NCBI GenBank assembly: GCA_902588835.1
Contig: CACIQQ010000001.1
Span: 1-64,000, forward strand
From: an uncultured Pelagibacteraceae bacterium
GTDB taxonomy: Bacteria > Pseudomonadota > Alphaproteobacteria > Pelagibacterales > Pelagibacteraceae
DNA length: 64,000 nt
Reading direction: 5' to 3'
Shown: positions 1 to 64,000 of the stretch, one piece after another
Layout of the letters: the number at the start of each line of letters is the position of its first letter
Position numbering within the stretch: the first letter of the stretch is position 1
The notes under the pieces: generated by a model
Told to the model about the DNA's origin: nothing
Database searches by the model: none
The model's input: the letters and a program-made list of their open reading frames with translations, nothing else
Position numbers and translations under genes: made by a program

Positions 1-976
1 AATTAACTATAATAGGACTATTGGATTATCTTTTGAAAATATTAAGTTTTTGAAAAAGTACGATATAGATGTTGAAAAAATTGGTCAAAAAATAAGTAAA
101 ATTTTTCTTTATAAAAACGATTCCAAGGAAACTTTTTTAAAGTTTGATAATAAAAATTCGCTTTTCTTTATAGTGAAAAATCACCTTTTATTTGACAGTG
201 TTTATAAAAAATTAAAGAAAAGAAAAAATTTCAAAGCAAGCAATATAAAAAAGGATTCTGATTATTTAAAATTATTAAAGAAAAAAGATTTTCAATTTTT
301 TGTTAATTCAGAAACAAATAACATTATTAATAAAAAATTCTTTTTTCAAAACATAAAAAAAGATTACAAAAGTACATCCTATATTTCCGTGATTGATCAT
401 CAAAAATTAAGAAATAATACATCAATTCAGATTTTTACAAAAAGAGGTCCTTTAGCTTTCTTACCAATTTCTAACTCAAAAACTTCCCTAGTTTATTCAG
501 TAACCGATAAGCTAGATATAAATGAAAGTGAATTTAAAGAGCATGTTAAAAAATATAACAAATTTTATAAAATCAAAAGATTTTATAATGTTGATAAATT
601 TAAGTTAAATTTCTTTTTATCAAAAAAATATACTTCTAAAAATATTTTATCATTTGGAGACAATCTTCATAAAGTCCACCCTTTAGCAGGACAGGGATTT
701 AACATGACAGTAAGAGATATAAAATCTTTAACTGATCAAATTCAAAAAAATATAGATCTTGGTTTAGAGCTATCAACTGCTATCCTATCCTTTGAAAAAG
801 AAAGAAAACATAATAATTTCTTTTTTGCATATGGAATTGATTTTCTTCACAATTTTTTTGAAAAAGAAAATAGATTTAAAATATTAAATAACAAAAAAAT
901 TTCAGAAACTTTAGATAATAGTTTCTTTTTAAAGAAAATCTCAGAGAAATTTGCAAATAAGGGGTTTAACTTTTAA
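1..976 (+). CDS. UbiH/Coq6-type FAD-dependent ubiquinone-biosynthesis hydroxylase, 5' end outside window
   Basis: Partial gene. The reading frame is open from base 2, ahead of the TTG at 50 that the ORF track uses, and the upstream residues (RTIGLSFENIKF) continue the family, so the true start lies before the window. The C-terminal half carries the second FAD motif of aromatic hydroxylases, GDNLHKVHPLAGQGFNMTVRD, fitting the UbiH/UbiL/Coq6 enzymes that hydroxylate the ubiquinone ring. The N-terminal GxGxxG dinucleotide motif should be in the missing part. The middle is divergent and lysine-rich, so the exact ring position cannot be assigned. It ends at a stop directly abutting the convergent LON-domain gene. 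Confidence 0.85.
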   Translation, partial: INYNRTIGLSFENIKFLKKYDIDVEKIGQKISKIFLYKNDSKETFLKFDNKNSLFFIVKNHLLFDSVYKKLKKRKNFKASNIKKDSDYLKLLKKKDFQFFVNSETNNIINKKFFFQNIKKDYKSTSYISVIDHQKLRNNTSIQIFTKRGPLAFLPISNSKTSLVYSVTDKLDINESEFKEHVKKYNKFYKIKRFYNVDKFKLNFFLSKKYTSKNILSFGDNLHKVHPLAGQGFNMTVRDIKSLTDQIQKNIDLGLELSTAILSFEKERKHNNFFFAYGIDFLHNFFEKENRFKILNNKKISETLDNSFFLKKISEKFANKGFNF

Positions 977-1621
977 TTACTGTATAGTTTTATTACTAAA
1001 GTTATCTTTAAGATAAGTATTAATAATTTGTTCTAATTTTTCTTTTCTATAATTAAGATTCTTTGTTTCCAATAGCATTTGTTTTTCCTCAAGTGTAAAA
1101 GGTGAAGCCATTGCTAAAGTATTTATAGTTTGACTTAAATCTTGTTTTTCGAATTCTTTCCAATTTATTAAATAACCCTGCTTTTCAAATAATGATCTTA
1201 AATTATCAAAGATAAGTCTTAAATCTGAAAATTTAATAGGTTCCTTTTTTTCATTTAGGTCTTGTTCAAAATCTTTATGATCAACTTCACACATTCTATA
1301 TGATTTATCACTTTCAATTTCATTGATAATTTTAAATCTTATTAAGCCATTTAAGATAACTATATACCTACCATCATCAGTCTCATTAAAACTAGTTATT
1401 TTTCCCATACATCCAATTTTAAATAGATCAGGTTTGTTTGAGTCTCCAGATTTTTTTGGTTGTATCATTCCAATAATCCTGTCACTCTTCATACTATCGT
1501 CTATCATTTGGATATATCTTGGTTCAAAAATATTCAGAGGAGCACTCGTATTTGGAAAAAATATGAAATTTGACAACGGAAAGACAGGGATTTTTTTTGG
1601 TAATTTTGTTTGGTCGTTCAT
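977..1621 (-). CDS. LON-protease N-terminal-domain protein (stand-alone substrate-binding domain)
   Basis: About 214 residues forming a stand-alone LON N-terminal (PUA-like) domain: KIPVFPLSNFIFFPNTSAPLNIFEPRY near the start, GMIQPK and a GCMGKI strand later. There is no AAA+ or protease domain, so it is not Lon itself. Such proteins are common in Alphaproteobacteria; they are thought to bind substrates, but the role is not settled. I prefer the ATG at 1621 (MNDQTKLPKK) to the track start at 1636, because the extra five residues lie outside the family pattern. It converges on the ubiH-like gene with no spacer and diverges from tRNA-Gly. Confidence 0.8.
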   Translation of the reverse strand: MNDQTKLPKKIPVFPLSNFIFFPNTSAPLNIFEPRYIQMIDDSMKSDRIIGMIQPKKSGDSNKPDLFKIGCMGKITSFNETDDGRYIVILNGLIRFKIINEIESDKSYRMCEVDHKDFEQDLNEKKEPIKFSDLRLIFDNLRSLFEKQGYLINWKEFEKQDLSQTINTLAMASPFTLEEKQMLLETKNLNYRKEKLEQIINTYLKDNFSNKTIQ

Positions 1622-1746
1622 GATAAATTGTAGCAAAGAGTTTAGAAAATTTCTATACCAAAGCTTAAAGAATTCTTAATTTAGACTAATCAATTTGTCG
1701 CTTGCTTAATTTTTAAAAAGCCTTTAACTTCAAAGTAATTAAATAG

Positions 1747-1821
1747 GCGGGCATAGCTCAGTGGTAGAGCGTCTCGTTGCCAACGAGAAGGTCGTGGGTT
1801 CAAGTCCCATTGCCCGCTCCA
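1747..1821 (+). tRNA. tRNA-Gly (anticodon GCC)
   Basis: A full cloverleaf can be drawn. Acceptor GCGGGCA pairs with TGCCCGC; the D arm is GCTC/GAGC; the anticodon stem TCTCG/CGAGA encloses loop TTGCCAA with anticodon GCC; the T arm GTGGG-TTCAAGT-CCCAT is canonical with one G-T pair. The discriminator is T and CCA is encoded. The track ORF at 1761 starts inside this tRNA, which is why its first 24 residues are spurious. The tRNA ends 11 bases before phhB, so the two are probably co-transcribed. Confidence 0.97.
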
Positions 1822-1832
1822 TTTTAAGTATT

Positions 1833-2171
1833 ATGAGTGATTTAGCAGAAAAAAAATGTGTTCCGTGCGAAGGTGGAATTCCAAGTTTTAAGATTGATGA
1901 GATACATAAATATCTTAAAAAAGTTGACGGTTGGGATGTTAAACCTGATGAAAGTAAAAACTATTATTTAATAAAAGAATTCAAATTTAAAAATTTCCTT
2001 GAAAGCCAGGAATTTGTCAACAAAGTTGGAGGCATTGCTGAAAGCGAAGGTCATCATCCTGATATTTGGTTTGGTTGGGGATATGCAAAAATTAAAATTT
2101 TTACTCACGCAATAAACGGTCTTGCCGAAAGTGACTTCATTCTTGCAGCTAAAATAGATAAAATTTCTTAA
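1833..2171 (+). CDS. phhB: 4a-hydroxytetrahydrobiopterin dehydratase (pterin carbinolamine dehydratase)
   Basis: A 112-residue protein starting at the ATG at 1833 (MSDLAEKKC), not inside the tRNA as the ORF track suggests. The family signature is visible as SEGHHPDIWFGWGYAKI, with the paired histidines of the active site, followed by the conserved late His (THAINGL) and the terminal acidic region. The enzyme dehydrates 4a-hydroxytetrahydropterin and so recycles pterin cofactor. No phenylalanine hydroxylase gene lies nearby, so its partner here is unknown. Length is normal for the family. It overlaps the end of purH by four bases on the opposite strand. Confidence 0.93.
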   Translation: MSDLAEKKCVPCEGGIPSFKIDEIHKYLKKVDGWDVKPDESKNYYLIKEFKFKNFLESQEFVNKVGGIAESEGHHPDIWFGWGYAKIKIFTHAINGLAESDFILAAKIDKIS

Positions 2172-3715
2172 TGTTTAAAATGTCTTGTCTTGGAAAAGAC
2201 AAGAATAGTATTCGTTTTATTTGCAAAATTTATAATTTCTTTATCTCTAATAGATCCACTCGGTTGAATTATAGCCTCAACACCAGCTTGTACTAAAGTT
2301 TCAATTCCATCTACAAAAGGAAAAAAAGCGTCTGATGCAGCTACAACTTTTTCTTTACTATCTATTTTTTTTAATTTTTTCATTTTACTAACAGCAATCT
2401 TGCAGCTATCTAGTCTACTTGGTTGTCCCGATCCTATTCCAATAGTTGCATTATTTTGCGAGATTACAATTGCATTTGATTTTACAAATCTGCAAACATT
2501 AAACGTAAATAAAAGATTGTTAAGGATTTCATTTGAAGGTTTGACTTTTGAAACAATCTTAAAATCACTTCTATTAAACATCTTAGTATCAGAAGATTGT
2601 GAAAGAAAATTGTTCATAATTGATGTATTTTGTTCAAAATTAAGTTCTCTCAATGAGCTTGAGTCAATCAATCTTAAATTTTTTTTTCGTTTTAATATGT
2701 TTAAAGCGCCACTCTCAAAGCCGTTAGCAACAACCACTTCATAAAACTTACTTGAAATTTCTTTTGCTACTGTTTTATCAACTTTATAATTACATGAAAT
2801 AATACCCCCAAAAGCACTTGTAGGGTCACACTTATATGCTTTTAGATAGCTATTGATTTTTCTTTTATCTAATGCAACTCCACAAGGGTTTGCATGTTTG
2901 ATAATTACTGTCGAATAATTTTTAGTAAATGATTTTGATAAGGATATACCTGTAAAAATATCGTTATAATTATTGTAACTTAATTTTTTTCCATTTAGTT
3001 GTTTTACATTTATTTCTTTGTTTAAAGAATAGACACTTGCACCTTGGTGAGGATTTTCACCATACCTTAGATTTTCAACTAAATTTCCACCAATTAATTT
3101 CTTTTTTGGTGGCGGCGAGTAATTGTTTGATTTATTCAAATATTCAGTAATTTTTGTATCGTAATATCCAGTTTCTAGAAAAGCGTCTCTTGATAATATT
3201 TTTCTAAAATTAAGACTTGTTGATCCTCTATATTTGTTCATTTCATTTTGAAGTGCAGTATATTGACTTGTATCTGTAATGACCGTCACATCCTCATAAT
3301 TTTTTGCTGCTGCTCTAACCAAAGTTGGTCCACCAATATCGATATTTTCGATTATTTTTTTATCATTTCTTGTTTTAACTGCCTCTTCAAAAGGGTAGAA
3401 ATTTACAATAACTAAATCTATCTTTTTGATATCAATTTTTTTAATTTGTTTTTGGTGCTTCTTATTGTTCCTTTTGAATAAGATTCCCCCATAAAGTTTT
3501 GGATGTAAAGTTTTTACTCTTCCATCTAATATTTCTGGGGAACTAGTAAAATCACTTATTTCAATACTCTTATAACCAAGTCTCTTAATTTTTTTATAAG
3601 TACCTCCAGAACTTAATATTTCAACTTTAAATTTTTTAAGAATTTTTAAAATTATTGTAAGCTCAGATTTGTCAGAAATTGAAATTAGAGCTCGATTAAT
3701 CTTTTTTAAATTCAT
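2168..3715 (-). CDS. purH: Bifunctional AICAR formyltransferase / IMP cyclohydrolase
   Basis: 515 residues, close to the usual length. The N-terminal IMP cyclohydrolase domain (about 1-200) shows LISISDKSEL, LSSGGTYK and LDGRVKTLHPKLYGGIL; the C-terminal transformylase domain shows KHANPCGVAL and SDAFFPFVDGIE. It catalyses the last two steps of de novo purine synthesis. The start codon overlaps the stop of the upstream heparinase-like gene in an ATGA arrangement, so translation is probably coupled. This gene pair is a common alphaproteobacterial neighbourhood. Confidence 0.97.
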   Translation of the reverse strand: MNLKKINRALISISDKSELTIILKILKKFKVEILSSGGTYKKIKRLGYKSIEISDFTSSPEILDGRVKTLHPKLYGGILFKRNNKKHQKQIKKIDIKKIDLVIVNFYPFEEAVKTRNDKKIIENIDIGGPTLVRAAAKNYEDVTVITDTSQYTALQNEMNKYRGSTSLNFRKILSRDAFLETGYYDTKITEYLNKSNNYSPPPKKKLIGGNLVENLRYGENPHQGASVYSLNKEINVKQLNGKKLSYNNYNDIFTGISLSKSFTKNYSTVIIKHANPCGVALDKRKINSYLKAYKCDPTSAFGGIISCNYKVDKTVAKEISSKFYEVVVANGFESGALNILKRKKNLRLIDSSSLRELNFEQNTSIMNNFLSQSSDTKMFNRSDFKIVSKVKPSNEILNNLLFTFNVCRFVKSNAIVISQNNATIGIGSGQPSRLDSCKIAVSKMKKLKKIDSKEKVVAASDAFFPFVDGIETLVQAGVEAIIQPSGSIRDKEIINFANKTNTILVFSKTRHFKH

Positions 3716-5337
3716 ATTTTTTCAATCGACCAATTTATTTCTTCATCTTCATTCGAGATAAATCCATTAATAAATATATTTAGATTTTCTGAAAAAGAGT
3801 TTTTTTTCCCAAAATAAAGACCTTTTTCAATATCAAAAATTTCTTTATCACAGGTAAACTTCCAACCAGACTTTTTCAGTTGTATTAATATAGATTTTTG
3901 ATCTTGTGTTTTAATTGCATTTGTGCCGGGCATAAGATGAAATCGAATTTCATATTCTAAATTTTGAAAACCTCTTTTGGATATGATTTTATCAGTTCCA
4001 ATAAATTTATTTTTATTTTTGAAAAAAGTAAGATCCCTTTGAATATTAAGGCCATATTTTTTTTGGTAACCATCATGTTTTGCCGAGATATGCCACTTAT
4101 CTTGATCGTCCTCTATTTTTTTATCGAATATTTTTAAGTTAGTTTTTAGATAATTTTGACCATTAGGATTTTTTGAAAAAGAACATGAAGAACTATCATC
4201 AATTGAAATAGTTGAATGCGATGCCGTTGATTTTGAAATAACATTTAATTTATGTTTAAAATCTTGATAGTACCCACAATTAGTAATGAGTTTTTCATTG
4301 TCATAAAAAAATTCAAAAGACAATGCCCCAGATTGATATTCTGATGAGTTTTTCTTTTCTGGGGATGAACCAACATCCATAGCTAAACAATTTTTTTTGT
4401 GTGAGAGAATTGCGTAACCACCTAAATTATTTAAGTTATTTTTAAATTTATAGTCATAGATTTTAAGAAAATTTTGAAAATCACGGTTATTTATTTCTTG
4501 ATTACCATTAAATAAAAATTTCTTTTCATTTTCTTTAAAGAAAAATGCATAACATTTTCCTAGGTAATAGATAATTTCATTTAGATGTTCAGGAATTTCA
4601 TTCTGTGAGTCTCTAAGAAGTTCTCTTATAAATATCAAATACTTCATGTAAAAAAGTAGTTGTCTTGGACTTCTAGATTTTGGGAATCCGTCTAATTCAA
4701 AAGATGAATTAATAATTTTTTTTAACAAATTTAGTCCAAAGTCTAGGTATTTAGTTTGATTATTAAAAGATAGACTGGCTAGAATTATCGCAGCACACCC
4801 CAACATTTTGTCGTTTAAAGTTGAAGAGTTATCAATCTCATTAATTAAATGATTTACTTGTTTTTTAATGTTTCTAGAAAATAAAATTTTATAATTTTCT
4901 GTCGCGTTTTCATAAGTAATCTGGCTATTAGCAATCCATGAAATAATTCTTTTTGCCAAGGTATCTGTTTCCCAACTTTTAGGTGAATAGCTTTCATAAT
5001 TTCCAATCCAGTTCGATATTATATTTTGAGTAATTTTTTTTGATGATTTTAAGTTAATTGTAAACAACCAATAAAAACTATGAATCTTTTTAAAATCTTT
5101 ATCATTTAGATCAATTTTGTTCCAAACATCTTCAAGACTAAAATCTTCAATCCTAAAATTCCTCTCTTTCGATTTGATAATACAATTTAGTAAACTCAAA
5201 TTTGGAACATAATTCAAGCCTCCGTCAAATACTCTAGATATCTTCCGGTTATAAATATTTGAGTTGAGATATATTTTTCTAATTTGTTTATAAAGATAAG
5301 AAAGAGAATTATTTAAAAATTTTTCTTTAGCTATCAT
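3712..5337 (-). CDS. Heparinase II/III-like protein
   Basis: 541 residues resembling the heparinase II/III family: a helical N-terminal half (about 1-300, with SWETDTLAKRIISWI) and a C-terminal beta-sandwich half with the characteristic ITNCGYYQDF, a STASHSTISID segment and a late H-L-M-P-G motif. No signal peptide is evident, so a cytoplasmic or peripheral place is likely; polysaccharide degradation is not demonstrated by this sequence. It sits between rpe (6 bases upstream) and purH (4-base overlap), an order widespread in Alphaproteobacteria, suggesting a housekeeping rather than catabolic role. The substrate is unknown. Confidence 0.8.
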   Translation of the reverse strand: MIAKEKFLNNSLSYLYKQIRKIYLNSNIYNRKISRVFDGGLNYVPNLSLLNCIIKSKERNFRIEDFSLEDVWNKIDLNDKDFKKIHSFYWLFTINLKSSKKITQNIISNWIGNYESYSPKSWETDTLAKRIISWIANSQITYENATENYKILFSRNIKKQVNHLINEIDNSSTLNDKMLGCAAIILASLSFNNQTKYLDFGLNLLKKIINSSFELDGFPKSRSPRQLLFYMKYLIFIRELLRDSQNEIPEHLNEIIYYLGKCYAFFFKENEKKFLFNGNQEINNRDFQNFLKIYDYKFKNNLNNLGGYAILSHKKNCLAMDVGSSPEKKNSSEYQSGALSFEFFYDNEKLITNCGYYQDFKHKLNVISKSTASHSTISIDDSSSCSFSKNPNGQNYLKTNLKIFDKKIEDDQDKWHISAKHDGYQKKYGLNIQRDLTFFKNKNKFIGTDKIISKRGFQNLEYEIRFHLMPGTNAIKTQDQKSILIQLKKSGWKFTCDKEIFDIEKGLYFGKKNSFSENLNIFINGFISNEDEEINWSIEKI

Positions 5338-5343
5338 GATAAA

Positions 5344-6003
5344 TCAAATCGATTTTAGAAAATCTATATTCTTTTTTATATCTCCATTGTTCTCTTTAAA
5401 AATTGTAGTCCCTGATACCAAGACATTTGCACCAGCATTTATTACTGATTTGAAATTTGAAAAATTAATTCCACCATCAACTTCAATATCAAAACTTAAT
5501 TTTTTTTTATCTTTTAAATTTTTTAAGCTTTTAATTTTTTCTAAAACATCAGATATAAATTTTTGACCACCAAAACCTGGATAAACACTCATGATAAGTA
5601 TTAGATCTATCTTATCTAGATAATCTTCAACAATATCAATTTTAGTGTCTGGGTTTAAAGATATACCTACCTTTTTTTTAAAATTTTTTATTTCATCAAT
5701 GGATTCTTGTAAATTAGGAGTAGCCTCAGGATGAATTGTAATGATATCTGCACCTGCATTTGCAAAATCTTTTATATATTTATGAACTGGATCAATCATT
5801 AAATGAACGTCAAATGGAAGTGAAGTTTTACTTCTAAGGGCTTTTATTACAGGTGGTCCAATTGTTATATTTGGCACAAAGTGACCGTCCATCACATCCA
5901 CATGAATCATGTCTGCTCCAGCTGTTTCAAGCTTTTTAATATCTTTTTCTAAATTACTGAAATCAGCTGAAAGAATTGATGGAGATATTTGAATTTTTTT
6001 CAT
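5344..6003 (-). CDS. rpe: Ribulose-phosphate 3-epimerase
   Basis: 219 residues, a full-length TIM barrel. Visible signatures are ISPSILSADFSNLE at the N-terminus, HVDVMDGHFVPNITIGP with the metal-binding His and catalytic Asp, DVHLMI, MSVYPGFGGQKFI, and the phosphate-binding DGGINFSN near the C-terminus. It interconverts ribulose-5-phosphate and xylulose-5-phosphate in the pentose phosphate pathway. It is the first gene of a minus-strand rpe, heparinase-like, purH run with 6-base and overlapping junctions, so these are probably one operon. Confidence 0.97.
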   Translation of the reverse strand: MKKIQISPSILSADFSNLEKDIKKLETAGADMIHVDVMDGHFVPNITIGPPVIKALRSKTSLPFDVHLMIDPVHKYIKDFANAGADIITIHPEATPNLQESIDEIKNFKKKVGISLNPDTKIDIVEDYLDKIDLILIMSVYPGFGGQKFISDVLEKIKSLKNLKDKKKLSFDIEVDGGINFSNFKSVINAGANVLVSGTTIFKENNGDIKKNIDFLKSI

Positions 6004-6046
6004 TGATACTTAGAATACTAGTATCAATTTTTGTTTTTTTTTTGAA

Positions 6047-6397
6047 TCAATTTCTACCGAAAATTTGGTATATTTGAATAGCAATTTCACTTTCTAATGG
6101 AAATGACAACATTCCCATTACTGAATAGCCCAATAGGTAAGGCATTAAGTAAAATCTAAACATGTAAAAGAACCAAGCAACATAAAGTGGCACCAAAGGC
6201 TTGATGATGAAGGATGGAGTTATAAATGCAAATATCCTGATAAATGGATCTGTCATTTTCACAAATATCCTCATAAAGAAGAAATTAGAGTCTTCTCTTT
6301 GAAATATGTTCATCGCAACCCTTCCAATTAATGTCCACATAATTACGCCCATGACGTAATCGATTAAATAAACCATTGGATGAAAGTTTGCGTACAT
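6047..6397 (-). CDS. Small YggT-like membrane protein
   Basis: 116 residues with three or so hydrophobic segments. The central stretch MTDPFIRIFAFITPSFIIKPLVPLYVAWF resembles the YggT pattern (a D-P-F-x-R amphipathic turn followed by a hydrophobic span) and parallels the better YggT match at 16352. The function is not known. It lies just beyond the symporter terminator on the same strand, so it is probably transcribed separately, and 43 bases before rpe. The assignment rests on pattern only. Confidence 0.5.
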   Translation of the reverse strand: MYANFHPMVYLIDYVMGVIMWTLIGRVAMNIFQREDSNFFFMRIFVKMTDPFIRIFAFITPSFIIKPLVPLYVAWFFYMFRFYLMPYLLGYSVMGMLSFPLESEIAIQIYQIFGRN

Positions 6398-6404
6398 GAG
6401 TTTA

Positions 6405-6436
6405 AAAAGATTGAAGGGGCGAAAATTCGCCCCTTC
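6405..6436 (-). terminator. Rho-independent terminator of the symporter operon
   Basis: Perfect inverted repeat GAAGGGGCGA / TCGCCCCTTC (6413-6422 and 6427-6436) with a four-base loop, one of the most GC-rich spots nearby. Read on the minus strand it is followed by TCTTTTT, and it starts 13 bases after the symporter stop. This is a classic intrinsic terminator for the minus-strand operon. Confidence 0.9.
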
Positions 6437-6448
6437 GAAAGTAATTAT

Positions 6449-8269
6449 TTAGTGTTGTTTACCAAGTATCGCTTTACCGCTAGGTATTCGTACTTCGTCA
6501 ACCATTCTTTGAGTAGCAGCATCAGGTGCTTTAGTCATCAAGCTGACTACCACCATTAATACTAAGCTTACTAAAGATCCAACAATACCAAATGTTAATT
6601 GAGTAACTCCCCAGAATCCAGGGTAACCACTTCTTACAGCAATTAGATATGCTGAACCAGCGATTAAACCACCTAACATTCCAGCGACTGCTCCTTGAGC
6701 ATTAGCTCTCTTCCACCATACTCCTAGTACAAGTGGGAAGAACAATCCTGACATCGCAAAGTCAAAAGCCCAGATGACTGAACCTAAGATACCTTGAATC
6801 TCAAGAGCTGCAATTGTTGCTCCTGCAAAACCAATTAATACAAGTAATACCCTTGCAACGATAAGTCTTTTCGCTGTCTCAGCTTTAGGGTTAATCATCT
6901 TGTAGTAAATATCATGCGATAGAGCATTTGATATCGCTAACACTAATCCGTCAGCTGTTGACATGGCAGCAGCCATACCTCCAGCAGCAACTAGACCAGA
7001 AATTACATAAGGTAATCCTGCTATCTCTGGAGTAGCCAATACAACGGCTTTACCACCCATGAAAAACTCGTTTAATTCAAGTGTTCCATTTCCGTTAAAG
7101 TCGCTTACAAACATTAAGTTTGCTTGGTTCCAGTTTTGATACCAGTCAATCGCTTGAACTTCAGAGATTGATTTACCAATAATTCCAGTAGCTAAGTTTG
7201 GATCCATTAGTGATAGTTTAGACAAAGTCGCTAACATTGGTGCTGAAGAATATAGTAGGAATATAAAGAATAGTGACCAACCTACTGATCTTCTTGCAGC
7301 TTTCACACTTGGAGTTGTGAAATATCTCATCATAACGTGTGGTAATGAAGCTGTTCCAGCCATCATACAAACCGCTAATGAAATAAATTTCCAAGGTGTT
7401 GTGTTAACTTCTGCGTGCGCTTTAGTTATACCAGATAGTCCTTTTGGTACCTGTTTTAGGTCAGCTGCAGAGTTTTTAACTTCACCAAGACCGAACTGAG
7501 CTTCTAACTCAGCGATTCTTGCTACTTCATCTGCTAACATTAGGTGTGGAAATACTCCTGCACCCATTTTGTTACTGATCCAGAAAACTGGTAACAAGTA
7601 TGCTATAATCAGTACGATGTACTGAGCAACTTGCGTCCAAGTAACTGCTCTCATTCCACCAAGCATTGAACACATCAATATACTTGCAAGACCAACGTAC
7701 ACAGCAATCTCGAAAGGAATATCAAGTGCAACTGATGCAATTGTTCCTGTCGCATTTATCTGTGCAGTCACGTATGTGAATGATGCAACTGTTAAGACTA
7801 TTACCGCAGATAGTCTAGCCATGTTTCCACCATATCTAGTTCCGATAAAATCTGGAACTGTGTAGCAACCAAACTTTCTCAAGTACGGTGCTAATAGCGA
7901 AGCAACTAATACGTATCCACCCGTCCAACCAACAAGCAATGCCATATAGCCGTAACCTTTAAAGTAAATTCCTCCAGCCATCGCAACGAATGAAGCACCA
8001 GACATCCAGTCTGCTGCAGTAGCCATTCCGTTGAATACTGTTGGAACCTGTCTTCCAGCTACGTAATATGCATCTGTTTGCATTGTACGTGATAGGTAAC
8101 CAATTAACGCATAAATTAAAACTGTGAACGCAACAAAGAAAATACCAATTAACTTCGCAGACATTCCAGCTTGTTCAGCAATCGCCATTAAGATTATGAA
8201 AACAATAAACCCGCCGGTATATGTTCCATAAATCTTAGGAAGATTGTCTATAAATTTACCTTTAAACAT
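6449..8269 (-). CDS. Sodium/solute symporter large subunit, VC_2705 type (acetate/monocarboxylate-like)
   Basis: 606 residues of the SSS family with about 13 hydrophobic segments. The N-terminal part has YYVAGRQVPTVFNGMATAADWMSGASF, and TPEIAGLPYVISGLVAAGGMAAAMSTADG marks the core conserved in this subtype. It probably moves a small organic anion with sodium; the acs gene close by suggests acetate, but the substrate is not proven. Residues 390-401 form an exact EF-hand loop, DFNGNGTLELNE, in a predicted extramembrane loop. It starts one base inside the stop of the small-subunit gene (TAATG). Base composition is less AT-rich than neighbours, consistent with high expression. Confidence 0.9.
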   Translation of the reverse strand: MFKGKFIDNLPKIYGTYTGGFIVFIILMAIAEQAGMSAKLIGIFFVAFTVLIYALIGYLSRTMQTDAYYVAGRQVPTVFNGMATAADWMSGASFVAMAGGIYFKGYGYMALLVGWTGGYVLVASLLAPYLRKFGCYTVPDFIGTRYGGNMARLSAVIVLTVASFTYVTAQINATGTIASVALDIPFEIAVYVGLASILMCSMLGGMRAVTWTQVAQYIVLIIAYLLPVFWISNKMGAGVFPHLMLADEVARIAELEAQFGLGEVKNSAADLKQVPKGLSGITKAHAEVNTTPWKFISLAVCMMAGTASLPHVMMRYFTTPSVKAARRSVGWSLFFIFLLYSSAPMLATLSKLSLMDPNLATGIIGKSISEVQAIDWYQNWNQANLMFVSDFNGNGTLELNEFFMGGKAVVLATPEIAGLPYVISGLVAAGGMAAAMSTADGLVLAISNALSHDIYYKMINPKAETAKRLIVARVLLVLIGFAGATIAALEIQGILGSVIWAFDFAMSGLFFPLVLGVWWKRANAQGAVAGMLGGLIAGSAYLIAVRSGYPGFWGVTQLTFGIVGSLVSLVLMVVVSLMTKAPDAATQRMVDEVRIPSGKAILGKQH

Positions 8270-8532
8270 TAGTCATCCTCTCTTTCAGTGTAGCCGAACT
8301 CTTCGTCAATTTTTTCTTGTCTATTCGCAAACCAGAAAATAAGTATTACGAAAATTCCAAGAGAACCTTGACATGTCATGTAATAAGACAACGGATATCC
8401 AAGTGGTCTTATTGATGACGCTTCCATCTCGGCGCCGAAGAAAAAGATGCCAATAGAGAAAACAAACCAGATTGCTAATGTTACAAATAGCAACATTCTA
8501 GTTTTTTCCCAGTGTTGTTGTTGTTTTGACAT
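8269..8532 (-). CDS. Sodium/solute symporter small subunit (DUF4212)
   Basis: 87 residues from the ATG at 8532 (MSKQQQHWEKT). I chose this over the track start at 8583 because a strong GGGAGGG ribosome-binding sequence lies eight bases upstream and the family begins with this W-rich motif. Two membrane segments are visible (LLFVTLAIWFVFSIGIFFFG and MTCQGSLGIFVILIFWF), with a conserved PLGYPLSYYMTCQG between them. The product is the small partner of the VC_2705-type symporter and is translationally coupled to it. Confidence 0.92.
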   Translation of the reverse strand: MSKQQQHWEKTRMLLFVTLAIWFVFSIGIFFFGAEMEASSIRPLGYPLSYYMTCQGSLGIFVILIFWFANRQEKIDEEFGYTEREDD

Positions 8533-8601
8533 TTTTTTTCCCTCCCTATAGGTTAAAAGACGAAACATTACCCAAAATGACATAGATTGGAACCCCTAAA
8601 A

Positions 8602-8630
8602 ATGTTACAATTGAGTGCGTTTTTACACAA
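8602..8630 (-). promoter_or_regulatory. Candidate promoter of the symporter operon
   Basis: On the minus strand TTGTGT (8630-8625) is separated by 17 bases from TAACAT (8607-8602). That would give a leader of about 60 bases ending in the strong GGGAGGG site. Spacing is ideal, but the hexamers are only partial matches to consensus, so this is a moderate call. Confidence 0.4.
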
Positions 8631-8654
8631 TTAGACAACTTGAAGTGGAAAATA

Positions 8655-9278
8655 ATGCTTAAATACAAATTCAATCTCAAAGATATAAGTCTTGCTGATT
8701 TCAAACTCTATTTAGGAGCAATGTTCAAAGCAGTGCTTCCTAAGAGCAAACTGAGGAATTTGGACGACTTAAAAAAATTTATTCAACAGAAATCAGCTTG
8801 GGTAACACAAGTTACCCTTTATAGTTATTTAAAAACCAGAATGGGAACTAGATACGTTTTGCATTTTGATAATGAAGTTTTTTTATCTTCAATAAATAAA
8901 GCAAAATGGAATATTTATTATGTAGCCCTTCAAGACCTTACTTTCTACAGCTTCTCATATTTGAACTATTTCTTTAAATATGAAGATACAGCAAAATCAA
9001 AAATGATTTACGAAGAGATTTTGCATGATGAACTTAAGAATGGAATGCCAGATGATATAATTGCAAAAGGAAAAGCAACTTTTGACAAAAGATTAGAAGA
9101 AATTGATTGGAAAAAGTATTTTAGCTCTTTGCCATTCAACAAAAGTGCTTTGGCTTTATATGAGTGGGCACCAATTGCTGAAGAACTAAAAACTTTGGAT
9201 AGAAAAATTGTCTTAAACTCTATGATACTGAAGTGGGATAATATCAAAGAAGAATTCGAAAAGAGAATTAATTTTTAA
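8655..9278 (+). CDS. Conserved-looking protein of unknown function
   Basis: 207 residues from the ATG at 8655 ([10 protein letters not shown]); the track start is a TTG five codons earlier. I do not recognise the family. The protein is soluble-looking with many aromatic residues ([29 protein letters not shown]) and no signal peptide or membrane segment. It is divergent from the symporter operon and overlaps the end of acs by four bases on the opposite strand. Codon use and size look like a real gene. Its position between an acetate-type symporter and acs might hint at a link, but nothing in the residues shows one. Confidence 0.7.
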
Positions 9279-11368
9279 ATATTTTTTCTTTCGTCAACAA
9301 GACTTTTGACAACACTAGGATCCGCTAATGTTGTAGTATCACCAAGTTGATCATGTTCATTAGCTGCAATCTTTCGTAAAATTCTTCTCATTATTTTTCC
9401 AGATCTAGTTTTTGGAAGCCCTGGTGAAAAATGAATTATATCAGGTGTTGCTATTGGTCCAATTTGTTTTCTAACCCAAAGCTTCAAATCTCTTTCCAAA
9501 TCACCATCAGGATTTTCACCCACATTAAGGGTCACGTAACAGTACAAACCGTTTCCTTTAATGTCATGAGGATAACCCACAACTGCAGCTTCCGCTACTT
9601 TTGGATGAGCAACGAAAGCACTTTCTATTTCTGCAGTACCAAGGTTATGACCCGATACAATAATAACATCGTCAACTCTTCCTGTTATCCAATAATATCC
9701 GTCTTTATCTCTTCTACACCCATCACCAGTAAAATATTTTCCATCGAATTGAGAAAAATATGTTTCAATAAACCTATTGTGATCTCCATAAACAGTTCTC
9801 ATTTGTCCAGGCCATGATTGAGCTATACAAAGTCTTCCTTGAGCTTCTCCTTTTAAAACGTTTCCGTCTTTATCAACTATTACAGGTTTAATTCCGTAGA
9901 AAGGTTTAGTTGCTGAACCAGGTTTTAAATCTATAGCTCCAGTTTGTGGACTAATTAATATACCACCTGTTTCTGTTTGCCACCAAGTATCAACAATTGG
10001 ACACTTACTATCACCGACAGTTTTGTAATACCATTCCCATGCTTCTGGATTAATTGGTTCTCCTACAGTTCCTAAAAGTTTTAAGCTTTTTCTAGAAGTT
10101 TTTTTAACAGGTCCTTCACCTTCTCTCATTAAAGCTCTAATTGCAGTTGGAGCAGTATAAAAAATGTTTACTTTATACTTATCAACTATTTGCCACCATC
10201 TCGAGCTGTCAGGATAAGTTGGAATACCTTCAAACATTATTGTTGTTGCTCCGTTAGCTAAAGGCCCGTAAATAATATAGCTGTGCCCTGTAATCCATCC
10301 AATGTCAGCTGTACACCAATAAATATCTTTGTGCTTATAATTGAATATGTATTGATGTGTCATAGAGGCATAAACCATGTAACCACCTGTAGTATGAAGC
10401 ACACCTTTAGGCTTACCTGTTGAACCAGATGTGTATAAAATAAAAAGAGGATCTTCCGCATTCATCTCCTCAGGTTCACACACAGCAGGGACATTTTTTG
10501 TTATGTCATGGTACCAGACATCTCTTTCTTCATTCCAATTAATTCTATTTCCCGTTCTTTTAACAACAACGCATTTTTTTACGTTCGTACAACTTAACAA
10601 GGCTTCATCTGTAATTTCTTTCAAAGGAATTGTTTTTCCACCCCTGACCCCCTCATCAGCAGTCACAACATAATCTGAGTTACAGTCATTAATTCTACCC
10701 GCGATACTGTCAGGTGAAAATCCTCCAAAAATTATTGAGTGTATTGCTCCAATTCTTGCACATGCTAGCATTGTGTATGCAAGTTCTGGTATCATAGTTA
10801 AATAAATCGTTACTCTGTCACCTTTTTTAACACCAATATTTTTAAGTCCGTTCGCAATTTTAGATACTTCTGAGTGGAGTTGTTTGAAGCTTATTTTTTT
10901 TTGAACCTTTGGATCATCCCCAACCCAAATTATTGCAGTCTTATCTTTATTGTTTTTAAGATGTCTATCTATACAGTTTACTGAAGCATTAAGAGTCCCA
11001 TCATAGAACCATTTAATGTGAACGTCAGATTTACTATACTTTACATCCTTAATCTTAGAATATGGTTTAATCCAACTTATTCTCTTTCCTTCTTTTCTCC
11101 AAAAAGAATCATTTTCTTTTAAAGATTGATTGTATTTTTTTTCATATAGGTTTTTTGTAACTAAAGCTTTTTTAATCCATTCAGATTTAGTTTTATAAAT
11201 TTTTTCATTATCTTCTATTTTTTTATTGATAGTTGATTTTGTTTTTCTCTTTCTAGATTTTAAGGACTTTCTTTTTTTAGGTTTTCTAAAAACCTTTTTC
11301 CTCTTTTTTGCGGATTTTCTTTTTCTTATCTTTTTATTTTTTTTCTTTTTTTTTGATTTTTTTGGCAT
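9275..11368 (-). CDS. acs: Acetyl-CoA synthetase with a lysine-rich N-terminal extension
   Basis: 697 residues, about 45 more than typical bacterial Acs. Core motifs are complete: [25 protein letters not shown] (AMP-binding P-loop), [30 protein letters not shown], and the C-terminal [11 protein letters not shown] with the lysine that is acetylated in regulated enzymes. It converts acetate, ATP and CoA to acetyl-CoA. The extra N-terminus is extraordinary: about 30 of the first 46 residues are Lys or Arg. No alternative ATG occurs until well inside the enzyme, so the tail appears genuine unless a non-ATG start is used. It lies two bases after the EVE gene and converges on an unknown gene. Confidence 0.95.
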
Positions 11369-11369
11369 A

Positions 11370-11783
11370 TTAAATATTACCCATTTTATTTAATATTTTC
11401 CAGCTTTTAGAGTCAATCGGCATAACTGATAATCTGCTTTGTTTAATAAGGGGAATTTCACTTAAAGAGCTATTCTTTTTGATATCTTCTAGTTTTATAG
11501 GTTTTTTAAATTTTTGTTTAAATCTTACCTTCACAGCCACAAACATCTTTTTTTTATCTGTAGGATCTAAAAAAGCTTCTTTTACCACTTCTACAATTCC
11601 AACAATTTCTTTACCTATATTCGAGTGATAAAAAAAACAAAGATCTCCAACTCTCATTTTTTTTAAATTATTTCTTGCTTGGTAATTTCTAACGCCGTCC
11701 CACATGGATCCTTTTTTGCCAACTTTTTTTTGTTGATCAAGTGACCACACATCAGGCTCAGATTTTAATAACCAGTAGTTCAT
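11370..11783 (-). CDS. EVE-domain (PUA-like) protein
   Basis: 137 residues making one complete EVE domain: [18 protein letters not shown] at the start, then [23 protein letters not shown] and [11 protein letters not shown] domains share the PUA-like fold and are thought to bind modified bases in nucleic acids; the specific target here is unknown. The domain's usual WLLKSEP opening fixes the start. It is followed two bases later by acs on the same strand, a probable co-transcribed pair. Confidence 0.92.
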
Positions 11784-11838
11784 TTAATTCTTCTATTCAT
11801 TTTACGTTAATTTATAATTAATATATATCTTTTAATAA

Positions 11839-12534
11839 ATGCAATTTTTAAAATATTATCAACAAATAGACGATGCAATTTCGTACCTAATATCTTCTGT
11901 AAGTAATGAGAAGAAATTGCTTAAAGATGTTTTAGGGAAAAAGGAAATCTTTTACATAGATGTTGGAACAAATGTGGGAAATTATTTAGATTTTGTAAAA
12001 AAAAATTTTAAAATAAAAAAAGTATACTGCTTTGAACCGATTGAAAGTTTAGCAAAAGGTCTGGAAAAAAAAATTTTGGATATTAAAGAAGGAAAAATTT
12101 ACAATTGTGCTTTATCTAATAAAAACACTAATAAAACGTTTTTCCTCTATGACATCTCTTCTCAATCAAGTTTTTATAAACAAAATAATACATATACCTC
12201 TGTTCAAAAAATTAAAAAAAAAATGAAAGTAAATATAAAAGTTTTTGACCAAATTTTTAACAAAAATTTAAAAATTGATTTTTGTAAAATTGATGCACAA
12301 GGTGAAGACTATAATATTTTGAGAGGAATGAAAAAAAATCTTAAGAGGGGGACTATCAGATTATTGAAGGTAGAGTTGTGTTTTCCACTTATGCATAAAA
12401 ATGTAAATTGTAATTATTTAGATATACTAAATTATTTAAAGAAATTTAATTACAATTTATTTTCGATTTCAAAAATTAAATATAAAAATAACGAAATTTT
12501 ATTTATTGATGCTTTTTTTAAAAAAAGTAGATAA
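11839..12534 (+). CDS. FkbM-family SAM-dependent methyltransferase
   Basis: 231 residues. The SAM-binding motif I appears as FYIDVGTNVGNYLDFVKK, followed by VYCFEPIESLAKGLEKK and the motif FCKIDAQGEDYNILRGM that is typical of FkbM methyltransferases. Members methylate sugars, polyketides or other small molecules; the acceptor here cannot be inferred. The gene is very AT- and lysine-rich and stands alone between divergent EVE and convergent tsaD, a pattern often seen for variable cell-surface genes. Confidence 0.85.
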   Translation: MQFLKYYQQIDDAISYLISSVSNEKKLLKDVLGKKEIFYIDVGTNVGNYLDFVKKNFKIKKVYCFEPIESLAKGLEKKILDIKEGKIYNCALSNKNTNKTFFLYDISSQSSFYKQNNTYTSVQKIKKKMKVNIKVFDQIFNKNLKIDFCKIDAQGEDYNILRGMKKNLKRGTIRLLKVELCFPLMHKNVNCNYLDILNYLKKFNYNLFSISKIKYKNNEILFIDAFFKKSR

Positions 12535-12547
12535 CTCTATATTGAAG

Positions 12548-13618
12548 CTAAATTTTAACTCCAGAACCTTTTAAAAATTTTGCTTTAACGTCTAACTGCC
12601 ATCTTGGGTTTGCTTCAAAATTATGTTTATCAAATTTTTTCTTCTTGTACCTTTCCAGACCTGCTAGTGCTATCATCGCTGCATTATCGGTACATAATTT
12701 TAAATCAGGAAAGTAAATTTTAAATTTTTCATCTTGGCATAATTTCTTTAAAATAATTCTGATTTGTTTATTAGCAGCAACACCACCTGCAACTACTAAG
12801 GTTCTATTTTTTGGATAAAGTTCCAAATGTTGTTCAATAGCTTTTTTCGTTTTTTTATACAAAATATCAAGAACAGTTTTTTGAAAGCTTGCTGCAAGAT
12901 CGTTTTTATCTTTGTCAGTCTTTATGAATTCTTTTACTCTTAAAATTGCTGTTTTCAGACCAGCAAAAGATAAATTAGACCCACCTCTATTAAAAATAGG
13001 TTTTGGTAAAACAAACCTATTCTTATTTCCTTTTCTAGCCAATTCTTCAATCTTAGGTCCACCTGGGTAACCAAGATTTAAAAGTTTTGCTGTTTTATCA
13101 AACGCTTCACCAAGCGCATCATCTATCGTTGTACCAAGTCTTTTGTAGTCACCTAATTTTTTAACGGTTAAGTATTGAGTGTGTCCACCTGAAATTAAGA
13201 AAAGTAGATATGGATATTTGATATTAAAATTTAATTTTGGACTTAAGGCATGCCCCTCTAAATGATTTACAGCTATAAAAGGTTTTTTTAATGACAATGA
13301 TAAAGCTTTTGCAAAAGTTAAACCAACTGATAAACAAACTATCAAACCAGGCCCAGCAGTTGCTGCAATAGCATCAATATCTTTCAATTTTACTTTGCTA
13401 ATTTTTAAAGCTTTCTTTGTCATGATGTCAATTTTTTCAAGATGCGCTCTTGCAGCTAAATCTGGAACTACACCACCAAACTTTTTATGAACATTAAATT
13501 GACTTGAAATAACATTTGATAAAATTTTTGGTCTATTTTTTCCATTATCTCTCAATATGGATACAGCCGTCTCATCACAACTAGTTTCTATACCAATAAT
13601 AATTGTTTTTTTTTTCAT
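12548..13618 (-). CDS. tsaD: tRNA N6-threonylcarbamoyladenosine transferase
   Basis: 356 residues of the Kae1/TsaD/Gcp family. It begins with IIGIETSCDETAVSI, has the metal-binding NHLEGHALSP, the LISGGHTQ motif, and the C-terminal VAGGVAANKQIR and FPDLKLCTDNAAMIA segments. With TsaB, TsaC and TsaE it adds the threonylcarbamoyl group to A37 of ANN-decoding tRNAs. The length is slightly above the usual 335-345. It is divergent from hemC with about 50 bases between them, an arrangement seen in many Alphaproteobacteria. Confidence 0.97.
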   Translation of the reverse strand: MKKKTIIIGIETSCDETAVSILRDNGKNRPKILSNVISSQFNVHKKFGGVVPDLAARAHLEKIDIMTKKALKISKVKLKDIDAIAATAGPGLIVCLSVGLTFAKALSLSLKKPFIAVNHLEGHALSPKLNFNIKYPYLLFLISGGHTQYLTVKKLGDYKRLGTTIDDALGEAFDKTAKLLNLGYPGGPKIEELARKGNKNRFVLPKPIFNRGGSNLSFAGLKTAILRVKEFIKTDKDKNDLAASFQKTVLDILYKKTKKAIEQHLELYPKNRTLVVAGGVAANKQIRIILKKLCQDEKFKIYFPDLKLCTDNAAMIALAGLERYKKKKFDKHNFEANPRWQLDVKAKFLKGSGVKI

Positions 13619-13668
13619 AAAAGGTTTTTATTAATGTAATTTACTCTAAAAATAAAAAAACTAAATAA

Positions 13669-14568
13669 ATGGAAAAACTTATAATTGGTTCTCGAGGAAG
13701 TAAATTAGCATTAAAATATGCTGAAATTGCAAAAAAAGCTTTTCTTAAAGAACTAGATATTGAAATAGAAATAAAAAAAATTACTACAGAGGGAGATTTA
13801 ATTTTAGATAAAAGGACTAGTGAAATTGGAGGCAAAGGGGAGTTCATTAAAAATATCGAAAAAGAACTTATAAGTAAAAATATTGATGTAGCTGTTCACT
13901 CTTTAAAAGACGTTCCATCCATCAAAACCGAGGGTCTCAAGATGGAATGTTTTCTTAAAAGAAATGATCCTCAAGAAGTATTAATAAATAAAGAAAACTT
14001 AACTCTTGATAAAATTAAAAAAAATTCAGTTATTGGTACTTCTTCGTTAAGAAGAGAATTCCAATTAAAACATTTAAGACCAGACTTAAAATTTAAATTA
14101 ATTAGAGGAAATATAGACACCAGAATTAAAAAATTAGATGAAGATCAATATGACTCGATTATTTTAGCAAAAGCTGGGTTAGTATCTTTATCTATAGAAA
14201 ATAGAATTTCAGAGATTTTCGAATGTAGGAAAATAGTTCCTCCAGCTGGCCAAGGAACAATCGTTCTTCAGTCTAGAGAAGACGATGACAAAATAAATAG
14301 TATACTTTCAAAAATAAACCATTTTGAAACTTCTATAGAAGCAAAAATTGAAAGGAAAATTTTAAGTGTTTTAGAGGGTGATTGTAATACAGCAGCAGGT
14401 ATATATGCTAATATAAAAGGTAAGAATGTAAACATTATAGCTGAATTATTTTCTGATAATGGTGATAAAAAATTTACTTATAAAGATGAATGTAAAATAG
14501 AAGAGGCTTTAAAAATTGCTGAGAAAGCTGGCAATGATTTAAAAAAGCAGTTTGAGATGGCTAAATAA
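13669..14568 (+). CDS. hemC: Hydroxymethylbilane synthase (porphobilinogen deaminase)
   Basis: 299 residues. Signatures include IGSRGSKLALKYAE at the N-terminus, DVAVHSLKDVPS, IGTSSLRREFQLKHLRPD, and PAGQGTIVLQ. The cysteine in EGDCNTAAG near residue 240 is the expected dipyrromethane cofactor attachment site. It polymerises four porphobilinogens into hydroxymethylbilane in haem synthesis. The stop codon is followed immediately by the hemD start, so the two are a tight pair supplying tetrapyrrole for haem and cytochromes. Confidence 0.97.
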   Translation: MEKLIIGSRGSKLALKYAEIAKKAFLKELDIEIEIKKITTEGDLILDKRTSEIGGKGEFIKNIEKELISKNIDVAVHSLKDVPSIKTEGLKMECFLKRNDPQEVLINKENLTLDKIKKNSVIGTSSLRREFQLKHLRPDLKFKLIRGNIDTRIKKLDEDQYDSIILAKAGLVSLSIENRISEIFECRKIVPPAGQGTIVLQSREDDDKINSILSKINHFETSIEAKIERKILSVLEGDCNTAAGIYANIKGKNVNIIAELFSDNGDKKFTYKDECKIEEALKIAEKAGNDLKKQFEMAK

Positions 14569-15267
14569 ATGCATGTTTTGTTAACTAGACCTTTAGAGGA
14601 CTCAATAGATCTCATAAAGAGATTTAAAGACAAAGATATTACTGTATCCCATCTTCCGTTAATAAAAATAAATAAATTAGATTACCCTAAACTTAAAAGT
14701 TCAGAATATAATGTAATTGTTTTTACTAGCTCAAATGCAATTAGAAATTTAGACACTAAGGATTTTAATAAAAATACTCTATGTTTTTGTGTTGGTGATG
14801 CAACAGAAAAAACTGCAAAACAAAAAGGTTTTCATAATACATTTTCGGCTGGTGGAAACGTAAGAAATTTACGAGAATTAATTTTACAAAATTTAGAAAA
14901 AAAAACTGAGAAAATTTTATATGTAAGTGGTGAATTAGTTTCATATGATTTAGATAAAGACCTAATTAAAGAAGGGTTAAATGTTCAAAGATTAATTAAT
15001 TATAGTGTTTCACATGTTGAAGATTTAAGTTCTGATTTTTTAAGTGAACTAAAAAAAAAAATTCCAGATATTATTTATATCTACTCTCAAAATAGTGCAG
15101 TTAGTTTTCTAAATTTAATCAAAAAATATGAATTGGATGAATATTGGATGAAAACCAATTTAATGTGTATAGGTGAAAAAACATCATCTGTATTAAATGA
15201 GCTAAAATGGAAGAAAATTTTCTTATTTAATCCTGGTGAAGAAGAATTTTTATTATATAAAATTTAG
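14569..15267 (+). CDS. hemD: Uroporphyrinogen-III synthase
   Basis: 232 residues, as usual for this poorly conserved enzyme. It starts VLLTRPLEDS, has IVFTSSNAIRNL and IYSQNSAVSFLNLI, both matching the HEM4 fold in which two alpha/beta domains embrace the substrate. It cyclises hydroxymethylbilane with inversion of ring D. Position directly after hemC with no spacer supports the assignment more strongly than sequence identity would. Confident from context plus fold motifs. Confidence 0.92.
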   Translation: MHVLLTRPLEDSIDLIKRFKDKDITVSHLPLIKINKLDYPKLKSSEYNVIVFTSSNAIRNLDTKDFNKNTLCFCVGDATEKTAKQKGFHNTFSAGGNVRNLRELILQNLEKKTEKILYVSGELVSYDLDKDLIKEGLNVQRLINYSVSHVEDLSSDFLSELKKKIPDIIYIYSQNSAVSFLNLIKKYELDEYWMKTNLMCIGEKTSSVLNELKWKKIFLFNPGEEEFLLYKI

Positions 15268-15269
15268 AT

Positions 15270-16355
15270 ATGGAAGTTTTTATAAATTTAAAAGATTTAT
15301 TTCTTTCGGTCTGGGACCAGGGAATTCTCGGAATCGATATTGGTCAAATCCTGATTGGTTTAGGAATATTTTTAATATTTCTAATTTTCAGAGGCCTTAT
15401 CAGCAAACTAATTCTAAAAAAATTGGAAATGATTTCTAAAAAAACAACTAATAAATTAGATGATACATTTGTAAAATCTTTAAATGGACCAGCGAGATTT
15501 TTGCCAATAGTGTTGGGTTTCTTTTTTGCAAGTTATTATATGACATTTAGTGATGAAACCAGTTCATTTATTGATACTGTTAATAGAACATTAATTACAA
15601 TACTATTGTTCTGGATTATTCATCAGATTATAGAACCAATTTCTTATATTTTAAGTGGACTAGATAGAATTTTAACTCGTGAATTAATTGGCTGGATTAT
15701 TAAATCTTTAAAAATACTTATTTTTATACTTGGAGCTGCCGCCGTATTAGAACTATGGGGAATTAAGATCGGTCCAATTATAGCAGGACTGGGTTTATTT
15801 GGTGTTGCAGTGGCACTAGGTGCACAAGATTTATTTAAAAACTTAATCTCAGGAATTTTAGTACTTGTTGAAAAAAGATTTAAAATGGGTGACTGGATTT
15901 TAGTTGAAGGCACAATAGAAGGTATTGTTGAAAAAATTGGATTTAGATCAACTACCATCAGAAAGTTTAATAAATCATTAGCTATAATCCCAAATTTTCA
16001 ATTTGCTGAAAACGCTGTAATAAACATCAGCCAGACCACAAACTGGCTTATAAGCTGGAATATAACACTTCAGTACGACACTACCATAGAACAATTAAAA
16101 AATATAAGAGACCAAATTGAAAATTTTATCAAAGAAAGTAAAGATTTTGACACAAAAGTTGGCTTAGCTGTAAGAGTAGATAAATTTTCGGATAGCTCAA
16201 TTGATATGTATGTTAGATGTTTTACACAAACAGATAGCTGGAATGAGTGGCTTAAAGTTAAGGAAAGATTAGCAATTGGCATTAAGGAAATTGTAGAAAA
16301 AAATAAAGCATCGTTTGCGTTTCCTAGTCAATCAATTTACGTAGAAAAAAAATGA
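15270..16355 (+). CDS. MscS-family mechanosensitive ion channel
   Basis: 361 residues with four hydrophobic segments before the channel core. The pore-lining helix and beta domain are clear in GLGLFGVAVALGAQDLFKNLISGILVLVEKRFKMGDWI, followed by IEGIVEKIGFRSTTIRKFNKSLAIIPN. Such channels open under membrane tension and protect against hypo-osmotic shock. It starts two bases after hemD and overlaps the yggT gene by four bases, so it is probably in the same transcript. Confidence 0.93.
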   Translation: MEVFINLKDLFLSVWDQGILGIDIGQILIGLGIFLIFLIFRGLISKLILKKLEMISKKTTNKLDDTFVKSLNGPARFLPIVLGFFFASYYMTFSDETSSFIDTVNRTLITILLFWIIHQIIEPISYILSGLDRILTRELIGWIIKSLKILIFILGAAAVLELWGIKIGPIIAGLGLFGVAVALGAQDLFKNLISGILVLVEKRFKMGDWILVEGTIEGIVEKIGFRSTTIRKFNKSLAIIPNFQFAENAVINISQTTNWLISWNITLQYDTTIEQLKNIRDQIENFIKESKDFDTKVGLAVRVDKFSDSSIDMYVRCFTQTDSWNEWLKVKERLAIGIKEIVEKNKASFAFPSQSIYVEKK

Positions 16356-16639
16356 TAATAATTTACATAGTCGCTATGACAATACTCAAGTATTACTCAT
16401 ATATAGTAATTGCAAACGTCATTTTAAGTTGGTTAGTTGCTTTTAATATAATTAATACTGGAAATAGATTTGTTTATTCTATTTTAGACTTTACTTATCG
16501 GATGACAGAACCTTTCCTTAATAGAATAAGAGCTTTTTTACCAAATCTTGGCGCATTTGACATTTCGCCTGTAATATTACTTATGTTGATATGGATTATG
16601 CAAATGTGTATGGAGTATTACATAAGACCGATAATATAG
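16352..16639 (+). CDS. YggT-family membrane protein
   Basis: 95 residues with two membrane spans. The YggT pattern is recognisable: ILSWLVAFNIINTGNRF, then the RMTEPFLNRIRAFLPNLGAFDISPVILLM repeat-like segment with conserved P-F-L-x-x-I-R and D-x-S-P. YggT proteins are linked to osmotic or cell-division functions without a settled mechanism. It overlaps the mechanosensitive channel by four bases, which fits an osmotic role. folD follows after six bases. Confidence 0.88.
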   Translation: MIIIYIVAMTILKYYSYIVIANVILSWLVAFNIINTGNRFVYSILDFTYRMTEPFLNRIRAFLPNLGAFDISPVILLMLIWIMQMCMEYYIRPII

Positions 16640-16645
16640 AATATC

Positions 16646-17491
16646 ATGAATCTGATTGATGGAAAAAAAATTGCTGCAGAACTGAGGAGCGAACTTAAAG
16701 TTGAAGTTGATGGCATTAAGAAAAAATTTAACAAAGTTCCAGGATTGACAGTAATTTTAATTGGAGATTTAACGCCAAGTCAAATTTATGTAAGGAACAA
16801 AGAAAAATCTGCAAAGGAAATTGGTCTTAAATCAGAAATTATAAAGTATCCCAAGGATATTCAGGAGATTTCCGTATTAAAAAAAATTGATGAACTTAAT
16901 AATGATGAGACAGTTTCTGGCATACTTGTTCAACTTCCCCTTCCAGATCATATTGATAAACAAAAAATAATCGAAAGAATTAACCCCAGCAAAGATGTTG
17001 ATGGTTTTCATCCTATCAATGTAGGAAACTTATCATCTGGATATGAAAGTTCAGTTCCTTGCACACCATTAGGATGTTACTTACTAATAAAAAAGATTGA
17101 ACCAAATTTAAGCGGCAAAAAAGCAATTGTGATTGGAAGATCTAATTTAAATGGTAAACCGATGGCCCAGCTCCTTTTAAAAGAAAATTGTACAGTAACT
17201 ATTACTCATTCGAAAACTAAAGATTTAAAAAACGAGTGTTCGAAAGGAGATATTGTAATTGCTGCCGTAGGAATTCCAGAGCTAGTCAAAGCTGACTGGA
17301 TTAAAAAAGATGCAATAGTAATTGATGTTGGAATAAACAAGACAGATAAAGGTATTGTAGGAGACGTTGCTTTTGAAGAAGTATCTAAAGTAGCGAAAGC
17401 ATTAACTCCAGTACCAGGCGGCGTAGGTCCAATGACGATTGCTTGCTTACTAAAAAACACGATTGAATGCTTTAAAAGAAGTTTAAAATAA
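16646..17491 (+). CDS. folD: Methylenetetrahydrofolate dehydrogenase / cyclohydrolase
   Basis: 281 residues, normal length. The family signatures are IYVRNKEKSAKEIGL with the catalytic lysine, GILVQLPLPDHID, PSKDVDGFHPINVG, CTPLGCYLLI, GRSNLNGKPMAQLL and GGVGPMTIACLLKNT. It interconverts 5,10-methylene-, methenyl- and 10-formyl-tetrahydrofolate. The pathway is relevant here because DMSP demethylation (dmdA) loads methyl groups onto tetrahydrofolate. The 3' end overlaps the convergent TPR/GT41 gene by nine bases. Confidence 0.97.
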   Translation: MNLIDGKKIAAELRSELKVEVDGIKKKFNKVPGLTVILIGDLTPSQIYVRNKEKSAKEIGLKSEIIKYPKDIQEISVLKKIDELNNDETVSGILVQLPLPDHIDKQKIIERINPSKDVDGFHPINVGNLSSGYESSVPCTPLGCYLLIKKIEPNLSGKKAIVIGRSNLNGKPMAQLLLKENCTVTITHSKTKDLKNECSKGDIVIAAVGIPELVKADWIKKDAIVIDVGINKTDKGIVGDVAFEEVSKVAKALTPVPGGVGPMTIACLLKNTIECFKRSLK

Positions 17492-19150
17492 TTTCTTTAA
17501 AATAGAATTAAACTTTTCACCAACATCTTCAGTATTAAAAAGTTTTTTATTTGCCGCTTGCTGATAATATTTTTTCTTGTCTAAAATATTTTCATCATTA
17601 GCTATCTCTATCGCTTTACCAACATAATCATCTTTATCTTTAACTATTGGAGGATTCTCAACATCCATTTGAATATATGCAGCGCTTACGATTCTCGATT
17701 TAATATATTTAGTCGGATACGTCACTGTTTGCGTCCCATAAAACATCGACTCGTGAAAAGAATTTCCAGAGCCAAAATAAATCGGGTCAAGTAGCACCGA
17801 AGATTTTCCCAAATGATTAATAAACTGATTTAAATTCATTGGATCTAAAAAGATAACTCTATCAGAGTCAAAATTCTTATTTTTTTTAAACCTTTCTAAT
17901 AATTTTAAATAATATACTTTGTGTGTGTCTTTTAATAAATATAAAACACCTTTTCTATCTTTTTTTAAAATATCAAACAAATAGTCATCAAAGTCTGGAT
18001 GGAATTTAAATAAGGTCTGAGGACATGAATAAATATTCTTTTTTGATATATCCTTATCGTCCAATTTATTTTCAATAATTGGTTTATTGTAGATCATTGG
18101 AAGTTTATCCATTATTAAAAATTTTTCAGAGTAAAATTTCTCAGAGTTTTCTGAAATTAGATTTTTTGAACATAAGAAAAAATCGATGGACTCAGACCCA
18201 GTTGTTTCTGGATGGCCCCAAGACATAATTTGATACTTTGCTAATCTTATTAAAGACAAAAAATAAAATTCAATCGACATTCCAATATCTGGATAAAAAA
18301 GGACATCGAATTTCTCTTTTTCGATAATTTTTATTTTATCTATTAACTTGTTAGGAAGTATTTCATTTTTAAATCCTTTCTTATTCTTATTCTGAAATTC
18401 CTCAAAAATCTTACCTTTTTTAGTTTTGTTTGAATGATAAACAACAATATCAAAAAGTTTTAAATCTATACTAAAGATTAAATTTTTAAACAGTTTACCT
18501 ATTGTGTGATCGGTAAAAAATTCTGAAACGAAACCAATTTTAATTTTATCATTTAATTTCTGATTTACTGAAATTTTATGATTGAGAGGTTGATAAATTT
18601 TTTTAAGAGCTTTCACTATTTTTTTATTTATTTCTAAATTATCTTTATCTGTGTAAGTAAGCTCAAATAATGGAGGAGAAATTATTTCATCATTATCATA
18701 ATTTAATTTTATGTCTGAGTTAATAATTTCTTCTAAACCTTTTTCAATCTTTTCTCTATAGTCGTCTATCTCTTTTTTATCTCCTGCTATAAGTGGAGAA
18801 AGTAATTTCTTTTGCAATTCCCATTTTTTGTTAATTAAGTTTTTTTTTAATCCCTCATTCACTATTTTAATCATTTCTTCAATATTGTCTTGGTTTTTTA
18901 AAACACTAGCAAGAAATTGATAAGCAAATGGTTCGTCAGGTTTAATTTTAATAATCTTTTTAATACTTTCTTCCGCTTTTTTAAAAGCTCCAGAAAAAGC
19001 ATAAGAGTAACTTAAGTTACGGAGTATAGATAAATTATCAGGATAATCATTTAAAAGTTTCTCATACAATTGAGTAGATTTTTCAAATTCTTTTTTTTGA
19101 AGATGACTATATGCAATTTTAAAAAGCTCATCTGCTGAATATTTGTTCAC
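17483..19150 (-). CDS. TPR protein with O-GlcNAc-transferase-like (GT41) catalytic domain
   Basis: 555 residues. The N-terminal 110 or so form three TPR-like helical repeats (AYSHLQKKEFEKSTQLYEKLL, NLSYSYAFSGAFKKAEESI, PFAYQFLASVLKNQDN). After a linker the GT41 region begins IKIGFVSEFFTDHTIGKLFKNLI, followed by IMSWGHPETTGSESIDFFL and LLDPIYFGSGNSFHESMFYGTQTVTYP, the nucleotide-sugar-binding part of OGT/SPINDLY-like enzymes. The protein probably transfers a sugar to a protein or surface acceptor; donor and target are unknown. It opens the accessory-looking block that continues to about 25.9 kb. Confidence 0.82.
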   Translation of the reverse strand: MNKYSADELFKIAYSHLQKKEFEKSTQLYEKLLNDYPDNLSILRNLSYSYAFSGAFKKAEESIKKIIKIKPDEPFAYQFLASVLKNQDNIEEMIKIVNEGLKKNLINKKWELQKKLLSPLIAGDKKEIDDYREKIEKGLEEIINSDIKLNYDNDEIISPPLFELTYTDKDNLEINKKIVKALKKIYQPLNHKISVNQKLNDKIKIGFVSEFFTDHTIGKLFKNLIFSIDLKLFDIVVYHSNKTKKGKIFEEFQNKNKKGFKNEILPNKLIDKIKIIEKEKFDVLFYPDIGMSIEFYFLSLIRLAKYQIMSWGHPETTGSESIDFFLCSKNLISENSEKFYSEKFLIMDKLPMIYNKPIIENKLDDKDISKKNIYSCPQTLFKFHPDFDDYLFDILKKDRKGVLYLLKDTHKVYYLKLLERFKKNKNFDSDRVIFLDPMNLNQFINHLGKSSVLLDPIYFGSGNSFHESMFYGTQTVTYPTKYIKSRIVSAAYIQMDVENPPIVKDKDDYVGKAIEIANDENILDKKKYYQQAANKKLFNTEDVGEKFNSILKKLF

Positions 19151-19202
19151 AATATTCTAAGAATATATTATTTTAACAAAAATGGTATTTTAATAATTGT
19201 GA

Positions 19203-19919
19203 TTAAGTTAATTTTGATCTTCCGCCGTCTACACCTATAATTTGGCCAGTTATCCAAGAACTTTCATCAGTTAATAAAAACTTTGCCATCGCTGCAGCGT
19301 CTTTACCTTCACCAATTCTTTTCATTGGGTGTGCTTTTGCTATACCATCAGCGATTAATTTATTTTTCAACATTGGTTCTGCAATTTTGGATTTAGTTAA
19401 ACTAGGTGCAATACAATTTACTCTTATGTTTGGAGCAAATTCAGCAGCCAAAGACACAGTCAATCCCTCCAAAGCTCCTTTTACAGATGCGATAATGCTG
19501 TGATTTGTAAATCCTCTTCTGACTGCTACTGTTGAAAAAATTACAACAGATCCTTTATTCTTTTTTAAACTTTCTTGAAAATTTTTAATTATATCTACAA
19601 TTGGGTAAAAATTTAAATCAAAACACTTTTGAAAGTCCTCTTTTTTTACGGTTCTCAATGGTTTTAAGTCTATCGAACCTACACAATACGCAATCCCTCT
19701 TATTTGATCATTAGCAAATTCATTTTTTAAATTATCAATTTTTACAGGGTCAAGAACATCTACAACAGAGTATTTGCAACCTGTTTCAGATGATATATTT
19801 TTTAAACCTTCTTCATCTCTACCAATAAGCTGAACATCTTCATCATTCTTTGCCATCATTTTTGACAAATTTGAGCCGATTGAACCTGTCGCACCAAAAA
19901 TTAAATATTTTCCTGACAT
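19203..19919 (-). CDS. SDR-family protein lacking the catalytic tyrosine
   Basis: 238 residues with a standard SDR Rossmann start, FGATGSIGSNLSK, the VDVL acidic turn and a C-terminal SSWITGQIIGVDGG. Ser129 and Lys147 of the catalytic site are present, but the position four before the lysine, normally Tyr, is Ile143 (HSIIASVKGAL). Activity by the ordinary mechanism is therefore doubtful. It is divergent from the photolyase-like gene with 28 bases between them. I recall similar SDRs beside marine photolyase genes, which would make this a family trait rather than decay; that memory is unchecked. Confidence 0.85.
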   Translation of the reverse strand: MSGKYLIFGATGSIGSNLSKMMAKNDEDVQLIGRDEEGLKNISSETGCKYSVVDVLDPVKIDNLKNEFANDQIRGIAYCVGSIDLKPLRTVKKEDFQKCFDLNFYPIVDIIKNFQESLKKNKGSVVIFSTVAVRRGFTNHSIIASVKGALEGLTVSLAAEFAPNIRVNCIAPSLTKSKIAEPMLKNKLIADGIAKAHPMKRIGEGKDAAAMAKFLLTDESSWITGQIIGVDGGRSKLT

Positions 19920-19947
19920 ATCTTATAATAATATTTATAAATAAATT

Positions 19948-21435
19948 ATGAAATTGTTTATTACACTTGGAAATCAATTATTTCCATTAAAATACTTAAG
20001 CCGCTTCAAAAAAGACCATCTTTTTTTCATGGCAGAAGATTATGGCTTATGTACATATGAAAAACACCATAAACTAAAAATATTACTATTTTTATCTTCA
20101 ATGCGATCGTATGCAGATAATTTAAAAAAAAATAATTTTAAAATTACCTACTCTAAAATTGATAATTCAGATTTTAAAGTTGATTATATTACAAAAATAC
20201 AAAAGGTCATAAAAAAAAATAGAATTAAAGAAATTTCTTTCTTTGAAATTGAAGATAAACCTTTTGAGAAAAAAATTTTAAACTTTGTCAAAAAAAATAA
20301 AATAAAGTTAAATATAGTCAAAACCCCAATGTTTTTGAATTCAAGAGATGATTTCAAAAATTATTTATCTAAATCAAAAAAACCTTTTATGGCGGTGTTT
20401 TATAAAGAAACAAGAAAAAAAATGAATATTTTAATGAATGGTGAAGATCCAGTTGGAGGCAAATGGAGTTTTGATGAAGATAATAGAAAAAAACTTCCCA
20501 AAGATACTAAAATTCCATCTTTCCCAAAAATAAATGAAACTTCTCACACTAAAAAACTAAGGGGAATAGTAGAAAAAATTTTTTCAAAACATCCTGGATC
20601 GACAAAAAATTTTTGGTTTGCAACTGAAATTAAGGATGTAATTAAACTATTCGATTTTTTTATTAAAGAAAAATCTGATTTGTTTGGGGATTATGAAGAT
20701 GCTGTTGATCAAGGTAATAATATTCTATTCCATAGTGCGCTCAGCCCCTATTTGAACTTAGGGATAATAACGCCTGAAATAATATTAGATAGAATTTTAA
20801 CTAGTCATAAAAAGAAAAAAATAAGAATTAATTCTTTAGAAGGTTACATAAGACAGGTAATTGGTTGGCGTGAGTTTATGAGAGGAATATATCAAAATTT
20901 CGATACAAAATTAGAAACTGGAAATTTTTTTAAGCACACTCGAAAAATGAAAGCTTCTTGGTATGAAGCAAACACAGGTTTACCACCTTTAGATCATGCA
21001 ATTAAAAACGCTATTAATCATGGGTGGTCTCACCATATAGAAAGACTAATGATTTTATCAAATATAATGAATCTTTGTGAGATCAAACCAGTTTACGTTT
21101 ATAAGTGGTTTATGGAAATGTTTGTTGATTCATCAGATTGGGTGATGTCACCGAATGTTTATGGCATGGGATTATTTAGCGATGGAGGAATATTTGCCAC
21201 TAAACCATATATTTGCGGCTCAAGTTATTTTTTAAAAATGATGGATTTTAAAAAGGGGGATTGGTGCAATATTATGGACGGTCTTTATTGGAGGTTCATA
21301 AACAAAAATAGAACCTTCTTTATGAGAAATCCAAGATTATCCATGATGGTAAGAATTTTTGATAAAATGAATTCTTCAAGAAAAAAGATTATTTTAAATG
21401 AAGCTGATAAATTTATAAAACAGAATACTATTTAA
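19948..21435 (+). CDS. Cryptochrome/photolyase-related protein (bacterial (6-4)/CryB-like clade)
   Basis: 495 residues. The N-terminal domain opens LFITLGNQLFPLKYL and HLFFMAEDY, typical of the photolyase-related clade that includes PhrB/CryB. The C-terminal half holds the FAD region, with IRQVIGWREFMRGIYQ, NHGWSHHIERLMIL, and SDWVMSPNVYGMGLFSDGG. The likely job is light-driven repair of (6-4) lesions or light sensing. In characterised PhrB/CryB four cysteines hold a 4Fe-4S cluster; here I see cysteines at 377, 423 and 440 in that region and no close C-x-x-C pair, so the cluster may be altered or absent. Confidence 0.87.
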   Translation: MKLFITLGNQLFPLKYLSRFKKDHLFFMAEDYGLCTYEKHHKLKILLFLSSMRSYADNLKKNNFKITYSKIDNSDFKVDYITKIQKVIKKNRIKEISFFEIEDKPFEKKILNFVKKNKIKLNIVKTPMFLNSRDDFKNYLSKSKKPFMAVFYKETRKKMNILMNGEDPVGGKWSFDEDNRKKLPKDTKIPSFPKINETSHTKKLRGIVEKIFSKHPGSTKNFWFATEIKDVIKLFDFFIKEKSDLFGDYEDAVDQGNNILFHSALSPYLNLGIITPEIILDRILTSHKKKKIRINSLEGYIRQVIGWREFMRGIYQNFDTKLETGNFFKHTRKMKASWYEANTGLPPLDHAIKNAINHGWSHHIERLMILSNIMNLCEIKPVYVYKWFMEMFVDSSDWVMSPNVYGMGLFSDGGIFATKPYICGSSYFLKMMDFKKGDWCNIMDGLYWRFINKNRTFFMRNPRLSMMVRIFDKMNSSRKKIILNEADKFIKQNTI

Positions 21436-22144
21436 ATTTTTTATAAAAAGTTAAAAAAAATAAATTTTTCAAAGTTCTAAATATTTCAATTTTAGGGATT
21501 TTTGAAACACCTTTTTTTCTGTCATAAAATGTAATTGGTATTTCTTTTATCTCAATATTGTTTTTTTCTAACTCAAATAACGTGCCCATAAAAAAACTAT
21601 ACCCTTTAGTTTTTACATTCATTAGATTAAAATTTTTCAAATTTTTTATATCAAAACCCCTATAGGAGGTTGTGAATTCGTTAGATTTTATACCTGATAC
21701 TGTTTTGATTATTTGATTCCCAAATTTGCTCATTATTAATCTAAAACCCTTCATCAAACACCTTCCTCCACTTGTATATCGCGAACCTATTACAAAAGGA
21801 TAGTCTTTCAAGTATTTTATAAATTCAGGCAAATCTTTAGGATCGTGTGACAAATCTGCATCCATAGTTATTAAGTAATCAAAATTATTTTCAATTGCGT
21901 AACTAAAAGCAGTTTTGTGAGCTGAATCCAATCCCAGTTTCTTCTCTCGTTCTATCAGAAATAGACTTTCGTTTTTTTTTTTTAATTCTTTGATAACTTC
22001 CTGAGTTTTGTCTGGTGAATTATCATCGATAATTAAAATTGTAGTATTTGGTAGATATTTTTGTATGCCATTTATTAGTTCTCTAACATTCTCTATTTCA
22101 TTGTAAGTTGCTGTAAATACTAATATTCTTTTATTGTTACTCAT
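21428..22144 (-). CDS. Family 2 glycosyltransferase (DPM1/polyprenol-phosphate sugar synthase-like)
   Basis: 238 residues. The GT2 fold is visible as VFTATYNEIENVRELI, ILIIDDNSPDKTQEVIKEL, GLDSAHKTAFSYAIE and the donor/metal motif ITMDADLSHDP, then IGSRYTSGG. This order is that of single-domain dolichyl- or polyprenyl-phosphate mannose synthases. There is no C-terminal membrane segment, so it is the soluble or peripheral type. It converges with the photolyase gene by an eight-base overlap and is divergent from the sugar epimerase gene, consistent with a cell-surface glycan role. Confidence 0.88.
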   Translation of the reverse strand: MSNNKRILVFTATYNEIENVRELINGIQKYLPNTTILIIDDNSPDKTQEVIKELKKKNESLFLIEREKKLGLDSAHKTAFSYAIENNFDYLITMDADLSHDPKDLPEFIKYLKDYPFVIGSRYTSGGRCLMKGFRLIMSKFGNQIIKTVSGIKSNEFTTSYRGFDIKNLKNFNLMNVKTKGYSFFMGTLFELEKNNIEIKEIPITFYDRKKGVSKIPKIEIFRTLKNLFFLTFYKKFK

Positions 22145-22160
22145 TTAATAATTTATATCT

Positions 22161-23120
22161 ATGAAAGATAAAATTTCAATTATTGCCGGTGGTTCTGGTC
22201 AATTTGGTGTTTATCTATCGCAGTTTTTATTAAAAAAAGGATATAAAATAATTATAACTACAAGAAATGTAAAACTAGCGAAAAAAAAGATACCTTTTAC
22301 AAATAAAAATTTAATTTTGGTAAAATTAAACGTTCAAAAAAAAAAAGAAATTCAAAAACTTATTTTTAAATACAGTCCTAAACTCATATTTTACTTTGCG
22401 GGTCAAAGTTCTCCAAAAGTATCTTACGAGAACAAAAGAATGACATTGAATAGTAACTTTTTTGGTTGCAAAAATTTTTTAGAAATTATCCAAAAGAATA
22501 ACGTAGACTGCAAGTTTGTAAATGCCACTTCTAGCGAAATATTTTCTGAGACAAAAAAAAAAATTAACTTAAGATCAAAAAAAAACCCTATAAGTCCCTA
22601 TGGCAAAGCTAAACTAATGTCCTTTTATGAAACAAAATATTTCAGAGAAAAAAAAAAAATTAAAGCATATAATGCAATTATCTTTAATACTGAGTCCTTT
22701 CTAAGGAAAAGAGATTTTCTAATTCCTAAAATTTGTATAGCTGCAATTAATGCTTATAAGTTTAAAACAAAAACTGCCTTTGGAAATTTAGATATTTCAA
22801 GAGAGTGGAATTGGTGTGATGAACAAGTTAGATATTTAACCTTTTTTGTTAAAAAAAAACCACAAGATTTCATTTTATCTAATGGAAAACCATATGCAGC
22901 AAAAAAAATGCTTAATTATGCTTTTAAATATTTTGGGTTAGATTACAAAAAATTTGTTTCTTTTAAAAAAAACTTATTAAGAAAAAAGGATTTTCGACTT
23001 AAACAATCTGATCATATATCCTGTTTAAAAAGAAACAACATGAATAGAAAATCTAAAATTTATGGAAAAAAACTTATATATGCTTTAATAAAATATTACC
23101 TCAATGAGAAGAAAAATTAA
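22161..23120 (+). CDS. GDP-mannose 4,6-dehydratase-like sugar-nucleotide epimerase/dehydratase
   Basis: 319 residues of the extended SDR class. The N-terminal NAD(P) motif is GGSGQFGVYLSQFLL; the catalytic region has NATSSEIFS and SPYGKAKLMS with the Y-x-x-x-K pair; NTESFLRKRDFLIPKI and DISREWNWCDEQVRYL resemble GDP-mannose dehydratase. Lysine and phenylalanine content is extreme even for this window. It probably makes a modified nucleotide sugar for surface polysaccharide. The 3' end overlaps the following membrane-protein gene by 17 bases. Confidence 0.8.
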   Translation: MKDKISIIAGGSGQFGVYLSQFLLKKGYKIIITTRNVKLAKKKIPFTNKNLILVKLNVQKKKEIQKLIFKYSPKLIFYFAGQSSPKVSYENKRMTLNSNFFGCKNFLEIIQKNNVDCKFVNATSSEIFSETKKKINLRSKKNPISPYGKAKLMSFYETKYFREKKKIKAYNAIIFNTESFLRKRDFLIPKICIAAINAYKFKTKTAFGNLDISREWNWCDEQVRYLTFFVKKKPQDFILSNGKPYAAKKMLNYAFKYFGLDYKKFVSFKKNLLRKKDFRLKQSDHISCLKRNNMNRKSKIYGKKLIYALIKYYLNEKKN

Positions 23121-24312
23121 CAATCAATATATTTTATTTTACTTAATAATATTATTATTTTTTTCATATTTTTTTTTATATTTTAAACACCAGGTTGGAA
23201 ATGACTCAACTGTTTCTGAATGGTTAATTAATTATGAAGGCGGCTTTACAAGAAGAGGCTTCATAGGACAGGGAATGGTCCTGCTATCTAGACTTTTTGA
23301 CTCTGAGTTAAGATGGACAATATTTTTATCCCAGTCTTTTTTTTGTACAGTTTATTTTCTTTTATTGTGGTATCTACTTAAAGATATAAAAACTAATAAA
23401 ATAATTTATCTATCTATATTTACCCCGATATTTATTTTATATCCCATAGCTGAAATAGAAGTCCTTGCAAGAAAGGAAATCATTGTTTTTACTTTTTTTC
23501 TAATTTATCTTTTAATACCCGAATATCATAAATTCAAAAGTTTTTCTTTATTTCTATTTTCTTTTTTCTCAGTTTTAGTGTGGGAACCAATAATATTTTT
23601 TTTTCCACTTATTTTTTTATATTTGATGATCGAGCATAAAATTGAAAAGTTTAATTTAGATTTTATTAAAAAAATATCATTTATGATCCCAAGTATTTTA
23701 TTAGCTCTTTACATAGCAACAAATCCTTTAAGTGATAGTGAATGGAAAATAATGGCTTCAGTTTTAAAAAATGAATTTGGTGAGACATGTTACATGTCTT
23801 GTGGATTATTAAAATCTAAATCAACTATAATTCAACAATTCCAAGGTAATGCAGGCAAATATTCATTTGAAGTAATTTTAAGATATTCGCTGATAATTTT
23901 AATTGGGTTTTATCCAATCTCTCTGTTGCTAAAAAGTTCAACTTTAAAAAATAAAAAATTACCTTTTTTACGAAATTTCAAAAATCTTTTAATACCTTTT
24001 TGTATAGCTATTTCTCCAGTAATTTTATTATTCGCTATGGGTTATGACTGGGGCAGGTGGGTAAATATTTCTTATGTGATCTCAGCATTGATAGTGTTTA
24101 GTTTGTTGAAAAATAAAAAGATAAACTTAAATTTAACCCTACTACAACAAAATTTTTTATATAAACTTAAAGGAAAAGTGTTTGTAATTTTTTTTATAAT
24201 TTTTTGTTTTGGTTGGAATCCGAAAACAGTTATGTTAGGTGATGTTGCTTCATTTCCTGGTTATAGAATTCCAGTAAAAGTAGTAAATAAAATACTTACT
24301 GGAGAGTATTAA
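23104..24312 (+). CDS. Polytopic membrane protein of unknown function
   Basis: 402 residues with about nine hydrophobic spans. Near the N-terminus, after the first span, is the motif NYEGGFTRRGFIGQG, which I recall from uncharacterised membrane proteins of polysaccharide loci; a soluble loop holds CYMSCGLLKSKST. No catalytic residues of known glycosyltransferase-C enzymes can be named with confidence. The overlap with the epimerase gene and the following DCC-type gene suggests a shared transcript. Real gene, function unassigned. Confidence 0.75.
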   Translation: MRRKINNQYILFYLIILLFFSYFFLYFKHQVGNDSTVSEWLINYEGGFTRRGFIGQGMVLLSRLFDSELRWTIFLSQSFFCTVYFLLLWYLLKDIKTNKIIYLSIFTPIFILYPIAEIEVLARKEIIVFTFFLIYLLIPEYHKFKSFSLFLFSFFSVLVWEPIIFFFPLIFLYLMIEHKIEKFNLDFIKKISFMIPSILLALYIATNPLSDSEWKIMASVLKNEFGETCYMSCGLLKSKSTIIQQFQGNAGKYSFEVILRYSLIILIGFYPISLLLKSSTLKNKKLPFLRNFKNLLIPFCIAISPVILLFAMGYDWGRWVNISYVISALIVFSLLKNKKINLNLTLLQQNFLYKLKGKVFVIFFIIFCFGWNPKTVMLGDVASFPGYRIPVKVVNKILTGEY

Positions 24313-24314
24313 GA

Positions 24315-24686
24315 ATGAAAATAAAAGTTTTTTTTAATAATTCGTGTAGCATTTGTAAAATGGAAATTGATCATTATAAGAGAAATTCTAATGAAGACTT
24401 AGAGTGGGTTGATATTACAAATAATCAGGAGGCAATAGATTTAACCTCAAAATCACAAGAGGAACTCCTAAGAAGATTGCATGTCATTGACAATGGAAAA
24501 GTTATAGGTGGGGCAAAAGCGTTTGTGATTATTTGGTCTAAAATTCCAAAATATAAGTTTTTAGCTAAAATATTTAGTTTCAAACCTTTATTTATAATTT
24601 TTCATTATTTTTATGAATTTGTTGCTTACTTTCTCTTTTTGAAAAATAAACATCAACTTAATGAAGAAACAAAACCTTCCAACTAA
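24315..24686 (+). CDS. DCC-family (DUF393) thiol protein
   Basis: 123 residues. The N-terminus [21 protein letters not shown] holds a C-x-x-C in the position of the DxxCPxC motif of the DCC family, followed by the family's [11 protein letters not shown] and [14 protein letters not shown]. The first cysteine is preceded by NNS instead of the usual DG. A hydrophobic C-terminal segment may anchor it in the membrane. A thiol-disulfide role is presumed but not shown. It starts two bases after the membrane-protein stop and overlaps the small DUF2256 gene. Confidence 0.85.
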
Positions 24687-24786
24687 AATTTGCCCAGTTT
24701 GTCAAAGGCCATTTAAATGGAGAAAAAAATGGAGATTAAATTGGGATAAAGTTAAATATTGCTCAAAAAGATGTTCGTCTAAGTGA
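24661..24786 (+). CDS. DUF2256 small zinc-ribbon-like protein, missing from ORF track
   Basis: A 41-residue ORF starting at the ATG at 24661, inside the end of the DCC gene, and stopping at TGA 24784-24786. It has two cysteine pairs, [15 protein letters not shown] and YCSKRC, the pattern of DUF2256. I recall this family beside photolyase/cryptochrome genes. It ends eight bases into the convergent photolyase-type gene. The four cysteines suggest zinc binding; the function is unknown. It is too short for the track but strongly patterned. Confidence 0.9.
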
Positions 24787-25921
24787 ACATTGTAATAATT
24801 TTCGGAATATAATTCTTAAAATTAAAAAAACCTTTATTACAATATTGCCAAGAGAATTGATCAAGCTTTCTATATAAAAAGTTTAGTTTTAGATTATTCG
24901 AATTTAAATAATCCAAGTTTTCACCAACTGTGGGATATAAACCAATAATATCTTCACCAATATTTTTAACCTCATTTATATCTATAATCACACAATCAAT
25001 TGATTGATTTTTTATTCTTTGTTCTTGGTCTTTGATTAAAAGAGACTTAAACTTAATTACCTTTTCACTTAATTTAATTGACCTGTTTTCATTTTTGTTT
25101 GATATCAAATAAATCTTTTTAAATTTAAAATCTTTAAACTCAGTTGTTTCAAAAGATAAGTTATTTTCAAAAATTAATAAATTTTTTTGATCAATAGTTT
25201 GAGGATTAGAAAAATTTTGTTTTACAATTGAGTGTGTCTTTTCAGAAACTTTTGGAGGAGCATTTTCATTTAATTTAATATTGTTAAATCTATTATTAGT
25301 AAATTTTTTTATATTCCATTCACTTGCTAGATAATGTTTTCCCTGAGTTTGTACTCCAGCAACCCATCTCCATCCAAGGGTGTTAGATGCAGCATCACCA
25401 TCATAAAGATGTTGCATAAAAAATTCTGCGCCTAGTTGCCAAGGTAAATCCAATGTGAATATCCAGATACTTGCAAACCACATTCTAGTATGATTATGAA
25501 GATAATTATTTTCCTTTAACTCTTTTACCCATTCATTAAAGCATTCGATATTTGTATTTCCCTCCATCGCATTTAAGTATTCTTTATTATCTACAAATTT
25601 TTCTCTTATACTACTTAAGCTTACTAAATAATCAGTCCATACGTTCGGTCTTAATTCAAGCCAACCTTTCCAGTAAGTTCTCCAAAGAACTTCCTGAATA
25701 AACTTTTCATTTTTTGAAAAGGAAAACTTCGCAAGTGATTTTTTAATAATTTCAATTTCGTTTAGAACCCCATGAGTAACGTAAGGTGATAAGCACGAAA
25801 CGTTATCTCTTTTATCAGGCCCAAAATCGAAGTTTCTCAATCTTGAATAATCTGAAAGATTTTTTTCTACAAAATTATTTAATTTATCAATAGCATTCGC
25901 TTTAGATGCTTCAAACTGCAT
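24779..25921 (-). CDS. Photolyase-like FAD-binding-domain protein without N-terminal antenna domain
   Basis: 380 residues. The first ~235 match the photolyase FAD domain: [59 protein letters not shown] and [29 protein letters not shown]. The usual N-terminal alpha/beta domain is missing: the protein begins directly with the linker to the FAD domain. The C-terminal part (about 255-380) has alternating strands such as KIYLISNK and IDCVIIDI and may be a small alpha/beta domain in permuted order. FAD binding is likely; substrate or light function is unknown. It follows argG by four bases on the same strand. Confidence 0.85.
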
Positions 25922-25925
25922 ATTT

Positions 25926-27110
25926 TTACTTTAATTTTTTTTTATGGAAATTTATAAATCTTTCAACATTGGATTTGTTAAAAGTTTTATTTTCTTCAAA
26001 AGAAACTTTTTTCATTGAGTAAGCACTGCTTTTTGTCATTCTCGATTGAATTATAACATTCCCTTTGTAAAGTTTTAGCTTAACACTTCCATTTACCTTG
26101 TTTTTTTTTAGATCTACTATTTTTTGTAATCTAAATCTTTCTTTTGAGAACCAGTAACCATTATAAATTAATTCTGCATACCTTGGCATAATAGAATCTT
26201 TTTTATGCATAGTATCTTTATCTAGTGTCACAGACTCTATTGCTCTATGAGCGATCAAAAGTAATGTCCCACCTGGTGTTTCATAAACACCTCTTGATTT
26301 AATCCCAATAAATCTATTTTCAACTAAATCAACTCTTCCAACTCCATTCTTCCCACCGATCTGATTTAATTTTTCTAAAAGTTTTTCTGGACTTAATTTT
26401 TTTCCATTAATACTTACTGGATCACTGTTTTTGAAACCAATGGAAACATAAGTGGGTTTATTAGGAGCCTTTTCAGGTGATGTTGTTCTTTGAAAAATAA
26501 ATTCAGGGGCTGAATTTTCTGGATTTTCTAAAACTTTACCTTCAGTAGATGTGTGAAATAAATTGTCGTCTACTGAAAAAGGTGGTGCGCCCTTTTTATC
26601 TTTTGGAACAGGAATGTTATGTTTTTTGGCATAATTAACTAAATCAGTCCTTGATTTTAATTTCCAAATTCTCCAAGGAGCTATCACTTTTATTTTGGGA
26701 CCAAAGTAATGATATCCAAGTTCAAATCTAACTTGGTCATTACCTTTTCCAGTTGACCCATGCGAAACAGCGAACGCTTTAAATTTTTTTGCGACCTTAA
26801 TTTGATCTTTTGCAATTAATGGTCTCGCAATTGACGTTCCAAGAAGGTAAACGCCTTCATAAATTGCATGACCTCTAATCATTGGAAAAACATATTCTTT
26901 TACAAACGTATTTTTTAAGTTGTTAATAATTATTTTTTTAACACCAAGTTTTTTTGCATTTTTAACAATTTTCTTTCGGTCCATTTCTTGACCAATGTCT
27001 GCAGTGTAGGCAATAACTTCGCTATCATAATTTTCTTGTAACCATTTTAAAATAATTGATGTATCAAGCCCGCCTGAGTAGGCTAAAACAATTTTTTTGT
27101 TTTTTTTCAT
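25926..27110 (-). CDS. argG: Argininosuccinate synthase
   Basis: 394 residues, standard length. The ATP-pyrophosphatase P-loop is [16 protein letters not shown]; further signatures are [36 protein letters not shown] and [27 protein letters not shown]. It condenses citrulline and aspartate in arginine biosynthesis. The upstream ialB gene is nine bases away on the same strand and the photolyase-like gene follows after four bases, though no functional link to either is obvious. Confidence 0.97.
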
Positions 27111-27118
27111 TTAAGATA

Positions 27119-27625
27119 TTAAGCGCAACTTTTTTTTGCAGTATTGTAAGCCTTCGTGAAACCCATTAAAGAATAGTGGTCAATAGTTTGAGATCCAGAT
27201 TGATTATATCCCGTAATCATAATTCTTGATCCCTTTTTCATTACATTAACCATTTTTCTTTCTAAACCTGTGTCACCTATCCAAGCAAAATTTTCTTTTT
27301 TAACATCAAACTTAATTTTATTTTTTCCAGATTTAGCTGTAATTGAATTTTGAGTGTTGTATTGGTAACCAGACGTAATACTTACTTCATCTTTGATTTT
27401 ATCAGCTGGTCTGAAACTAATAAATAATCTTGCCTCTCTTGGATTTTTTTTTGGTGATTGTAAAACTGGTTTCGATTGCGCAAAACATAGTTTCTTTGCT
27501 CCATCAGTAACTACTATTGTTTCCCAGTCTTTAAATTTGCCAACCTTTTTAATCTCTTGAGCTGAGGCTTCAGTGAAAATTAAAAGACAAAATAATAATA
27601 CTGCGACTTTATTTATTAAGGACAT
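27119..27625 (-). CDS. Invasion-associated locus B (IalB) family periplasmic protein
   Basis: 168 residues with a clear signal peptide, VAVLLFCLLIFTEASAQ. The mature protein shows the IalB layout: an early GKFKDWETIVV strand, KLCFAQSKP, REARLFISFRP, and a late MKKGSRIMITGYNQSGSQTIDHYSLMGFTKAY ending in a C-terminal cysteine likely to pair with the first. The fold is known from pathogens, but homologues are widespread in free-living Alphaproteobacteria, so invasion is not implied. It overlaps the aldo/keto reductase by ten bases. Confidence 0.9.
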   Translation of the reverse strand: MSLINKVAVLLFCLLIFTEASAQEIKKVGKFKDWETIVVTDGAKKLCFAQSKPVLQSPKKNPREARLFISFRPADKIKDEVSITSGYQYNTQNSITAKSGKNKIKFDVKKENFAWIGDTGLERKMVNVMKKGSRIMITGYNQSGSQTIDHYSLMGFTKAYNTAKKSCA

Positions 27626-28656
27626 GGATTTGGATATATTTTTTGAACTTCGTTAATTTCATTAATAATTTCATTATTTAATTTTACATTTACACTTTCT
27701 ACATTTGTTTTCAACTGTTGCATAGTCGTAGCACCAATTATTACACTTGTAACAAAAGGCTGTATTTCACAAAATTTTATAGACATTTGGGCGAAATCCA
27801 AATTAAATTTCTGAGAAATTTTATAGTATTCCTCGATAGCTTTAATGCTATTTTCATTATTGTAGCGAGTGAAATCTTTAAAAAGATCTATTCTTGAACC
27901 TTTTGGCATATTATTATTTCTATATTTTCCCGTGAGGTAACCAAAAGCTAATGGAGAATAAGCCAACAAACCACTTTGTTCTCTGACCGAGATTTCGGCA
28001 AGACCAACTTCATAAGTCCTATTAAGTAAGTTGTAAGGATTTTGAACAGCCATCATCTTGGGTAAATTTTTTAATTTTGAGAGCTCAAGACATTTTGCCA
28101 AACCCCATGCAGTTTCATTTGAAAGACCTACATATCGAATTTTACCTGCATCCACAAATTTTTTTAAATTTTCTAAAATCTCTTCAAAAGCAATCCAATT
28201 TTTTTCATTTGAGTCGTGTTCGTATCCTTGTTTACCAAAAAAATTAGTATTCCTTTCTGGCCAATGTAATTGATATAAATCGATATAATCAGTTTGCATT
28301 CTTTTTAAACTTTTCTCTAATGCCTCTGACATACTTTTTTTATCATAGCTGCATCCACCACCTCTAATGTATTCTTTACTAGTAGGACCAGAAACCTTTG
28401 TGGCTAAAATGACTTTGTCTCTCTTTTTTGTTTTTTTGAACCATTCACCTATGATGTTTTCAGTCTCACCATAAGTTTCTTCTCTCATGGGTATTGCATA
28501 GATTTCCGCTGTGTCCCAAAAATTCACCCCATTATCAATTGCATAATCCATTTGCTCAAAACCATCTGCCTTTGAGTTTTGCTCTCCCCAAGTCATGGTT
28601 CCGAGACAAATTGTACTCACATCGACGTCTGTACTGCCTAGTTTCTTATAATTCAT
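27616..28656 (-). CDS. Aldo/keto reductase (Tas/YajO type)
   Basis: 346 residues. The AKR barrel is clear: MNYKKLGSTDVDVSTICLGTMTWGEQN, GVNFWDTAEIYAIP with Asp and catalytic Tyr, VILATKVSGP, DYIDLYQLHWPER and the cofactor segment near TSVIIGATTMQQLKTNVES. It is an NADPH-dependent oxidoreductase of the Tas-like branch; substrate unknown. It heads a minus-strand run through ialB, argG and the photolyase-like gene, with overlaps or spacers under 10 bases. The gene is divergent from the BI-1 gene. Confidence 0.93.
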   Translation of the reverse strand: MNYKKLGSTDVDVSTICLGTMTWGEQNSKADGFEQMDYAIDNGVNFWDTAEIYAIPMREETYGETENIIGEWFKKTKKRDKVILATKVSGPTSKEYIRGGGCSYDKKSMSEALEKSLKRMQTDYIDLYQLHWPERNTNFFGKQGYEHDSNEKNWIAFEEILENLKKFVDAGKIRYVGLSNETAWGLAKCLELSKLKNLPKMMAVQNPYNLLNRTYEVGLAEISVREQSGLLAYSPLAFGYLTGKYRNNNMPKGSRIDLFKDFTRYNNENSIKAIEEYYKISQKFNLDFAQMSIKFCEIQPFVTSVIIGATTMQQLKTNVESVNVKLNNEIINEINEVQKIYPNPCP

Positions 28657-28687
28657 AAAAATATAATATTTTGGTACCTTTAGACCA

Positions 28688-28715
28688 TTGAAAAATTTTG
28701 TAAAATTAATATATT
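28688..28715 (+). promoter_or_regulatory. Candidate promoter giving a leaderless BI-1 mRNA
   Basis: TTGAAA (28688-28693) is separated by 16 bases from TATATT (28710-28715). A start of transcription about seven bases later would fall on the ATG at 28722, and no Shine-Dalgarno sequence is visible in front of that ATG. The reading is plausible but the region is AT-rich, so chance hexamers are a concern. Confidence 0.35.
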
Positions 28716-28721
28716 CGAATT

Positions 28722-29474
28722 ATGGATTTTAACAGACAAAATATTTTCCAAGCAACATCTGCAAAAACTGCAGTTTGGGATGCTGGTTTAAGAGCTTACA
28801 TGTTGAAAGTGTATAACTACATGGCGACTGGAGTTCTTTTAACTGGAATCATTTCATTAATTTCATTTAAAATGTCTGTAGTTACAGATTCTGCAGGAAC
28901 GATTGCTTCATTTACAAGTTTCGGTAATGCAATTTTCTTTTCAGGTTTAAAATGGGTAATAATGTTAGCACCTTTAGCAATAGTTTTTTATATGAGTTTT
29001 GGTATTAACAAAATGTCAGCAGCTAAAGCACAAACGGTTTTCTGGATATTTGCTTCTTTAATGGGATTATCATTATCATGGATACTTTTAGTTTACACAG
29101 GAGTAAGTGTTGCGAGAGTATTTTTTATTACATCAGCAACTTTTGGAGCTATGAGTATTTACGGTTACACAACTAAAAGAGACTTAACTAAGTTTGGTTC
29201 ATTTTTAATGATGGGCTTGATAGGAATTATAATTGCTTCACTGGTAAATATTTTTCTAAAATCTGCAATGATGTATTTTGTAATTTCAATCTTAGGTGTT
29301 TTAATTTTTGTTGGTCTAACTGCATATGACACACAAAAAATTAAAAATATGTATTCAGCATCAGATACAGTCGAAATATCTGGTAAAAAAGCAATAATGG
29401 GTGCATTAACACTTTACTTAGACTTTATAAATCTATTCATTATGCTTCTAAGACTTTTTGGTCAAAGAAGATAA
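28722..29474 (+). CDS. Bax inhibitor-1 / YccA family membrane protein
   Basis: 250 residues with seven hydrophobic spans. The family layout is visible: VYNYMATGVLLTGIISL at the first span, ATFGAMSIYGYTTKRDLTKFGSFLMMGLIGIIIASL in the middle, and the terminal LTAYDTQKIKNMY plus ALTLYLDFINLFIMLLRLFG. Bacterial BI-1 relatives include YccA, which modulates FtsH, and calcium-leak channels. The start at 28722 lacks a Shine-Dalgarno sequence, see the promoter entry. It converges with the DUF2794 gene with no spacer. Confidence 0.93.
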   Translation: MDFNRQNIFQATSAKTAVWDAGLRAYMLKVYNYMATGVLLTGIISLISFKMSVVTDSAGTIASFTSFGNAIFFSGLKWVIMLAPLAIVFYMSFGINKMSAAKAQTVFWIFASLMGLSLSWILLVYTGVSVARVFFITSATFGAMSIYGYTTKRDLTKFGSFLMMGLIGIIIASLVNIFLKSAMMYFVISILGVLIFVGLTAYDTQKIKNMYSASDTVEISGKKAIMGALTLYLDFINLFIMLLRLFGQRR

Positions 29475-29813
29475 TTAAAGTTTTTTCCAATTTATTTTAT
29501 TAATTAAATTTTCAAGGTCGTCTGAGTTTTTTAATATACGGCCCCTACTATCAGTAATACAATACTTTAAGTTTTTGCTATTTGGTTTGAAATTTTTACA
29601 AATATTATAGATTGCGTTTTCAGCAGCATTTTTAAAAACACTAAAACTCACTTGTTTGTTTGAAATATTAAGACCATAATCTTTCCAAGAACCGTTTGAG
29701 ACCATTTTTGCATATAAATTTAAAATAATCTTAAGCTCTTTTTTTTCAAAAAAAAATTTCTCTTCGTATTTTTTAACTGAGTTATTAATAACTAATTTTA
29801 AATTTCTATTCAT
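29475..29813 (-). CDS. DUF2794 family protein
   Basis: 112 residues. The stretch FFEKKELKIILNLYAKMVSNGSWKDYGLNISNKQVSFSVFKNAAENAIYNI matches the alphaproteobacterial DUF2794 core, which has a L-N-x-I-L-x-x-Y-x-x-M-V-x-x-G-x-W-x-D-Y pattern. The function is unknown. It overlaps yciB by eight bases on the same strand, so the two are probably co-translated. Small, lysine- and asparagine-rich, no membrane segment. Confidence 0.8.
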   Translation of the reverse strand: MNRNLKLVINNSVKKYEEKFFFEKKELKIILNLYAKMVSNGSWKDYGLNISNKQVSFSVFKNAAENAIYNICKNFKPNSKNLKYCITDSRGRILKNSDDLENLINKINWKKL

Positions 29814-30357
29814 TTTGTGAATATTTCTTAATTAATGGAATTTGAAAAGCCGTAAAGATAAAAGTAATTGGTAGCATACCCCAAACTTTAAAATTTACCC
29901 AAAATTCCTCAGTTTGTGTCCGCCATACAAATTCATTCAAAATGGCTAATGCGAAAAAAAACCATATCCATCTAAAATTTAGAATATTCCATCCCTCGTC
30001 ATTTAAAGGTAATGATTTTCCCAAAATTAATTTTAAAAGAGGCTCTTTGGTGAAATATTTTCCAAAAAAAAGTGATAAACCAAATAAAATATTAATTATT
30101 GTTGGTTTCATGTAAATAAAAATTGGGTTGTTGAAGTAGATAGTTAATCCTCCAAAAAGGGTAATAAGAATACCCCCTGTAAGAGGCACCATAGGAATTT
30201 TTTTTTCAAAAAACCAAACAATCAAAATAGAAATTATTGTCGCAATTATAAGTGGTGGTATAGCTATCTGAAGATCTTTCCCAGAATTATAGTAAAAGTA
30301 AAAGAAAATTACTAATGGACCAAAGTCAGTTAAAAATTTTATTAGCGACTTATTCAC
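29806..30357 (-). CDS. yciB: Inner-membrane protein YciB / intracellular septation protein A
   Basis: 183 residues with five membrane spans. The start KFLTDFGPLVIFFYFYYNSG is diagnostic for the family, and PIFIYMKPTIINILFGLSLFFGKYF, FRWIWFFFALAILNEFVWR and FWVNFKVWGMLPITFIFTAFQIPLI complete it. The protein is associated with cell-envelope synthesis and septation. It is divergent from hspQ with 78 bases between the two, and it heads the yciB-DUF2794 pair. Confidence 0.93.
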   Translation of the reverse strand: MNKSLIKFLTDFGPLVIFFYFYYNSGKDLQIAIPPLIIATIISILIVWFFEKKIPMVPLTGGILITLFGGLTIYFNNPIFIYMKPTIINILFGLSLFFGKYFTKEPLLKLILGKSLPLNDEGWNILNFRWIWFFFALAILNEFVWRTQTEEFWVNFKVWGMLPITFIFTAFQIPLIKKYSQNE

Positions 30358-30400
30358 AACTTAATATTATCAGATTTACAAACTTTTAATAATTTTTTTA

Positions 30401-30430
30401 TTGATTTTTTATCTCAAATACCCATATTAT
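30401..30430 (+). promoter_or_regulatory. Candidate hspQ promoter
   Basis: TTGATT (30401-30406), 18 bases, then TATTAT (30425-30430). The hspQ GTG start lies only five bases after the -10 element, so if this promoter is used the mRNA would be leaderless. No sigma-32-type sequence is obvious despite the heat-shock annotation. Moderate to low support. Confidence 0.3.
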
Positions 30431-30435
30431 TTACT

Positions 30436-30756
30436 GTGAGTGTTCAAAAAGCAAAATTTTCAATTGGTGACGTTGTAAAGCACAAGCACTTTGATTTTAG
30501 AGGTGTTATTTACGATGTAGACTTTGAGTTTAATAATTCTGAAGAATGGTACGAGTCCATACCCAAAAATGTAAGACCTAGAAAGGACCAACCATTTTAT
30601 CACCTGTTAGCAGAAAATGAGGATGTAACATACGAAGCATATGTTTCTGAACAAAATCTTCTTAAAGATGATTCAAAAGAACCAATTAAGCATCCATTGA
30701 TTAATGAGATATTTTCTGGAAAAAAAGGCTCTTCATACTTCAAACAGTCAAATTAA
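30436..30756 (+). CDS. hspQ: Heat shock protein HspQ (hemimethylated-DNA-binding YccV-like)
   Basis: 106 residues beginning at a GTG: MSVQKAKFSIGDVVKHKHFDFRGVIYDVDFEF, the HspQ/YccV opening. PFYHLLAENEDVTYEAYVSEQNL is the second conserved block. In E. coli HspQ is a specificity factor that enhances Lon protease and binds hemimethylated DNA. The alphaproteobacterial members begin with the A-K-F-x-I-G-D pattern, which supports the GTG. A LON-type substrate domain gene also lies in this window but is far away. Confidence 0.92.
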   Translation: MSVQKAKFSIGDVVKHKHFDFRGVIYDVDFEFNNSEEWYESIPKNVRPRKDQPFYHLLAENEDVTYEAYVSEQNLLKDDSKEPIKHPLINEIFSGKKGSSYFKQSN

Positions 30757-30824
30757 TTCGCAGGGTCATCATTTAAACACAATTCTCTCAAATCTTAGAC
30801 ATACCTTTGGTCTATATTATGATT

Positions 30825-30882
30825 ACTGATCAAGGATGTTAAATATTTCCCAACATTATCTCCCTCAACGTTCTTGATCAGT
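30825..30882. repeat. 16-bp interrupted palindrome upstream of ccmC
   Basis: The left arm ACTGATCAAGGATGTT (30825-30840) pairs with the right arm AACGTTCTTGATCAGT (30867-30882) over 16 positions. Fourteen are Watson-Crick and two would be G-U in RNA. The loop is 26 bases, and three more pairs form outside a single bulged T. Each arm contains the self-complementary TGATCA. It could fold in a read-through transcript from hspQ or act as a paired protein-binding site on DNA. There is no T-run after it, so it is not a normal terminator. Confidence 0.8.
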
Positions 30883-30891
30883 TAATTTCTT

Positions 30892-30897
30892 TATAAT
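30892..30897 (+). promoter_or_regulatory. Consensus -10 element for ccmC
   Basis: A perfect TATAAT lies 21 bases ahead of the ccmC ATG. No good -35 hexamer is at the ideal 16-18 base spacing; TTGATC in the right palindrome arm is 12 bases away. If this promoter is used the palindrome sits at and just upstream of the -35 region, suggesting an activator or repressor site. Confidence 0.45.
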
Positions 30898-30918
30898 AAA
30901 ATCCTTACAATTACACAA

Positions 30919-31626
30919 ATGTTGAACAAAATTTTTGAAATACTAAAAATGATTTCACTTTCGAAATTGACGAGAATTATTGTATTCACACTTTTTGTTA
31001 TTTTTCTAACTTTAGGTCTTTTGGAATCTTTATTGTTATCACCAGAAGATTATATTCAAAGTGATGCAGTGAGAATTATGTATGTTCATGTTCCGGCAGC
31101 GTGGATTTCTTTGGGAATATTTTCATTCATAGCTTTCCTATCATTAGGTATTTTCATTTTTAAAAATAAAAATTTTGCAATCATTGCGAAAAGTTTTGCA
31201 CCATCAGGTTTGGTTTTTAACCTCATTGCTTTAGTGACTGGATCTATTTGGGGTAAACCAACATGGGGAACATGGTGGGCTTGGGATCCTAGAATTACTT
31301 CAATGTTGGTATTATTTTTGTTTTACATCCTTTATATCGCATCGTGGAGATTATTTGAAAATGATAAAGCTGCAAAAATTTCTAGTTTAGTGGCCATTGC
31401 TGGTTTTGTGAATGTGCCTATAATTAAATTTTCTGTAGATTGGTGGGCGAGTCTTCATCAACCGTCTTCAGTCAAAATTCTTTCTGAAACTACAATTCAT
31501 TCCTCGATGTTGACACCATTATTGCTCATGACTGCGGCATTTGCTCTATTCTCAGTATTAATTTTTTTAATGAAATATAATATAGAATTGATAAAGATTA
31601 AGACTAAAGGATTAGATAGATTGTGA
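30919..31626 (+). CDS. ccmC: Cytochrome c maturation haem exporter subunit CcmC
   Basis: 235 residues with six membrane spans. The tryptophan-rich haem-handling motif is visible as IWGKPTWGTWWAWDPRITSMLVLFLFY, flanked by the conserved histidines in MYVHVPAAWISLG and SLHQPSSVKI. CcmC loads haem onto CcmE on the periplasmic side. It opens a ccmC-D-E-F-G-H run; ccmA and ccmB do not precede it. It overlaps ccmD by four bases. Confidence 0.96.
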   Translation: MLNKIFEILKMISLSKLTRIIVFTLFVIFLTLGLLESLLLSPEDYIQSDAVRIMYVHVPAAWISLGIFSFIAFLSLGIFIFKNKNFAIIAKSFAPSGLVFNLIALVTGSIWGKPTWGTWWAWDPRITSMLVLFLFYILYIASWRLFENDKAAKISSLVAIAGFVNVPIIKFSVDWWASLHQPSSVKILSETTIHSSMLTPLLLMTAAFALFSVLIFLMKYNIELIKIKTKGLDRL

Positions 31627-31853
31627 TAAACTTATTTTTAATGAACGGTTACGGATTGTTTGTATGGTCGGCGTTTGCATTTACGCTAATCAACTTCTTT
31701 GCACTATATATAATAATCAATCGACAATTAATAAAAGAAAACAAAAAATTTGAATTAAAATTTAATCATTTAGAAAAAATTAAATACACAGAGGCATACA
31801 AACAAAGAACTAACCAGGTATTAGTTTCAAGTAACGCTGCACAAAAAATCTAA
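31623..31853 (+). CDS. ccmD: Haem exporter protein CcmD
   Basis: 76 residues: one N-terminal membrane span in NGYGLFVWSAFAFTLINFFALYIII, then a charged cytoplasmic tail. The NGYGxFVWxAF start is characteristic of CcmD. It helps release holo-CcmE from the CcmABC complex. The overlap with ccmC and the 9-base gap to ccmE place it in the ccm operon. The tail is longer than in many homologues. Confidence 0.88.
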   Translation: MINLFLMNGYGLFVWSAFAFTLINFFALYIIINRQLIKENKKFELKFNHLEKIKYTEAYKQRTNQVLVSSNAAQKI

Positions 31854-31862
31854 TTTAAACTA

Positions 31863-32279
31863 ATGTACAGCAAAAAAGTTAAGTTTAGATTTTTATTCAT
31901 TTTCGTATTTTTAACATTAATAGTACTTACAACCTTTTCAGTTTTAAAAGTTTTGAAAGATAATGTCGTATATTTTAAATCTCCAAGTGAAATTAATCTA
32001 TCGACAGAAATTTCAAGCAAAAAAATTAGAGTCGGAGGCATGGTAAAAAAAGATTCAGTAATAATGAATAATAATAAAATTAACTTCATAATTACTGATT
32101 TTAAAAATGAGCTTTATGTAACTTTTTCTGGCACAGTTCCAAACTTATTTGAAGAAGAAAAAGGAGTTGTTGCAGAAGGATTTCTTAATGATAAAAAATT
32201 TCTTGTAGCGGATAAAATTTTGGCTAAGCATGACGAAAATTATATGCCACCAGAAGTCAAAAAATCTTTAGGAGAATAA
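31863..32279 (+). CDS. ccmE: Periplasmic haem chaperone CcmE
   Basis: 138 residues. One N-terminal signal anchor ([19 protein letters not shown]), a beta-barrel OB domain with [14 protein letters not shown] and [10 protein letters not shown], and the C-terminal haem attachment motif [12 protein letters not shown], where the histidine of H-x-x-x-Y binds haem covalently. It receives haem from CcmC and passes it to CcmF. Length is normal and the spacing to ccmF is one base. Confidence 0.96.
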
Positions 32280-32280
32280 A

Positions 32281-34167
32281 TTGATTATTTCACAATTAGG
32301 ATATTATTCACTAATTTTTGGATTGTTGACATCAATTTTTATTTTTTTTAATTCTTCAGTTCAAATAAAAAGAAACGATACAGTTATTTCGAGTAAAACT
32401 ACAGGACTAATTGGTTTTCAATTTTTTTTTGTTTTTATCTCTTTTATTTCGTTAATTTATTCTTTTATAATTTCTGATTTTAGCAACGAGACAGTCTATA
32501 GCAACTCTCATACCACAAAGCCCCTGTTTTATAAAATTACCGGAACCTGGGGAAACCATGAAGGTAGTTTACTTTTATGGTTATTGGTTCTGACTGGTGT
32601 GTTATTAGGATTTATTTTTAAATCTAGAAATGAACCAAGTAATTACAGGCGATTAACTATATTATTCCATCAAATAATTATAATTGGTTTTTTTGTTTTT
32701 GTTTTAAAAACATCAAATCCCTTTAATGAAATTTTTCCAGTTCAAACAGAAGGACTTGGGCTCAACCCTATTTTACAAGATCCAGCATTAGGTATTCATC
32801 CTCCAATTTTATATTTAGGTTATGTTGGAACATCGATAATTTTTTCAGCTGCACTAGCTTCAATGATTTCAAACTATGTAAATAAAAGTTGGGCTAAAAA
32901 TATAAAATTTTGGATTTTATTTTCTTGGATTTTTTTAACAGGTGGAATTCTATTAGGTTCGATTTGGGCATACTATGAACTTGGATGGGGTGGGTTTTGG
33001 TTTTGGGATCCAGTGGAAAATGTATCACTAATGCCGTGGTTAAGTTTAACTGCACTGCTTCACTGTATTGTGACTTTGGAAAAAAGAGAGCTTTTTAAAA
33101 AATGGACAATTGTTTTATGCATTATAACTTTTGCATTAAGTATGGTTGGAACATTCTTAGTGAGATCTGGGATTTTAAATTCCGTTCACACTTTCGCAAA
33201 TGACCCGTCTAGGGGAATTTATATATTAACATTTTTATTAGTTTTAGTTTTATTATCGTTTGTAATATTTACAATTTATGAAAAAAAAAACTTTATCCAA
33301 AAAAGTGAAATTTTTCCTTTAAGTAAGGAAACTGCAGTTTTAATAAATAACTGGTTCATATTATATTTTTTGAGCGTTGTCTTAATAGGTACCATTTATC
33401 CAATATTTCTTGACGTAATAATGGATGAGCAAATTTCAGTAGGACCACCGTTTTATAATAAGCTTATTTTACCTTTCCTTATTCCTTTTGTTCTTTTTAT
33501 GTCTATTGGTCCAAGTATGAGATGGATTAAAACAAATTTTAAAATTGGACTTAAAAATTTCTTGATTATTTTTTTTACACTAATTTTTTCTTTCATAACG
33601 ATTTATTTTATTGGTAAAAAAAATGTATTTCTTCTTTTATTATTTGTTGGATTTTTTTATTTACTTCTTAAAAGTTTAGATCAATTAAGACAGAGAACAA
33701 AAAATTTTGCTCAAATACTATCACACTCAGGATTTTCACTCTTGTTGATATCTATATTGTTAAATAGTTTTTCGTCAAATGAGACAATCAAAAATATCCA
33801 AGTTGGGGAAAGTTTTGTTCTGAAAAATGAAAAGATAATTTTTAAAAAAATCGCAGTAGAAAAAGAAAAAAATTATGAATCAATTATCGGTTTTTTTGAG
33901 GTACTTGATGAGAAAAATAAAATTATCAATCTACGACCAGAAATAAGAATTTATAATGAACCAGAAATGGCGACAAGTGAAGCGTCTATAAAAACTACAT
34001 TGTTTAAAGATAGATTTATAACAATTAATATGATTAAAGATCAAAATTTTTTTAATGTAAGGTATCAACAGAAGCCTTTTATGATTTGGATTTGGATTTC
34101 AACTTTAATAATTATGCTAGGGGGGTTATTTGCAATTTTTAAGAAAAATAAAGAATTCAATATTTAG
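32281..34167 (+). CDS. ccmF: Cytochrome c haem lyase subunit CcmF
   Basis: 628 residues with about 14 membrane spans. The haem-handling signature is WGGFWFWDPVENVSLMPWL, with WGNHEGSLLLW near residue 95 and LGIHPPILYLGYVG. CcmF reduces and ligates haem to apocytochrome c together with CcmH. It begins at a TTG directly after ccmE and overlaps ccmG by 38 bases. The C-terminus is a soluble periplasmic stretch followed by one last span. Confidence 0.96.
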   Translation: MIISQLGYYSLIFGLLTSIFIFFNSSVQIKRNDTVISSKTTGLIGFQFFFVFISFISLIYSFIISDFSNETVYSNSHTTKPLFYKITGTWGNHEGSLLLWLLVLTGVLLGFIFKSRNEPSNYRRLTILFHQIIIIGFFVFVLKTSNPFNEIFPVQTEGLGLNPILQDPALGIHPPILYLGYVGTSIIFSAALASMISNYVNKSWAKNIKFWILFSWIFLTGGILLGSIWAYYELGWGGFWFWDPVENVSLMPWLSLTALLHCIVTLEKRELFKKWTIVLCIITFALSMVGTFLVRSGILNSVHTFANDPSRGIYILTFLLVLVLLSFVIFTIYEKKNFIQKSEIFPLSKETAVLINNWFILYFLSVVLIGTIYPIFLDVIMDEQISVGPPFYNKLILPFLIPFVLFMSIGPSMRWIKTNFKIGLKNFLIIFFTLIFSFITIYFIGKKNVFLLLLFVGFFYLLLKSLDQLRQRTKNFAQILSHSGFSLLLISILLNSFSSNETIKNIQVGESFVLKNEKIIFKKIAVEKEKNYESIIGFFEVLDEKNKIINLRPEIRIYNEPEMATSEASIKTTLFKDRFITINMIKDQNFFNVRYQQKPFMIWIWISTLIIMLGGLFAIFKKNKEFNI

Positions 34168-34672
34168 TTTAATCATATTAATATTTTTAGTTATTTCTTT
34201 TTTTGTTTTTAAATCCTCCCTAGAAAAAGAAAAAATTTATTCTCCGAAAATGGGTGACAATAATATTTTTACTGATTTCAGAGTGCAAACATTAGTTGAG
34301 GAAAAAACGATAAATTTTGAAAAATTTCTTTCTGGAAAAAATTTTTATTTAATTAATATTTGGTCCTCATGGTGTGAACCTTGTAGGGATGAAAGCGATA
34401 AACTCCTAGAATTAAAAAATGATACTACGATTATGATGATTGGAATAAATTATAAAGACAAAAAGAAAAATGCCTTAAACTTTTTAAAATTATACGGAAA
34501 TCCATTTGAAGAAATCTTTGTTGATAAACAAGGAACGATATCAATTAATTTTGGTGCATACGGAGTTCCAGAAACATTTTTAATTAATAACGATAATAAA
34601 GTATTGAAAAAATATATTGGTCCATTAAATGATGAGGATGTTTATGAAATTAAAAAGATTACTAAAAATTAA
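34130..34672 (+). CDS. ccmG: Thiol:disulfide interchange protein CcmG/DsbE
   Basis: 180 residues with an N-terminal membrane anchor and a thioredoxin-fold domain. The active site is IWSSWCEPCRDESDKL with the W-C-x-P-C motif, and the cis-proline segment is GAYGVPETFLIN. It keeps the apocytochrome CxxCH thiols reduced. The frame starts at a TTG that follows a GGGGGG run; there is no ATG before the anchor segment, so a non-ATG start or a start inside ccmF is required. The 3' end overlaps ccmH. Confidence 0.93.
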   Translation: MQFLRKIKNSIFSLIILIFLVISFFVFKSSLEKEKIYSPKMGDNNIFTDFRVQTLVEEKTINFEKFLSGKNFYLINIWSSWCEPCRDESDKLLELKNDTTIMMIGINYKDKKKNALNFLKLYGNPFEEIFVDKQGTISINFGAYGVPETFLINNDNKVLKKYIGPLNDEDVYEIKKITKN

Positions 34673-35033
34673 AATCTTAATAATTTTTATTTTAACTTAT
34701 TTTAGCTTTAATAATACTGCCATATCATCTTCTTTTTATGAGGAGCAAACTATAAATATTACTAAAAATTTACGTTGTTTAATTTGTCAGGGTCAAACTA
34801 TTCACGAGTCTAACTCAGATTTTGCTGAAAGTATGAAAAAATATATTAAAGGTGAATTAGAGAATGGAAAAACCAATGATGAAGTATTTTCATCTCTCAC
34901 TAAAAAATATGGTCAGTGGATAGTATATGACCCTGGTATATCCAGAAATACCCTTTTATTGTGGTCTTTGCCCTTATTGTTATTTTTAATTGGAGGTGTC
35001 ATAATAGCGAAAAAAATTTTTAGAAAAATATGA
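34644..35033 (+). CDS. ccmH: Cytochrome c maturation protein CcmH (CcmH/CycL N-terminal type)
   Basis: About 129 residues. I prefer the ATG at 34644 (MKLKRLLKI), which follows AGGA by five bases, over the track start at 34629. A signal peptide, the thioredox motif LRCLICQGQTIHESNSDFA, KYGQWIVYDPG and a C-terminal membrane span are all visible. It reduces apocytochrome disulfides with CcmG. There is no C-terminal TPR (CcmI) part, and no separate ccmI gene follows. Confidence 0.93.
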   Translation: MKLKRLLKIKILIIFILTYFSFNNTAISSSFYEEQTINITKNLRCLICQGQTIHESNSDFAESMKKYIKGELENGKTNDEVFSSLTKKYGQWIVYDPGISRNTLLLWSLPLLLFLIGGVIIAKKIFRKI

Positions 35034-35551
35034 ATAAGAGTATAATTAAAATTTTAGTGGTTTTTTTAATACTTTTTGGATTGTCAAAAAACATTAATGC
35101 TGATGAGCCGAAACCTTCTGATAGCCATCAGTTTAATTTCTTTTCAGGAGTATTTGATATCAACACCAGCTCTAAAAAAAGTTCAGAACTATTTGGGATA
35201 CAACATTCGAATGAAGACCTGTTCAGGGATACCTTTTTAGGAAAGTTAAGTCCAATAACTGGGTTCATGATGACAGCAGATTCAGCAACATATCTTTATA
35301 CCGGGGTTCAAGCTGAATATAAAATTGGTAAATTAAATTTAACTCCAAGTTTCTCACCTGGTTTATACTCAATGGGTGATGGAAAAGATTTAGGTTCGCC
35401 CTTAGAATTTAAATCCGAACTTCAACTATCCGTAGATCTTCGTCCAGGCACTAAACTGGGCTATTCACAAAGTCATTTATCTAATGGTGGTTTAGACGAT
35501 GTGAATCCTGGGGCAGATAGTTACATGTTTAATTTCATGAAAAGTTTCTAA
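35030..35551 (+). CDS. PagL-like lipid A 3-O-deacylase / acyloxyacyl hydrolase-type outer-membrane protein
   Basis: 173 residues with a signal peptide and alternating strands of an eight-stranded barrel. The C-terminal motif SQSHLSNGGLDDVNPGADS aligns with the PagL catalytic region: His149 and Ser151 are in place, but the acidic residue fourteen after the His, Glu in studied enzymes, is Asp163. If active it would trim lipid A acyl chains in the outer membrane. It overlaps ccmH by four bases (ATGA). No lipid A pathway gene is nearby. Confidence 0.75.
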   Translation: MNKSIIKILVVFLILFGLSKNINADEPKPSDSHQFNFFSGVFDINTSSKKSSELFGIQHSNEDLFRDTFLGKLSPITGFMMTADSATYLYTGVQAEYKIGKLNLTPSFSPGLYSMGDGKDLGSPLEFKSELQLSVDLRPGTKLGYSQSHLSNGGLDDVNPGADSYMFNFMKSF

Positions 35552-35560
35552 TATAATCTT

Positions 35561-36715
35561 ATGAAACTTTCAAATTGTCATAATTTTCGTGATTTTAGAA
35601 AACTTGCTAAGAAAAAACTTCCTTCACCGATTTTTCATTATATAGATGGAGCAGCAGATGACGAAATTACTTACGCAAGAAATACGAGTGCGTTTGATGA
35701 TGTAGATTTAGTTCCAAATGTATTAAGAGGTGTTGAGAATGTAGATCTATCAACCACTATCTTTGGAAAAAAATTAGATTTACCATTTTATCTTTCACCT
35801 ACAGCTCTTCAAAGACTTTTTCACTACGATGGAGAAAGAGCGGTAGGAAAGGCAGCACAAAAATTTAATACAATGTTTGGAGTTTCAGCTTTAGCTACAG
35901 TTAGTGTAGAGGAAATATCTTCAATGATTGATACTCCTAAAATGTTTCAATTTTATTTTCATAAAGATAGAGGATTAAACACTTCGTGTTTAGAAAGAGC
36001 AAAAGCTGCAAAATTTGATGTAATGGCTTTGACTGTTGATACTATAACTGGAGGAAATCGAGAAAGAGATTTAAGAACAGGTTTTACATCTCCTCCTAAA
36101 TTAACTTTATCAAGTTTATTTAGTTTTGCTACTAAACCAATGTGGGGAATAAATTACTTAACAAAAGGTAAGTTTGAATTACCTCATCTTCAAGATTTTG
36201 TTAAGGAAGGCACAAGCACTAATTCTTCAATCGGAAATTACTTTTCCACTATGCTGGACCAATCTATGAATTGGAAAGATGCTGAAAAACTTTGTTCTCA
36301 ATGGGGAGGTCATTTTGCATTAAAAGGTATCATGAGTGTAGAAGATGCAAAAAAAGCTGTTGATATTGGATGTACAGGAATTATGGTTTCAAATCATGGC
36401 GGCAGACAACTTGATGGATCAAGATCTCCTTTCGATCAGCTTGCAGAAATTGTAGATGCAGTAGGTGACAAACTTGATGTAATTTGTGAAGGAGGAATTC
36501 ATAGAGGCACACATATGCTCAAAGCATTATCACTAGGCGCGAAAGCATGCGCTGGTGGAAGATTATATTTGTATGCATTAGCAGCTGCTGGCCAATCTGG
36601 TGTTGAAAGAGCTTTAGGACAATACAAAGCTGAGTTACAAAGAGATATGAAATTAATGGGGTGTACAAAAATAAGTGACCTCCATAGGGGAAATTTAAGA
36701 TTCAGGAACAAATAA
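35561..36715 (+). CDS. lldD: FMN-dependent alpha-hydroxyacid (L-lactate-type) dehydrogenase
   Basis: 384 residues forming one FMN-binding TIM barrel. Visible are FHYIDGAADDEITY, LDLPFYLSPTALQRLFHYDGE, QFYFHKDRG, and the catalytic and FMN-binding stretch GIMVSNHGGRQLDGSRSPF with the active-site His, then CEGGIHRGTHMLKALSLGAKACAGGRLYLY. It oxidises L-lactate or a related 2-hydroxyacid, passing electrons to quinone. The exact substrate cannot be read from sequence. It heads a run of four genes for hydroxyacid and amino-acid metabolism followed by a TRAP system. Confidence 0.92.
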   Translation: MKLSNCHNFRDFRKLAKKKLPSPIFHYIDGAADDEITYARNTSAFDDVDLVPNVLRGVENVDLSTTIFGKKLDLPFYLSPTALQRLFHYDGERAVGKAAQKFNTMFGVSALATVSVEEISSMIDTPKMFQFYFHKDRGLNTSCLERAKAAKFDVMALTVDTITGGNRERDLRTGFTSPPKLTLSSLFSFATKPMWGINYLTKGKFELPHLQDFVKEGTSTNSSIGNYFSTMLDQSMNWKDAEKLCSQWGGHFALKGIMSVEDAKKAVDIGCTGIMVSNHGGRQLDGSRSPFDQLAEIVDAVGDKLDVICEGGIHRGTHMLKALSLGAKACAGGRLYLYALAAAGQSGVERALGQYKAELQRDMKLMGCTKISDLHRGNLRFRNK

Positions 36716-36735
36716 AATAATAAGGAGACGTAAAC

Positions 36736-37899
36736 ATGAAACTAGCAAAAAGTTTAGATAGACTTGGAACAGAAACAGCTTTTTCAGTTTTGGCTAAGGC
36801 AAAAAAATTAGAAGCTCAAGGTAAGCCCATGATCCATCTTGGATTAGGTCAGCCCGATTTTAAAACACCAAAACATGTTGTAGATGCTGCAAAAAAAGCA
36901 CTTGATGATGGACACCATGGGTACGTTCTTTCGAATGGAATTTTAGAATGTAGACAAGCCGTGACAAGAAAAATTAAAAAACTTTATAATCAAGAAGTTG
37001 ATCCAGAAAGAATTATTATTATGCCAGGCGGTAAACCAACCATGCATTATGCAATCCAATGTTTTGGTGAGCCTGGAGTTGAAATTATTCACCCTACACC
37101 AGCTTTTCCAATCTATGAGTCTATGATTAATTATACGGGCTCAACACCAGTACCTTATGATTTGACTGAAGATAAAGATCTTAAATTCAGTGCTGATAAA
37201 ATTTTGTCGCTTATAACTGAAAAAACAAGATTATTAATTCTAATAAACCCGAACAACCCAACAGGAAGTTTTGTAGAGAAATCAGAAATTGATAAGCTAG
37301 CCAAAGGATTAGAAAAACATCCGCATGTGACTATACTAAGTGACGAAATTTATAGTAGACAAATTTTTGATGGAAAAGAAATGCCTACTTTTTTTAATTA
37401 TCCTAAACTTAGAGAAAGATTAATTGTGTTAGAGGGCTGGAGTAAAGCTTATTCTATGACAGGATGGAGACTAGGATGGAGTTTTTGGCCTCAAAATTTA
37501 ATAGAGCATGTTAACAAATTATTAATCAATAGTGTTTCTTGTGTAAACGCTGCAGCGCAATACGCTGGCATTGCAGCTTTAGATGGTTCAGATGACTCTA
37601 TTCATCAAATGATGGAAAAATTTACTGCAAGAAGAGATTTAATTCATAAAGGTTTAAATGATTTACCAGGCGTAGAATGTAGTTTGCCAGGAGGTGCATT
37701 TTATGCTTTTCCAAATGTAAAAGGGACTGGGATGTCAGGTGCTGAGTTTTGTGAAAAAGCTATGCATGAAGCAGGCGTTGCTATTGTACCGGGAACAGCG
37801 TTCGGACAGACTTGCAAGGATTATGTACGTTTTAGTTTTGCAGCTTCTAGAGATAATATTTCCCAGGCATTAGATAATATCAAAAAAATGCTGAAATAG
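36736..37899 (+). CDS. Class I/II PLP-dependent aminotransferase
   Basis: 387 residues. MIHLGLGQPDFKTPKHV opens the fold; LINPNNPTG and SDEIYSR are the substrate and PLP Asp motifs; the Schiff-base lysine is in EGWSKAYSMTGWRLGWSFWP. A clear AAGGAGA ribosome site precedes the ATG. It belongs to the aspartate/alanine-aminotransferase superfamily; substrate unknown. The position between lldD and the FAD oxidase suggests a link between an amino acid and a 2-oxoacid handled by its neighbours. Confidence 0.92.
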   Translation: MKLAKSLDRLGTETAFSVLAKAKKLEAQGKPMIHLGLGQPDFKTPKHVVDAAKKALDDGHHGYVLSNGILECRQAVTRKIKKLYNQEVDPERIIIMPGGKPTMHYAIQCFGEPGVEIIHPTPAFPIYESMINYTGSTPVPYDLTEDKDLKFSADKILSLITEKTRLLILINPNNPTGSFVEKSEIDKLAKGLEKHPHVTILSDEIYSRQIFDGKEMPTFFNYPKLRERLIVLEGWSKAYSMTGWRLGWSFWPQNLIEHVNKLLINSVSCVNAAAQYAGIAALDGSDDSIHQMMEKFTARRDLIHKGLNDLPGVECSLPGGAFYAFPNVKGTGMSGAEFCEKAMHEAGVAIVPGTAFGQTCKDYVRFSFAASRDNISQALDNIKKMLK

Positions 37900-37942
37900 T
37901 TTTAATAGTATTTCCAAAGAATATTAGATATTATCAACTCTT

Positions 37943-39316
37943 ATGAACACCATTCTTCAACAAGAATTAAAAAAAATTTTGAATGGCAGGTTTTCCCAAT
38001 CAGAGTCTACACGTTTTAATTACTCTAGAGGAGAAGATACTTACGATCCAGTCTTATCTGAAGCAGTTGTCTTCCCAGAAACAAATGAAGAAGTATCTAA
38101 AATACTTAAGCTTTGCAATGAACACAAAGTACCAGTCGTACCTTTCGGTACTGGTACATCTCTTGAAGGAAACGTAGTTGGCAATGATAAAGGAATCACA
38201 ATTTCACTTGAAAAGATGAACAAGATCTTAAGCGTGAACACCCAAGATTTTGACTGTAGAGTTCAAGCATGCGTAACAAGAGAACAATTAAATGATTATT
38301 TAAGAGAGGACGGAGTTTTTTTTCCAATCGACCCTGGTGCTAATGCTGCAATTGGAGGTATGGCTTCAACATCTGCTTCTGGAACGATGGCAGTAAAATA
38401 TGGAACTATGAAAACTGTAATAACGGGTTTAACAATAGTCCTTCCTAATGGAGAAATAATGAACACAGGAGGAAGAACAAAAAAAACATCTGCTGGTTAC
38501 AATTTAACAAATTTGTTTGTAGGGTCGGAGGGTACATTAGGAGTAATTACCGAAATTCAATTAAGACTGTCTCCTATTCCAGAAAGTATAATGAGTGCTG
38601 TTTGTCATTTTTCATCTTTGGAAGATGCCGTTAAAACTGCACAAGAAGTTATTCAATATGGTATCCAAATTGCTCGAATTGAAATGCTAAATAAGGATCA
38701 AATGGAAATAAGTATAAACTACTCAAAGTTGGAAGATGTTAAAGCTCTCCCAACATTATTTTTTGAATTTCATGGTTCAGAGGTATCAAATAAAGAGTCT
38801 ATTAAAACTGTAGAAGAATTGTCAAAAAACAATAATGGTAGTTCATTCAAGTGGGCAAAAAGTTTAGAGGAAAGAAACAAATTATGGAAAGCGAGATGGG
38901 ATGTATATTACTCTGTTAAAGCTTTAATAGATAATGGAAGAGTATATTCAACAGATGTGTGTCTACCAATTTCAAAAATCACTGAATGTGTAAAATTTGC
39001 AGAAGAAGAGGTCAAAAAGTTTGGACTTAGAGCTCCAATGGTAGGTCACTTAGGGGACGGGAATTTTCATGTTTTACTTCCTTATAATCCTGAAAAAAAA
39101 GAAACTTATGAAAAGATAAGAAAATTCAGTGACATTTTAATTGAGAAAACATTAGAGCTGGAGGGAACAATTACTGGTGAGCATGGTGTCGGATTGCATA
39201 AAAAAGAGTATCTTAAAAAAGAACATGCGGATAATCTCCCAACAATGAAATTGATTAAAAGAACAATGGATCCTAACAATATAATGAATCCTGGTAAAAT
39301 TTTCGATTTAAACTAA
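37943..39316 (+). CDS. FAD-linked D-lactate/glycolate dehydrogenase (GlcD/DLD-type)
   Basis: 457 residues of the VAO/PCMH family. The N-terminal FAD domain has VVPFGTGTSLEGNVV and FPIDPGANAAIGGMASTSASGTMAVKYGT; the C-terminal FAD-oxidase domain has VGHLGDGNFHVLLPYNP and ITGEHGVGLHKKEYL, with the paired motifs of D-lactate dehydrogenases. It oxidises a D-2-hydroxyacid to the 2-oxoacid. No GlcE or GlcF follows, so it is not a full glycolate oxidase operon. It matches lldD as the opposite-stereochemistry partner. Confidence 0.92.
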   Translation: MNTILQQELKKILNGRFSQSESTRFNYSRGEDTYDPVLSEAVVFPETNEEVSKILKLCNEHKVPVVPFGTGTSLEGNVVGNDKGITISLEKMNKILSVNTQDFDCRVQACVTREQLNDYLREDGVFFPIDPGANAAIGGMASTSASGTMAVKYGTMKTVITGLTIVLPNGEIMNTGGRTKKTSAGYNLTNLFVGSEGTLGVITEIQLRLSPIPESIMSAVCHFSSLEDAVKTAQEVIQYGIQIARIEMLNKDQMEISINYSKLEDVKALPTLFFEFHGSEVSNKESIKTVEELSKNNNGSSFKWAKSLEERNKLWKARWDVYYSVKALIDNGRVYSTDVCLPISKITECVKFAEEEVKKFGLRAPMVGHLGDGNFHVLLPYNPEKKETYEKIRKFSDILIEKTLELEGTITGEHGVGLHKKEYLKKEHADNLPTMKLIKRTMDPNNIMNPGKIFDLN

Positions 39317-39323
39317 ATCTCTT

Positions 39324-40277
39324 ATGAAAAAAATATTAGTAACAAGAAAATTACTCAAATCAAATGAAGAAAAGTTAAAAAAACTTTTCGAAGTAAAACT
39401 AAACCCTAGCGATGAATTATACTCTCAGGAAAAACTAATTAAAATGAGCGAAGGGTGCGATGGTATATTATCCGCACTTACAGACAAGCTAGATGAAAAG
39501 ACAATTAAATCTTTACCTGATAGTGTTAAAATTTTATCAAATTTTGCTGTTGGTTTTGGAAATATAGATTTAAATGCAGCTAGTGAAAAAAAAATGATTG
39601 TCACTAACACACCAGAAGTTTTAACTGATGCTACCGCTGAAATAGGTATTCTGTTAATCTTAGGAGCGTGCAGAAGAGTTCCAGAGGGGATAGAGGCATC
39701 TAAAAAAGGAGATTGGAAATGGTCAGCAGATTACTTAATAGGAAAACAGTTAACAGGAACTAGATTAGGTATACTTGGAATGGGAAGAATTGGACAAAAA
39801 ATAGCTAGAATAGCAAAATCTTTAGGAATGGTAATTCACTATCACAATCGATCAAAACTAGATTCTGGTAGAGAGAATGGAGCAATTTATCATGAAACTT
39901 TAGAAGGTTTAATGTCAGTATCTGATGTGTTGTCTGTCTGTTGCCCAGCCTCAAAGGAGACAATTAATTTGATCAATAAAAAAACTATTTCTTTGTTACC
40001 TAATGGAGCGATTGTCACGAATGTTGCAAGAGGTGATATAGTCGATGATGATGCATTAATTGAAGCATTAGACACTAAAAAAGTAAGTGCAGTTGGATTA
40101 GATGTTTATAAAAATGAGCCAAAATTAAATCCTGGGTATTTAAAACACAGCAGAGCTTTTGTTCTACCTCACCTAGGTAGCGCTACTTTTGAAACAAGAA
40201 CAGCGATGGCTAATTTAGCGATAGATAATATCAGCGAATTTTTCCAAACAGGTTCGTGTAAAAATAAAGTAAATTAA
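39324..40277 (+). CDS. D-2-hydroxyacid dehydrogenase (glyoxylate/hydroxypyruvate reductase-type)
   Basis: 317 residues. The NAD(P) motif is LGILGMGRIGQKIARIAKSLGM; GNIDLNAASEKKMIVTNTPEVLTDATAEIGI and NVARGDIVDDDALIEAL are family markers, and the Arg-Glu-His catalytic set is carried by ARGD, DVYKNEP and LPHLGSAT. The reaction is NAD(P)H-dependent reduction of a 2-oxoacid such as glyoxylate, or the reverse. It is the fourth gene of the lldD run, with an eight-base spacer from the FAD oxidase. Confidence 0.92.
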   Translation: MKKILVTRKLLKSNEEKLKKLFEVKLNPSDELYSQEKLIKMSEGCDGILSALTDKLDEKTIKSLPDSVKILSNFAVGFGNIDLNAASEKKMIVTNTPEVLTDATAEIGILLILGACRRVPEGIEASKKGDWKWSADYLIGKQLTGTRLGILGMGRIGQKIARIAKSLGMVIHYHNRSKLDSGRENGAIYHETLEGLMSVSDVLSVCCPASKETINLINKKTISLLPNGAIVTNVARGDIVDDDALIEALDTKKVSAVGLDVYKNEPKLNPGYLKHSRAFVLPHLGSATFETRTAMANLAIDNISEFFQTGSCKNKVN

Positions 40278-40348
40278 TAAAATAATACCACTCATAGTTG
40301 TAAATAAATTACCTGAGCGCGAATTAACACTAGGACTCTTTTTCATTA

Positions 40349-40380
40349 TTGTGCTTAAATAGTTGCAAGTTAATTAACTT
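40349..40380 (+). promoter_or_regulatory. Candidate promoter with a 14-bp palindrome ahead of the TRAP operon
   Basis: TTGTGC (40349-40354), 16 bases, TAATTA (40371-40376). The -10 lies inside AAGTTAATTAACTT (40367-40380), a perfect 14-base palindrome 17 bases ahead of the dctP start. A repressor binding there would block transcription. The region is AT-rich, so a chance palindrome is possible. Confidence 0.4.
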
Positions 40381-40397
40381 AATAAGAGGAGAAAACA

Positions 40398-41552
40398 ATG
40401 ATTAAAGAAAAAAAATCGTTGAAGGGAAAAATTCCTTCAAGACGTAAGTTCTTTAAGGCAGCGGCAGCAACTGGTGCAGCAGCAACAGCAGCAGTAGCAA
40501 TGCCAAATATTGCATTCGGAGCTCCACAAACTCTAAAAATGCAAGCTGCTTGGCCAAGTGGTGCTAACATCTTTTTTGAAATGGCAGGAGACTATTGCAA
40601 AATGGTTAGCGACATGTCTGGCGGTTCTTTAAAAATCGATCTTCAACCAGTTGGAGCAGTTGTTAAAACTAGTGAGATCGGTCAAGCTGTAAGCTCAGGT
40701 GCTGTTGATATGGGACACTGGGTAACTGCTTATTGGTATGGTAAAAATCCAGCCGCATCTTTATTCGGAACTGGACCATCATACGGAATGTCATCTCAAG
40801 AAGTAATGGGATGGATGGAGTACGGTGGAGGAAGAAAACTGTATGAAGAAACTTTAAGAAAAGTTGGTTTCGACTACACAGGTGTTTTCCATATGCCTAT
40901 GCCAGCTCAACCTTTCGGTTGGTTTAAAAAGAACGTAACAAAAGTATCTGATGTTAAAGGTATGAAGTACAGAACAGTTGGTCTTGCTACTAACGTTCTT
41001 ACTGCAATGGGAATGGTCGTAAGACAGTTACCAGGTGGTGAAATCCAACCAGCTATGAAGACTGGTTTGATTGAAGCAGCTGAGTTTAACAACCCAACTT
41101 CAGACTCTCAGTTTGGTATGCAAGATGTTTCTAAGCATTATCACTTAGGAAGCTTCCACCAATCACAAGAGATGTTTGAAATACCAATTAACAATAAAAC
41201 GTTTAACGGTCTGTCTCCAGCAAACCAAGCAATATTGAAAAATGCTGCTTATGCTGCGAACACAGATAACTACTTTAAAGCATTAGTAAGATATTCAGCA
41301 GATTTATCTAAACTAATGAACCAACATAAAGTAAACGTTTACCAAACGTCTGATGAAATTTTAGCTCAACAATTAAAAGGTTGGGATAAAGTTATTGGTG
41401 ATTTCAATAAGAAAGATGCTTTCTTTAAGAAAATCGTCGATTCTCAAAAAGCATACGCTAAGAGAGTAATGAAGTACTTGCTGATGAATCAGCCTAATTA
41501 CAGATTAGCTTATGAAAATGAGTTCGGACCTTTAGGAAAAGTTAAAATCTAA
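40398..41552 (+). CDS. dctP: TRAP-transporter substrate-binding protein, DctP family (2-oxoacid/lactate-like)
   Basis: 384 residues preceded by a strong AGAGGAG ribosome site. A twin-arginine signal is visible, SRRKFFKAAAATGAAATAA, with probable cleavage after AFGA, so it is exported folded. MKYRTVGLATNVLTAMG and RQLPGGEIQPAMKTGLIEAAEFNNPTSD resemble the TakP-type 2-oxoacid-binding TRAP proteins with their arginine and acidic metal region. The gene context (lactate and hydroxyacid dehydrogenases) supports a small carboxylate substrate; this is inference. It is less AT-rich than neighbours, typical of an abundant SAR11 binding protein. Confidence 0.92.
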   Translation: MIKEKKSLKGKIPSRRKFFKAAAATGAAATAAVAMPNIAFGAPQTLKMQAAWPSGANIFFEMAGDYCKMVSDMSGGSLKIDLQPVGAVVKTSEIGQAVSSGAVDMGHWVTAYWYGKNPAASLFGTGPSYGMSSQEVMGWMEYGGGRKLYEETLRKVGFDYTGVFHMPMPAQPFGWFKKNVTKVSDVKGMKYRTVGLATNVLTAMGMVVRQLPGGEIQPAMKTGLIEAAEFNNPTSDSQFGMQDVSKHYHLGSFHQSQEMFEIPINNKTFNGLSPANQAILKNAAYAANTDNYFKALVRYSADLSKLMNQHKVNVYQTSDEILAQQLKGWDKVIGDFNKKDAFFKKIVDSQKAYAKRVMKYLLMNQPNYRLAYENEFGPLGKVKI

Positions 41553-41572
41553 AGATTTATCTTAATTAAATT

Positions 41573-41600
41573 AAGGGGGCCTTTTGGCCCCCTTTTTTTT
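41573..41600 (+). terminator. Rho-independent terminator after dctP
   Basis: GGGGGCC TTTT GGCCCCC (41575-41592) with flanking A-T pairs and eight T residues. It lies 20 bases after the binding-protein stop and before the permease genes. Such placement lets most transcripts end after the abundant binding protein and a fraction read into the permeases. Confidence 0.96.
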
Positions 41601-41638
41601 GTTTGATTAATAGGTAGAATTTAACATAAAGTAGTACT

Positions 41639-42226
41639 ATGAAATCTTTCATAAAATTTGCAGACACTTTAAGTGCATCAATGGGTAAAGCTTTTTCGTG
41701 GTGCATAGTAATTTTAATGGGTGGAACGTGTTATGAAGTAATAATGGCCTATGCTTTTAACAGCCCAACTTTATGGAATTTTGATTTTAGTTTGCAAATG
41801 TATGGAGCAATTTTCATGATGGCAGGCGCTTATTGTTTATCAACTGAAGCGCACGTTAGAGGAGATGTTATTTACAGATTATTTCCAACAAGAGTTCAAG
41901 GTTGGATTGATTTAGTTTTATATTTTATTTTTTTCTTTCCAGGTATTTTAGCTTTAGTATTTTATGGATACGAATACGCAGCGCTCGCTTGGAAAATAAA
42001 AGAAACTAGCTGGAATAGTCCGGCACAAATACAAATTTATATGGCAAAATCTATAATACCTTTGTCTGGATTGTTATTAGCAATTCAGGGTGTTAGCGAA
42101 GTGTTTAGAGCATTTATATGTATTAAAACAGGTCACTGGCCAGAAAGATTATCAGCAGACGCTGAGGAAACAGAAAAAGTATTAATGAGGACTTCACAAA
42201 AGGACGATCAAGCAGATGTTATTTGA
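41639..42226 (+). CDS. dctQ: TRAP-transporter small permease subunit (DctQ-like)
   Basis: 195 residues with four membrane spans, matching the DctQ fold. LWNFDFSLQMYGAIFMMAGAYCLSTEAHVRGDVIYRLFP is the conserved central block with the H-V-R-x-D motif. It pairs with the large permease in sodium-driven import. It overlaps the large subunit by 11 bases. The C-terminus carries an acidic tail not seen in all relatives. Confidence 0.9.
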   Translation: MKSFIKFADTLSASMGKAFSWCIVILMGGTCYEVIMAYAFNSPTLWNFDFSLQMYGAIFMMAGAYCLSTEAHVRGDVIYRLFPTRVQGWIDLVLYFIFFFPGILALVFYGYEYAALAWKIKETSWNSPAQIQIYMAKSIIPLSGLLLAIQGVSEVFRAFICIKTGHWPERLSADAEETEKVLMRTSQKDDQADVI

Positions 42227-43577
42227 ACTTACAAATCCTGAGATAGCAATTTTAATGATGAGCTTATTTCTATTTACTGTCTTATTAGGTTTTCCAATTG
42301 CATTCACTTTGTTAGCGATGGGAGTTGGATTTGGTTATTATGCTTACTTTGATCCAAGTAGGATGGATCATTTACTCGATAATCGGATATTTTCTTTATT
42401 AGTTCAAAATACTTATACGATAATGGATAACACCGTTTTAACTGCAGTCCCCTTGTTTCTTTTTATGGGTTATCTTGTTGAAAGAGCAGGAATTGTAGCA
42501 AAATTATTTTTTGCTATAAGATTAGCATCACATCGACTACCAGCATCAATGGCAGTAGCAGCACTTGTAACTTGTGCTTTATTTTCGACAGCAACAGGTA
42601 TTATTGGTGCTGTTGTAACTTTAATGGGACTTCTAGCTTGGCCAGCTATGATAAGAGCTGGGTATGACAAAAAATTCGCGTCTGGTGTAATTTGTTCAGG
42701 AGGTTGTTTAGGAATACTAATTCCACCGAGCATTATGTTAATTGTTTACGCTGTTATAGCTCAGTTGTCACCTTTAAGACTTTTTGCAGCTGCAATATTT
42801 CCAGGCTTAATGTTAGCTGGATTGTACATTCTTTATGTAATCATAAGAGCATATTTCAATCCATCTTTAGCACCAAGACCTGCCGCTGAGGAAATACCTC
42901 CTAGAGCGGAAATTTTAAAAGAGGTTTTAGTATCTTTTGTTCCATTATTTTCTTTAATAATTTTAGTACTTGGTACAATTTTGGCAGGACTTGCCACTCC
43001 AGCCGAGGCTGCAGCAGTTGGTGCTTTTGGGGCTTTAGTACTTTCATATTTTTATAAATCTTTAAAATGGAAAAACTTTAAAGAGTCGGTTTTTCTTACT
43101 GCAAAAACAAGTGCAATGATAATGTGGTTGTTTGTAGGTTCATGGACCTTTGCTTCCGTATTTTCATACCTTGGGGGACATGAAGTTTTTGAAACTTTCT
43201 TTAAGTCAATGGATATTCAACCATGGCAATTTTTAGTAATCACACAAATAATAATCTTTTTGTTAGGATGGCCACTTGAGTGGACAGAAATTTTAATTAT
43301 CTTTGTTCCAATATTCTTACCCCTTGTCGAGTTTTTTGGAGTAAACCCTTATTTCTTTGCAATGTTAATTGCTTTAAATTTACAAACTTCTTTTTTAACA
43401 CCACCCATGGCAATGTCTGCTTACTACTTAAAAGGTGTTCAGAGTAGAAATGTAGAGCTAATGCAAATATTCACAGGTATAATGCCTTTCTTAGCGATAG
43501 TAATTCTTGCAATGGTTTTGATGTACATATTTCCTGGTATAGCTTTATGGCTACCTGATGTGTTATTTGCAGAGTAA
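42216..43577 (+). CDS. dctM: TRAP-transporter large permease subunit (DctM-like)
   Basis: 453 residues with about 12 membrane segments. Visible markers are LDNTVLTAVPLFLFMGYLVER-like text (MDNTVLTAVPLFLFMGYLV), CALFSTATGIIGAVVTLMGLLA, ICSGGCLGILIPPSIMLIVYA and FLTPPMAMSAYYLKG. It is the transport core of the TRAP system. The start at 42216 overlaps dctQ, so translation is likely coupled. Confidence 0.94.
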   Translation: MLFELTNPEIAILMMSLFLFTVLLGFPIAFTLLAMGVGFGYYAYFDPSRMDHLLDNRIFSLLVQNTYTIMDNTVLTAVPLFLFMGYLVERAGIVAKLFFAIRLASHRLPASMAVAALVTCALFSTATGIIGAVVTLMGLLAWPAMIRAGYDKKFASGVICSGGCLGILIPPSIMLIVYAVIAQLSPLRLFAAAIFPGLMLAGLYILYVIIRAYFNPSLAPRPAAEEIPPRAEILKEVLVSFVPLFSLIILVLGTILAGLATPAEAAAVGAFGALVLSYFYKSLKWKNFKESVFLTAKTSAMIMWLFVGSWTFASVFSYLGGHEVFETFFKSMDIQPWQFLVITQIIIFLLGWPLEWTEILIIFVPIFLPLVEFFGVNPYFFAMLIALNLQTSFLTPPMAMSAYYLKGVQSRNVELMQIFTGIMPFLAIVILAMVLMYIFPGIALWLPDVLFAE

Positions 43578-43582
43578 ATTTA

Positions 43583-44920
43583 ATGTCCAATATCTTCTCA
43601 TTATCAGTTTCCGAAATTGCGGAAAAAATTAGAAATTCAGATTTAAACTCAGTTGATTTGTGTAAATCATATATTGAGCAAATAAATAAATTCGAAAAAG
43701 ACGTAAAGGCATGGGCACATTTTGACAAAAAACTTCTTTTAGAAAAAGCTGAAGAGGCGGATGAACATAGACGATCTGGAAAGTCAGTTGGTCCTCTTCA
43801 TGGTATTCCAGTAGCACTTAAAGATATAATTGGAACCTACGATATGCCAACTGAATGTGGAACTGTTTTAAGAAAAGGTAAAACTGAGTCTCAAAACGCT
43901 GAAATAGTAGACTTATTAAAATCTGCTGGAGCCCTTATAATGGGTAAAACAAATACATCGGAACTAGCATTTCTTGCTCCCCCAGAAACTAGAAACCCTC
44001 ATGATTATTCTAGAACACCAGGTGGATCCTCAAGTGGTTCTGCTGCTGTTATAGCATCTCACATGGCTCCACTTTCAATTGGATCACAAACTGGAGGTTC
44101 GGTTATAAGACCTGCATCTTACTGTGGAGTAGTTGGTTATAAACCAAGTTATGGTTTAATTTCGCGAAATGGGGTTTTAAGAACATCTTATCATTTGGAT
44201 CATGTTGGAGTATTTGGAAAAACCGTCGAAGATGTTGCGTTATTAGCTAAAGTTTTAATTAAAAAAGACTCATACGATAAAGCGACCATTCATTATTCAT
44301 CTGAATTTATGTTAGAGGAATGTAAGAAAGGACCAATGTTTGATCCAAAATTTATTTTTTATAAAACTGAAAGTTGGAAAAAAATCGATAAAAAATCAAG
44401 AGAGTCCTTTGAATTTTTTATAAAATCTTTTAAAAAAAATATTGAGGTATTTGATACACCCTCTTATTTTAAAGATATCGATAAATATCATCGGATTATT
44501 CATGAAACTGATTTAGCAAATAATTTTCAAGTTTATTACAAGAAATCTAAAAATAAACTTTCAAAAGAAATGCAAACAGCAATTTCTCGAGGAATGAAAC
44601 ATTCTGCAAAAGAATATCTTGATGCAGTGGACTTTATGAGCAGAAGTTATGAATCATACAAAGAAGTTTTTGAGGACTATCATGGAGTATTAAGTCCTTG
44701 TAGCACGGGTGTGGCCGATAAAGGTTTGAAAAGCACTGGAAGTGCTGATTTCAATAGAGTTTGGTCTTATATGCACACACCTGCAATTTCTCTTCCTTTA
44801 CTTCAGGGGGAAAATAACTTACCATTAGGACTTCAGTTAATTGGTGACAAATATGATGATCAAAGATTTTTAGGTGTTGCTAATTGGTTAGAAAAAGAAA
44901 GTAAAAAATTTAATGAATAA
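43583..44920 (+). CDS. Amidase-signature family hydrolase
   Basis: 445 residues. The catalytic triad is readable: Lys in VALKDIIGTYDMP, Ser of the cis-Ser in TPGGSSSGSAA, and the nucleophile Ser in IGSQTGGSVIRPASYCG. Family members include amide hydrolases and GatA-like proteins; gatA itself is unlikely as no gatC/gatB is adjacent. It follows the large TRAP permease by five bases, so it may process the imported compound. Substrate unknown. Confidence 0.92.
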   Translation: MSNIFSLSVSEIAEKIRNSDLNSVDLCKSYIEQINKFEKDVKAWAHFDKKLLLEKAEEADEHRRSGKSVGPLHGIPVALKDIIGTYDMPTECGTVLRKGKTESQNAEIVDLLKSAGALIMGKTNTSELAFLAPPETRNPHDYSRTPGGSSSGSAAVIASHMAPLSIGSQTGGSVIRPASYCGVVGYKPSYGLISRNGVLRTSYHLDHVGVFGKTVEDVALLAKVLIKKDSYDKATIHYSSEFMLEECKKGPMFDPKFIFYKTESWKKIDKKSRESFEFFIKSFKKNIEVFDTPSYFKDIDKYHRIIHETDLANNFQVYYKKSKNKLSKEMQTAISRGMKHSAKEYLDAVDFMSRSYESYKEVFEDYHGVLSPCSTGVADKGLKSTGSADFNRVWSYMHTPAISLPLLQGENNLPLGLQLIGDKYDDQRFLGVANWLEKESKKFNE

Positions 44921-45092
44921 AATTACTACATTAGTTGGGTTGTCTTTTGCGATCTTCTTTTTAATAGGACTAGCTACTACATTAACAAGATCAATGATGA
45001 TTGGTTTTTTTGATGTTTTGCCTGTTTACATATTAATGGGCTGTGCAATTGTCATGATGATTTACGAAGCTTTTTTTGACAAGTCTAAGTAA
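44913..45092 (+). CDS. Small two-span membrane protein, missing from ORF track
   Basis: 59 residues starting at the ATG at 44913, overlapping the amidase stop, and ending TAA 45090-45092. Two hydrophobic segments, LVGLSFAIFFLIGLATTL and VLPVYILMGCAIVMMIYEAFF, are joined by a short TRSMMIGFF loop. I do not recognise the family. The tight overlap upstream and four-base gap to the DMT transporter suggest a genuine co-transcribed gene. Confidence 0.6.
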   Translation: MNKITTLVGLSFAIFFLIGLATTLTRSMMIGFFDVLPVYILMGCAIVMMIYEAFFDKSK

Positions 45093-45096
45093 CTAA

Positions 45097-45981
45097 GTGA
45101 AAAAAAAGGATTTTTTACCTTACACACTTCTTTTTATTCAACCTATTTTTATGGCGAGCAATCTTGTTGTTGCAAGAGGGGGTGTAGAATTTGTTCCTCC
45201 TATCTCCCTTGCTTTTTGGAGATGGTTATCAGTATTTCTTTTATTGATGCTGTTCAATTACGGAATTTTATACAAAAAAAAAATTTTATTAAAAGAATAT
45301 AAAGAACTTTTCTTTTTAGGATTAATGGGATGTGGAGTTTGTGGAGCTTTTCCATTTATAGCCGGTCAGACAACCACAATAATAAACATGGGAATTATTT
45401 ATACTTCCTCACCTATTTTTATAATTTTAATTTCTTATTTTTTTTTTAAGGAAAAAATGAATTTTTTCAAATTCATTGGTCTTTTATCGTGCCTTCTAGG
45501 AGTTTTAATTATTATTGTAAGAGGTGAATATTCTACTTTGATATCTTTAAAATTTACAAAGGGAGATTTATGGATGTTAGGAGCCTCAATAGGCTGGGCA
45601 TTATATTCTATATTTCTTTTTAATTGGAAATCTTCCCTAAATGTTTTTGAAAGGTTTACAGCTATCTCTTTTTTTGGAGCATTAAGCTTGTTGCCATTTT
45701 ATATATTTGAACAAAATTTTATCAACGTAACTACATTTAATTTGAAATTTTTCTTATGGGTTATATTTGCAGCAATTTCACCAGGAATAATAGCTTTTAT
45801 ATTGTACACTTACACTCAAAAATATCTTGGTGCTACAACGACAGGATTTACTTTGTATTTATTTACAGTTTATGGAGCATTTTACGGTATATTATTTTTT
45901 GGTGAGACCTTAGAACTTTTCCATTTATATGGAACATTTCTTGTTTTCCTTGGAGTTTATCTGGTAAGAAAAAAGGCTTAG
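45097..45981 (+). CDS. DMT-superfamily (EamA) transporter
   Basis: 294 residues with ten hydrophobic spans in two EamA repeats. SNLVVARGGVEFVPPISLAFWRWLS opens the first, and GASIGWALYSIFLFNWK plus SPGIIAFILYTYTQKYLGATTTGFTLYL mark the second. Such proteins export metabolites or amino acids; the substrate is unknown. The start is a GTG at 45097. It follows the 59-residue gene by four bases and precedes the hydrolase by one. Confidence 0.9.
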   Translation: MKKKDFLPYTLLFIQPIFMASNLVVARGGVEFVPPISLAFWRWLSVFLLLMLFNYGILYKKKILLKEYKELFFLGLMGCGVCGAFPFIAGQTTTIINMGIIYTSSPIFIILISYFFFKEKMNFFKFIGLLSCLLGVLIIIVRGEYSTLISLKFTKGDLWMLGASIGWALYSIFLFNWKSSLNVFERFTAISFFGALSLLPFYIFEQNFINVTTFNLKFFLWVIFAAISPGIIAFILYTYTQKYLGATTTGFTLYLFTVYGAFYGILFFGETLELFHLYGTFLVFLGVYLVRKKA

Positions 45982-45982
45982 A

Positions 45983-46795
45983 ATGTTTGATAAAAAAATT
46001 ATGATCATCTTCAGTACTTTAATTAGTTTAATTACTATTTATGTGATTATTTGTTTGGTAATTTTTCTGTCGCAGAGAAAATTATTATATCATCCTAACG
46101 AAAATAACTATTTAGATGAGAACAAACTGACACATAAGATTGAAAAGGTGTTCGTTAAGTCAGATAATAGATTAATTGGTTGGTACCATTTTAAAGACAG
46201 GAAATATAAGACATTACTATTTTTTCATGGGAATGCAGGAAATCTACAAAATAGAATTTACAAATTAAACGAGATAGCTGAACTAGAGTTAAACTATTTA
46301 ATTATTGCTTACAGAGGTTTCAGTGGAAATGAGGGAAAACCAACAGAAGAAGGTTTGTATAATGATTCAATGGCAGCGAAAAGGTGGTTAAATTCAAACA
46401 ACATTGATGATAGCAACATCATTCTTTACGGAGAATCTCTGGGAACAGCTGTTGCAGTGGACCTTGGTTCAAAATTTCCATTTGCAGGAATAATCTTAGA
46501 GTCCCCTTTTACCTCAATGGTAGAACTTTCAAAAATTTATTATCCTTATTTACCAGTGAACTTACTTTTGAAAGATAGATATGACTCCATAAATAAAATT
46601 AGCAAAATAGCTTTTCCTAAACTCGTTATGCACGGAGATAAAGATAACATTGTTCCATTTAGTATGGGAAAAAGAATGTTTGAAAGTTTTTCAGAACCGA
46701 AATTTAGTTATTTTAAGTCAGGCGATGATCACATGATGGATTTTGATCAAGAACTTTTAGGAAATCTAAAAAGTTTTATCAACAAATTAAATTGA
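45983..46795 (+). CDS. Membrane-anchored alpha/beta hydrolase (BEM46/serine-aminopeptidase-like)
   Basis: 270 residues. A single N-terminal hydrophobic span, then the hydrolase core: LLFFHGNAGNLQNRI (oxyanion-hole region), IIAYRGFSGNEGKPTEEG, nucleophile elbow LYGESLGTAVA (G-E-S-L-G), catalytic Asp in MHGDKDNIVPF and His in DDHMMDFD. This is the BEM46-like layout. Substrate unknown; the anchor places it at the inner membrane. It converges with ftsY by a nine-base overlap. Confidence 0.88.
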   Translation: MFDKKIMIIFSTLISLITIYVIICLVIFLSQRKLLYHPNENNYLDENKLTHKIEKVFVKSDNRLIGWYHFKDRKYKTLLFFHGNAGNLQNRIYKLNEIAELELNYLIIAYRGFSGNEGKPTEEGLYNDSMAAKRWLNSNNIDDSNIILYGESLGTAVAVDLGSKFPFAGIILESPFTSMVELSKIYYPYLPVNLLLKDRYDSINKISKIAFPKLVMHGDKDNIVPFSMGKRMFESFSEPKFSYFKSGDDHMMDFDQELLGNLKSFINKLN

Positions 46796-47716
46796 TTTTT
46801 CTATATTTAAAAAATTTTCTGCAAATGTTTCAGCATCAAAAGATTGTAAATCGTCCTCTTTTTCCCCAAGACCAATTGCAATTATCGGAAGTTTAAATTT
46901 TTTTGCAGCAGCAATCAGTATTCCCCCTTTTGCAGTTCCATCAAGCTTTGTCATAACAAGACCAGTTAAAGGGATAATATTATTAAATTCTGTTACTTGA
47001 TTTATTACATTTTGTCCTGAGGTTGCATCTAAGATTAGAACAACATCATGAGGCGCATTGCTATCAACTTTTTTAACTACATTTGCAATTTTTTTATACT
47101 CATCCATCAAGTTTTTCTTGTTCTGCAATCTACCAGCTGTATCTATCAAAACTGTATGAATTTTATTTTTTTTTGAATATTCCATTGCCTTAAAAGCTAC
47201 AGACGCAGGATCACTTCCTGCCTCTGATTTTATTATTTCACTTCCAACTTTTTTTGACCAGTTTTCTAATTGATCTATTGCTGCAGCTCTAAATGTGTCA
47301 CAAGCGGCTAGTACTGTTTTATTATTATTATTTTGAAATATTTTAGACATTTTCCCAATTGTGGTTGTTTTTCCTACTCCATTGACACCTGAAACTAAAA
47401 TTGTTCTATTCTCGTTGGATTGATGAAAAAATTTTTTATTTTCTAAAGGTTTCATTAATGAGAGAATATATTCTTTAAGAATTTTGTTAATCTCATCCAG
47501 TTTATTTTTACTTGGATCAATTCTGCTATTAGCTATTTGCTGTCTAATCTCTGATGAAGCCTCAACCCCAACGTCTGATTGAATTAAAAATTCCTCAATT
47601 TCCTCTAAAGTTTTATCGTCAATTTCTTTGTTAACAACAATATCTTTTATACCTTTTGAAAAATTTGATGTAGTTTTTTTTAAGCCATCCTTAAATTTTT
47701 GAAAAATATTAATCAT
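46787..47716 (-). CDS. ftsY: Signal recognition particle receptor FtsY
   Basis: 309 residues: mostly the NG GTPase domain, with only a short lysine-rich N-terminal part in place of the long acidic A domain. Motifs are VSGVNGVGKTTTIGKMSK, ACDTFRAAAIDQL, LIDTAGRLQNKKNLMDE and TKLDGTAKGG. It docks Ffh-ribosome complexes to the membrane. It overlaps dapF by four bases (ATGA), in the same operon. ffh lies just beyond dapF on the other strand. Confidence 0.97.
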   Translation of the reverse strand: MINIFQKFKDGLKKTTSNFSKGIKDIVVNKEIDDKTLEEIEEFLIQSDVGVEASSEIRQQIANSRIDPSKNKLDEINKILKEYILSLMKPLENKKFFHQSNENRTILVSGVNGVGKTTTIGKMSKIFQNNNNKTVLAACDTFRAAAIDQLENWSKKVGSEIIKSEAGSDPASVAFKAMEYSKKNKIHTVLIDTAGRLQNKKNLMDEYKKIANVVKKVDSNAPHDVVLILDATSGQNVINQVTEFNNIIPLTGLVMTKLDGTAKGGILIAAAKKFKLPIIAIGLGEKEDDLQSFDAETFAENFLNIEKSI

Positions 47717-48525
47717 ATATTTATATTAATATGCTCAATTTCTGAGACTGAACCTTCCATAATAACGTTTCCTTGTTCATCTTTATTGATTTTAATTTTT
47801 CCTAATTTAAATTCTATTTCAGTTGGAAATTTTGAAATACCATTAATTTCACCAGCTACAGCAGTTGCACATGCTGCAGTTCCACATGCTTTTGTAAGAC
47901 CAGCTCCTCTTTCCCAGTGCAATACTTTAAAATGATTTTTACTTTGCTCTTTTGCAAAGGTAACATTAACTTTTTCAGGAAATAATTCATGATTTTCTAA
48001 GATCGGTCCAACTTTTTTAATTTCGATCTTTTCTAATTCGTTTATAAAAAAAATAATGTGAGGATTTCCAACATTAATTGCTGTTCCTAAAAACTCAATA
48101 TCACCAACCATAACTTTTATTTTTTTTGTATCAATTTTCTCACTTAGAGGTATTTGATCCCAATTAGTTTTTGGTTTTCCAATATTTGTTTGTATCAAAT
48201 TATTTTTTAATATTCTCGACTCTAATTTTCCTGAAGAAGTTTCAACAGTAATAAAGTTTTTTGAACTTTCTTTTGATAACAAGCTTGCTACACATCTAGT
48301 TCCATTTCCGCATGCTGCGGAGTCCGAGCCATCTGAATTTTTAAAGGTAAGAAATGCATCAAATTTATCACTTTTATTTATAAGAATTAGTTGATCACAA
48401 CCAATATTACCTCTGTCACAAATTTTTTTTATTTGAGAATTGTTTAGATCAAATTTTTTTTGACGTTGATCAATTATGACGAAGTCATTTCCAAGTCCAT
48501 CCATTTTATAAGCTTTAAAATCCAT
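47713..48525 (-). CDS. dapF: Diaminopimelate epimerase
   Basis: 270 residues. The two active-site cysteines are in SAACGNGTRCVASL and GLTKACGTAACATAVAG; the start YKMDGLGNDFVIID is standard. It converts LL- to meso-diaminopimelate for lysine and peptidoglycan. In other Alphaproteobacteria a MiaB-like gene often separates dapF and ftsY; here they touch directly. Upstream is the 157-base region shared with ffh. Confidence 0.97.
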   Translation of the reverse strand: MDFKAYKMDGLGNDFVIIDQRQKKFDLNNSQIKKICDRGNIGCDQLILINKSDKFDAFLTFKNSDGSDSAACGNGTRCVASLLSKESSKNFITVETSSGKLESRILKNNLIQTNIGKPKTNWDQIPLSEKIDTKKIKVMVGDIEFLGTAINVGNPHIIFFINELEKIEIKKVGPILENHELFPEKVNVTFAKEQSKNHFKVLHWERGAGLTKACGTAACATAVAGEINGISKFPTEIEFKLGKIKINKDEQGNVIMEGSVSEIEHININI

Positions 48526-48547
48526 ATAATAATACTTAACTTATTTA

Positions 48548-48573
48548 TTGACTTTTTGAACCTCTATTATAGT
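48548..48573 (+). promoter_or_regulatory. Possible ffh promoter
   Basis: TTGACT (48548-48553) followed by TATTATAGT-type sequence (-10 candidates 48565-48573). The spacing to TATAGT is only 14 bases, so the match is imperfect. Its position just ahead of the structured leader is reasonable. Low to moderate support. Confidence 0.35.
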
Positions 48574-48582
48574 TTCTCACAA

Positions 48583-48677
48583 CTTCCGCAAAAACAGCAT
48601 TTTGCGGTGTCTTTGGAAACAAAGAGATCGACACCAGTCAGCGAGGGTTCGCCCACTGGTGCGATTGCTGCTGGAAG
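48583..48677 (+). ncRNA. Structured 5' leader of ffh with mutually exclusive helices
   Basis: This GC-rich stretch can form several helices. H1: CCGCAAAA/TTTTGCGG (48586-48593, 48600-48607), perfect. H2: GGTGTCTTTG with CAAAG and ACACC, capped by GAAA (48606-48635). H3: CACCAGT/ACTGGTG (48632-48638, 48655-48661) with an inner GGG-TTCG-CCC. P1: CTTCC (48583-48587) with GGAAG (48673-48677), supported by CAGCA/TGCTG. GGAAG is the Shine-Dalgarno of ffh, five bases before the ATG. H1 excludes P1 and H2, and H2 excludes H3, a switch-like chain. I recall an ffh leader motif among alphaproteobacterial RNA candidates but cannot check identity. Confidence 0.7.
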
Positions 48678-48682
48678 AAATT

Positions 48683-50041
48683 ATGTTTGAAAATTTGACA
48701 AATAAATTCGAGGGAATACTCGATACATTTAAAAAGGCGCCATCCCTTAATGAAAAACAGGTTGATGAGGGTCTTAAGCTTATTAGACAAGCTTTACTAG
48801 AAGCAGATGTATCGCTTGAGGTAGTAAAAGACTTTGTAACAAAAGTTAAACCAAAATTATTAGGAAAAGAAATAATAAGATCCACAGCTCCAGGACAAAT
48901 GGTTGTTAAAATTGTTCACGATGAGCTTGTTTCATTTTTAGGGGATAGCAATCAAGAAATTAATTTAAAGTCCAATCCACCGGTAACAATAATGATGGTT
49001 GGTTTACAAGGTTCAGGAAAAACAACCACAACTGCAAAACTCTCAAAATTTTTAGAAAAAAATAATAAGAAAAAAATTATGATGGTAAGTTTAGATATTT
49101 ATAGACCAGCTGCTCAGGAACAACTAAAAATTTTGGGTGATCAAAATAATATCCAAACCTTGCCAGTGATAAAAGATCAAATTCCAGCTGACATTTGCAG
49201 AAGAGCCCTATCTGCAGCTAATTTAAATGGTTCTGATATAATTATTTTTGACACCGCTGGAAGAACTCAAATAGATCTACAGATGATGTCTGAGATAAAA
49301 CAAATTGAAGAAGTAATTAAACCAACAGAGACTATACTTGTTGCAGACTCATTAACTGGACAAGTAGCAGCGAGTGTTGCTAAAGAATTTTCTAACACAG
49401 TAAAGGTTACTGGAATAATATTAACTCGAGCTGACGGTGATGGTAGAGGTGGAGCTGCATTAAGCATGAAACATATTGCTAATGTTCCAATTAAATTTTT
49501 AGGTATTGGAGAAAAAATAGAAAATTTTGAAAGTTTTCATCCTGATAGAATTGCTAACAGAATTTTAGGAATGGGGGATATCGTATCTCTTGTTGAAAAA
49601 GCAGCTGACGAAATTGATGAAGAAAAACTTAAAGAAACTGAGGAGAGTTTAAGGAAAGGTCAGTTTTCTTTAGAAGACTATCTTGCGCAATTAAGACAAA
49701 TGAAAAAAATGGGAGGACTAGAGGGTGTTATGTCTTTTTTACCAGGAGTTTCAAAAATAAAATCTCAAATGGATCAAGCCGGTGTTGATGAAAAAATAAT
49801 TACACAAAATGAAGCGGTAATACTTTCAATGACTAAAAAAGAGAGAGAAAATCCAAAGATTATCGATGGCTCTAGAAAAAAAAGAATTGCTAATGGCTCT
49901 GGAACAGACATTGCCACTATCAATAAATTGTTAAAACAATTTAAAATGATGTCTGACATGATGAAAAAGATGTCAAAAGGAAACACAAAAGGCTTAATGG
50001 AAAAAGGAATTCCACCTGAGCTATTCAATCAACTTAAATAA
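48683..50041 (+). CDS. ffh: Signal recognition particle protein Ffh
   Basis: 452 residues from the ATG at 48683 (MFENLTNKFEGI); the 27 residues the ORF track adds upstream lie in the structured leader. The NG domain shows MVGLQGSGKTTTTAKLSKF, SLDIYRPAAQEQL, IIFDTAGRTQID and TRADGDGRGGAAL; the methionine-rich M domain follows, with GMGDIVSLVEKA, RQMKKMGG and KMMSDMMKKMSKG. It binds signal peptides and SRP RNA and docks to FtsY. The SD GGAAG sits in the leader. It starts a ffh-rpsP-trmD-rplS run. Confidence 0.97.
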   Translation: MFENLTNKFEGILDTFKKAPSLNEKQVDEGLKLIRQALLEADVSLEVVKDFVTKVKPKLLGKEIIRSTAPGQMVVKIVHDELVSFLGDSNQEINLKSNPPVTIMMVGLQGSGKTTTTAKLSKFLEKNNKKKIMMVSLDIYRPAAQEQLKILGDQNNIQTLPVIKDQIPADICRRALSAANLNGSDIIIFDTAGRTQIDLQMMSEIKQIEEVIKPTETILVADSLTGQVAASVAKEFSNTVKVTGIILTRADGDGRGGAALSMKHIANVPIKFLGIGEKIENFESFHPDRIANRILGMGDIVSLVEKAADEIDEEKLKETEESLRKGQFSLEDYLAQLRQMKKMGGLEGVMSFLPGVSKIKSQMDQAGVDEKIITQNEAVILSMTKKERENPKIIDGSRKKRIANGSGTDIATINKLLKQFKMMSDMMKKMSKGNTKGLMEKGIPPELFNQLK

Positions 50042-50054
50042 AAAGGAGAAATAA

Positions 50055-50480
50055 ATGTTAAAGTTAAGATTATCAATGGGAGGAACAAAAAAGAGACCAG
50101 TTTATAAAATTGTGGTTGCAGACAGTAGATTCCCAAGAGATGGGAGATTTATAGAAAAATTAGGTTTTTTTAATCCCCTTATGCCAAAAGAAAAAAAAGA
50201 AAGAGTTGGACTTCAGTCAGAAAGAATAAAATATTGGCTAAGCCAAGGAGCAAAGCCGACAACTAGAGTTGCTCGATTACTTGGAGAAAATAATTTAATG
50301 GAAATGCCTAAACCAGGAAATAATCCAAATAAAGCTATTCCAAAAAAAGACAGGAAGAAAGACGCTTCTGAAGCTCCAAAAGAGGAAAAGAAAGCAGAGG
50401 CCCCTAAGGAAGAGAAAAAAACTGAAGCACCAAAAGAAGAAAAGAAAGCAGAGACCCCTAAGGAGGAGAAGAAAAAATAA
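50055..50480 (+). CDS. rpsP: 30S ribosomal protein S16 with repetitive C-terminal tail
   Basis: 141 residues against a usual 75-90. The S16 core occupies the first ~85: [39 protein letters not shown]. After it comes a Lys/Glu/Pro/Ala tail with four 9-residue repeats of the type EAPKEEKKA. The ATG follows an AAGGAGA site. The tail is probably disordered. The gene is 13 bases after ffh and two bases before trmD; rimM, usual between rpsP and trmD, is absent. Confidence 0.95.
50370..50477 (+). repeat. Tandem repeat coding the S16 tail (4 x 27 bases, two 54-base units)
   Basis: Four 27-base units encode E-A/T-P-K-E-E-K-K-x. Units 1 and 3 resemble each other, as do 2 and 4 (the latter with CCCCTAAGGA), so the array looks like a 54-base duplication that later diverged. 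Confidence 0.85.
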
Positions 50481-50482
50481 CT

Positions 50483-51169
50483 ATGTTTCAGGCGAAAATT
50501 TTTACTTTGTATCCTGAATATTTTCCAGGACCCTTTGATATAGGTATTTGCAAAAAAGCTTTTGAAAAAAAACTTTGGGATTTAAAACTTATTAATATTA
50601 GGGATTATGCAGATGATAAACATAAAACTGTTGACGATACTCCATATGGTGGTGGCGTAGGTATGTTAATGAGACCAGACGTAGTAGCAAAATCTTTGGA
50701 CGCAAATTTGGATGAAAAAGAAACAGTTTATTATCTTACACCTAAGGGTAAAATTTTTAATCAAGATATTGCAAAGGATATTGTTAAAAAAAACAAAGTA
50801 AATATTTTATGTGGGCACTTTGAGGGAGTCGATCAACGAGTTTTAGACTCAAGAAATGTAGAGGAGATAAGTATAGGTGACTTTATCCTTTCCGGAGGAG
50901 AGATGGCTTCTTTCGTTGTTTTAGATACGATTTTAAGATTAGTGCCTGGAGTATTAGGAAATTTAAATTCTACAAAAGATGAAAGTTTTGAAAATGGGCT
51001 TTTGGAGTATCCACAATATACCAAACCTCAAATATGGGAGAAATTAAGTGTTCCTGACATACTTTTATCCGGAGATCATAATAAAATTAAAAGCTGGCGT
51101 TTATCCCAATCTGAGGCTATAACACGGCACCGAAGACCAGATTTATGGCAAAAATATAAAAAGGATTAA
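50483..51169 (+). CDS. trmD: tRNA (guanine-N1)-methyltransferase
   Basis: 228 residues. TrmD signatures are [61 protein letters not shown] and the late YTKPQIWE and [10 protein letters not shown]-like ([16 protein letters not shown]) segments with the deep-knot SAM site. It methylates G37 in tRNAs. It ends six bases before the rplS start, and its stop codon contains part of the rplS ribosome site. Confidence 0.97.
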
Positions 51170-51171
51170 AA

Positions 51172-51720
51172 TTGCAAAATTTAAACATGAAAAATATAGA
51201 AGACATAAATAAAGCTAACGTTAAAAAAATTTCAGCTGAAAAAAAACTTCCAGAGTTTTTTCCAGGAGATATCATAAAAGTTGGTGTAAAAATTACTGAA
51301 GGAAAAAGAGATAGAATTCAGTATTTTGAAGGTGTTTGCATAGCAAAAAAAAATAGGGACTTAAATTCATCTTTTACAGTTAGAAAAATTTCTTTCGGAG
51401 AAGGTGTTGAAAGAACTTTTGCTCTTTATAGTCCAATAGTTGATACAATCAAAGTTATAAGATCTGGTAAAGTAAGACGTGCAAAATTATACTATCTAAG
51501 AGAAAGAACCGGTAAATCAGCAAGAATTGCAGAAAAGATAAAAAAGAAAATTGGAATTGATGTTGAGGCCAAACCTGAGCAGGTTACAGAAGAAAATGTG
51601 TTACCAGCAACTGAACAAAAGAATACTGAGGAAAAAGCCGAGACAAAAGTCGCTGAGACACCCAAAAAACTTGAAGAGAAAAAAGAAGATAGTAAGATTT
51701 CTACTGAATTAAAAAAATAA
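51172..51720 (+). CDS. rplS: 50S ribosomal protein L19 with charged C-terminal tail
   Basis: 182 residues against a usual ~115. The L19 core is [56 protein letters not shown] and [21 protein letters not shown]. The last ~55 residues form a Glu/Lys/Ala/Pro tail like that of S16. The TTG at 51172 follows AAGGA by six bases, so I keep it; an ATG at 51187 is the alternative. It sits at the bridge between ribosomal subunits in other bacteria. Confidence 0.94.
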
Positions 51721-51731
51721 TCTTTTTTTAA

Positions 51732-53135
51732 ATGCCAAAGACTTTATACGATAAAATCTGGAGTGATCACTTAGTCCACCAACAGGATGATGGAACATCT
51801 TTGCTATTTGTGGATAGACATTTGATACATGAGGTGACTAGCCCACAAGCTTTTGAAGGACTTAGAAATAGTAAAAGGAATGTAAGACATCCAAACTTAA
51901 CTCTTGCTGTTGTTGATCACAACATACCTACAACTGACAGATCTAAAGGAATTGATGACAACGACTCTAGAATTCAAGTAGAAACACTTGAAAAAAATTG
52001 CAAAGACTTTGACATCAAACTTTTTGGAATGAATGATAAAAGACAAGGAATAGTTCATATAGTAGGACCCGAGCAAGGATTTACTCAACCAGGAACAGTT
52101 ATTGTTTGTGGAGACAGTCACACGGCAACTCATGGTGCTTTTGGGGCTTTAGCGTTTGGAATAGGAACCTCAGAGGTTGAGCACGTTTTAGCAACACAAA
52201 CTCTTGTTCAGAAAAAAGCAAAAAATTTTAGAATTAATGTTAATGGAAAACTTCCTTTAGGAGTAACATCTAAAGATGTAATTCTTCAAATCATTGGCAA
52301 AATAGGGACTGCTGGAGGAACAGGATGTGTGTTAGAATATGCTGGTTCAGTCATATCAAATCTTTCTGTCGAACAGAGAATGACCATTTGTAATATGTCT
52401 ATAGAAGGTGGAGCTAGAGCAGGATTAATCCAACCTGATGAAAAGATTTTTAATTATCTAAAAGATAGACCAATGTCTCCAAAAAAAGAAAACTGGGAAA
52501 AAGCAATTGATTATTGGAGTAAATTAAAAAGTGATAGCGATGCAAAATTTGATAAAGAAATTAATTTAAAAGGCGATGAAATAGCGCCTATGGTTACATG
52601 GGGAACTTCACCTGAGGACGTAGTTTCAATTAATGGAAAAATCCCTAATCCAGAAAATGAAAAAAATATTGATAAAAAGAATTCGATAAATAGATCTCTT
52701 AATTATATGGGTCTTAAACCTGATGTGAAAGTACAAGACATTAAAATTGATAAAGTTTTTATAGGAAGTTGTACGAATGGAAGAATCGAGGACTTAAGAG
52801 AGGCTGCACAAATATTAAAAAATAAGAAAAAGGCTTCTCATGTACATGGAATGGTCGTCCCTGGTTCTGGTTTAGTTAAAGAACAAGCTGAGCAAGAAGG
52901 TCTAGATAAAATATTTATAGAGTCCGGTTTTGAATGGAGAGAACCTGGATGTTCAATGTGTTTAGCAATGAATGCCGATAAATTAAAACCTCAAGAAAGA
53001 TGTGCATCCACTTCGAATAGAAACTTTGAAGGAAGACAGGGAAGAGGAGGAAGAACCCACTTAGTAAGCCCAGGTATGGCAGCTGCTGCAGCTATTGCTG
53101 GAAATCTAGATGATGTTAGAAAATATCAAAACTAA
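51732..53135 (+). CDS. leuC: 3-isopropylmalate dehydratase large subunit
   Basis: 467 residues. The 4Fe-4S ligands are in [14 protein letters not shown] and [11 protein letters not shown]; further markers are [45 protein letters not shown] and [18 protein letters not shown]. With LeuD it isomerises 2- to 3-isopropylmalate in leucine synthesis. It overlaps leuD by one base and follows rplS by 11 bases. Confidence 0.97.
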
Positions 53136-53740
53136 TGAAAAAATTCACCTCACTTAAAAGCATTCCAGCTTATTTACCGATTGTAAATATCGACACGGAT
53201 ATGATCATTCCTAAACAGTTTTTAAAAACTATTAAAAGAACAGGATTAGGAAAAAACTTATTTCATGAAATGAGGTACGATGATGATGGAAAAAATATCG
53301 ATAATTTCATATTAAACAAATCCCCGTACAATAATTCAAAAATTTTGATAGCTGGAAATAATTTTGGCTGCGGATCATCAAGAGAACATGCCCCGTGGGC
53401 ACTTTTAGACTTTGGAATAACATGTGTTATAAGCTCAAGCTATGCAGACATTTTCTATAATAACTGTTTTAAAAATGGTATTTTGCCGATAATTCTACAT
53501 GAAGAAAAAATAAAAGAGTTAGCTGAATACTCAAAAAGAAAAGAAGAAATTGAAATTGATTTAAAGGAAGAAAAAATTCTTTTTGGAAATAATGAATTAA
53601 AATTCAAAATAGATCCCTTTAAAAAGAAATGCTTGATAGAAGGTCTTGATGATATCGCTTTATCATTAGAAAAATCATCACATATTAACGAATTTGAAAA
53701 AAAGGTTCAGTCAGCAAGACCTTGGATTTTTAATGATTAA
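53135..53740 (+). CDS. leuD: 3-isopropylmalate dehydratase small subunit
   Basis: 201 residues, usual length. The swivel domain shows [28 protein letters not shown] and the substrate loop [22 protein letters not shown]. Its start overlaps the leuC stop (TAATG) and its end overlaps leuB by eight bases, so the three leu genes are translationally linked. Confidence 0.97.
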
Positions 53741-54842
53741 AGTTAAAAAAAGAAAAATTCTTCTTTTACCAGGAGATGGAATAGGTCCAGAGGTTATCGC
53801 GGAAGTTAAAAAGATTATTCAGTGGTTTAACAAAAACAAATCCCTAGATTTTGAAATTGACGAAGATCTTGTTGGTGGAGCAGCATATGATAAATACAAG
53901 ACACCCATAACAGACGAAGTGTTTTATAAAGCTTTAGAGAGTGAAGCAGTAATACTTGGCGCTGTAGGAGGACCTAAATGGGACAAGCTTGAATTCTCAA
54001 AAAAACCTGAAAGGGCACTTCTTAAACTTAGAAAAGAATTAAAACTTTTTGCTAATTTAAGACCTGCCATTTGCTTTAAGCAATTAGTGGACGCTTCAAG
54101 TTTAAAACCAGAAATTGTTTCAGGTTTAGATATTATGATAGTAAGAGAATTAACAGGTGGAATATATTTTGGGGAGCCAAGAGGGATCAAACCGATAGAT
54201 AATGGTGAGCGAAAAGGAATTAATACCCATACTTACACTACAAAAGAAATTGAAAGAGTTGCGCGAGTTGCTTTTGATTTAGCAAAAAAAAGAGGTAATA
54301 AAGTTACATCGTGTGAAAAATCCAATGTGATGGAAGCAGGTCAGCTTTGGAAAGAAGAAGTTCAAATTTTACATGACAAAGAATATAAAGATGTAGAACT
54401 AACTCATATGTTAGCAGATAATTGTGCTATGCAATTATTAAGAAATCCAAAGCAATTTGATGTAATCGTAACTGATAATTTATTTGGAGATATCCTATCA
54501 GACGAAGCTGCAATGCTGACAGGTTCTTTAGGTCTATTACCATCTGCTTCATTAGGAGCTAAAGACAAAGATGGAAATATGAGATCAATGTATGAACCTG
54601 TGCATGGTTCAGCTCCTGATATAACTGGTAAAGGAATTGCAAATCCTATTGCAACTATACTAAGTTTTTCAATGGCATTAAAATATTCATTAAATTTAGA
54701 TAAAGAATCTAAAGCCTTAGATGATGCTGTTCAAAAGGTATTGGATGATGGATTAAGGACAAAAGATATTATTTCTCAAGGAAAAAAAGAAGTTTCTACT
54801 TCAGAGATGGGAGATGCGATTATTGCGTGTTTGCAAAAATAA
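53733..54842 (+). CDS. leuB: 3-isopropylmalate dehydrogenase
   Basis: 369 residues from the ATG at 53733 ([21 protein letters not shown]); the track's earlier TTG start is inside leuD. Signatures are [42 protein letters not shown] and [28 protein letters not shown]. It oxidatively decarboxylates 3-isopropylmalate using NAD. The run leuC-leuD-leuB has no leuA nearby. Confidence 0.97.
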
Positions 54843-54874
54843 ATAAATTAACTTACCCTAGATAATTAAAAAAT

Positions 54875-56635
54875 ATGACTATTTATACCGCACCAGTCGA
54901 AGAAATGATGTTCCTCTTTGATAACCTTAAAGATAATCAAAGATATAAAGAAATCGAAAAATATAAAGAAATTAATTCGGAACTTGTTAAAGGAATTTTA
55001 GAGGAAGCAGCAAAAATAAACCAAGAGCTTATTTTACCATTAGCTAAAGCAGGAGATGAAAATCCTTGTGTATATGAAAACGGTGTTGTGAGAACACCCC
55101 CAGGCTATAAAGAAGTTTATAAAAAATTTATTGAAGATGGCTGGACTTCCCTTTCTTGTGACCCAAAATATGGTGGTCAAGGTATCCCAAAAACTGTAAG
55201 CACTTTTTTTGAGGAAATGCTGTCATCGTCTAGTTTAGCATTTAAATTATATAGTGAACTTAGTATTGGTGCTTATAATTGTATACTTACTCATGCTGAG
55301 CAAAACATAAAAGATAAATTTCTTCCAAAAATAGTAGAGGGAAAATGGAGTGGAACAATGTGCTTAACAGAACCACAGTGTGGAACTGATTTAGGCTTAT
55401 TAAAAACAAAAGCAGTTCCAAAAGACGATGGAACCTATGAAATAACTGGACAAAAAATTTTTATTACATCTGGGGACCATGATTTAACAGAAAATATAAT
55501 TCATTTAGTTTTAGCAAGAACAACAGATGCACCAAAAGGAACAAAGGGAATAAGTTTATTTCTTGTACCAAAATTTGAGGTCAGTGACGATGGAGTTGTA
55601 GGTTCTAGAAACGGTGTTAGCACAAACTCAATTGAGAGCAAAATGGGAATTAAAGGTTCGCCAACTTGTGTTCTAAATTTTGAAAATTCGAAAGGTATTA
55701 TGATTGGACCTGAAAACAAAGGTTTGAACTCCATGTTCACAATGATGAATTTAGAAAGAATTGTAGTTGGTGTTCAAGGTTTAGGAATTGCTGAAACTGC
55801 TTACCAAAACGCTGTTGCATATTCAAAAGAGAGAAAGCAAGGAAAAGCAAACAACAGTAAAAATGGAGAAACAGATTTAATTATCAAACACGCAGACATA
55901 AGACGAAGTCTAATGAATATGAAATCAATTATTGAGGGCCAAAGGTCGTTTGCCTTTTGGTTGTCACAGCAAATTGATGTAAGTTTATCTCATGATGATA
56001 AAGATGTAAGAGGTGATGCATCAAATATGGTCGCATTGCTCACTCCAGTTATTAAATCATTTTTTACAGATAATGGTGTAGAAATTACTAATGATGCAAT
56101 TCAGGTATTTGGTGGCTACGGTTATACAAAAGATCAAGGGATCGAACAATTATTTAGAGATAACAGAATAACACCAATATACGAAGGTACAAATTCTGTT
56201 CAGGCAATTGACCTTGTGTACCGAAAAATTTCTTCAGAAGGCATATTTGAAAACTTTATTAAATCAATGGATAATGAAATTAAAAATTATAAAAACGAAA
56301 AAAATTTAGAAAGTTTTTTGAACATTTTTGAAAAATATAAAGAAATCTTGATATCTTTTACAAAGTGGATGAGAGAAAAAATCAATTCAAATAAGGATGA
56401 TGCAAGTGCAGCATGTAATGATTATTTAAAAGTATTGGGTTACACAGCATTAGCTTTTGCTTGGATTAAAACTTTAAAAATAAGTTTTGAAAAACAAAAT
56501 TCAAATAAAGAATTTTATGATGATAAAATTAATACAGGAAAGTATTATTTTGAAAAAATTTTACCAAGAGCACAGTCTCATTATGTTGTTGGAACAAGTG
56601 GCAGCCACACAACCATGAATGCTAAATTTAATTAA
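54875..56635 (+). CDS. dmdC: Acyl-CoA dehydrogenase, probable methylmercaptopropionyl-CoA dehydrogenase
   Basis: 586 residues, the long acyl-CoA dehydrogenase type. Visible markers are CLTEPQCGTDLGLLKTKA (FAD/substrate loop), ITGQKIFITSGDHDLTENI, GIKGSPTCVLNF, NLERIVVGVQGLGIAETAY and the C-terminal QVFGGYGYTKDQGIEQLFRDNRITPIYEGTNSVQ. Position directly ahead of dmdB and dmdA marks it as the DMSP-pathway oxidase that makes methylthioacryloyl-CoA. The assignment depends on context as well as sequence. It touches dmdB by a one-base overlap. Confidence 0.88.
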   Translation: MTIYTAPVEEMMFLFDNLKDNQRYKEIEKYKEINSELVKGILEEAAKINQELILPLAKAGDENPCVYENGVVRTPPGYKEVYKKFIEDGWTSLSCDPKYGGQGIPKTVSTFFEEMLSSSSLAFKLYSELSIGAYNCILTHAEQNIKDKFLPKIVEGKWSGTMCLTEPQCGTDLGLLKTKAVPKDDGTYEITGQKIFITSGDHDLTENIIHLVLARTTDAPKGTKGISLFLVPKFEVSDDGVVGSRNGVSTNSIESKMGIKGSPTCVLNFENSKGIMIGPENKGLNSMFTMMNLERIVVGVQGLGIAETAYQNAVAYSKERKQGKANNSKNGETDLIIKHADIRRSLMNMKSIIEGQRSFAFWLSQQIDVSLSHDDKDVRGDASNMVALLTPVIKSFFTDNGVEITNDAIQVFGGYGYTKDQGIEQLFRDNRITPIYEGTNSVQAIDLVYRKISSEGIFENFIKSMDNEIKNYKNEKNLESFLNIFEKYKEILISFTKWMREKINSNKDDASAACNDYLKVLGYTALAFAWIKTLKISFEKQNSNKEFYDDKINTGKYYFEKILPRAQSHYVVGTSGSHTTMNAKFN

Positions 56636-58263
56636 TGAACAAATATAATCAAAATTTAGATAAAAATAATGCTAATTTTGTACCTTTAACTCCTTTAAGT
56701 TTTCTTGAAAGAGCAAAAGATATATATCCAGATTATGAAGCGTTAGTATACGAAAATCGTTCTTATACCTGGTCACAAATTTACAATCGCTGTATCAAGT
56801 TTGCTAGTGCATTAGAAAAGATTGGAATTAAGGAGGGTGATACTGTTTCAGTGATGGCGTTTAATACTCCTGAAATATTTGAGGCTCACTATTCTGTTCC
56901 AATGACTGGAGCAGTTTTAAATACCATCAACACAAGATTAGATGCAAAAACAGTCTCTTATATTTTGGACCACGCTGAGGCAAAAGTTCTTATAGTTGAT
57001 AGACAACTTCATTCAGTAGTAAATAAGGCTTTAGAAAATGTAAAATCTAAGCCTTTGATCATTGATATTCAAGACGATAACGCAGATCAGTCTTTGCTTA
57101 AAAAAATTGGTGATAAAGAATACGAAGATTTTTTGAATACAGGAGATGAAAATTATGTTTGGAAAAAACCAATAGATGAATGGCAAGCAATTTCGTTGAG
57201 TTATACTTCAGGTACCACAGGCAATCCAAAAGGCGTAGTATATCACCATCGAGGCTCTTATCTTATGTCAACCGGAAGTGCAGTTGCATGGAATATGCCT
57301 AACAGGTTAAATTTCTTAACAGTTGTTCCAATGTTTCACTGTAACGGATGGGGATACCCTTGGACAATCCCAATGTTAAATGGAAAAACTATATGTTTAA
57401 GAGCTATAGACATTAAAAAAATTTTTGAATTAATTGAAAAACATGACATCAGTCACTTTGGTGGTGCACCAATAGTTCTTAATATGATTACAGGTGCTTC
57501 AGAATCTGAAAGAAAAAAGCTGAAGAAAAAAGTTTTCGTTTTGACCGCAGGCGCTCCACCCCCAAGTATAATTTTTAAAAAAATGGAAAATTTAGGTTTT
57601 GAAGTGATGCATGTTTATGGATTAACTGAAACGTATGGTCATATCCTGCAATGTGCGTGGAATGATGAATGGAATTCATTTGATGAAGACAAAAAAAATG
57701 AAATCAAAGCCAGACAAGGTGTTAGATATCCAAACACAGAAGATACAAAAGTAATAGATCCAGAAACCATGAAACCCGTGCCAAAGGATGGCAAAACTAT
57801 TGGTGAAATAATGATTAAAGGAAATATCGTCATGAAAGGTTATTTTAAAGATAAAGAGGCAACTGATAAAGCAATGGCTCATGGATGGTTTCATTCTGGA
57901 GATTTAGCCGTAGTGCATCCAGACGGTTACATAAAGATCAAGGATAGATCAAAAGATATAATTATTTCTGGTGGTGAAAATATCTCGTCTATTGAAATAG
58001 AAAATACTTTGGCTAAACACCCTAGTGTTTCAATAGCAGCAGTGGTTGCTAAACCGGATGAAAAATGGGGTGAAGTACCTTGTGCATTTATTGAAAAAGT
58101 AAAGGATCAAGAGGCAACAGAGAAAGAACTTATTGATTTTTGCAGAGAAACACTGGCAGGTTTTAAAATTCCAAAAAAAATTGCATTTTGCGAACTACCA
58201 AAAACTTCAACAGGAAAAATTCAGAAATTTGAGTTAAGAAAAAAGGCCAAGGAACTAAGTTGA
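56635..58263 (+). CDS. dmdB: Acyl-CoA synthetase, probable methylmercaptopropionate-CoA ligase
   Basis: 542 residues of the ANL superfamily. Core motifs: SLSYTSGTTGNPKGVVYHHRG (P-loop), PMFHCNGWGYPWTIPMLNG, VYGLTETYGHI, GWFHSGDLAVVHPDGYIKIKDRSKDIIISGGENISSIEIE and the C-terminal LPKTSTGKIQKFELR with catalytic Lys. It activates 3-methylmercaptopropionate, the product of DmdA, with ATP and CoA. It overlaps the hydrolase start by four bases. Confidence 0.9.
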   Translation: MNKYNQNLDKNNANFVPLTPLSFLERAKDIYPDYEALVYENRSYTWSQIYNRCIKFASALEKIGIKEGDTVSVMAFNTPEIFEAHYSVPMTGAVLNTINTRLDAKTVSYILDHAEAKVLIVDRQLHSVVNKALENVKSKPLIIDIQDDNADQSLLKKIGDKEYEDFLNTGDENYVWKKPIDEWQAISLSYTSGTTGNPKGVVYHHRGSYLMSTGSAVAWNMPNRLNFLTVVPMFHCNGWGYPWTIPMLNGKTICLRAIDIKKIFELIEKHDISHFGGAPIVLNMITGASESERKKLKKKVFVLTAGAPPPSIIFKKMENLGFEVMHVYGLTETYGHILQCAWNDEWNSFDEDKKNEIKARQGVRYPNTEDTKVIDPETMKPVPKDGKTIGEIMIKGNIVMKGYFKDKEATDKAMAHGWFHSGDLAVVHPDGYIKIKDRSKDIIISGGENISSIEIENTLAKHPSVSIAAVVAKPDEKWGEVPCAFIEKVKDQEATEKELIDFCRETLAGFKIPKKIAFCELPKTSTGKIQKFELRKKAKELS

Positions 58264-59036
58264 TTTTTGAAATAGATAAGAAGCAAGTATTTGCATCTAC
58301 TGCAGGTAAAGAATTTGATCCTACAAAGAAAACTGTATTTCTCTTACATGGAAGCGGATTGTCTCACATAGTGTGGTCTCTTACAGAACAATTTCTATCT
58401 AACAAAGATCTAAATATTTTGTCTTTGGATTTACCTGGTCATGGAAATTCGGACGGGCCCTGCATCGATTCAATCGAAAAAATTGCAGATTGGATTGAAA
58501 GTGTAAGACTTTTTTTAAAAACCGAACAGGTTTCAATAGTAGGTCATTCACAAGGATGTTTAGAGGCACTAGAGTATGGTTCGCGTTTTAAAAAAAATAC
58601 TCACAAATTAGTTTTTTTAGCGGGCTCCTATAGAATGCCTGTTAACCAAGATTTAATTGATCTAGCAGATTCTGGGGATAAAAAAGCTGTACACTTAATG
58701 ATGAAATGGGGTTACGAAGGTTCGAGGAAATTTATAGGAGGCAATCCAGTCGAGAAAATTATTAATTCCTCTAGAGAGGTGAAAGAAATTTTAGCCACAG
58801 ACTTAAAAGCTTGTAATAATTATAAAAATGGCAAAGAAGCTTCAGCTGCAATTGATTGTCCAACTTTATTAATTTTTGGAGCTCTGGATAAAATGGCCCC
58901 CTTAGAAAATGGAAAAAAATTCGCAAATTTAATTAAAAATTCAGAGACCCAAATAATTAACGAGTGCGGACATATGATTATGTTTGAAAAAGCTTTTGAA
59001 ATGAGAGAAAAGGTAGCTGAATTTTTAAAAAAATGA
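58260..59036 (+). CDS. Alpha/beta hydrolase within the DMSP cluster
   Basis: 258 residues starting at a TTG that overlaps the dmdB stop. The fold is clear: [29 protein letters not shown], nucleophile elbow [15 protein letters not shown], Asp in [13 protein letters not shown] and His in [12 protein letters not shown]. It lies between dmdB and dmdA with four-base overlaps on each side, so it surely belongs to the operon. Its reaction is unknown; hydrolysis of an intermediate thioester is a natural guess because no enoyl-CoA-hydratase-type dmdD is in this cluster. Confidence 0.85.
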
Positions 59037-60142
59037 AAAATTTTCCAATTATAAGATCACGTAGACTTAGAAGCACACCTTACACAGAAAGAATAGAAGC
59101 CCACGGTGTTAGCGGATATACAGTTTATAATCATATGCTATTACCAGTATCTTTCAAATCAATTGAAGATGACTACAATCATTTAAAAAAGTATGTTCAA
59201 GTTTGGGATGTTGCTGCGGAAAGGCAGGTAGAAATATCAGGCAAAGACTCAGCAGAACTTGTTCAATTAATGACATGTAGAGATTTATCTAAATCTAAAA
59301 TTGGAAAATGCTACTACGCTCCATTAATTGACCAAGAAGGACTTTTGGTAAATGATCCAATAATAAATAAACTTGAAAATGATAGATGGTGGCTTTCAAT
59401 TGCAGACTCTGATGTTATTTTTTTTGCGAAAGGCTTGGCTGCAGGACATAATTTTGATGTCAAAATTCATGAGCCAAATGTAAACATACTTGCTATTCAA
59501 GGTCCTCTATCAGACGACTTAATGGCCAAGTTGTTTGGTGATGAAATCAGACAACTAAAATTTTTCAATTTTAAATACTTTGAATTTAAACAAAATAAAT
59601 ATTTTGTAGCAAGATCAGGTTGGTCGAAACAAGGGGGATTTGAGGTATATGTTGAGAATGATATTGCTGGTCAAAAATTATATGATGGCTTATTTGAACA
59701 TGGCAAGGAATTGAATGTCAGAGCTGGTTGCCCAAATCTAATTGAAAGAATTGAGTCAGCGCTTTTATCGTATGGAAATGATTTTGATAATGGAGATAAC
59801 CCATTTGAAGCAAATTTCGATAAGTATATAAATTTAGATACTGATGTAAAATTTCTAGGGAAGGAAAAATTACAAAAAATTAAAAAAGATGGAGTTTCTA
59901 GAAAATTAATGGGAGTTAAAATTGATCATAATGAAATCAATATGAGCAAAGAAAAAGAATTGTTCGATGAAAAGAATAATATTGTTGGATATATAAGATC
60001 AGCCGCTTATTCTCCAAATTTTAAAAAGATTATTGGTATTGCAATGATTAATAAACCTTATTGGGATAGCAAAAACCAATTTAAAATCGAAATTAAAGAT
60101 AAAATATATTTAGGAACAGTTTGCGATTTACCCTTCATCTAG
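59033..60142 (+). CDS. dmdA: Dimethylsulfoniopropionate demethylase (GcvT family)
   Basis: 369 residues of the GcvT/aminomethyltransferase fold. [31 protein letters not shown] at the start, [48 protein letters not shown] and [17 protein letters not shown] match the SAR11 DmdA pattern better than glycine-cleavage T protein. It moves a methyl group from DMSP to tetrahydrofolate, leaving methylmercaptopropionate. It overlaps the hydrolase by four bases and ends the dmdC-dmdB-hydrolase-dmdA set. Confidence 0.9.
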
Positions 60143-60157
60143 TATAAGTTAATCATC

Positions 60158-61150
60158 ATGAATATTGCAATAGTAGGTGCCACAGGAAATGTGGGTAGAA
60201 AGATTATTGAAGTTTTACATAATAAAAAAATTTCAATTGATAATCTATATTTTGTAGCATCATCTAATAGTGCCGGAACCACACTTAATTTTGGCGATAA
60301 AAAAATTAAAGTTGAAAATTTGGAAAAATTTGATTTTTCTAAAGTGAATATTTCTTTTTTTTCAGCAGGAAAAACAATTTCTGAAAAATATGTTCCTTTA
60401 GCAGCAAAACATTCAGTTGTAATTGATAATTCAAGTTTTTTTAGAATGGATCCTGACGTTCCTTTGATAGTTCCTCAGGTAAATAAAGACCATTTAAAAA
60501 ACGTTAAAAAAAATATAATAGCTAATCCCAACTGTTCAACTGCGCAGCTTGTCATTGTTTTGAAATCACTGAATGATGCTTTCAAAATTAAAAGAATAGT
60601 GATTTCCACTTATCAATCAACTTCCGGAGCTGGAAAAAAACCTATGGATGAATTGATTGATCAAACAAAATCGATATTGAATAACAAAAATTTTGAAGTT
60701 AAAAATTTCACAAAACAAATCGCATTTAATGCAATACCTCATATAGATAGTTTTTCTGACGATGGTTACACTAAAGAAGAACTAAAAATGATTAGAGAAA
60801 CTAATAAAATTTTGGATACAAAAATTGATATTACCGCAACATGTGTCAGAATTCCTGTGCTCGTTTCCCATGCAGAGTCGGTAAATATTGAATTTGAAAA
60901 TGATTTTACAATAAAAAAAGTAAAAGAACTATTAAACACGTCAGAGGGCTGTAAAGTGGTTGATGAGAATTCTGATGGTGGGTACATCACACCAATAGAT
61001 GCAGAGGGTAAAAATGAAACATTTATTTCAAGAATTAGAAAAGATAATAGTAAAAAAAATTCTTTAAATATGTGGATTGTTTCTGATAATTTATTAAGGG
61101 GCGCAGCTTTAAATGCCGTTGAAATCGCTGAGGCATATATTAAAAGATAA
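60158..61150 (+). CDS. asd: Aspartate-semialdehyde dehydrogenase
   Basis: 330 residues. The NADP motif is IAIVGATGNVGRKIIEVL; the catalytic cysteine is in ANPNCSTAQLVIVLK; QSTSGAGKKPMDEL and CVRIPVLVSHAESVNIEF are family markers. It makes aspartate semialdehyde for lysine, threonine and methionine. It follows dmdA by 15 bases and precedes sdhC by two, so it may be in the same transcript as either. Confidence 0.97.
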   Translation: MNIAIVGATGNVGRKIIEVLHNKKISIDNLYFVASSNSAGTTLNFGDKKIKVENLEKFDFSKVNISFFSAGKTISEKYVPLAAKHSVVIDNSSFFRMDPDVPLIVPQVNKDHLKNVKKNIIANPNCSTAQLVIVLKSLNDAFKIKRIVISTYQSTSGAGKKPMDELIDQTKSILNNKNFEVKNFTKQIAFNAIPHIDSFSDDGYTKEELKMIRETNKILDTKIDITATCVRIPVLVSHAESVNIEFENDFTIKKVKELLNTSEGCKVVDENSDGGYITPIDAEGKNETFISRIRKDNSKKNSLNMWIVSDNLLRGAALNAVEIAEAYIKR

Positions 61151-61152
61151 TT

Positions 61153-61539
61153 ATGAAAGAAAATAATCCATTATCCCCTCATATACAGATATACAATTGG
61201 CACGTATCATCTCTTGTATCTATTTCACACCGAATAACAGGTATTGTAAATTATTTTCTCTCAATTTTTATTTGTATTTGGGCAAGTAGTTTATTTTTTG
61301 GTGAGGGTGCCTATGAAATTTTTAAACTATTTTTAAATTCAATATTTGGAAAATTTTTTATTATTGGATTTATATGGTCTTATGTGTTTCAAATTTTAAG
61401 TGAAATAAGACATTGGTTTTGGGATATTGGTTTGGGTTTTGAATTGAAAACAACAAAAGTAACTGGGCTTTTAGTTATTTTTGGTTCTTTTCTATTAACA
61501 ATATTAATCTATTCTTCAAGGGGTTTACTACCAATATGA
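61153..61539 (+). CDS. sdhC: Succinate dehydrogenase cytochrome b556 subunit
   Basis: 128 residues with three membrane spans. The family motif NPLSPHIQIYNWHVSSLVSISHRITGIV includes the S-x-x-H-R-x-T-G signature; the haem ligand His is expected in EIRHWFWDIG. It anchors the SdhAB dimer and binds haem and quinone. It overlaps sdhD by four bases. Confidence 0.95.
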   Translation: MKENNPLSPHIQIYNWHVSSLVSISHRITGIVNYFLSIFICIWASSLFFGEGAYEIFKLFLNSIFGKFFIIGFIWSYVFQILSEIRHWFWDIGLGFELKTTKVTGLLVIFGSFLLTILIYSSRGLLPI

Positions 61540-61859
61540 TCAAAGCAACAAAAAAATGGCTTTTTTTAAAAGTATCATCTTTAATAATGGTGCCTTTAAT
61601 GTTTTGGTTTTTATTAAATTTTGTTTCACTTCATGATTCAAGTTATAATGAAGTCTTAGCATTTTTATCTTCTCAACCATCAAAATTATTTTTTTCTTTA
61701 TTTCTTGTCTCAATTTTTTTTTATTCAGCTTTGAGCATAAGTGAAGTTTTTGAGGACTATATTCATGTAGAGAGCACTAAAAAGCTTCTAAATATTGGTG
61801 TTTTTTTGTCATCTTTGATTATTCCATTATTTACAATAATACTTATATCTAACTTATAA
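61536..61859 (+). CDS. sdhD: Succinate dehydrogenase membrane anchor subunit
   Basis: 107 residues with three spans. The segment SEVFEDYIHVESTKKLLNIGVF carries the conserved Asp-Tyr pair and histidine for quinone and haem. Sequence identity in this family is low; position between sdhC and sdhA is the stronger evidence. It ends three bases before sdhA. Confidence 0.92.
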   Translation: MIKATKKWLFLKVSSLIMVPLMFWFLLNFVSLHDSSYNEVLAFLSSQPSKLFFSLFLVSIFFYSALSISEVFEDYIHVESTKKLLNIGVFLSSLIIPLFTIILISNL

Positions 61860-61862
61860 ATT

Positions 61863-63638
61863 ATGAAATCTTACAAAATTATTGACCATGAATACGATGT
61901 AGTTGTTTTAGGTGCAGGAGGTTCTGGTTTAAGAGCAGCGGTTGGATTAAGCGAAGCAGGATTAAAAACTGCATGCGTCTCTAAAGTTTTCCCAACAAGA
62001 AGTCACACTTCTGCAGCACAAGGTGGCATCTCAGCAGCTCTAGGTAATATGGGTGAAGATGATTGGAGATGGCATATGTACGATACAGTCAAAGGTTCAG
62101 ATTGGTTAGGTGATCAAGATTGTATCGAGTATTTGTGTAAAGAAGCTCCAAGAGCAGTTTTAGAATTAGAAAAATATGGTGTTCCTTTCAGCAGGACTGA
62201 AGATGGAAAAATATATCAGCGTCCTTTCGGAGGAATGACAAAGAATTATGGTAACGAGCCTGTTCAAAGAACTTGCGCTGCTGCAGATAGAACTGGCCAC
62301 GCTATTTTGCATACCTTATATGGTCAGGCTTTAAAACATAACACAGAATTTTTCATTGAATATTTTGCATTAGATCTTTTAATGAAAGATGGTCAGTGCA
62401 AAGGATTAATTGCTTGGAATTTGAATGATGGAACTATTCATAGATTTAGATCTCACATAACAATAATTGCAACGGGCGGTTATGGAAAAGTTTATTACTC
62501 AGCAACTTCAGCTCATACATGCACTGGAGATGGAAATGCTATGGTGCTTAGAGCAGGCTTACCTTTACAGGATATGGAGTTCGTCCAATTTCATCCAACA
62601 GGAATTTATGGTCATGGAACTTTAATTTCAGAAGGTGTGAGGGGCGAAGGTGGTTATTTAGTAAATTCCAAAGGCGAAAGATTTATGGAAAGATATGCTC
62701 CAAAAGCTAAAGATCTTGCCTCAAGAGATGTTGTAAGTAGATCAATTGCGGTTGAAATTAATGAAGGTAGAGGGGTTGGAAATGAAAAAGATCACGTGCA
62801 CTTACATTTAAACCATTTAGATCCAAAAGTTATAGAAGAAAGACTACCAGGTATATCAGAGTCCTCAAGATTATTTGCGAATGTAGACGTAACAAAAGAA
62901 CCTATACCAGTAGTTCCAACTGTCCATTATAATATGGGAGGTATCCCTACAAATTATAAAGCTGAAGTTTTAACTTTAAATGGATCAGAAAAAACTGTTC
63001 CAGGATTAATGGCAATTGGTGAAGCAGCTTGTGTGTCTGTTCATGGAGCTAACAGGCTCGGATCAAACTCTTTAATTGATCTAGTTGTTTTTGGAAGAGC
63101 TGCAGCTAAGCGCGCAGCAGAGTTGGTAAAACCAGGTACACCCCATGAGGAAATTTCACAGTCTGAGACTGATAAATGTTTAGAAAGATTTGATAGACTT
63201 AGAAATGCATCTGGCACAAATAATACTGCAGATTTAAGATTAGCAATGCAAAAAACAATGCAGTCTAAGTGTGCTGTTTTCAGAACTGAAAAAACTTTAA
63301 AAGAGGGCGTAAATGAAATTAGAAAACCTTTTGAGGGTATGGATGACCTTTCTGTAAAAGATAAGTCTCTAATTTTTAATACTGATCTTGTAGAAACATT
63401 AGAATTCGATAATTTGATTAGACAAGCGATAACTACAATGGACTCTGCTTATCACAGAAAAGAAAGTAGAGGAGCTCATGCTAGAGAAGATTTTCCAAAG
63501 CGAAATGATGAAAAATTTATGCAGCATACATTATCTTGGTGTGATGGCAAAAAAACTAAGATTGACTATAGACCTGTCCACAGATCTACACTATCAAATG
63601 ATGTACAGTACTTTCCCCCACAAGAAAGAGTTTATTAA
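61863..63638 (+). CDS. sdhA: Succinate dehydrogenase flavoprotein subunit
   Basis: 591 residues. [21 protein letters not shown] is the FAD motif; the covalent-FAD His is in [17 protein letters not shown]; the active site shows [25 protein letters not shown] and [16 protein letters not shown]. It oxidises succinate to fumarate. Base composition is less AT-rich than the anchor subunits, as expected for a conserved enzyme. It overlaps sdhB by one base. Confidence 0.98.
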
Positions 63639-64000
63639 TGGTTCAGATAAACTTGCCACAAAATTCTAAAGTTGAAAAAGGCAAGTATTTTAAGGATAAA
63701 ACCGGTTCCAAAAATATTCGTAAAGTGAACATATATAGATGGGATCCATCTACAGGAAAAAATCCAAGGATCGATACTTATGAAGTAGATATGGATAATT
63801 GTCCTTCAAAAGTTTTAGATTTGTTGAACAAAATTAAAAATGAAATAGATCCATCAATTGCTTACAGAAGATCATGTGCACATGGAGTATGTGGATCATG
63901 CGCTATGAATATGGATGGAAAAAACGGGTTAGCTTGTACGAAGCCACACGCTGAAATTAAAGGAGATATAAATATCTATCCATTACCACATTTAAAAGTT
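63638..64000 (+). CDS. sdhB: Succinate dehydrogenase iron-sulfur subunit, 3' end outside window
   Basis: The first 121 codons are present from the ATG at 63638; the rest lies beyond the window. The 2Fe-2S motif is RRSCAHGVCGSCAMNMDG followed by the fourth cysteine in GLACTKPH. The 4Fe-4S and 3Fe-4S ligands lie in the missing part. The start overlaps the sdhA stop (TAATG). It passes electrons from SdhA to the membrane quinone site. Confidence 0.96.
   Translation, partial: MVQINLPQNSKVEKGKYFKDKTGSKNIRKVNIYRWDPSTGKNPRIDTYEVDMDNCPSKVLDLLNKIKNEIDPSIAYRRSCAHGVCGSCAMNMDGKNGLACTKPHAEIKGDINIYPLPHLKV

Follow-up and report, generated by a model that had tools for sequence, protein, structure and literature searches.

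A putative calcium loop in the outer-gate lid of a SAR11 VC_2705-family sodium/solute symporter, and a cysteine pair in place of its ligands in some relatives

Calcium loops of the Dx[DN]xDG type have been surveyed previously, showing that the elements that flank them can be strands or helices, and no transporter is mentioned among the loops of that survey (Rigden et al. 2011, PMC3123361). In transporters of the SSS family, extracellular loop 4 (EL4) is known as a mobile lid of the outer gate; calcium is not mentioned in the review of this family. The dopamine transporter, which has the LeuT fold, carries a Zn2+ site at EL4 (ligands H375 and E396), and binding of the metal alters transport. 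In type IV pilins and pseudopilins, one region is held by a staple that differs between homologues, either a disulfide or a calcium site (PMC6497953). Among papers available without subscription, a literature search returned nothing relevant on calcium in the loop of the VC_2705 subfamily, or on DUF4212.

The DNA analysed here (the window) is a stretch of 64,000 nucleotides from an uncultured Pelagibacteraceae bacterium. It contains a symporter gene and two neighbours related to it by family or by recurrent vicinity:

6449..8269, minus strand: VC_2705-family sodium/solute symporter, 606 aa (TIGR03648, SSF Pfam and likeness of the structure model)
8269..8583, minus strand: DUF4212/TIGR03647 small subunit of the symporter (Pfam 83 bits; NCBIfam 81 bits, cut-off 26.05)
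9275..11368, minus strand: acetate--CoA ligase, acs (PRK00174, 1065 bits)

The symporter matched the TIGR03648 profile (VC_2705 family sodium/solute symporter) over residues 43-596 with 663.2 bits (cut-off 320.75), and the SSF Pfam profile with 171 bits. Its AlphaFold model (mean pLDDT 93.9, pTM 0.93) had SGLT2, SiaT, CHT1 and NIS as top Foldseek matches (probability 1.00, query TM 0.62-0.72), and vSGLT was also matched; the modelled fold is of the LeuT type, as in known members of the SSS family (TC 2.A.21). The nearest relatives, with 100-90% identity, all belong to Pelagibacterales (SAR11). The symporter was found in 122 of 399 sampled Pseudomonadota genomes and in 91 of 147 Pelagibacterales. 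Its distribution within the order is not universal: four near-complete genomes from the genus of the window (G058, G112, G120 and G125) and all the listed genomes of g7, a genus of the same order, lacked it at E<=1e-80.

The DUF4212 gene is the next one upstream and adjoins the symporter gene in all of the 80 nearest Pelagibacterales loci, as well as in most other loci. The acs gene is located farther on, and is near the symporter in 79 of those 80 loci. The acs-DUF4212-symporter arrangement was also found in relatives from Paracoccus, Limimaricola and Haloferax, and the recurrence of this neighbourhood in SAR11 and in these relatives makes short-chain organic acids the likely substrate class. 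The first ~50 residues of the acetate--CoA ligase are nearly all Lys, Arg or Ser; this start seems to be real but variable in length, since the enzymes of relatives L075 and L079 have shorter Lys-rich starts. Two further genes accompany the symporter. A YggT-like membrane protein of 116 aa is encoded 3' of it (6047-6397, minus strand; Pfam YGGT 19 bits, below the cut-off of 27), and was kept beside it in 80/80 of the nearest SAR11 loci, 30/30 order-sample loci and 10/30 class-sample loci; it is possible that this protein is a third component of the symporter. An ORF of 212 aa with a TTG start (8640-9278, plus strand), on the strand opposite to its neighbours, is beside the symporter in 79 of 80 SAR11 loci and had no family match in domain-profile searches.

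The preliminary description of this DNA had proposed an EF-hand loop at residues 390-401 of the symporter, between membrane segments. The elements that bear on this proposal are the following:

7067..7102, minus strand: putative Ca2+ loop of the Dx[DN]xDG type, DFNGNGTLELNE, residues 390-401 (sequence, pattern and shuffles, conservation)
7106..7114, minus strand: beta-strand before the loop, residues 386-388 (DSSP on the AlphaFold model, local pLDDT ~95)
7058..7066, minus strand: beta-strand after the loop, residues 402-404 (DSSP on the AlphaFold model)
7130..7144, minus strand: short helix of EL4 carrying W376 and W380, two residues that hardly vary in the family (model, family alignment)
7010..7231, minus strand: EL4, residues 347-420, between core TM7 and core TM8 (model helices, profile match, charges)
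6956..6961, minus strand: S437-T438, Na2-site position at the start of core TM8 (invariant in 119 sequences, aligned with the vSGLT serine pair)

The loop sequence was found exactly at the position given for it, and DFNGNGTLELNEF, which is the loop plus F402, fits the complete 13-position PROSITE-style EF-hand pattern, including positions 1, 3, 5, 6, 8 and 12. The predicted ligand positions are D390, N392, N394, the backbone at 396 and E401. This was the only match to the pattern among the 67 ORFs of the window, while 0.075 matches were expected from residue shuffling over the whole window and 0.0004 from shuffling of the symporter alone. A chance motif is ruled out by these shuffles and by the conservation described below, which is the strongest argument against chance. 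The Pfam EF-hand models gave a different picture: in the isolated EL4 the EF-hand_1 score was 13.0 bits, far under the cut-off of 25.4, and the whole symporter had no EF-hand match at E<=1. Moreover, the loop is flanked in the model by beta-strands and not by helices, which excludes an EF-hand in the strict sense; the model indicates a putative Dx[DN]xDG calcium loop within a beta-hairpin. The ligand pattern of the proposed EF-hand was thus borne out, but neither its helix-loop-helix nor a Pfam score above cut-off was.

The position of the loop between membrane segments was confirmed by the model helices that bound EL4 (H342-355 and H421-459). Core TM8 of vSGLT and SGLT1 aligns with the residues that directly follow the loop, LPYVISGLVAAGGMAAAMSTADG, and a profile match (LPyvvsGl...AAlSTadG) corresponds to the same helix, which identifies the loop as EL4. 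The cytoplasmic loops on either side carry positive charge, with four Lys/Arg and no acidic residues before core TM7 and four Lys/Arg after core TM8, and EL4 itself has three Lys/Arg and seven Asp/Glu. By homology and charge distribution, the calcium-type loop is placed on the periplasmic side, and a cytoplasmic loop is ruled out. The invariant S437-T438 pair at the Na2 position is consistent with Na+-coupled transport by this symporter.

Around 270 family members were gathered and grouped into 147 clusters at 90% identity. A tree made without the EL4 columns showed two strong clades, with the window's protein in clade A. W376, W380, D390, G395 and E401 are nearly invariant amid an otherwise variable region, and the features of a Dx[DN]xDG loop (D1, N/D3, D/N5, G6 and a later acidic ligand) were all found. 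D1, N3, D/N5, G6 and E12 are kept in nearly all of the 128 calcium-type clusters, which come from Pseudomonadota. In the 54 calcium-type clusters of clade A the loop is contiguous, with 12 residues, and has D1 in 52/54, N/S at position 3 in 53/54, D/N at position 5 in 52/54, G6 in 52/54 and E12 in 54/54. The 74 clusters of clade B contain an insert of variable length between loop positions 8 and 12, with D1, N3, D5 and G6 present in 74/74 each. Despite these varied inserts, all 74 clusters have a Glu on the N-terminal side of the fixed A-x-P with which core TM8 opens, at a distance of 11 or 12 residues, and we read it as the equivalent of E12 because this spacing is fixed. Clade B members L239, L229 and L237 have very long Ala-rich inserts at this point of the loop, with both ends of the site kept.

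Among 137 Pelagibacterales-like sequences, D390, G395, N400 and E401 are invariant as amino acids and their codons vary synonymously, indicating purifying selection on the loop. N392 is present in 136/137, and D is the sole alternative to N at position 394. The acidic residues of the loop are strongly conserved. In SAR11, position 5 is mostly N, which predicts a weak affinity for Ca2+. The loop is also common in many Pseudomonadota outside SAR11, including named plasmid-borne homologues from soil and sea. A feature specific to SAR11 or to seawater is therefore ruled out, and the suggestion that the loop is an adaptation of this transporter to seawater has to be abandoned.

Clade A also includes 17 clusters, 16 of them full-length, in which the ligand set is broken; D1 was lost in all of them and the other ligands variably. 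All 16 full-length clusters have exactly two EL4 cysteines, 12-15 residues apart, within an insert at the loop start, and EL4 cysteines were found in 0/128 of the calcium-type clusters. In the model of a cysteine-type homologue (L173, pLDDT 93.3) the hairpin strands are kept (residues 373-375 and 404-406), and the loop that joins them holds Cys376 and Cys388. A disulfide appears to hold this hairpin in several alphaproteobacterial lineages, which would agree with the periplasmic location. Among plasmid sequences, no cysteine-type homologue from a named host was found. All the relatives with an intact flap and no calcium ligands have the cysteine pair, suggesting that the EL4 flap needs one kind of staple or the other. 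Since some cysteine variants lost D1 only and kept N3, D5 and E12, their Ca2+ site may be weakened rather than gone. The Haloferax members have a short EL4 with neither loop nor cysteines and serve as a natural control, in which the hairpin is missing altogether; the staple is thus not essential to the family fold, and a family-wide necessity is ruled out.

Forcing the cysteine types into one clade had a cost of 130 log units in the AU test (p-AU 0.00028), which rules out a single origin or loss event. The best tree contains seven changes between the calcium and cysteine types, and its well-supported branches force at least two. A test on independent pairs had two well-supported pairs to work with, or seven if the best tree is taken, and such numbers do not reach significance by themselves. 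The AU test and the well-supported branches suggest that the exchange probably happened more than once, and horizontal transfer or recombination of EL4 could have contributed to the distribution of the cysteine type.

In our view Ca2+ probably staples the EL4 gate hairpin in a structural role, one in which ion and disulfide would be interchangeable. The periplasmic hairpin of bacterial VC_2705-family symporters would be closed by the Dx[DN]xDG loop, with a Ca2+ ion held by D390, N392, N394, the T396 carbonyl and a bidentate E401. This ion would tie together two stretches, one following the tryptophan helix (W376/W380) and one running into core TM8. Stapled in this way EL4, which as a lid shuts the outer gate above the Na+ and substrate sites, would keep its shape. 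That the loop is single and unpaired counts against this reading, as does the weak affinity predicted from N at position 5 in SAR11. Its extension to the outer-gate lid of the whole symporter subfamily, with an interchangeable staple that is mostly Ca2+, elsewhere a disulfide, and repeatedly exchanged, is more tentative, and we regard it as plausible without leaning towards it.

Ca2+ could instead have a regulatory role: by binding to EL4 and leaving it, the ion would gate the outer entrance and make transport respond to external Ca2+. EL4 moves as a lid in SSS transporters, and a gating effect is possible because Zn2+ at EL4 of the dopamine transporter, which has the same fold, can affect cycling. 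However, Ca2+ in the open ocean is ~10 mM and practically constant, so that the site would always be filled; the predominance of N at position 5 in SAR11 makes a weaker loop; and replacement by a cysteine pair indicates a permanent staple. For these reasons regulatory gating is unlikely in SAR11, and structural stapling is favoured over sensing because the cysteine pair can replace the ligands. The preliminary description had considered that calcium might stabilise or gate the transporter: a Ca2+ site that stabilises it or affects gating is the best reading of the periplasmic location and the conserved acids, but regulatory gating is made unlikely in this organism by the cysteine swap and the constant seawater Ca2+.

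Slightly less probable again is a metal-free tight turn (an Asx turn plus Gly) in the DxNxDG segment, kept for hairpin geometry or for contact with DUF4212. In favour of such a turn, the model folds confidently without metal, and the gene of the small subunit almost always adjoins that of the symporter. Nevertheless, position 5 is almost only D/N and position 3 only N/S, and E12 persists also where it lies tens of extra residues away from the turn; these restricted substitutions and the retention of a distant E12 point to a metal-ligand signature and not to a turn. Binding of another cation in vivo, Mg2+ or Na+, is very improbable: N at position 5 reduces the charge and both ions are more plentiful than Ca2+ in seawater, but in EF-type loops a bidentate glutamate at position 12 selects Ca2+ over Mg2+, and E12 is the most conserved residue.

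With Ca2+ as the probable staple, the loop is of a known kind in a new context, adding membrane transporters to the settings of Dx[DN]xDG calcium loops, and the cysteine swap is the more original point, in which Ca2+ may have been exchanged for a disulfide repeatedly in nature. VC_2705 symporters are widespread and, as suggested by their place beside acetate--CoA ligase, probably carry short-chain organic acids in SAR11, the most abundant bacteria of the ocean. A Ca2+ or disulfide staple on the lid would offer a simple handle on outer-gate closure by EL4 in SSS/SLC5 transporters, among them human SGLT and NIS.

The symporter loop resembles the described Dx[DN]xDG loops (PMC3123361) in its D1-x-N3-x-D/N5-G6 sequence with a distal acid, and in its flanking strands, which are allowed in that group. 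It differs in belonging to a secondary transporter, where it is part of the gate lid, and in that within the family it may be split by long inserts before E12 or have a cysteine pair in its place. With EF-hands it shares the chemistry of the 12-residue loop and the full PROSITE-type pattern, but has no helix-loop-helix, no paired second hand and a Pfam score under the cut-off. The fold, the Na2-type core TM8 and the EL4 outer-gate lid are those of SSS/SLC5 symporters (PutP, SiaT, vSGLT, ActP and SGLT), for which no EL4 Ca2+ loop has been described. As in the dopamine transporter, a metal bound at EL4 could influence the conformational cycle, although that site binds Zn2+ through His, Glu and Asp ligands partly outside EL4, is inhibitory and is unrelated in sequence. 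Type IV pilins and pseudopilins are unrelated in fold and function, and are a precedent for the swap only, in which a disulfide or a calcium ion serves as the staple (PMC6497953).
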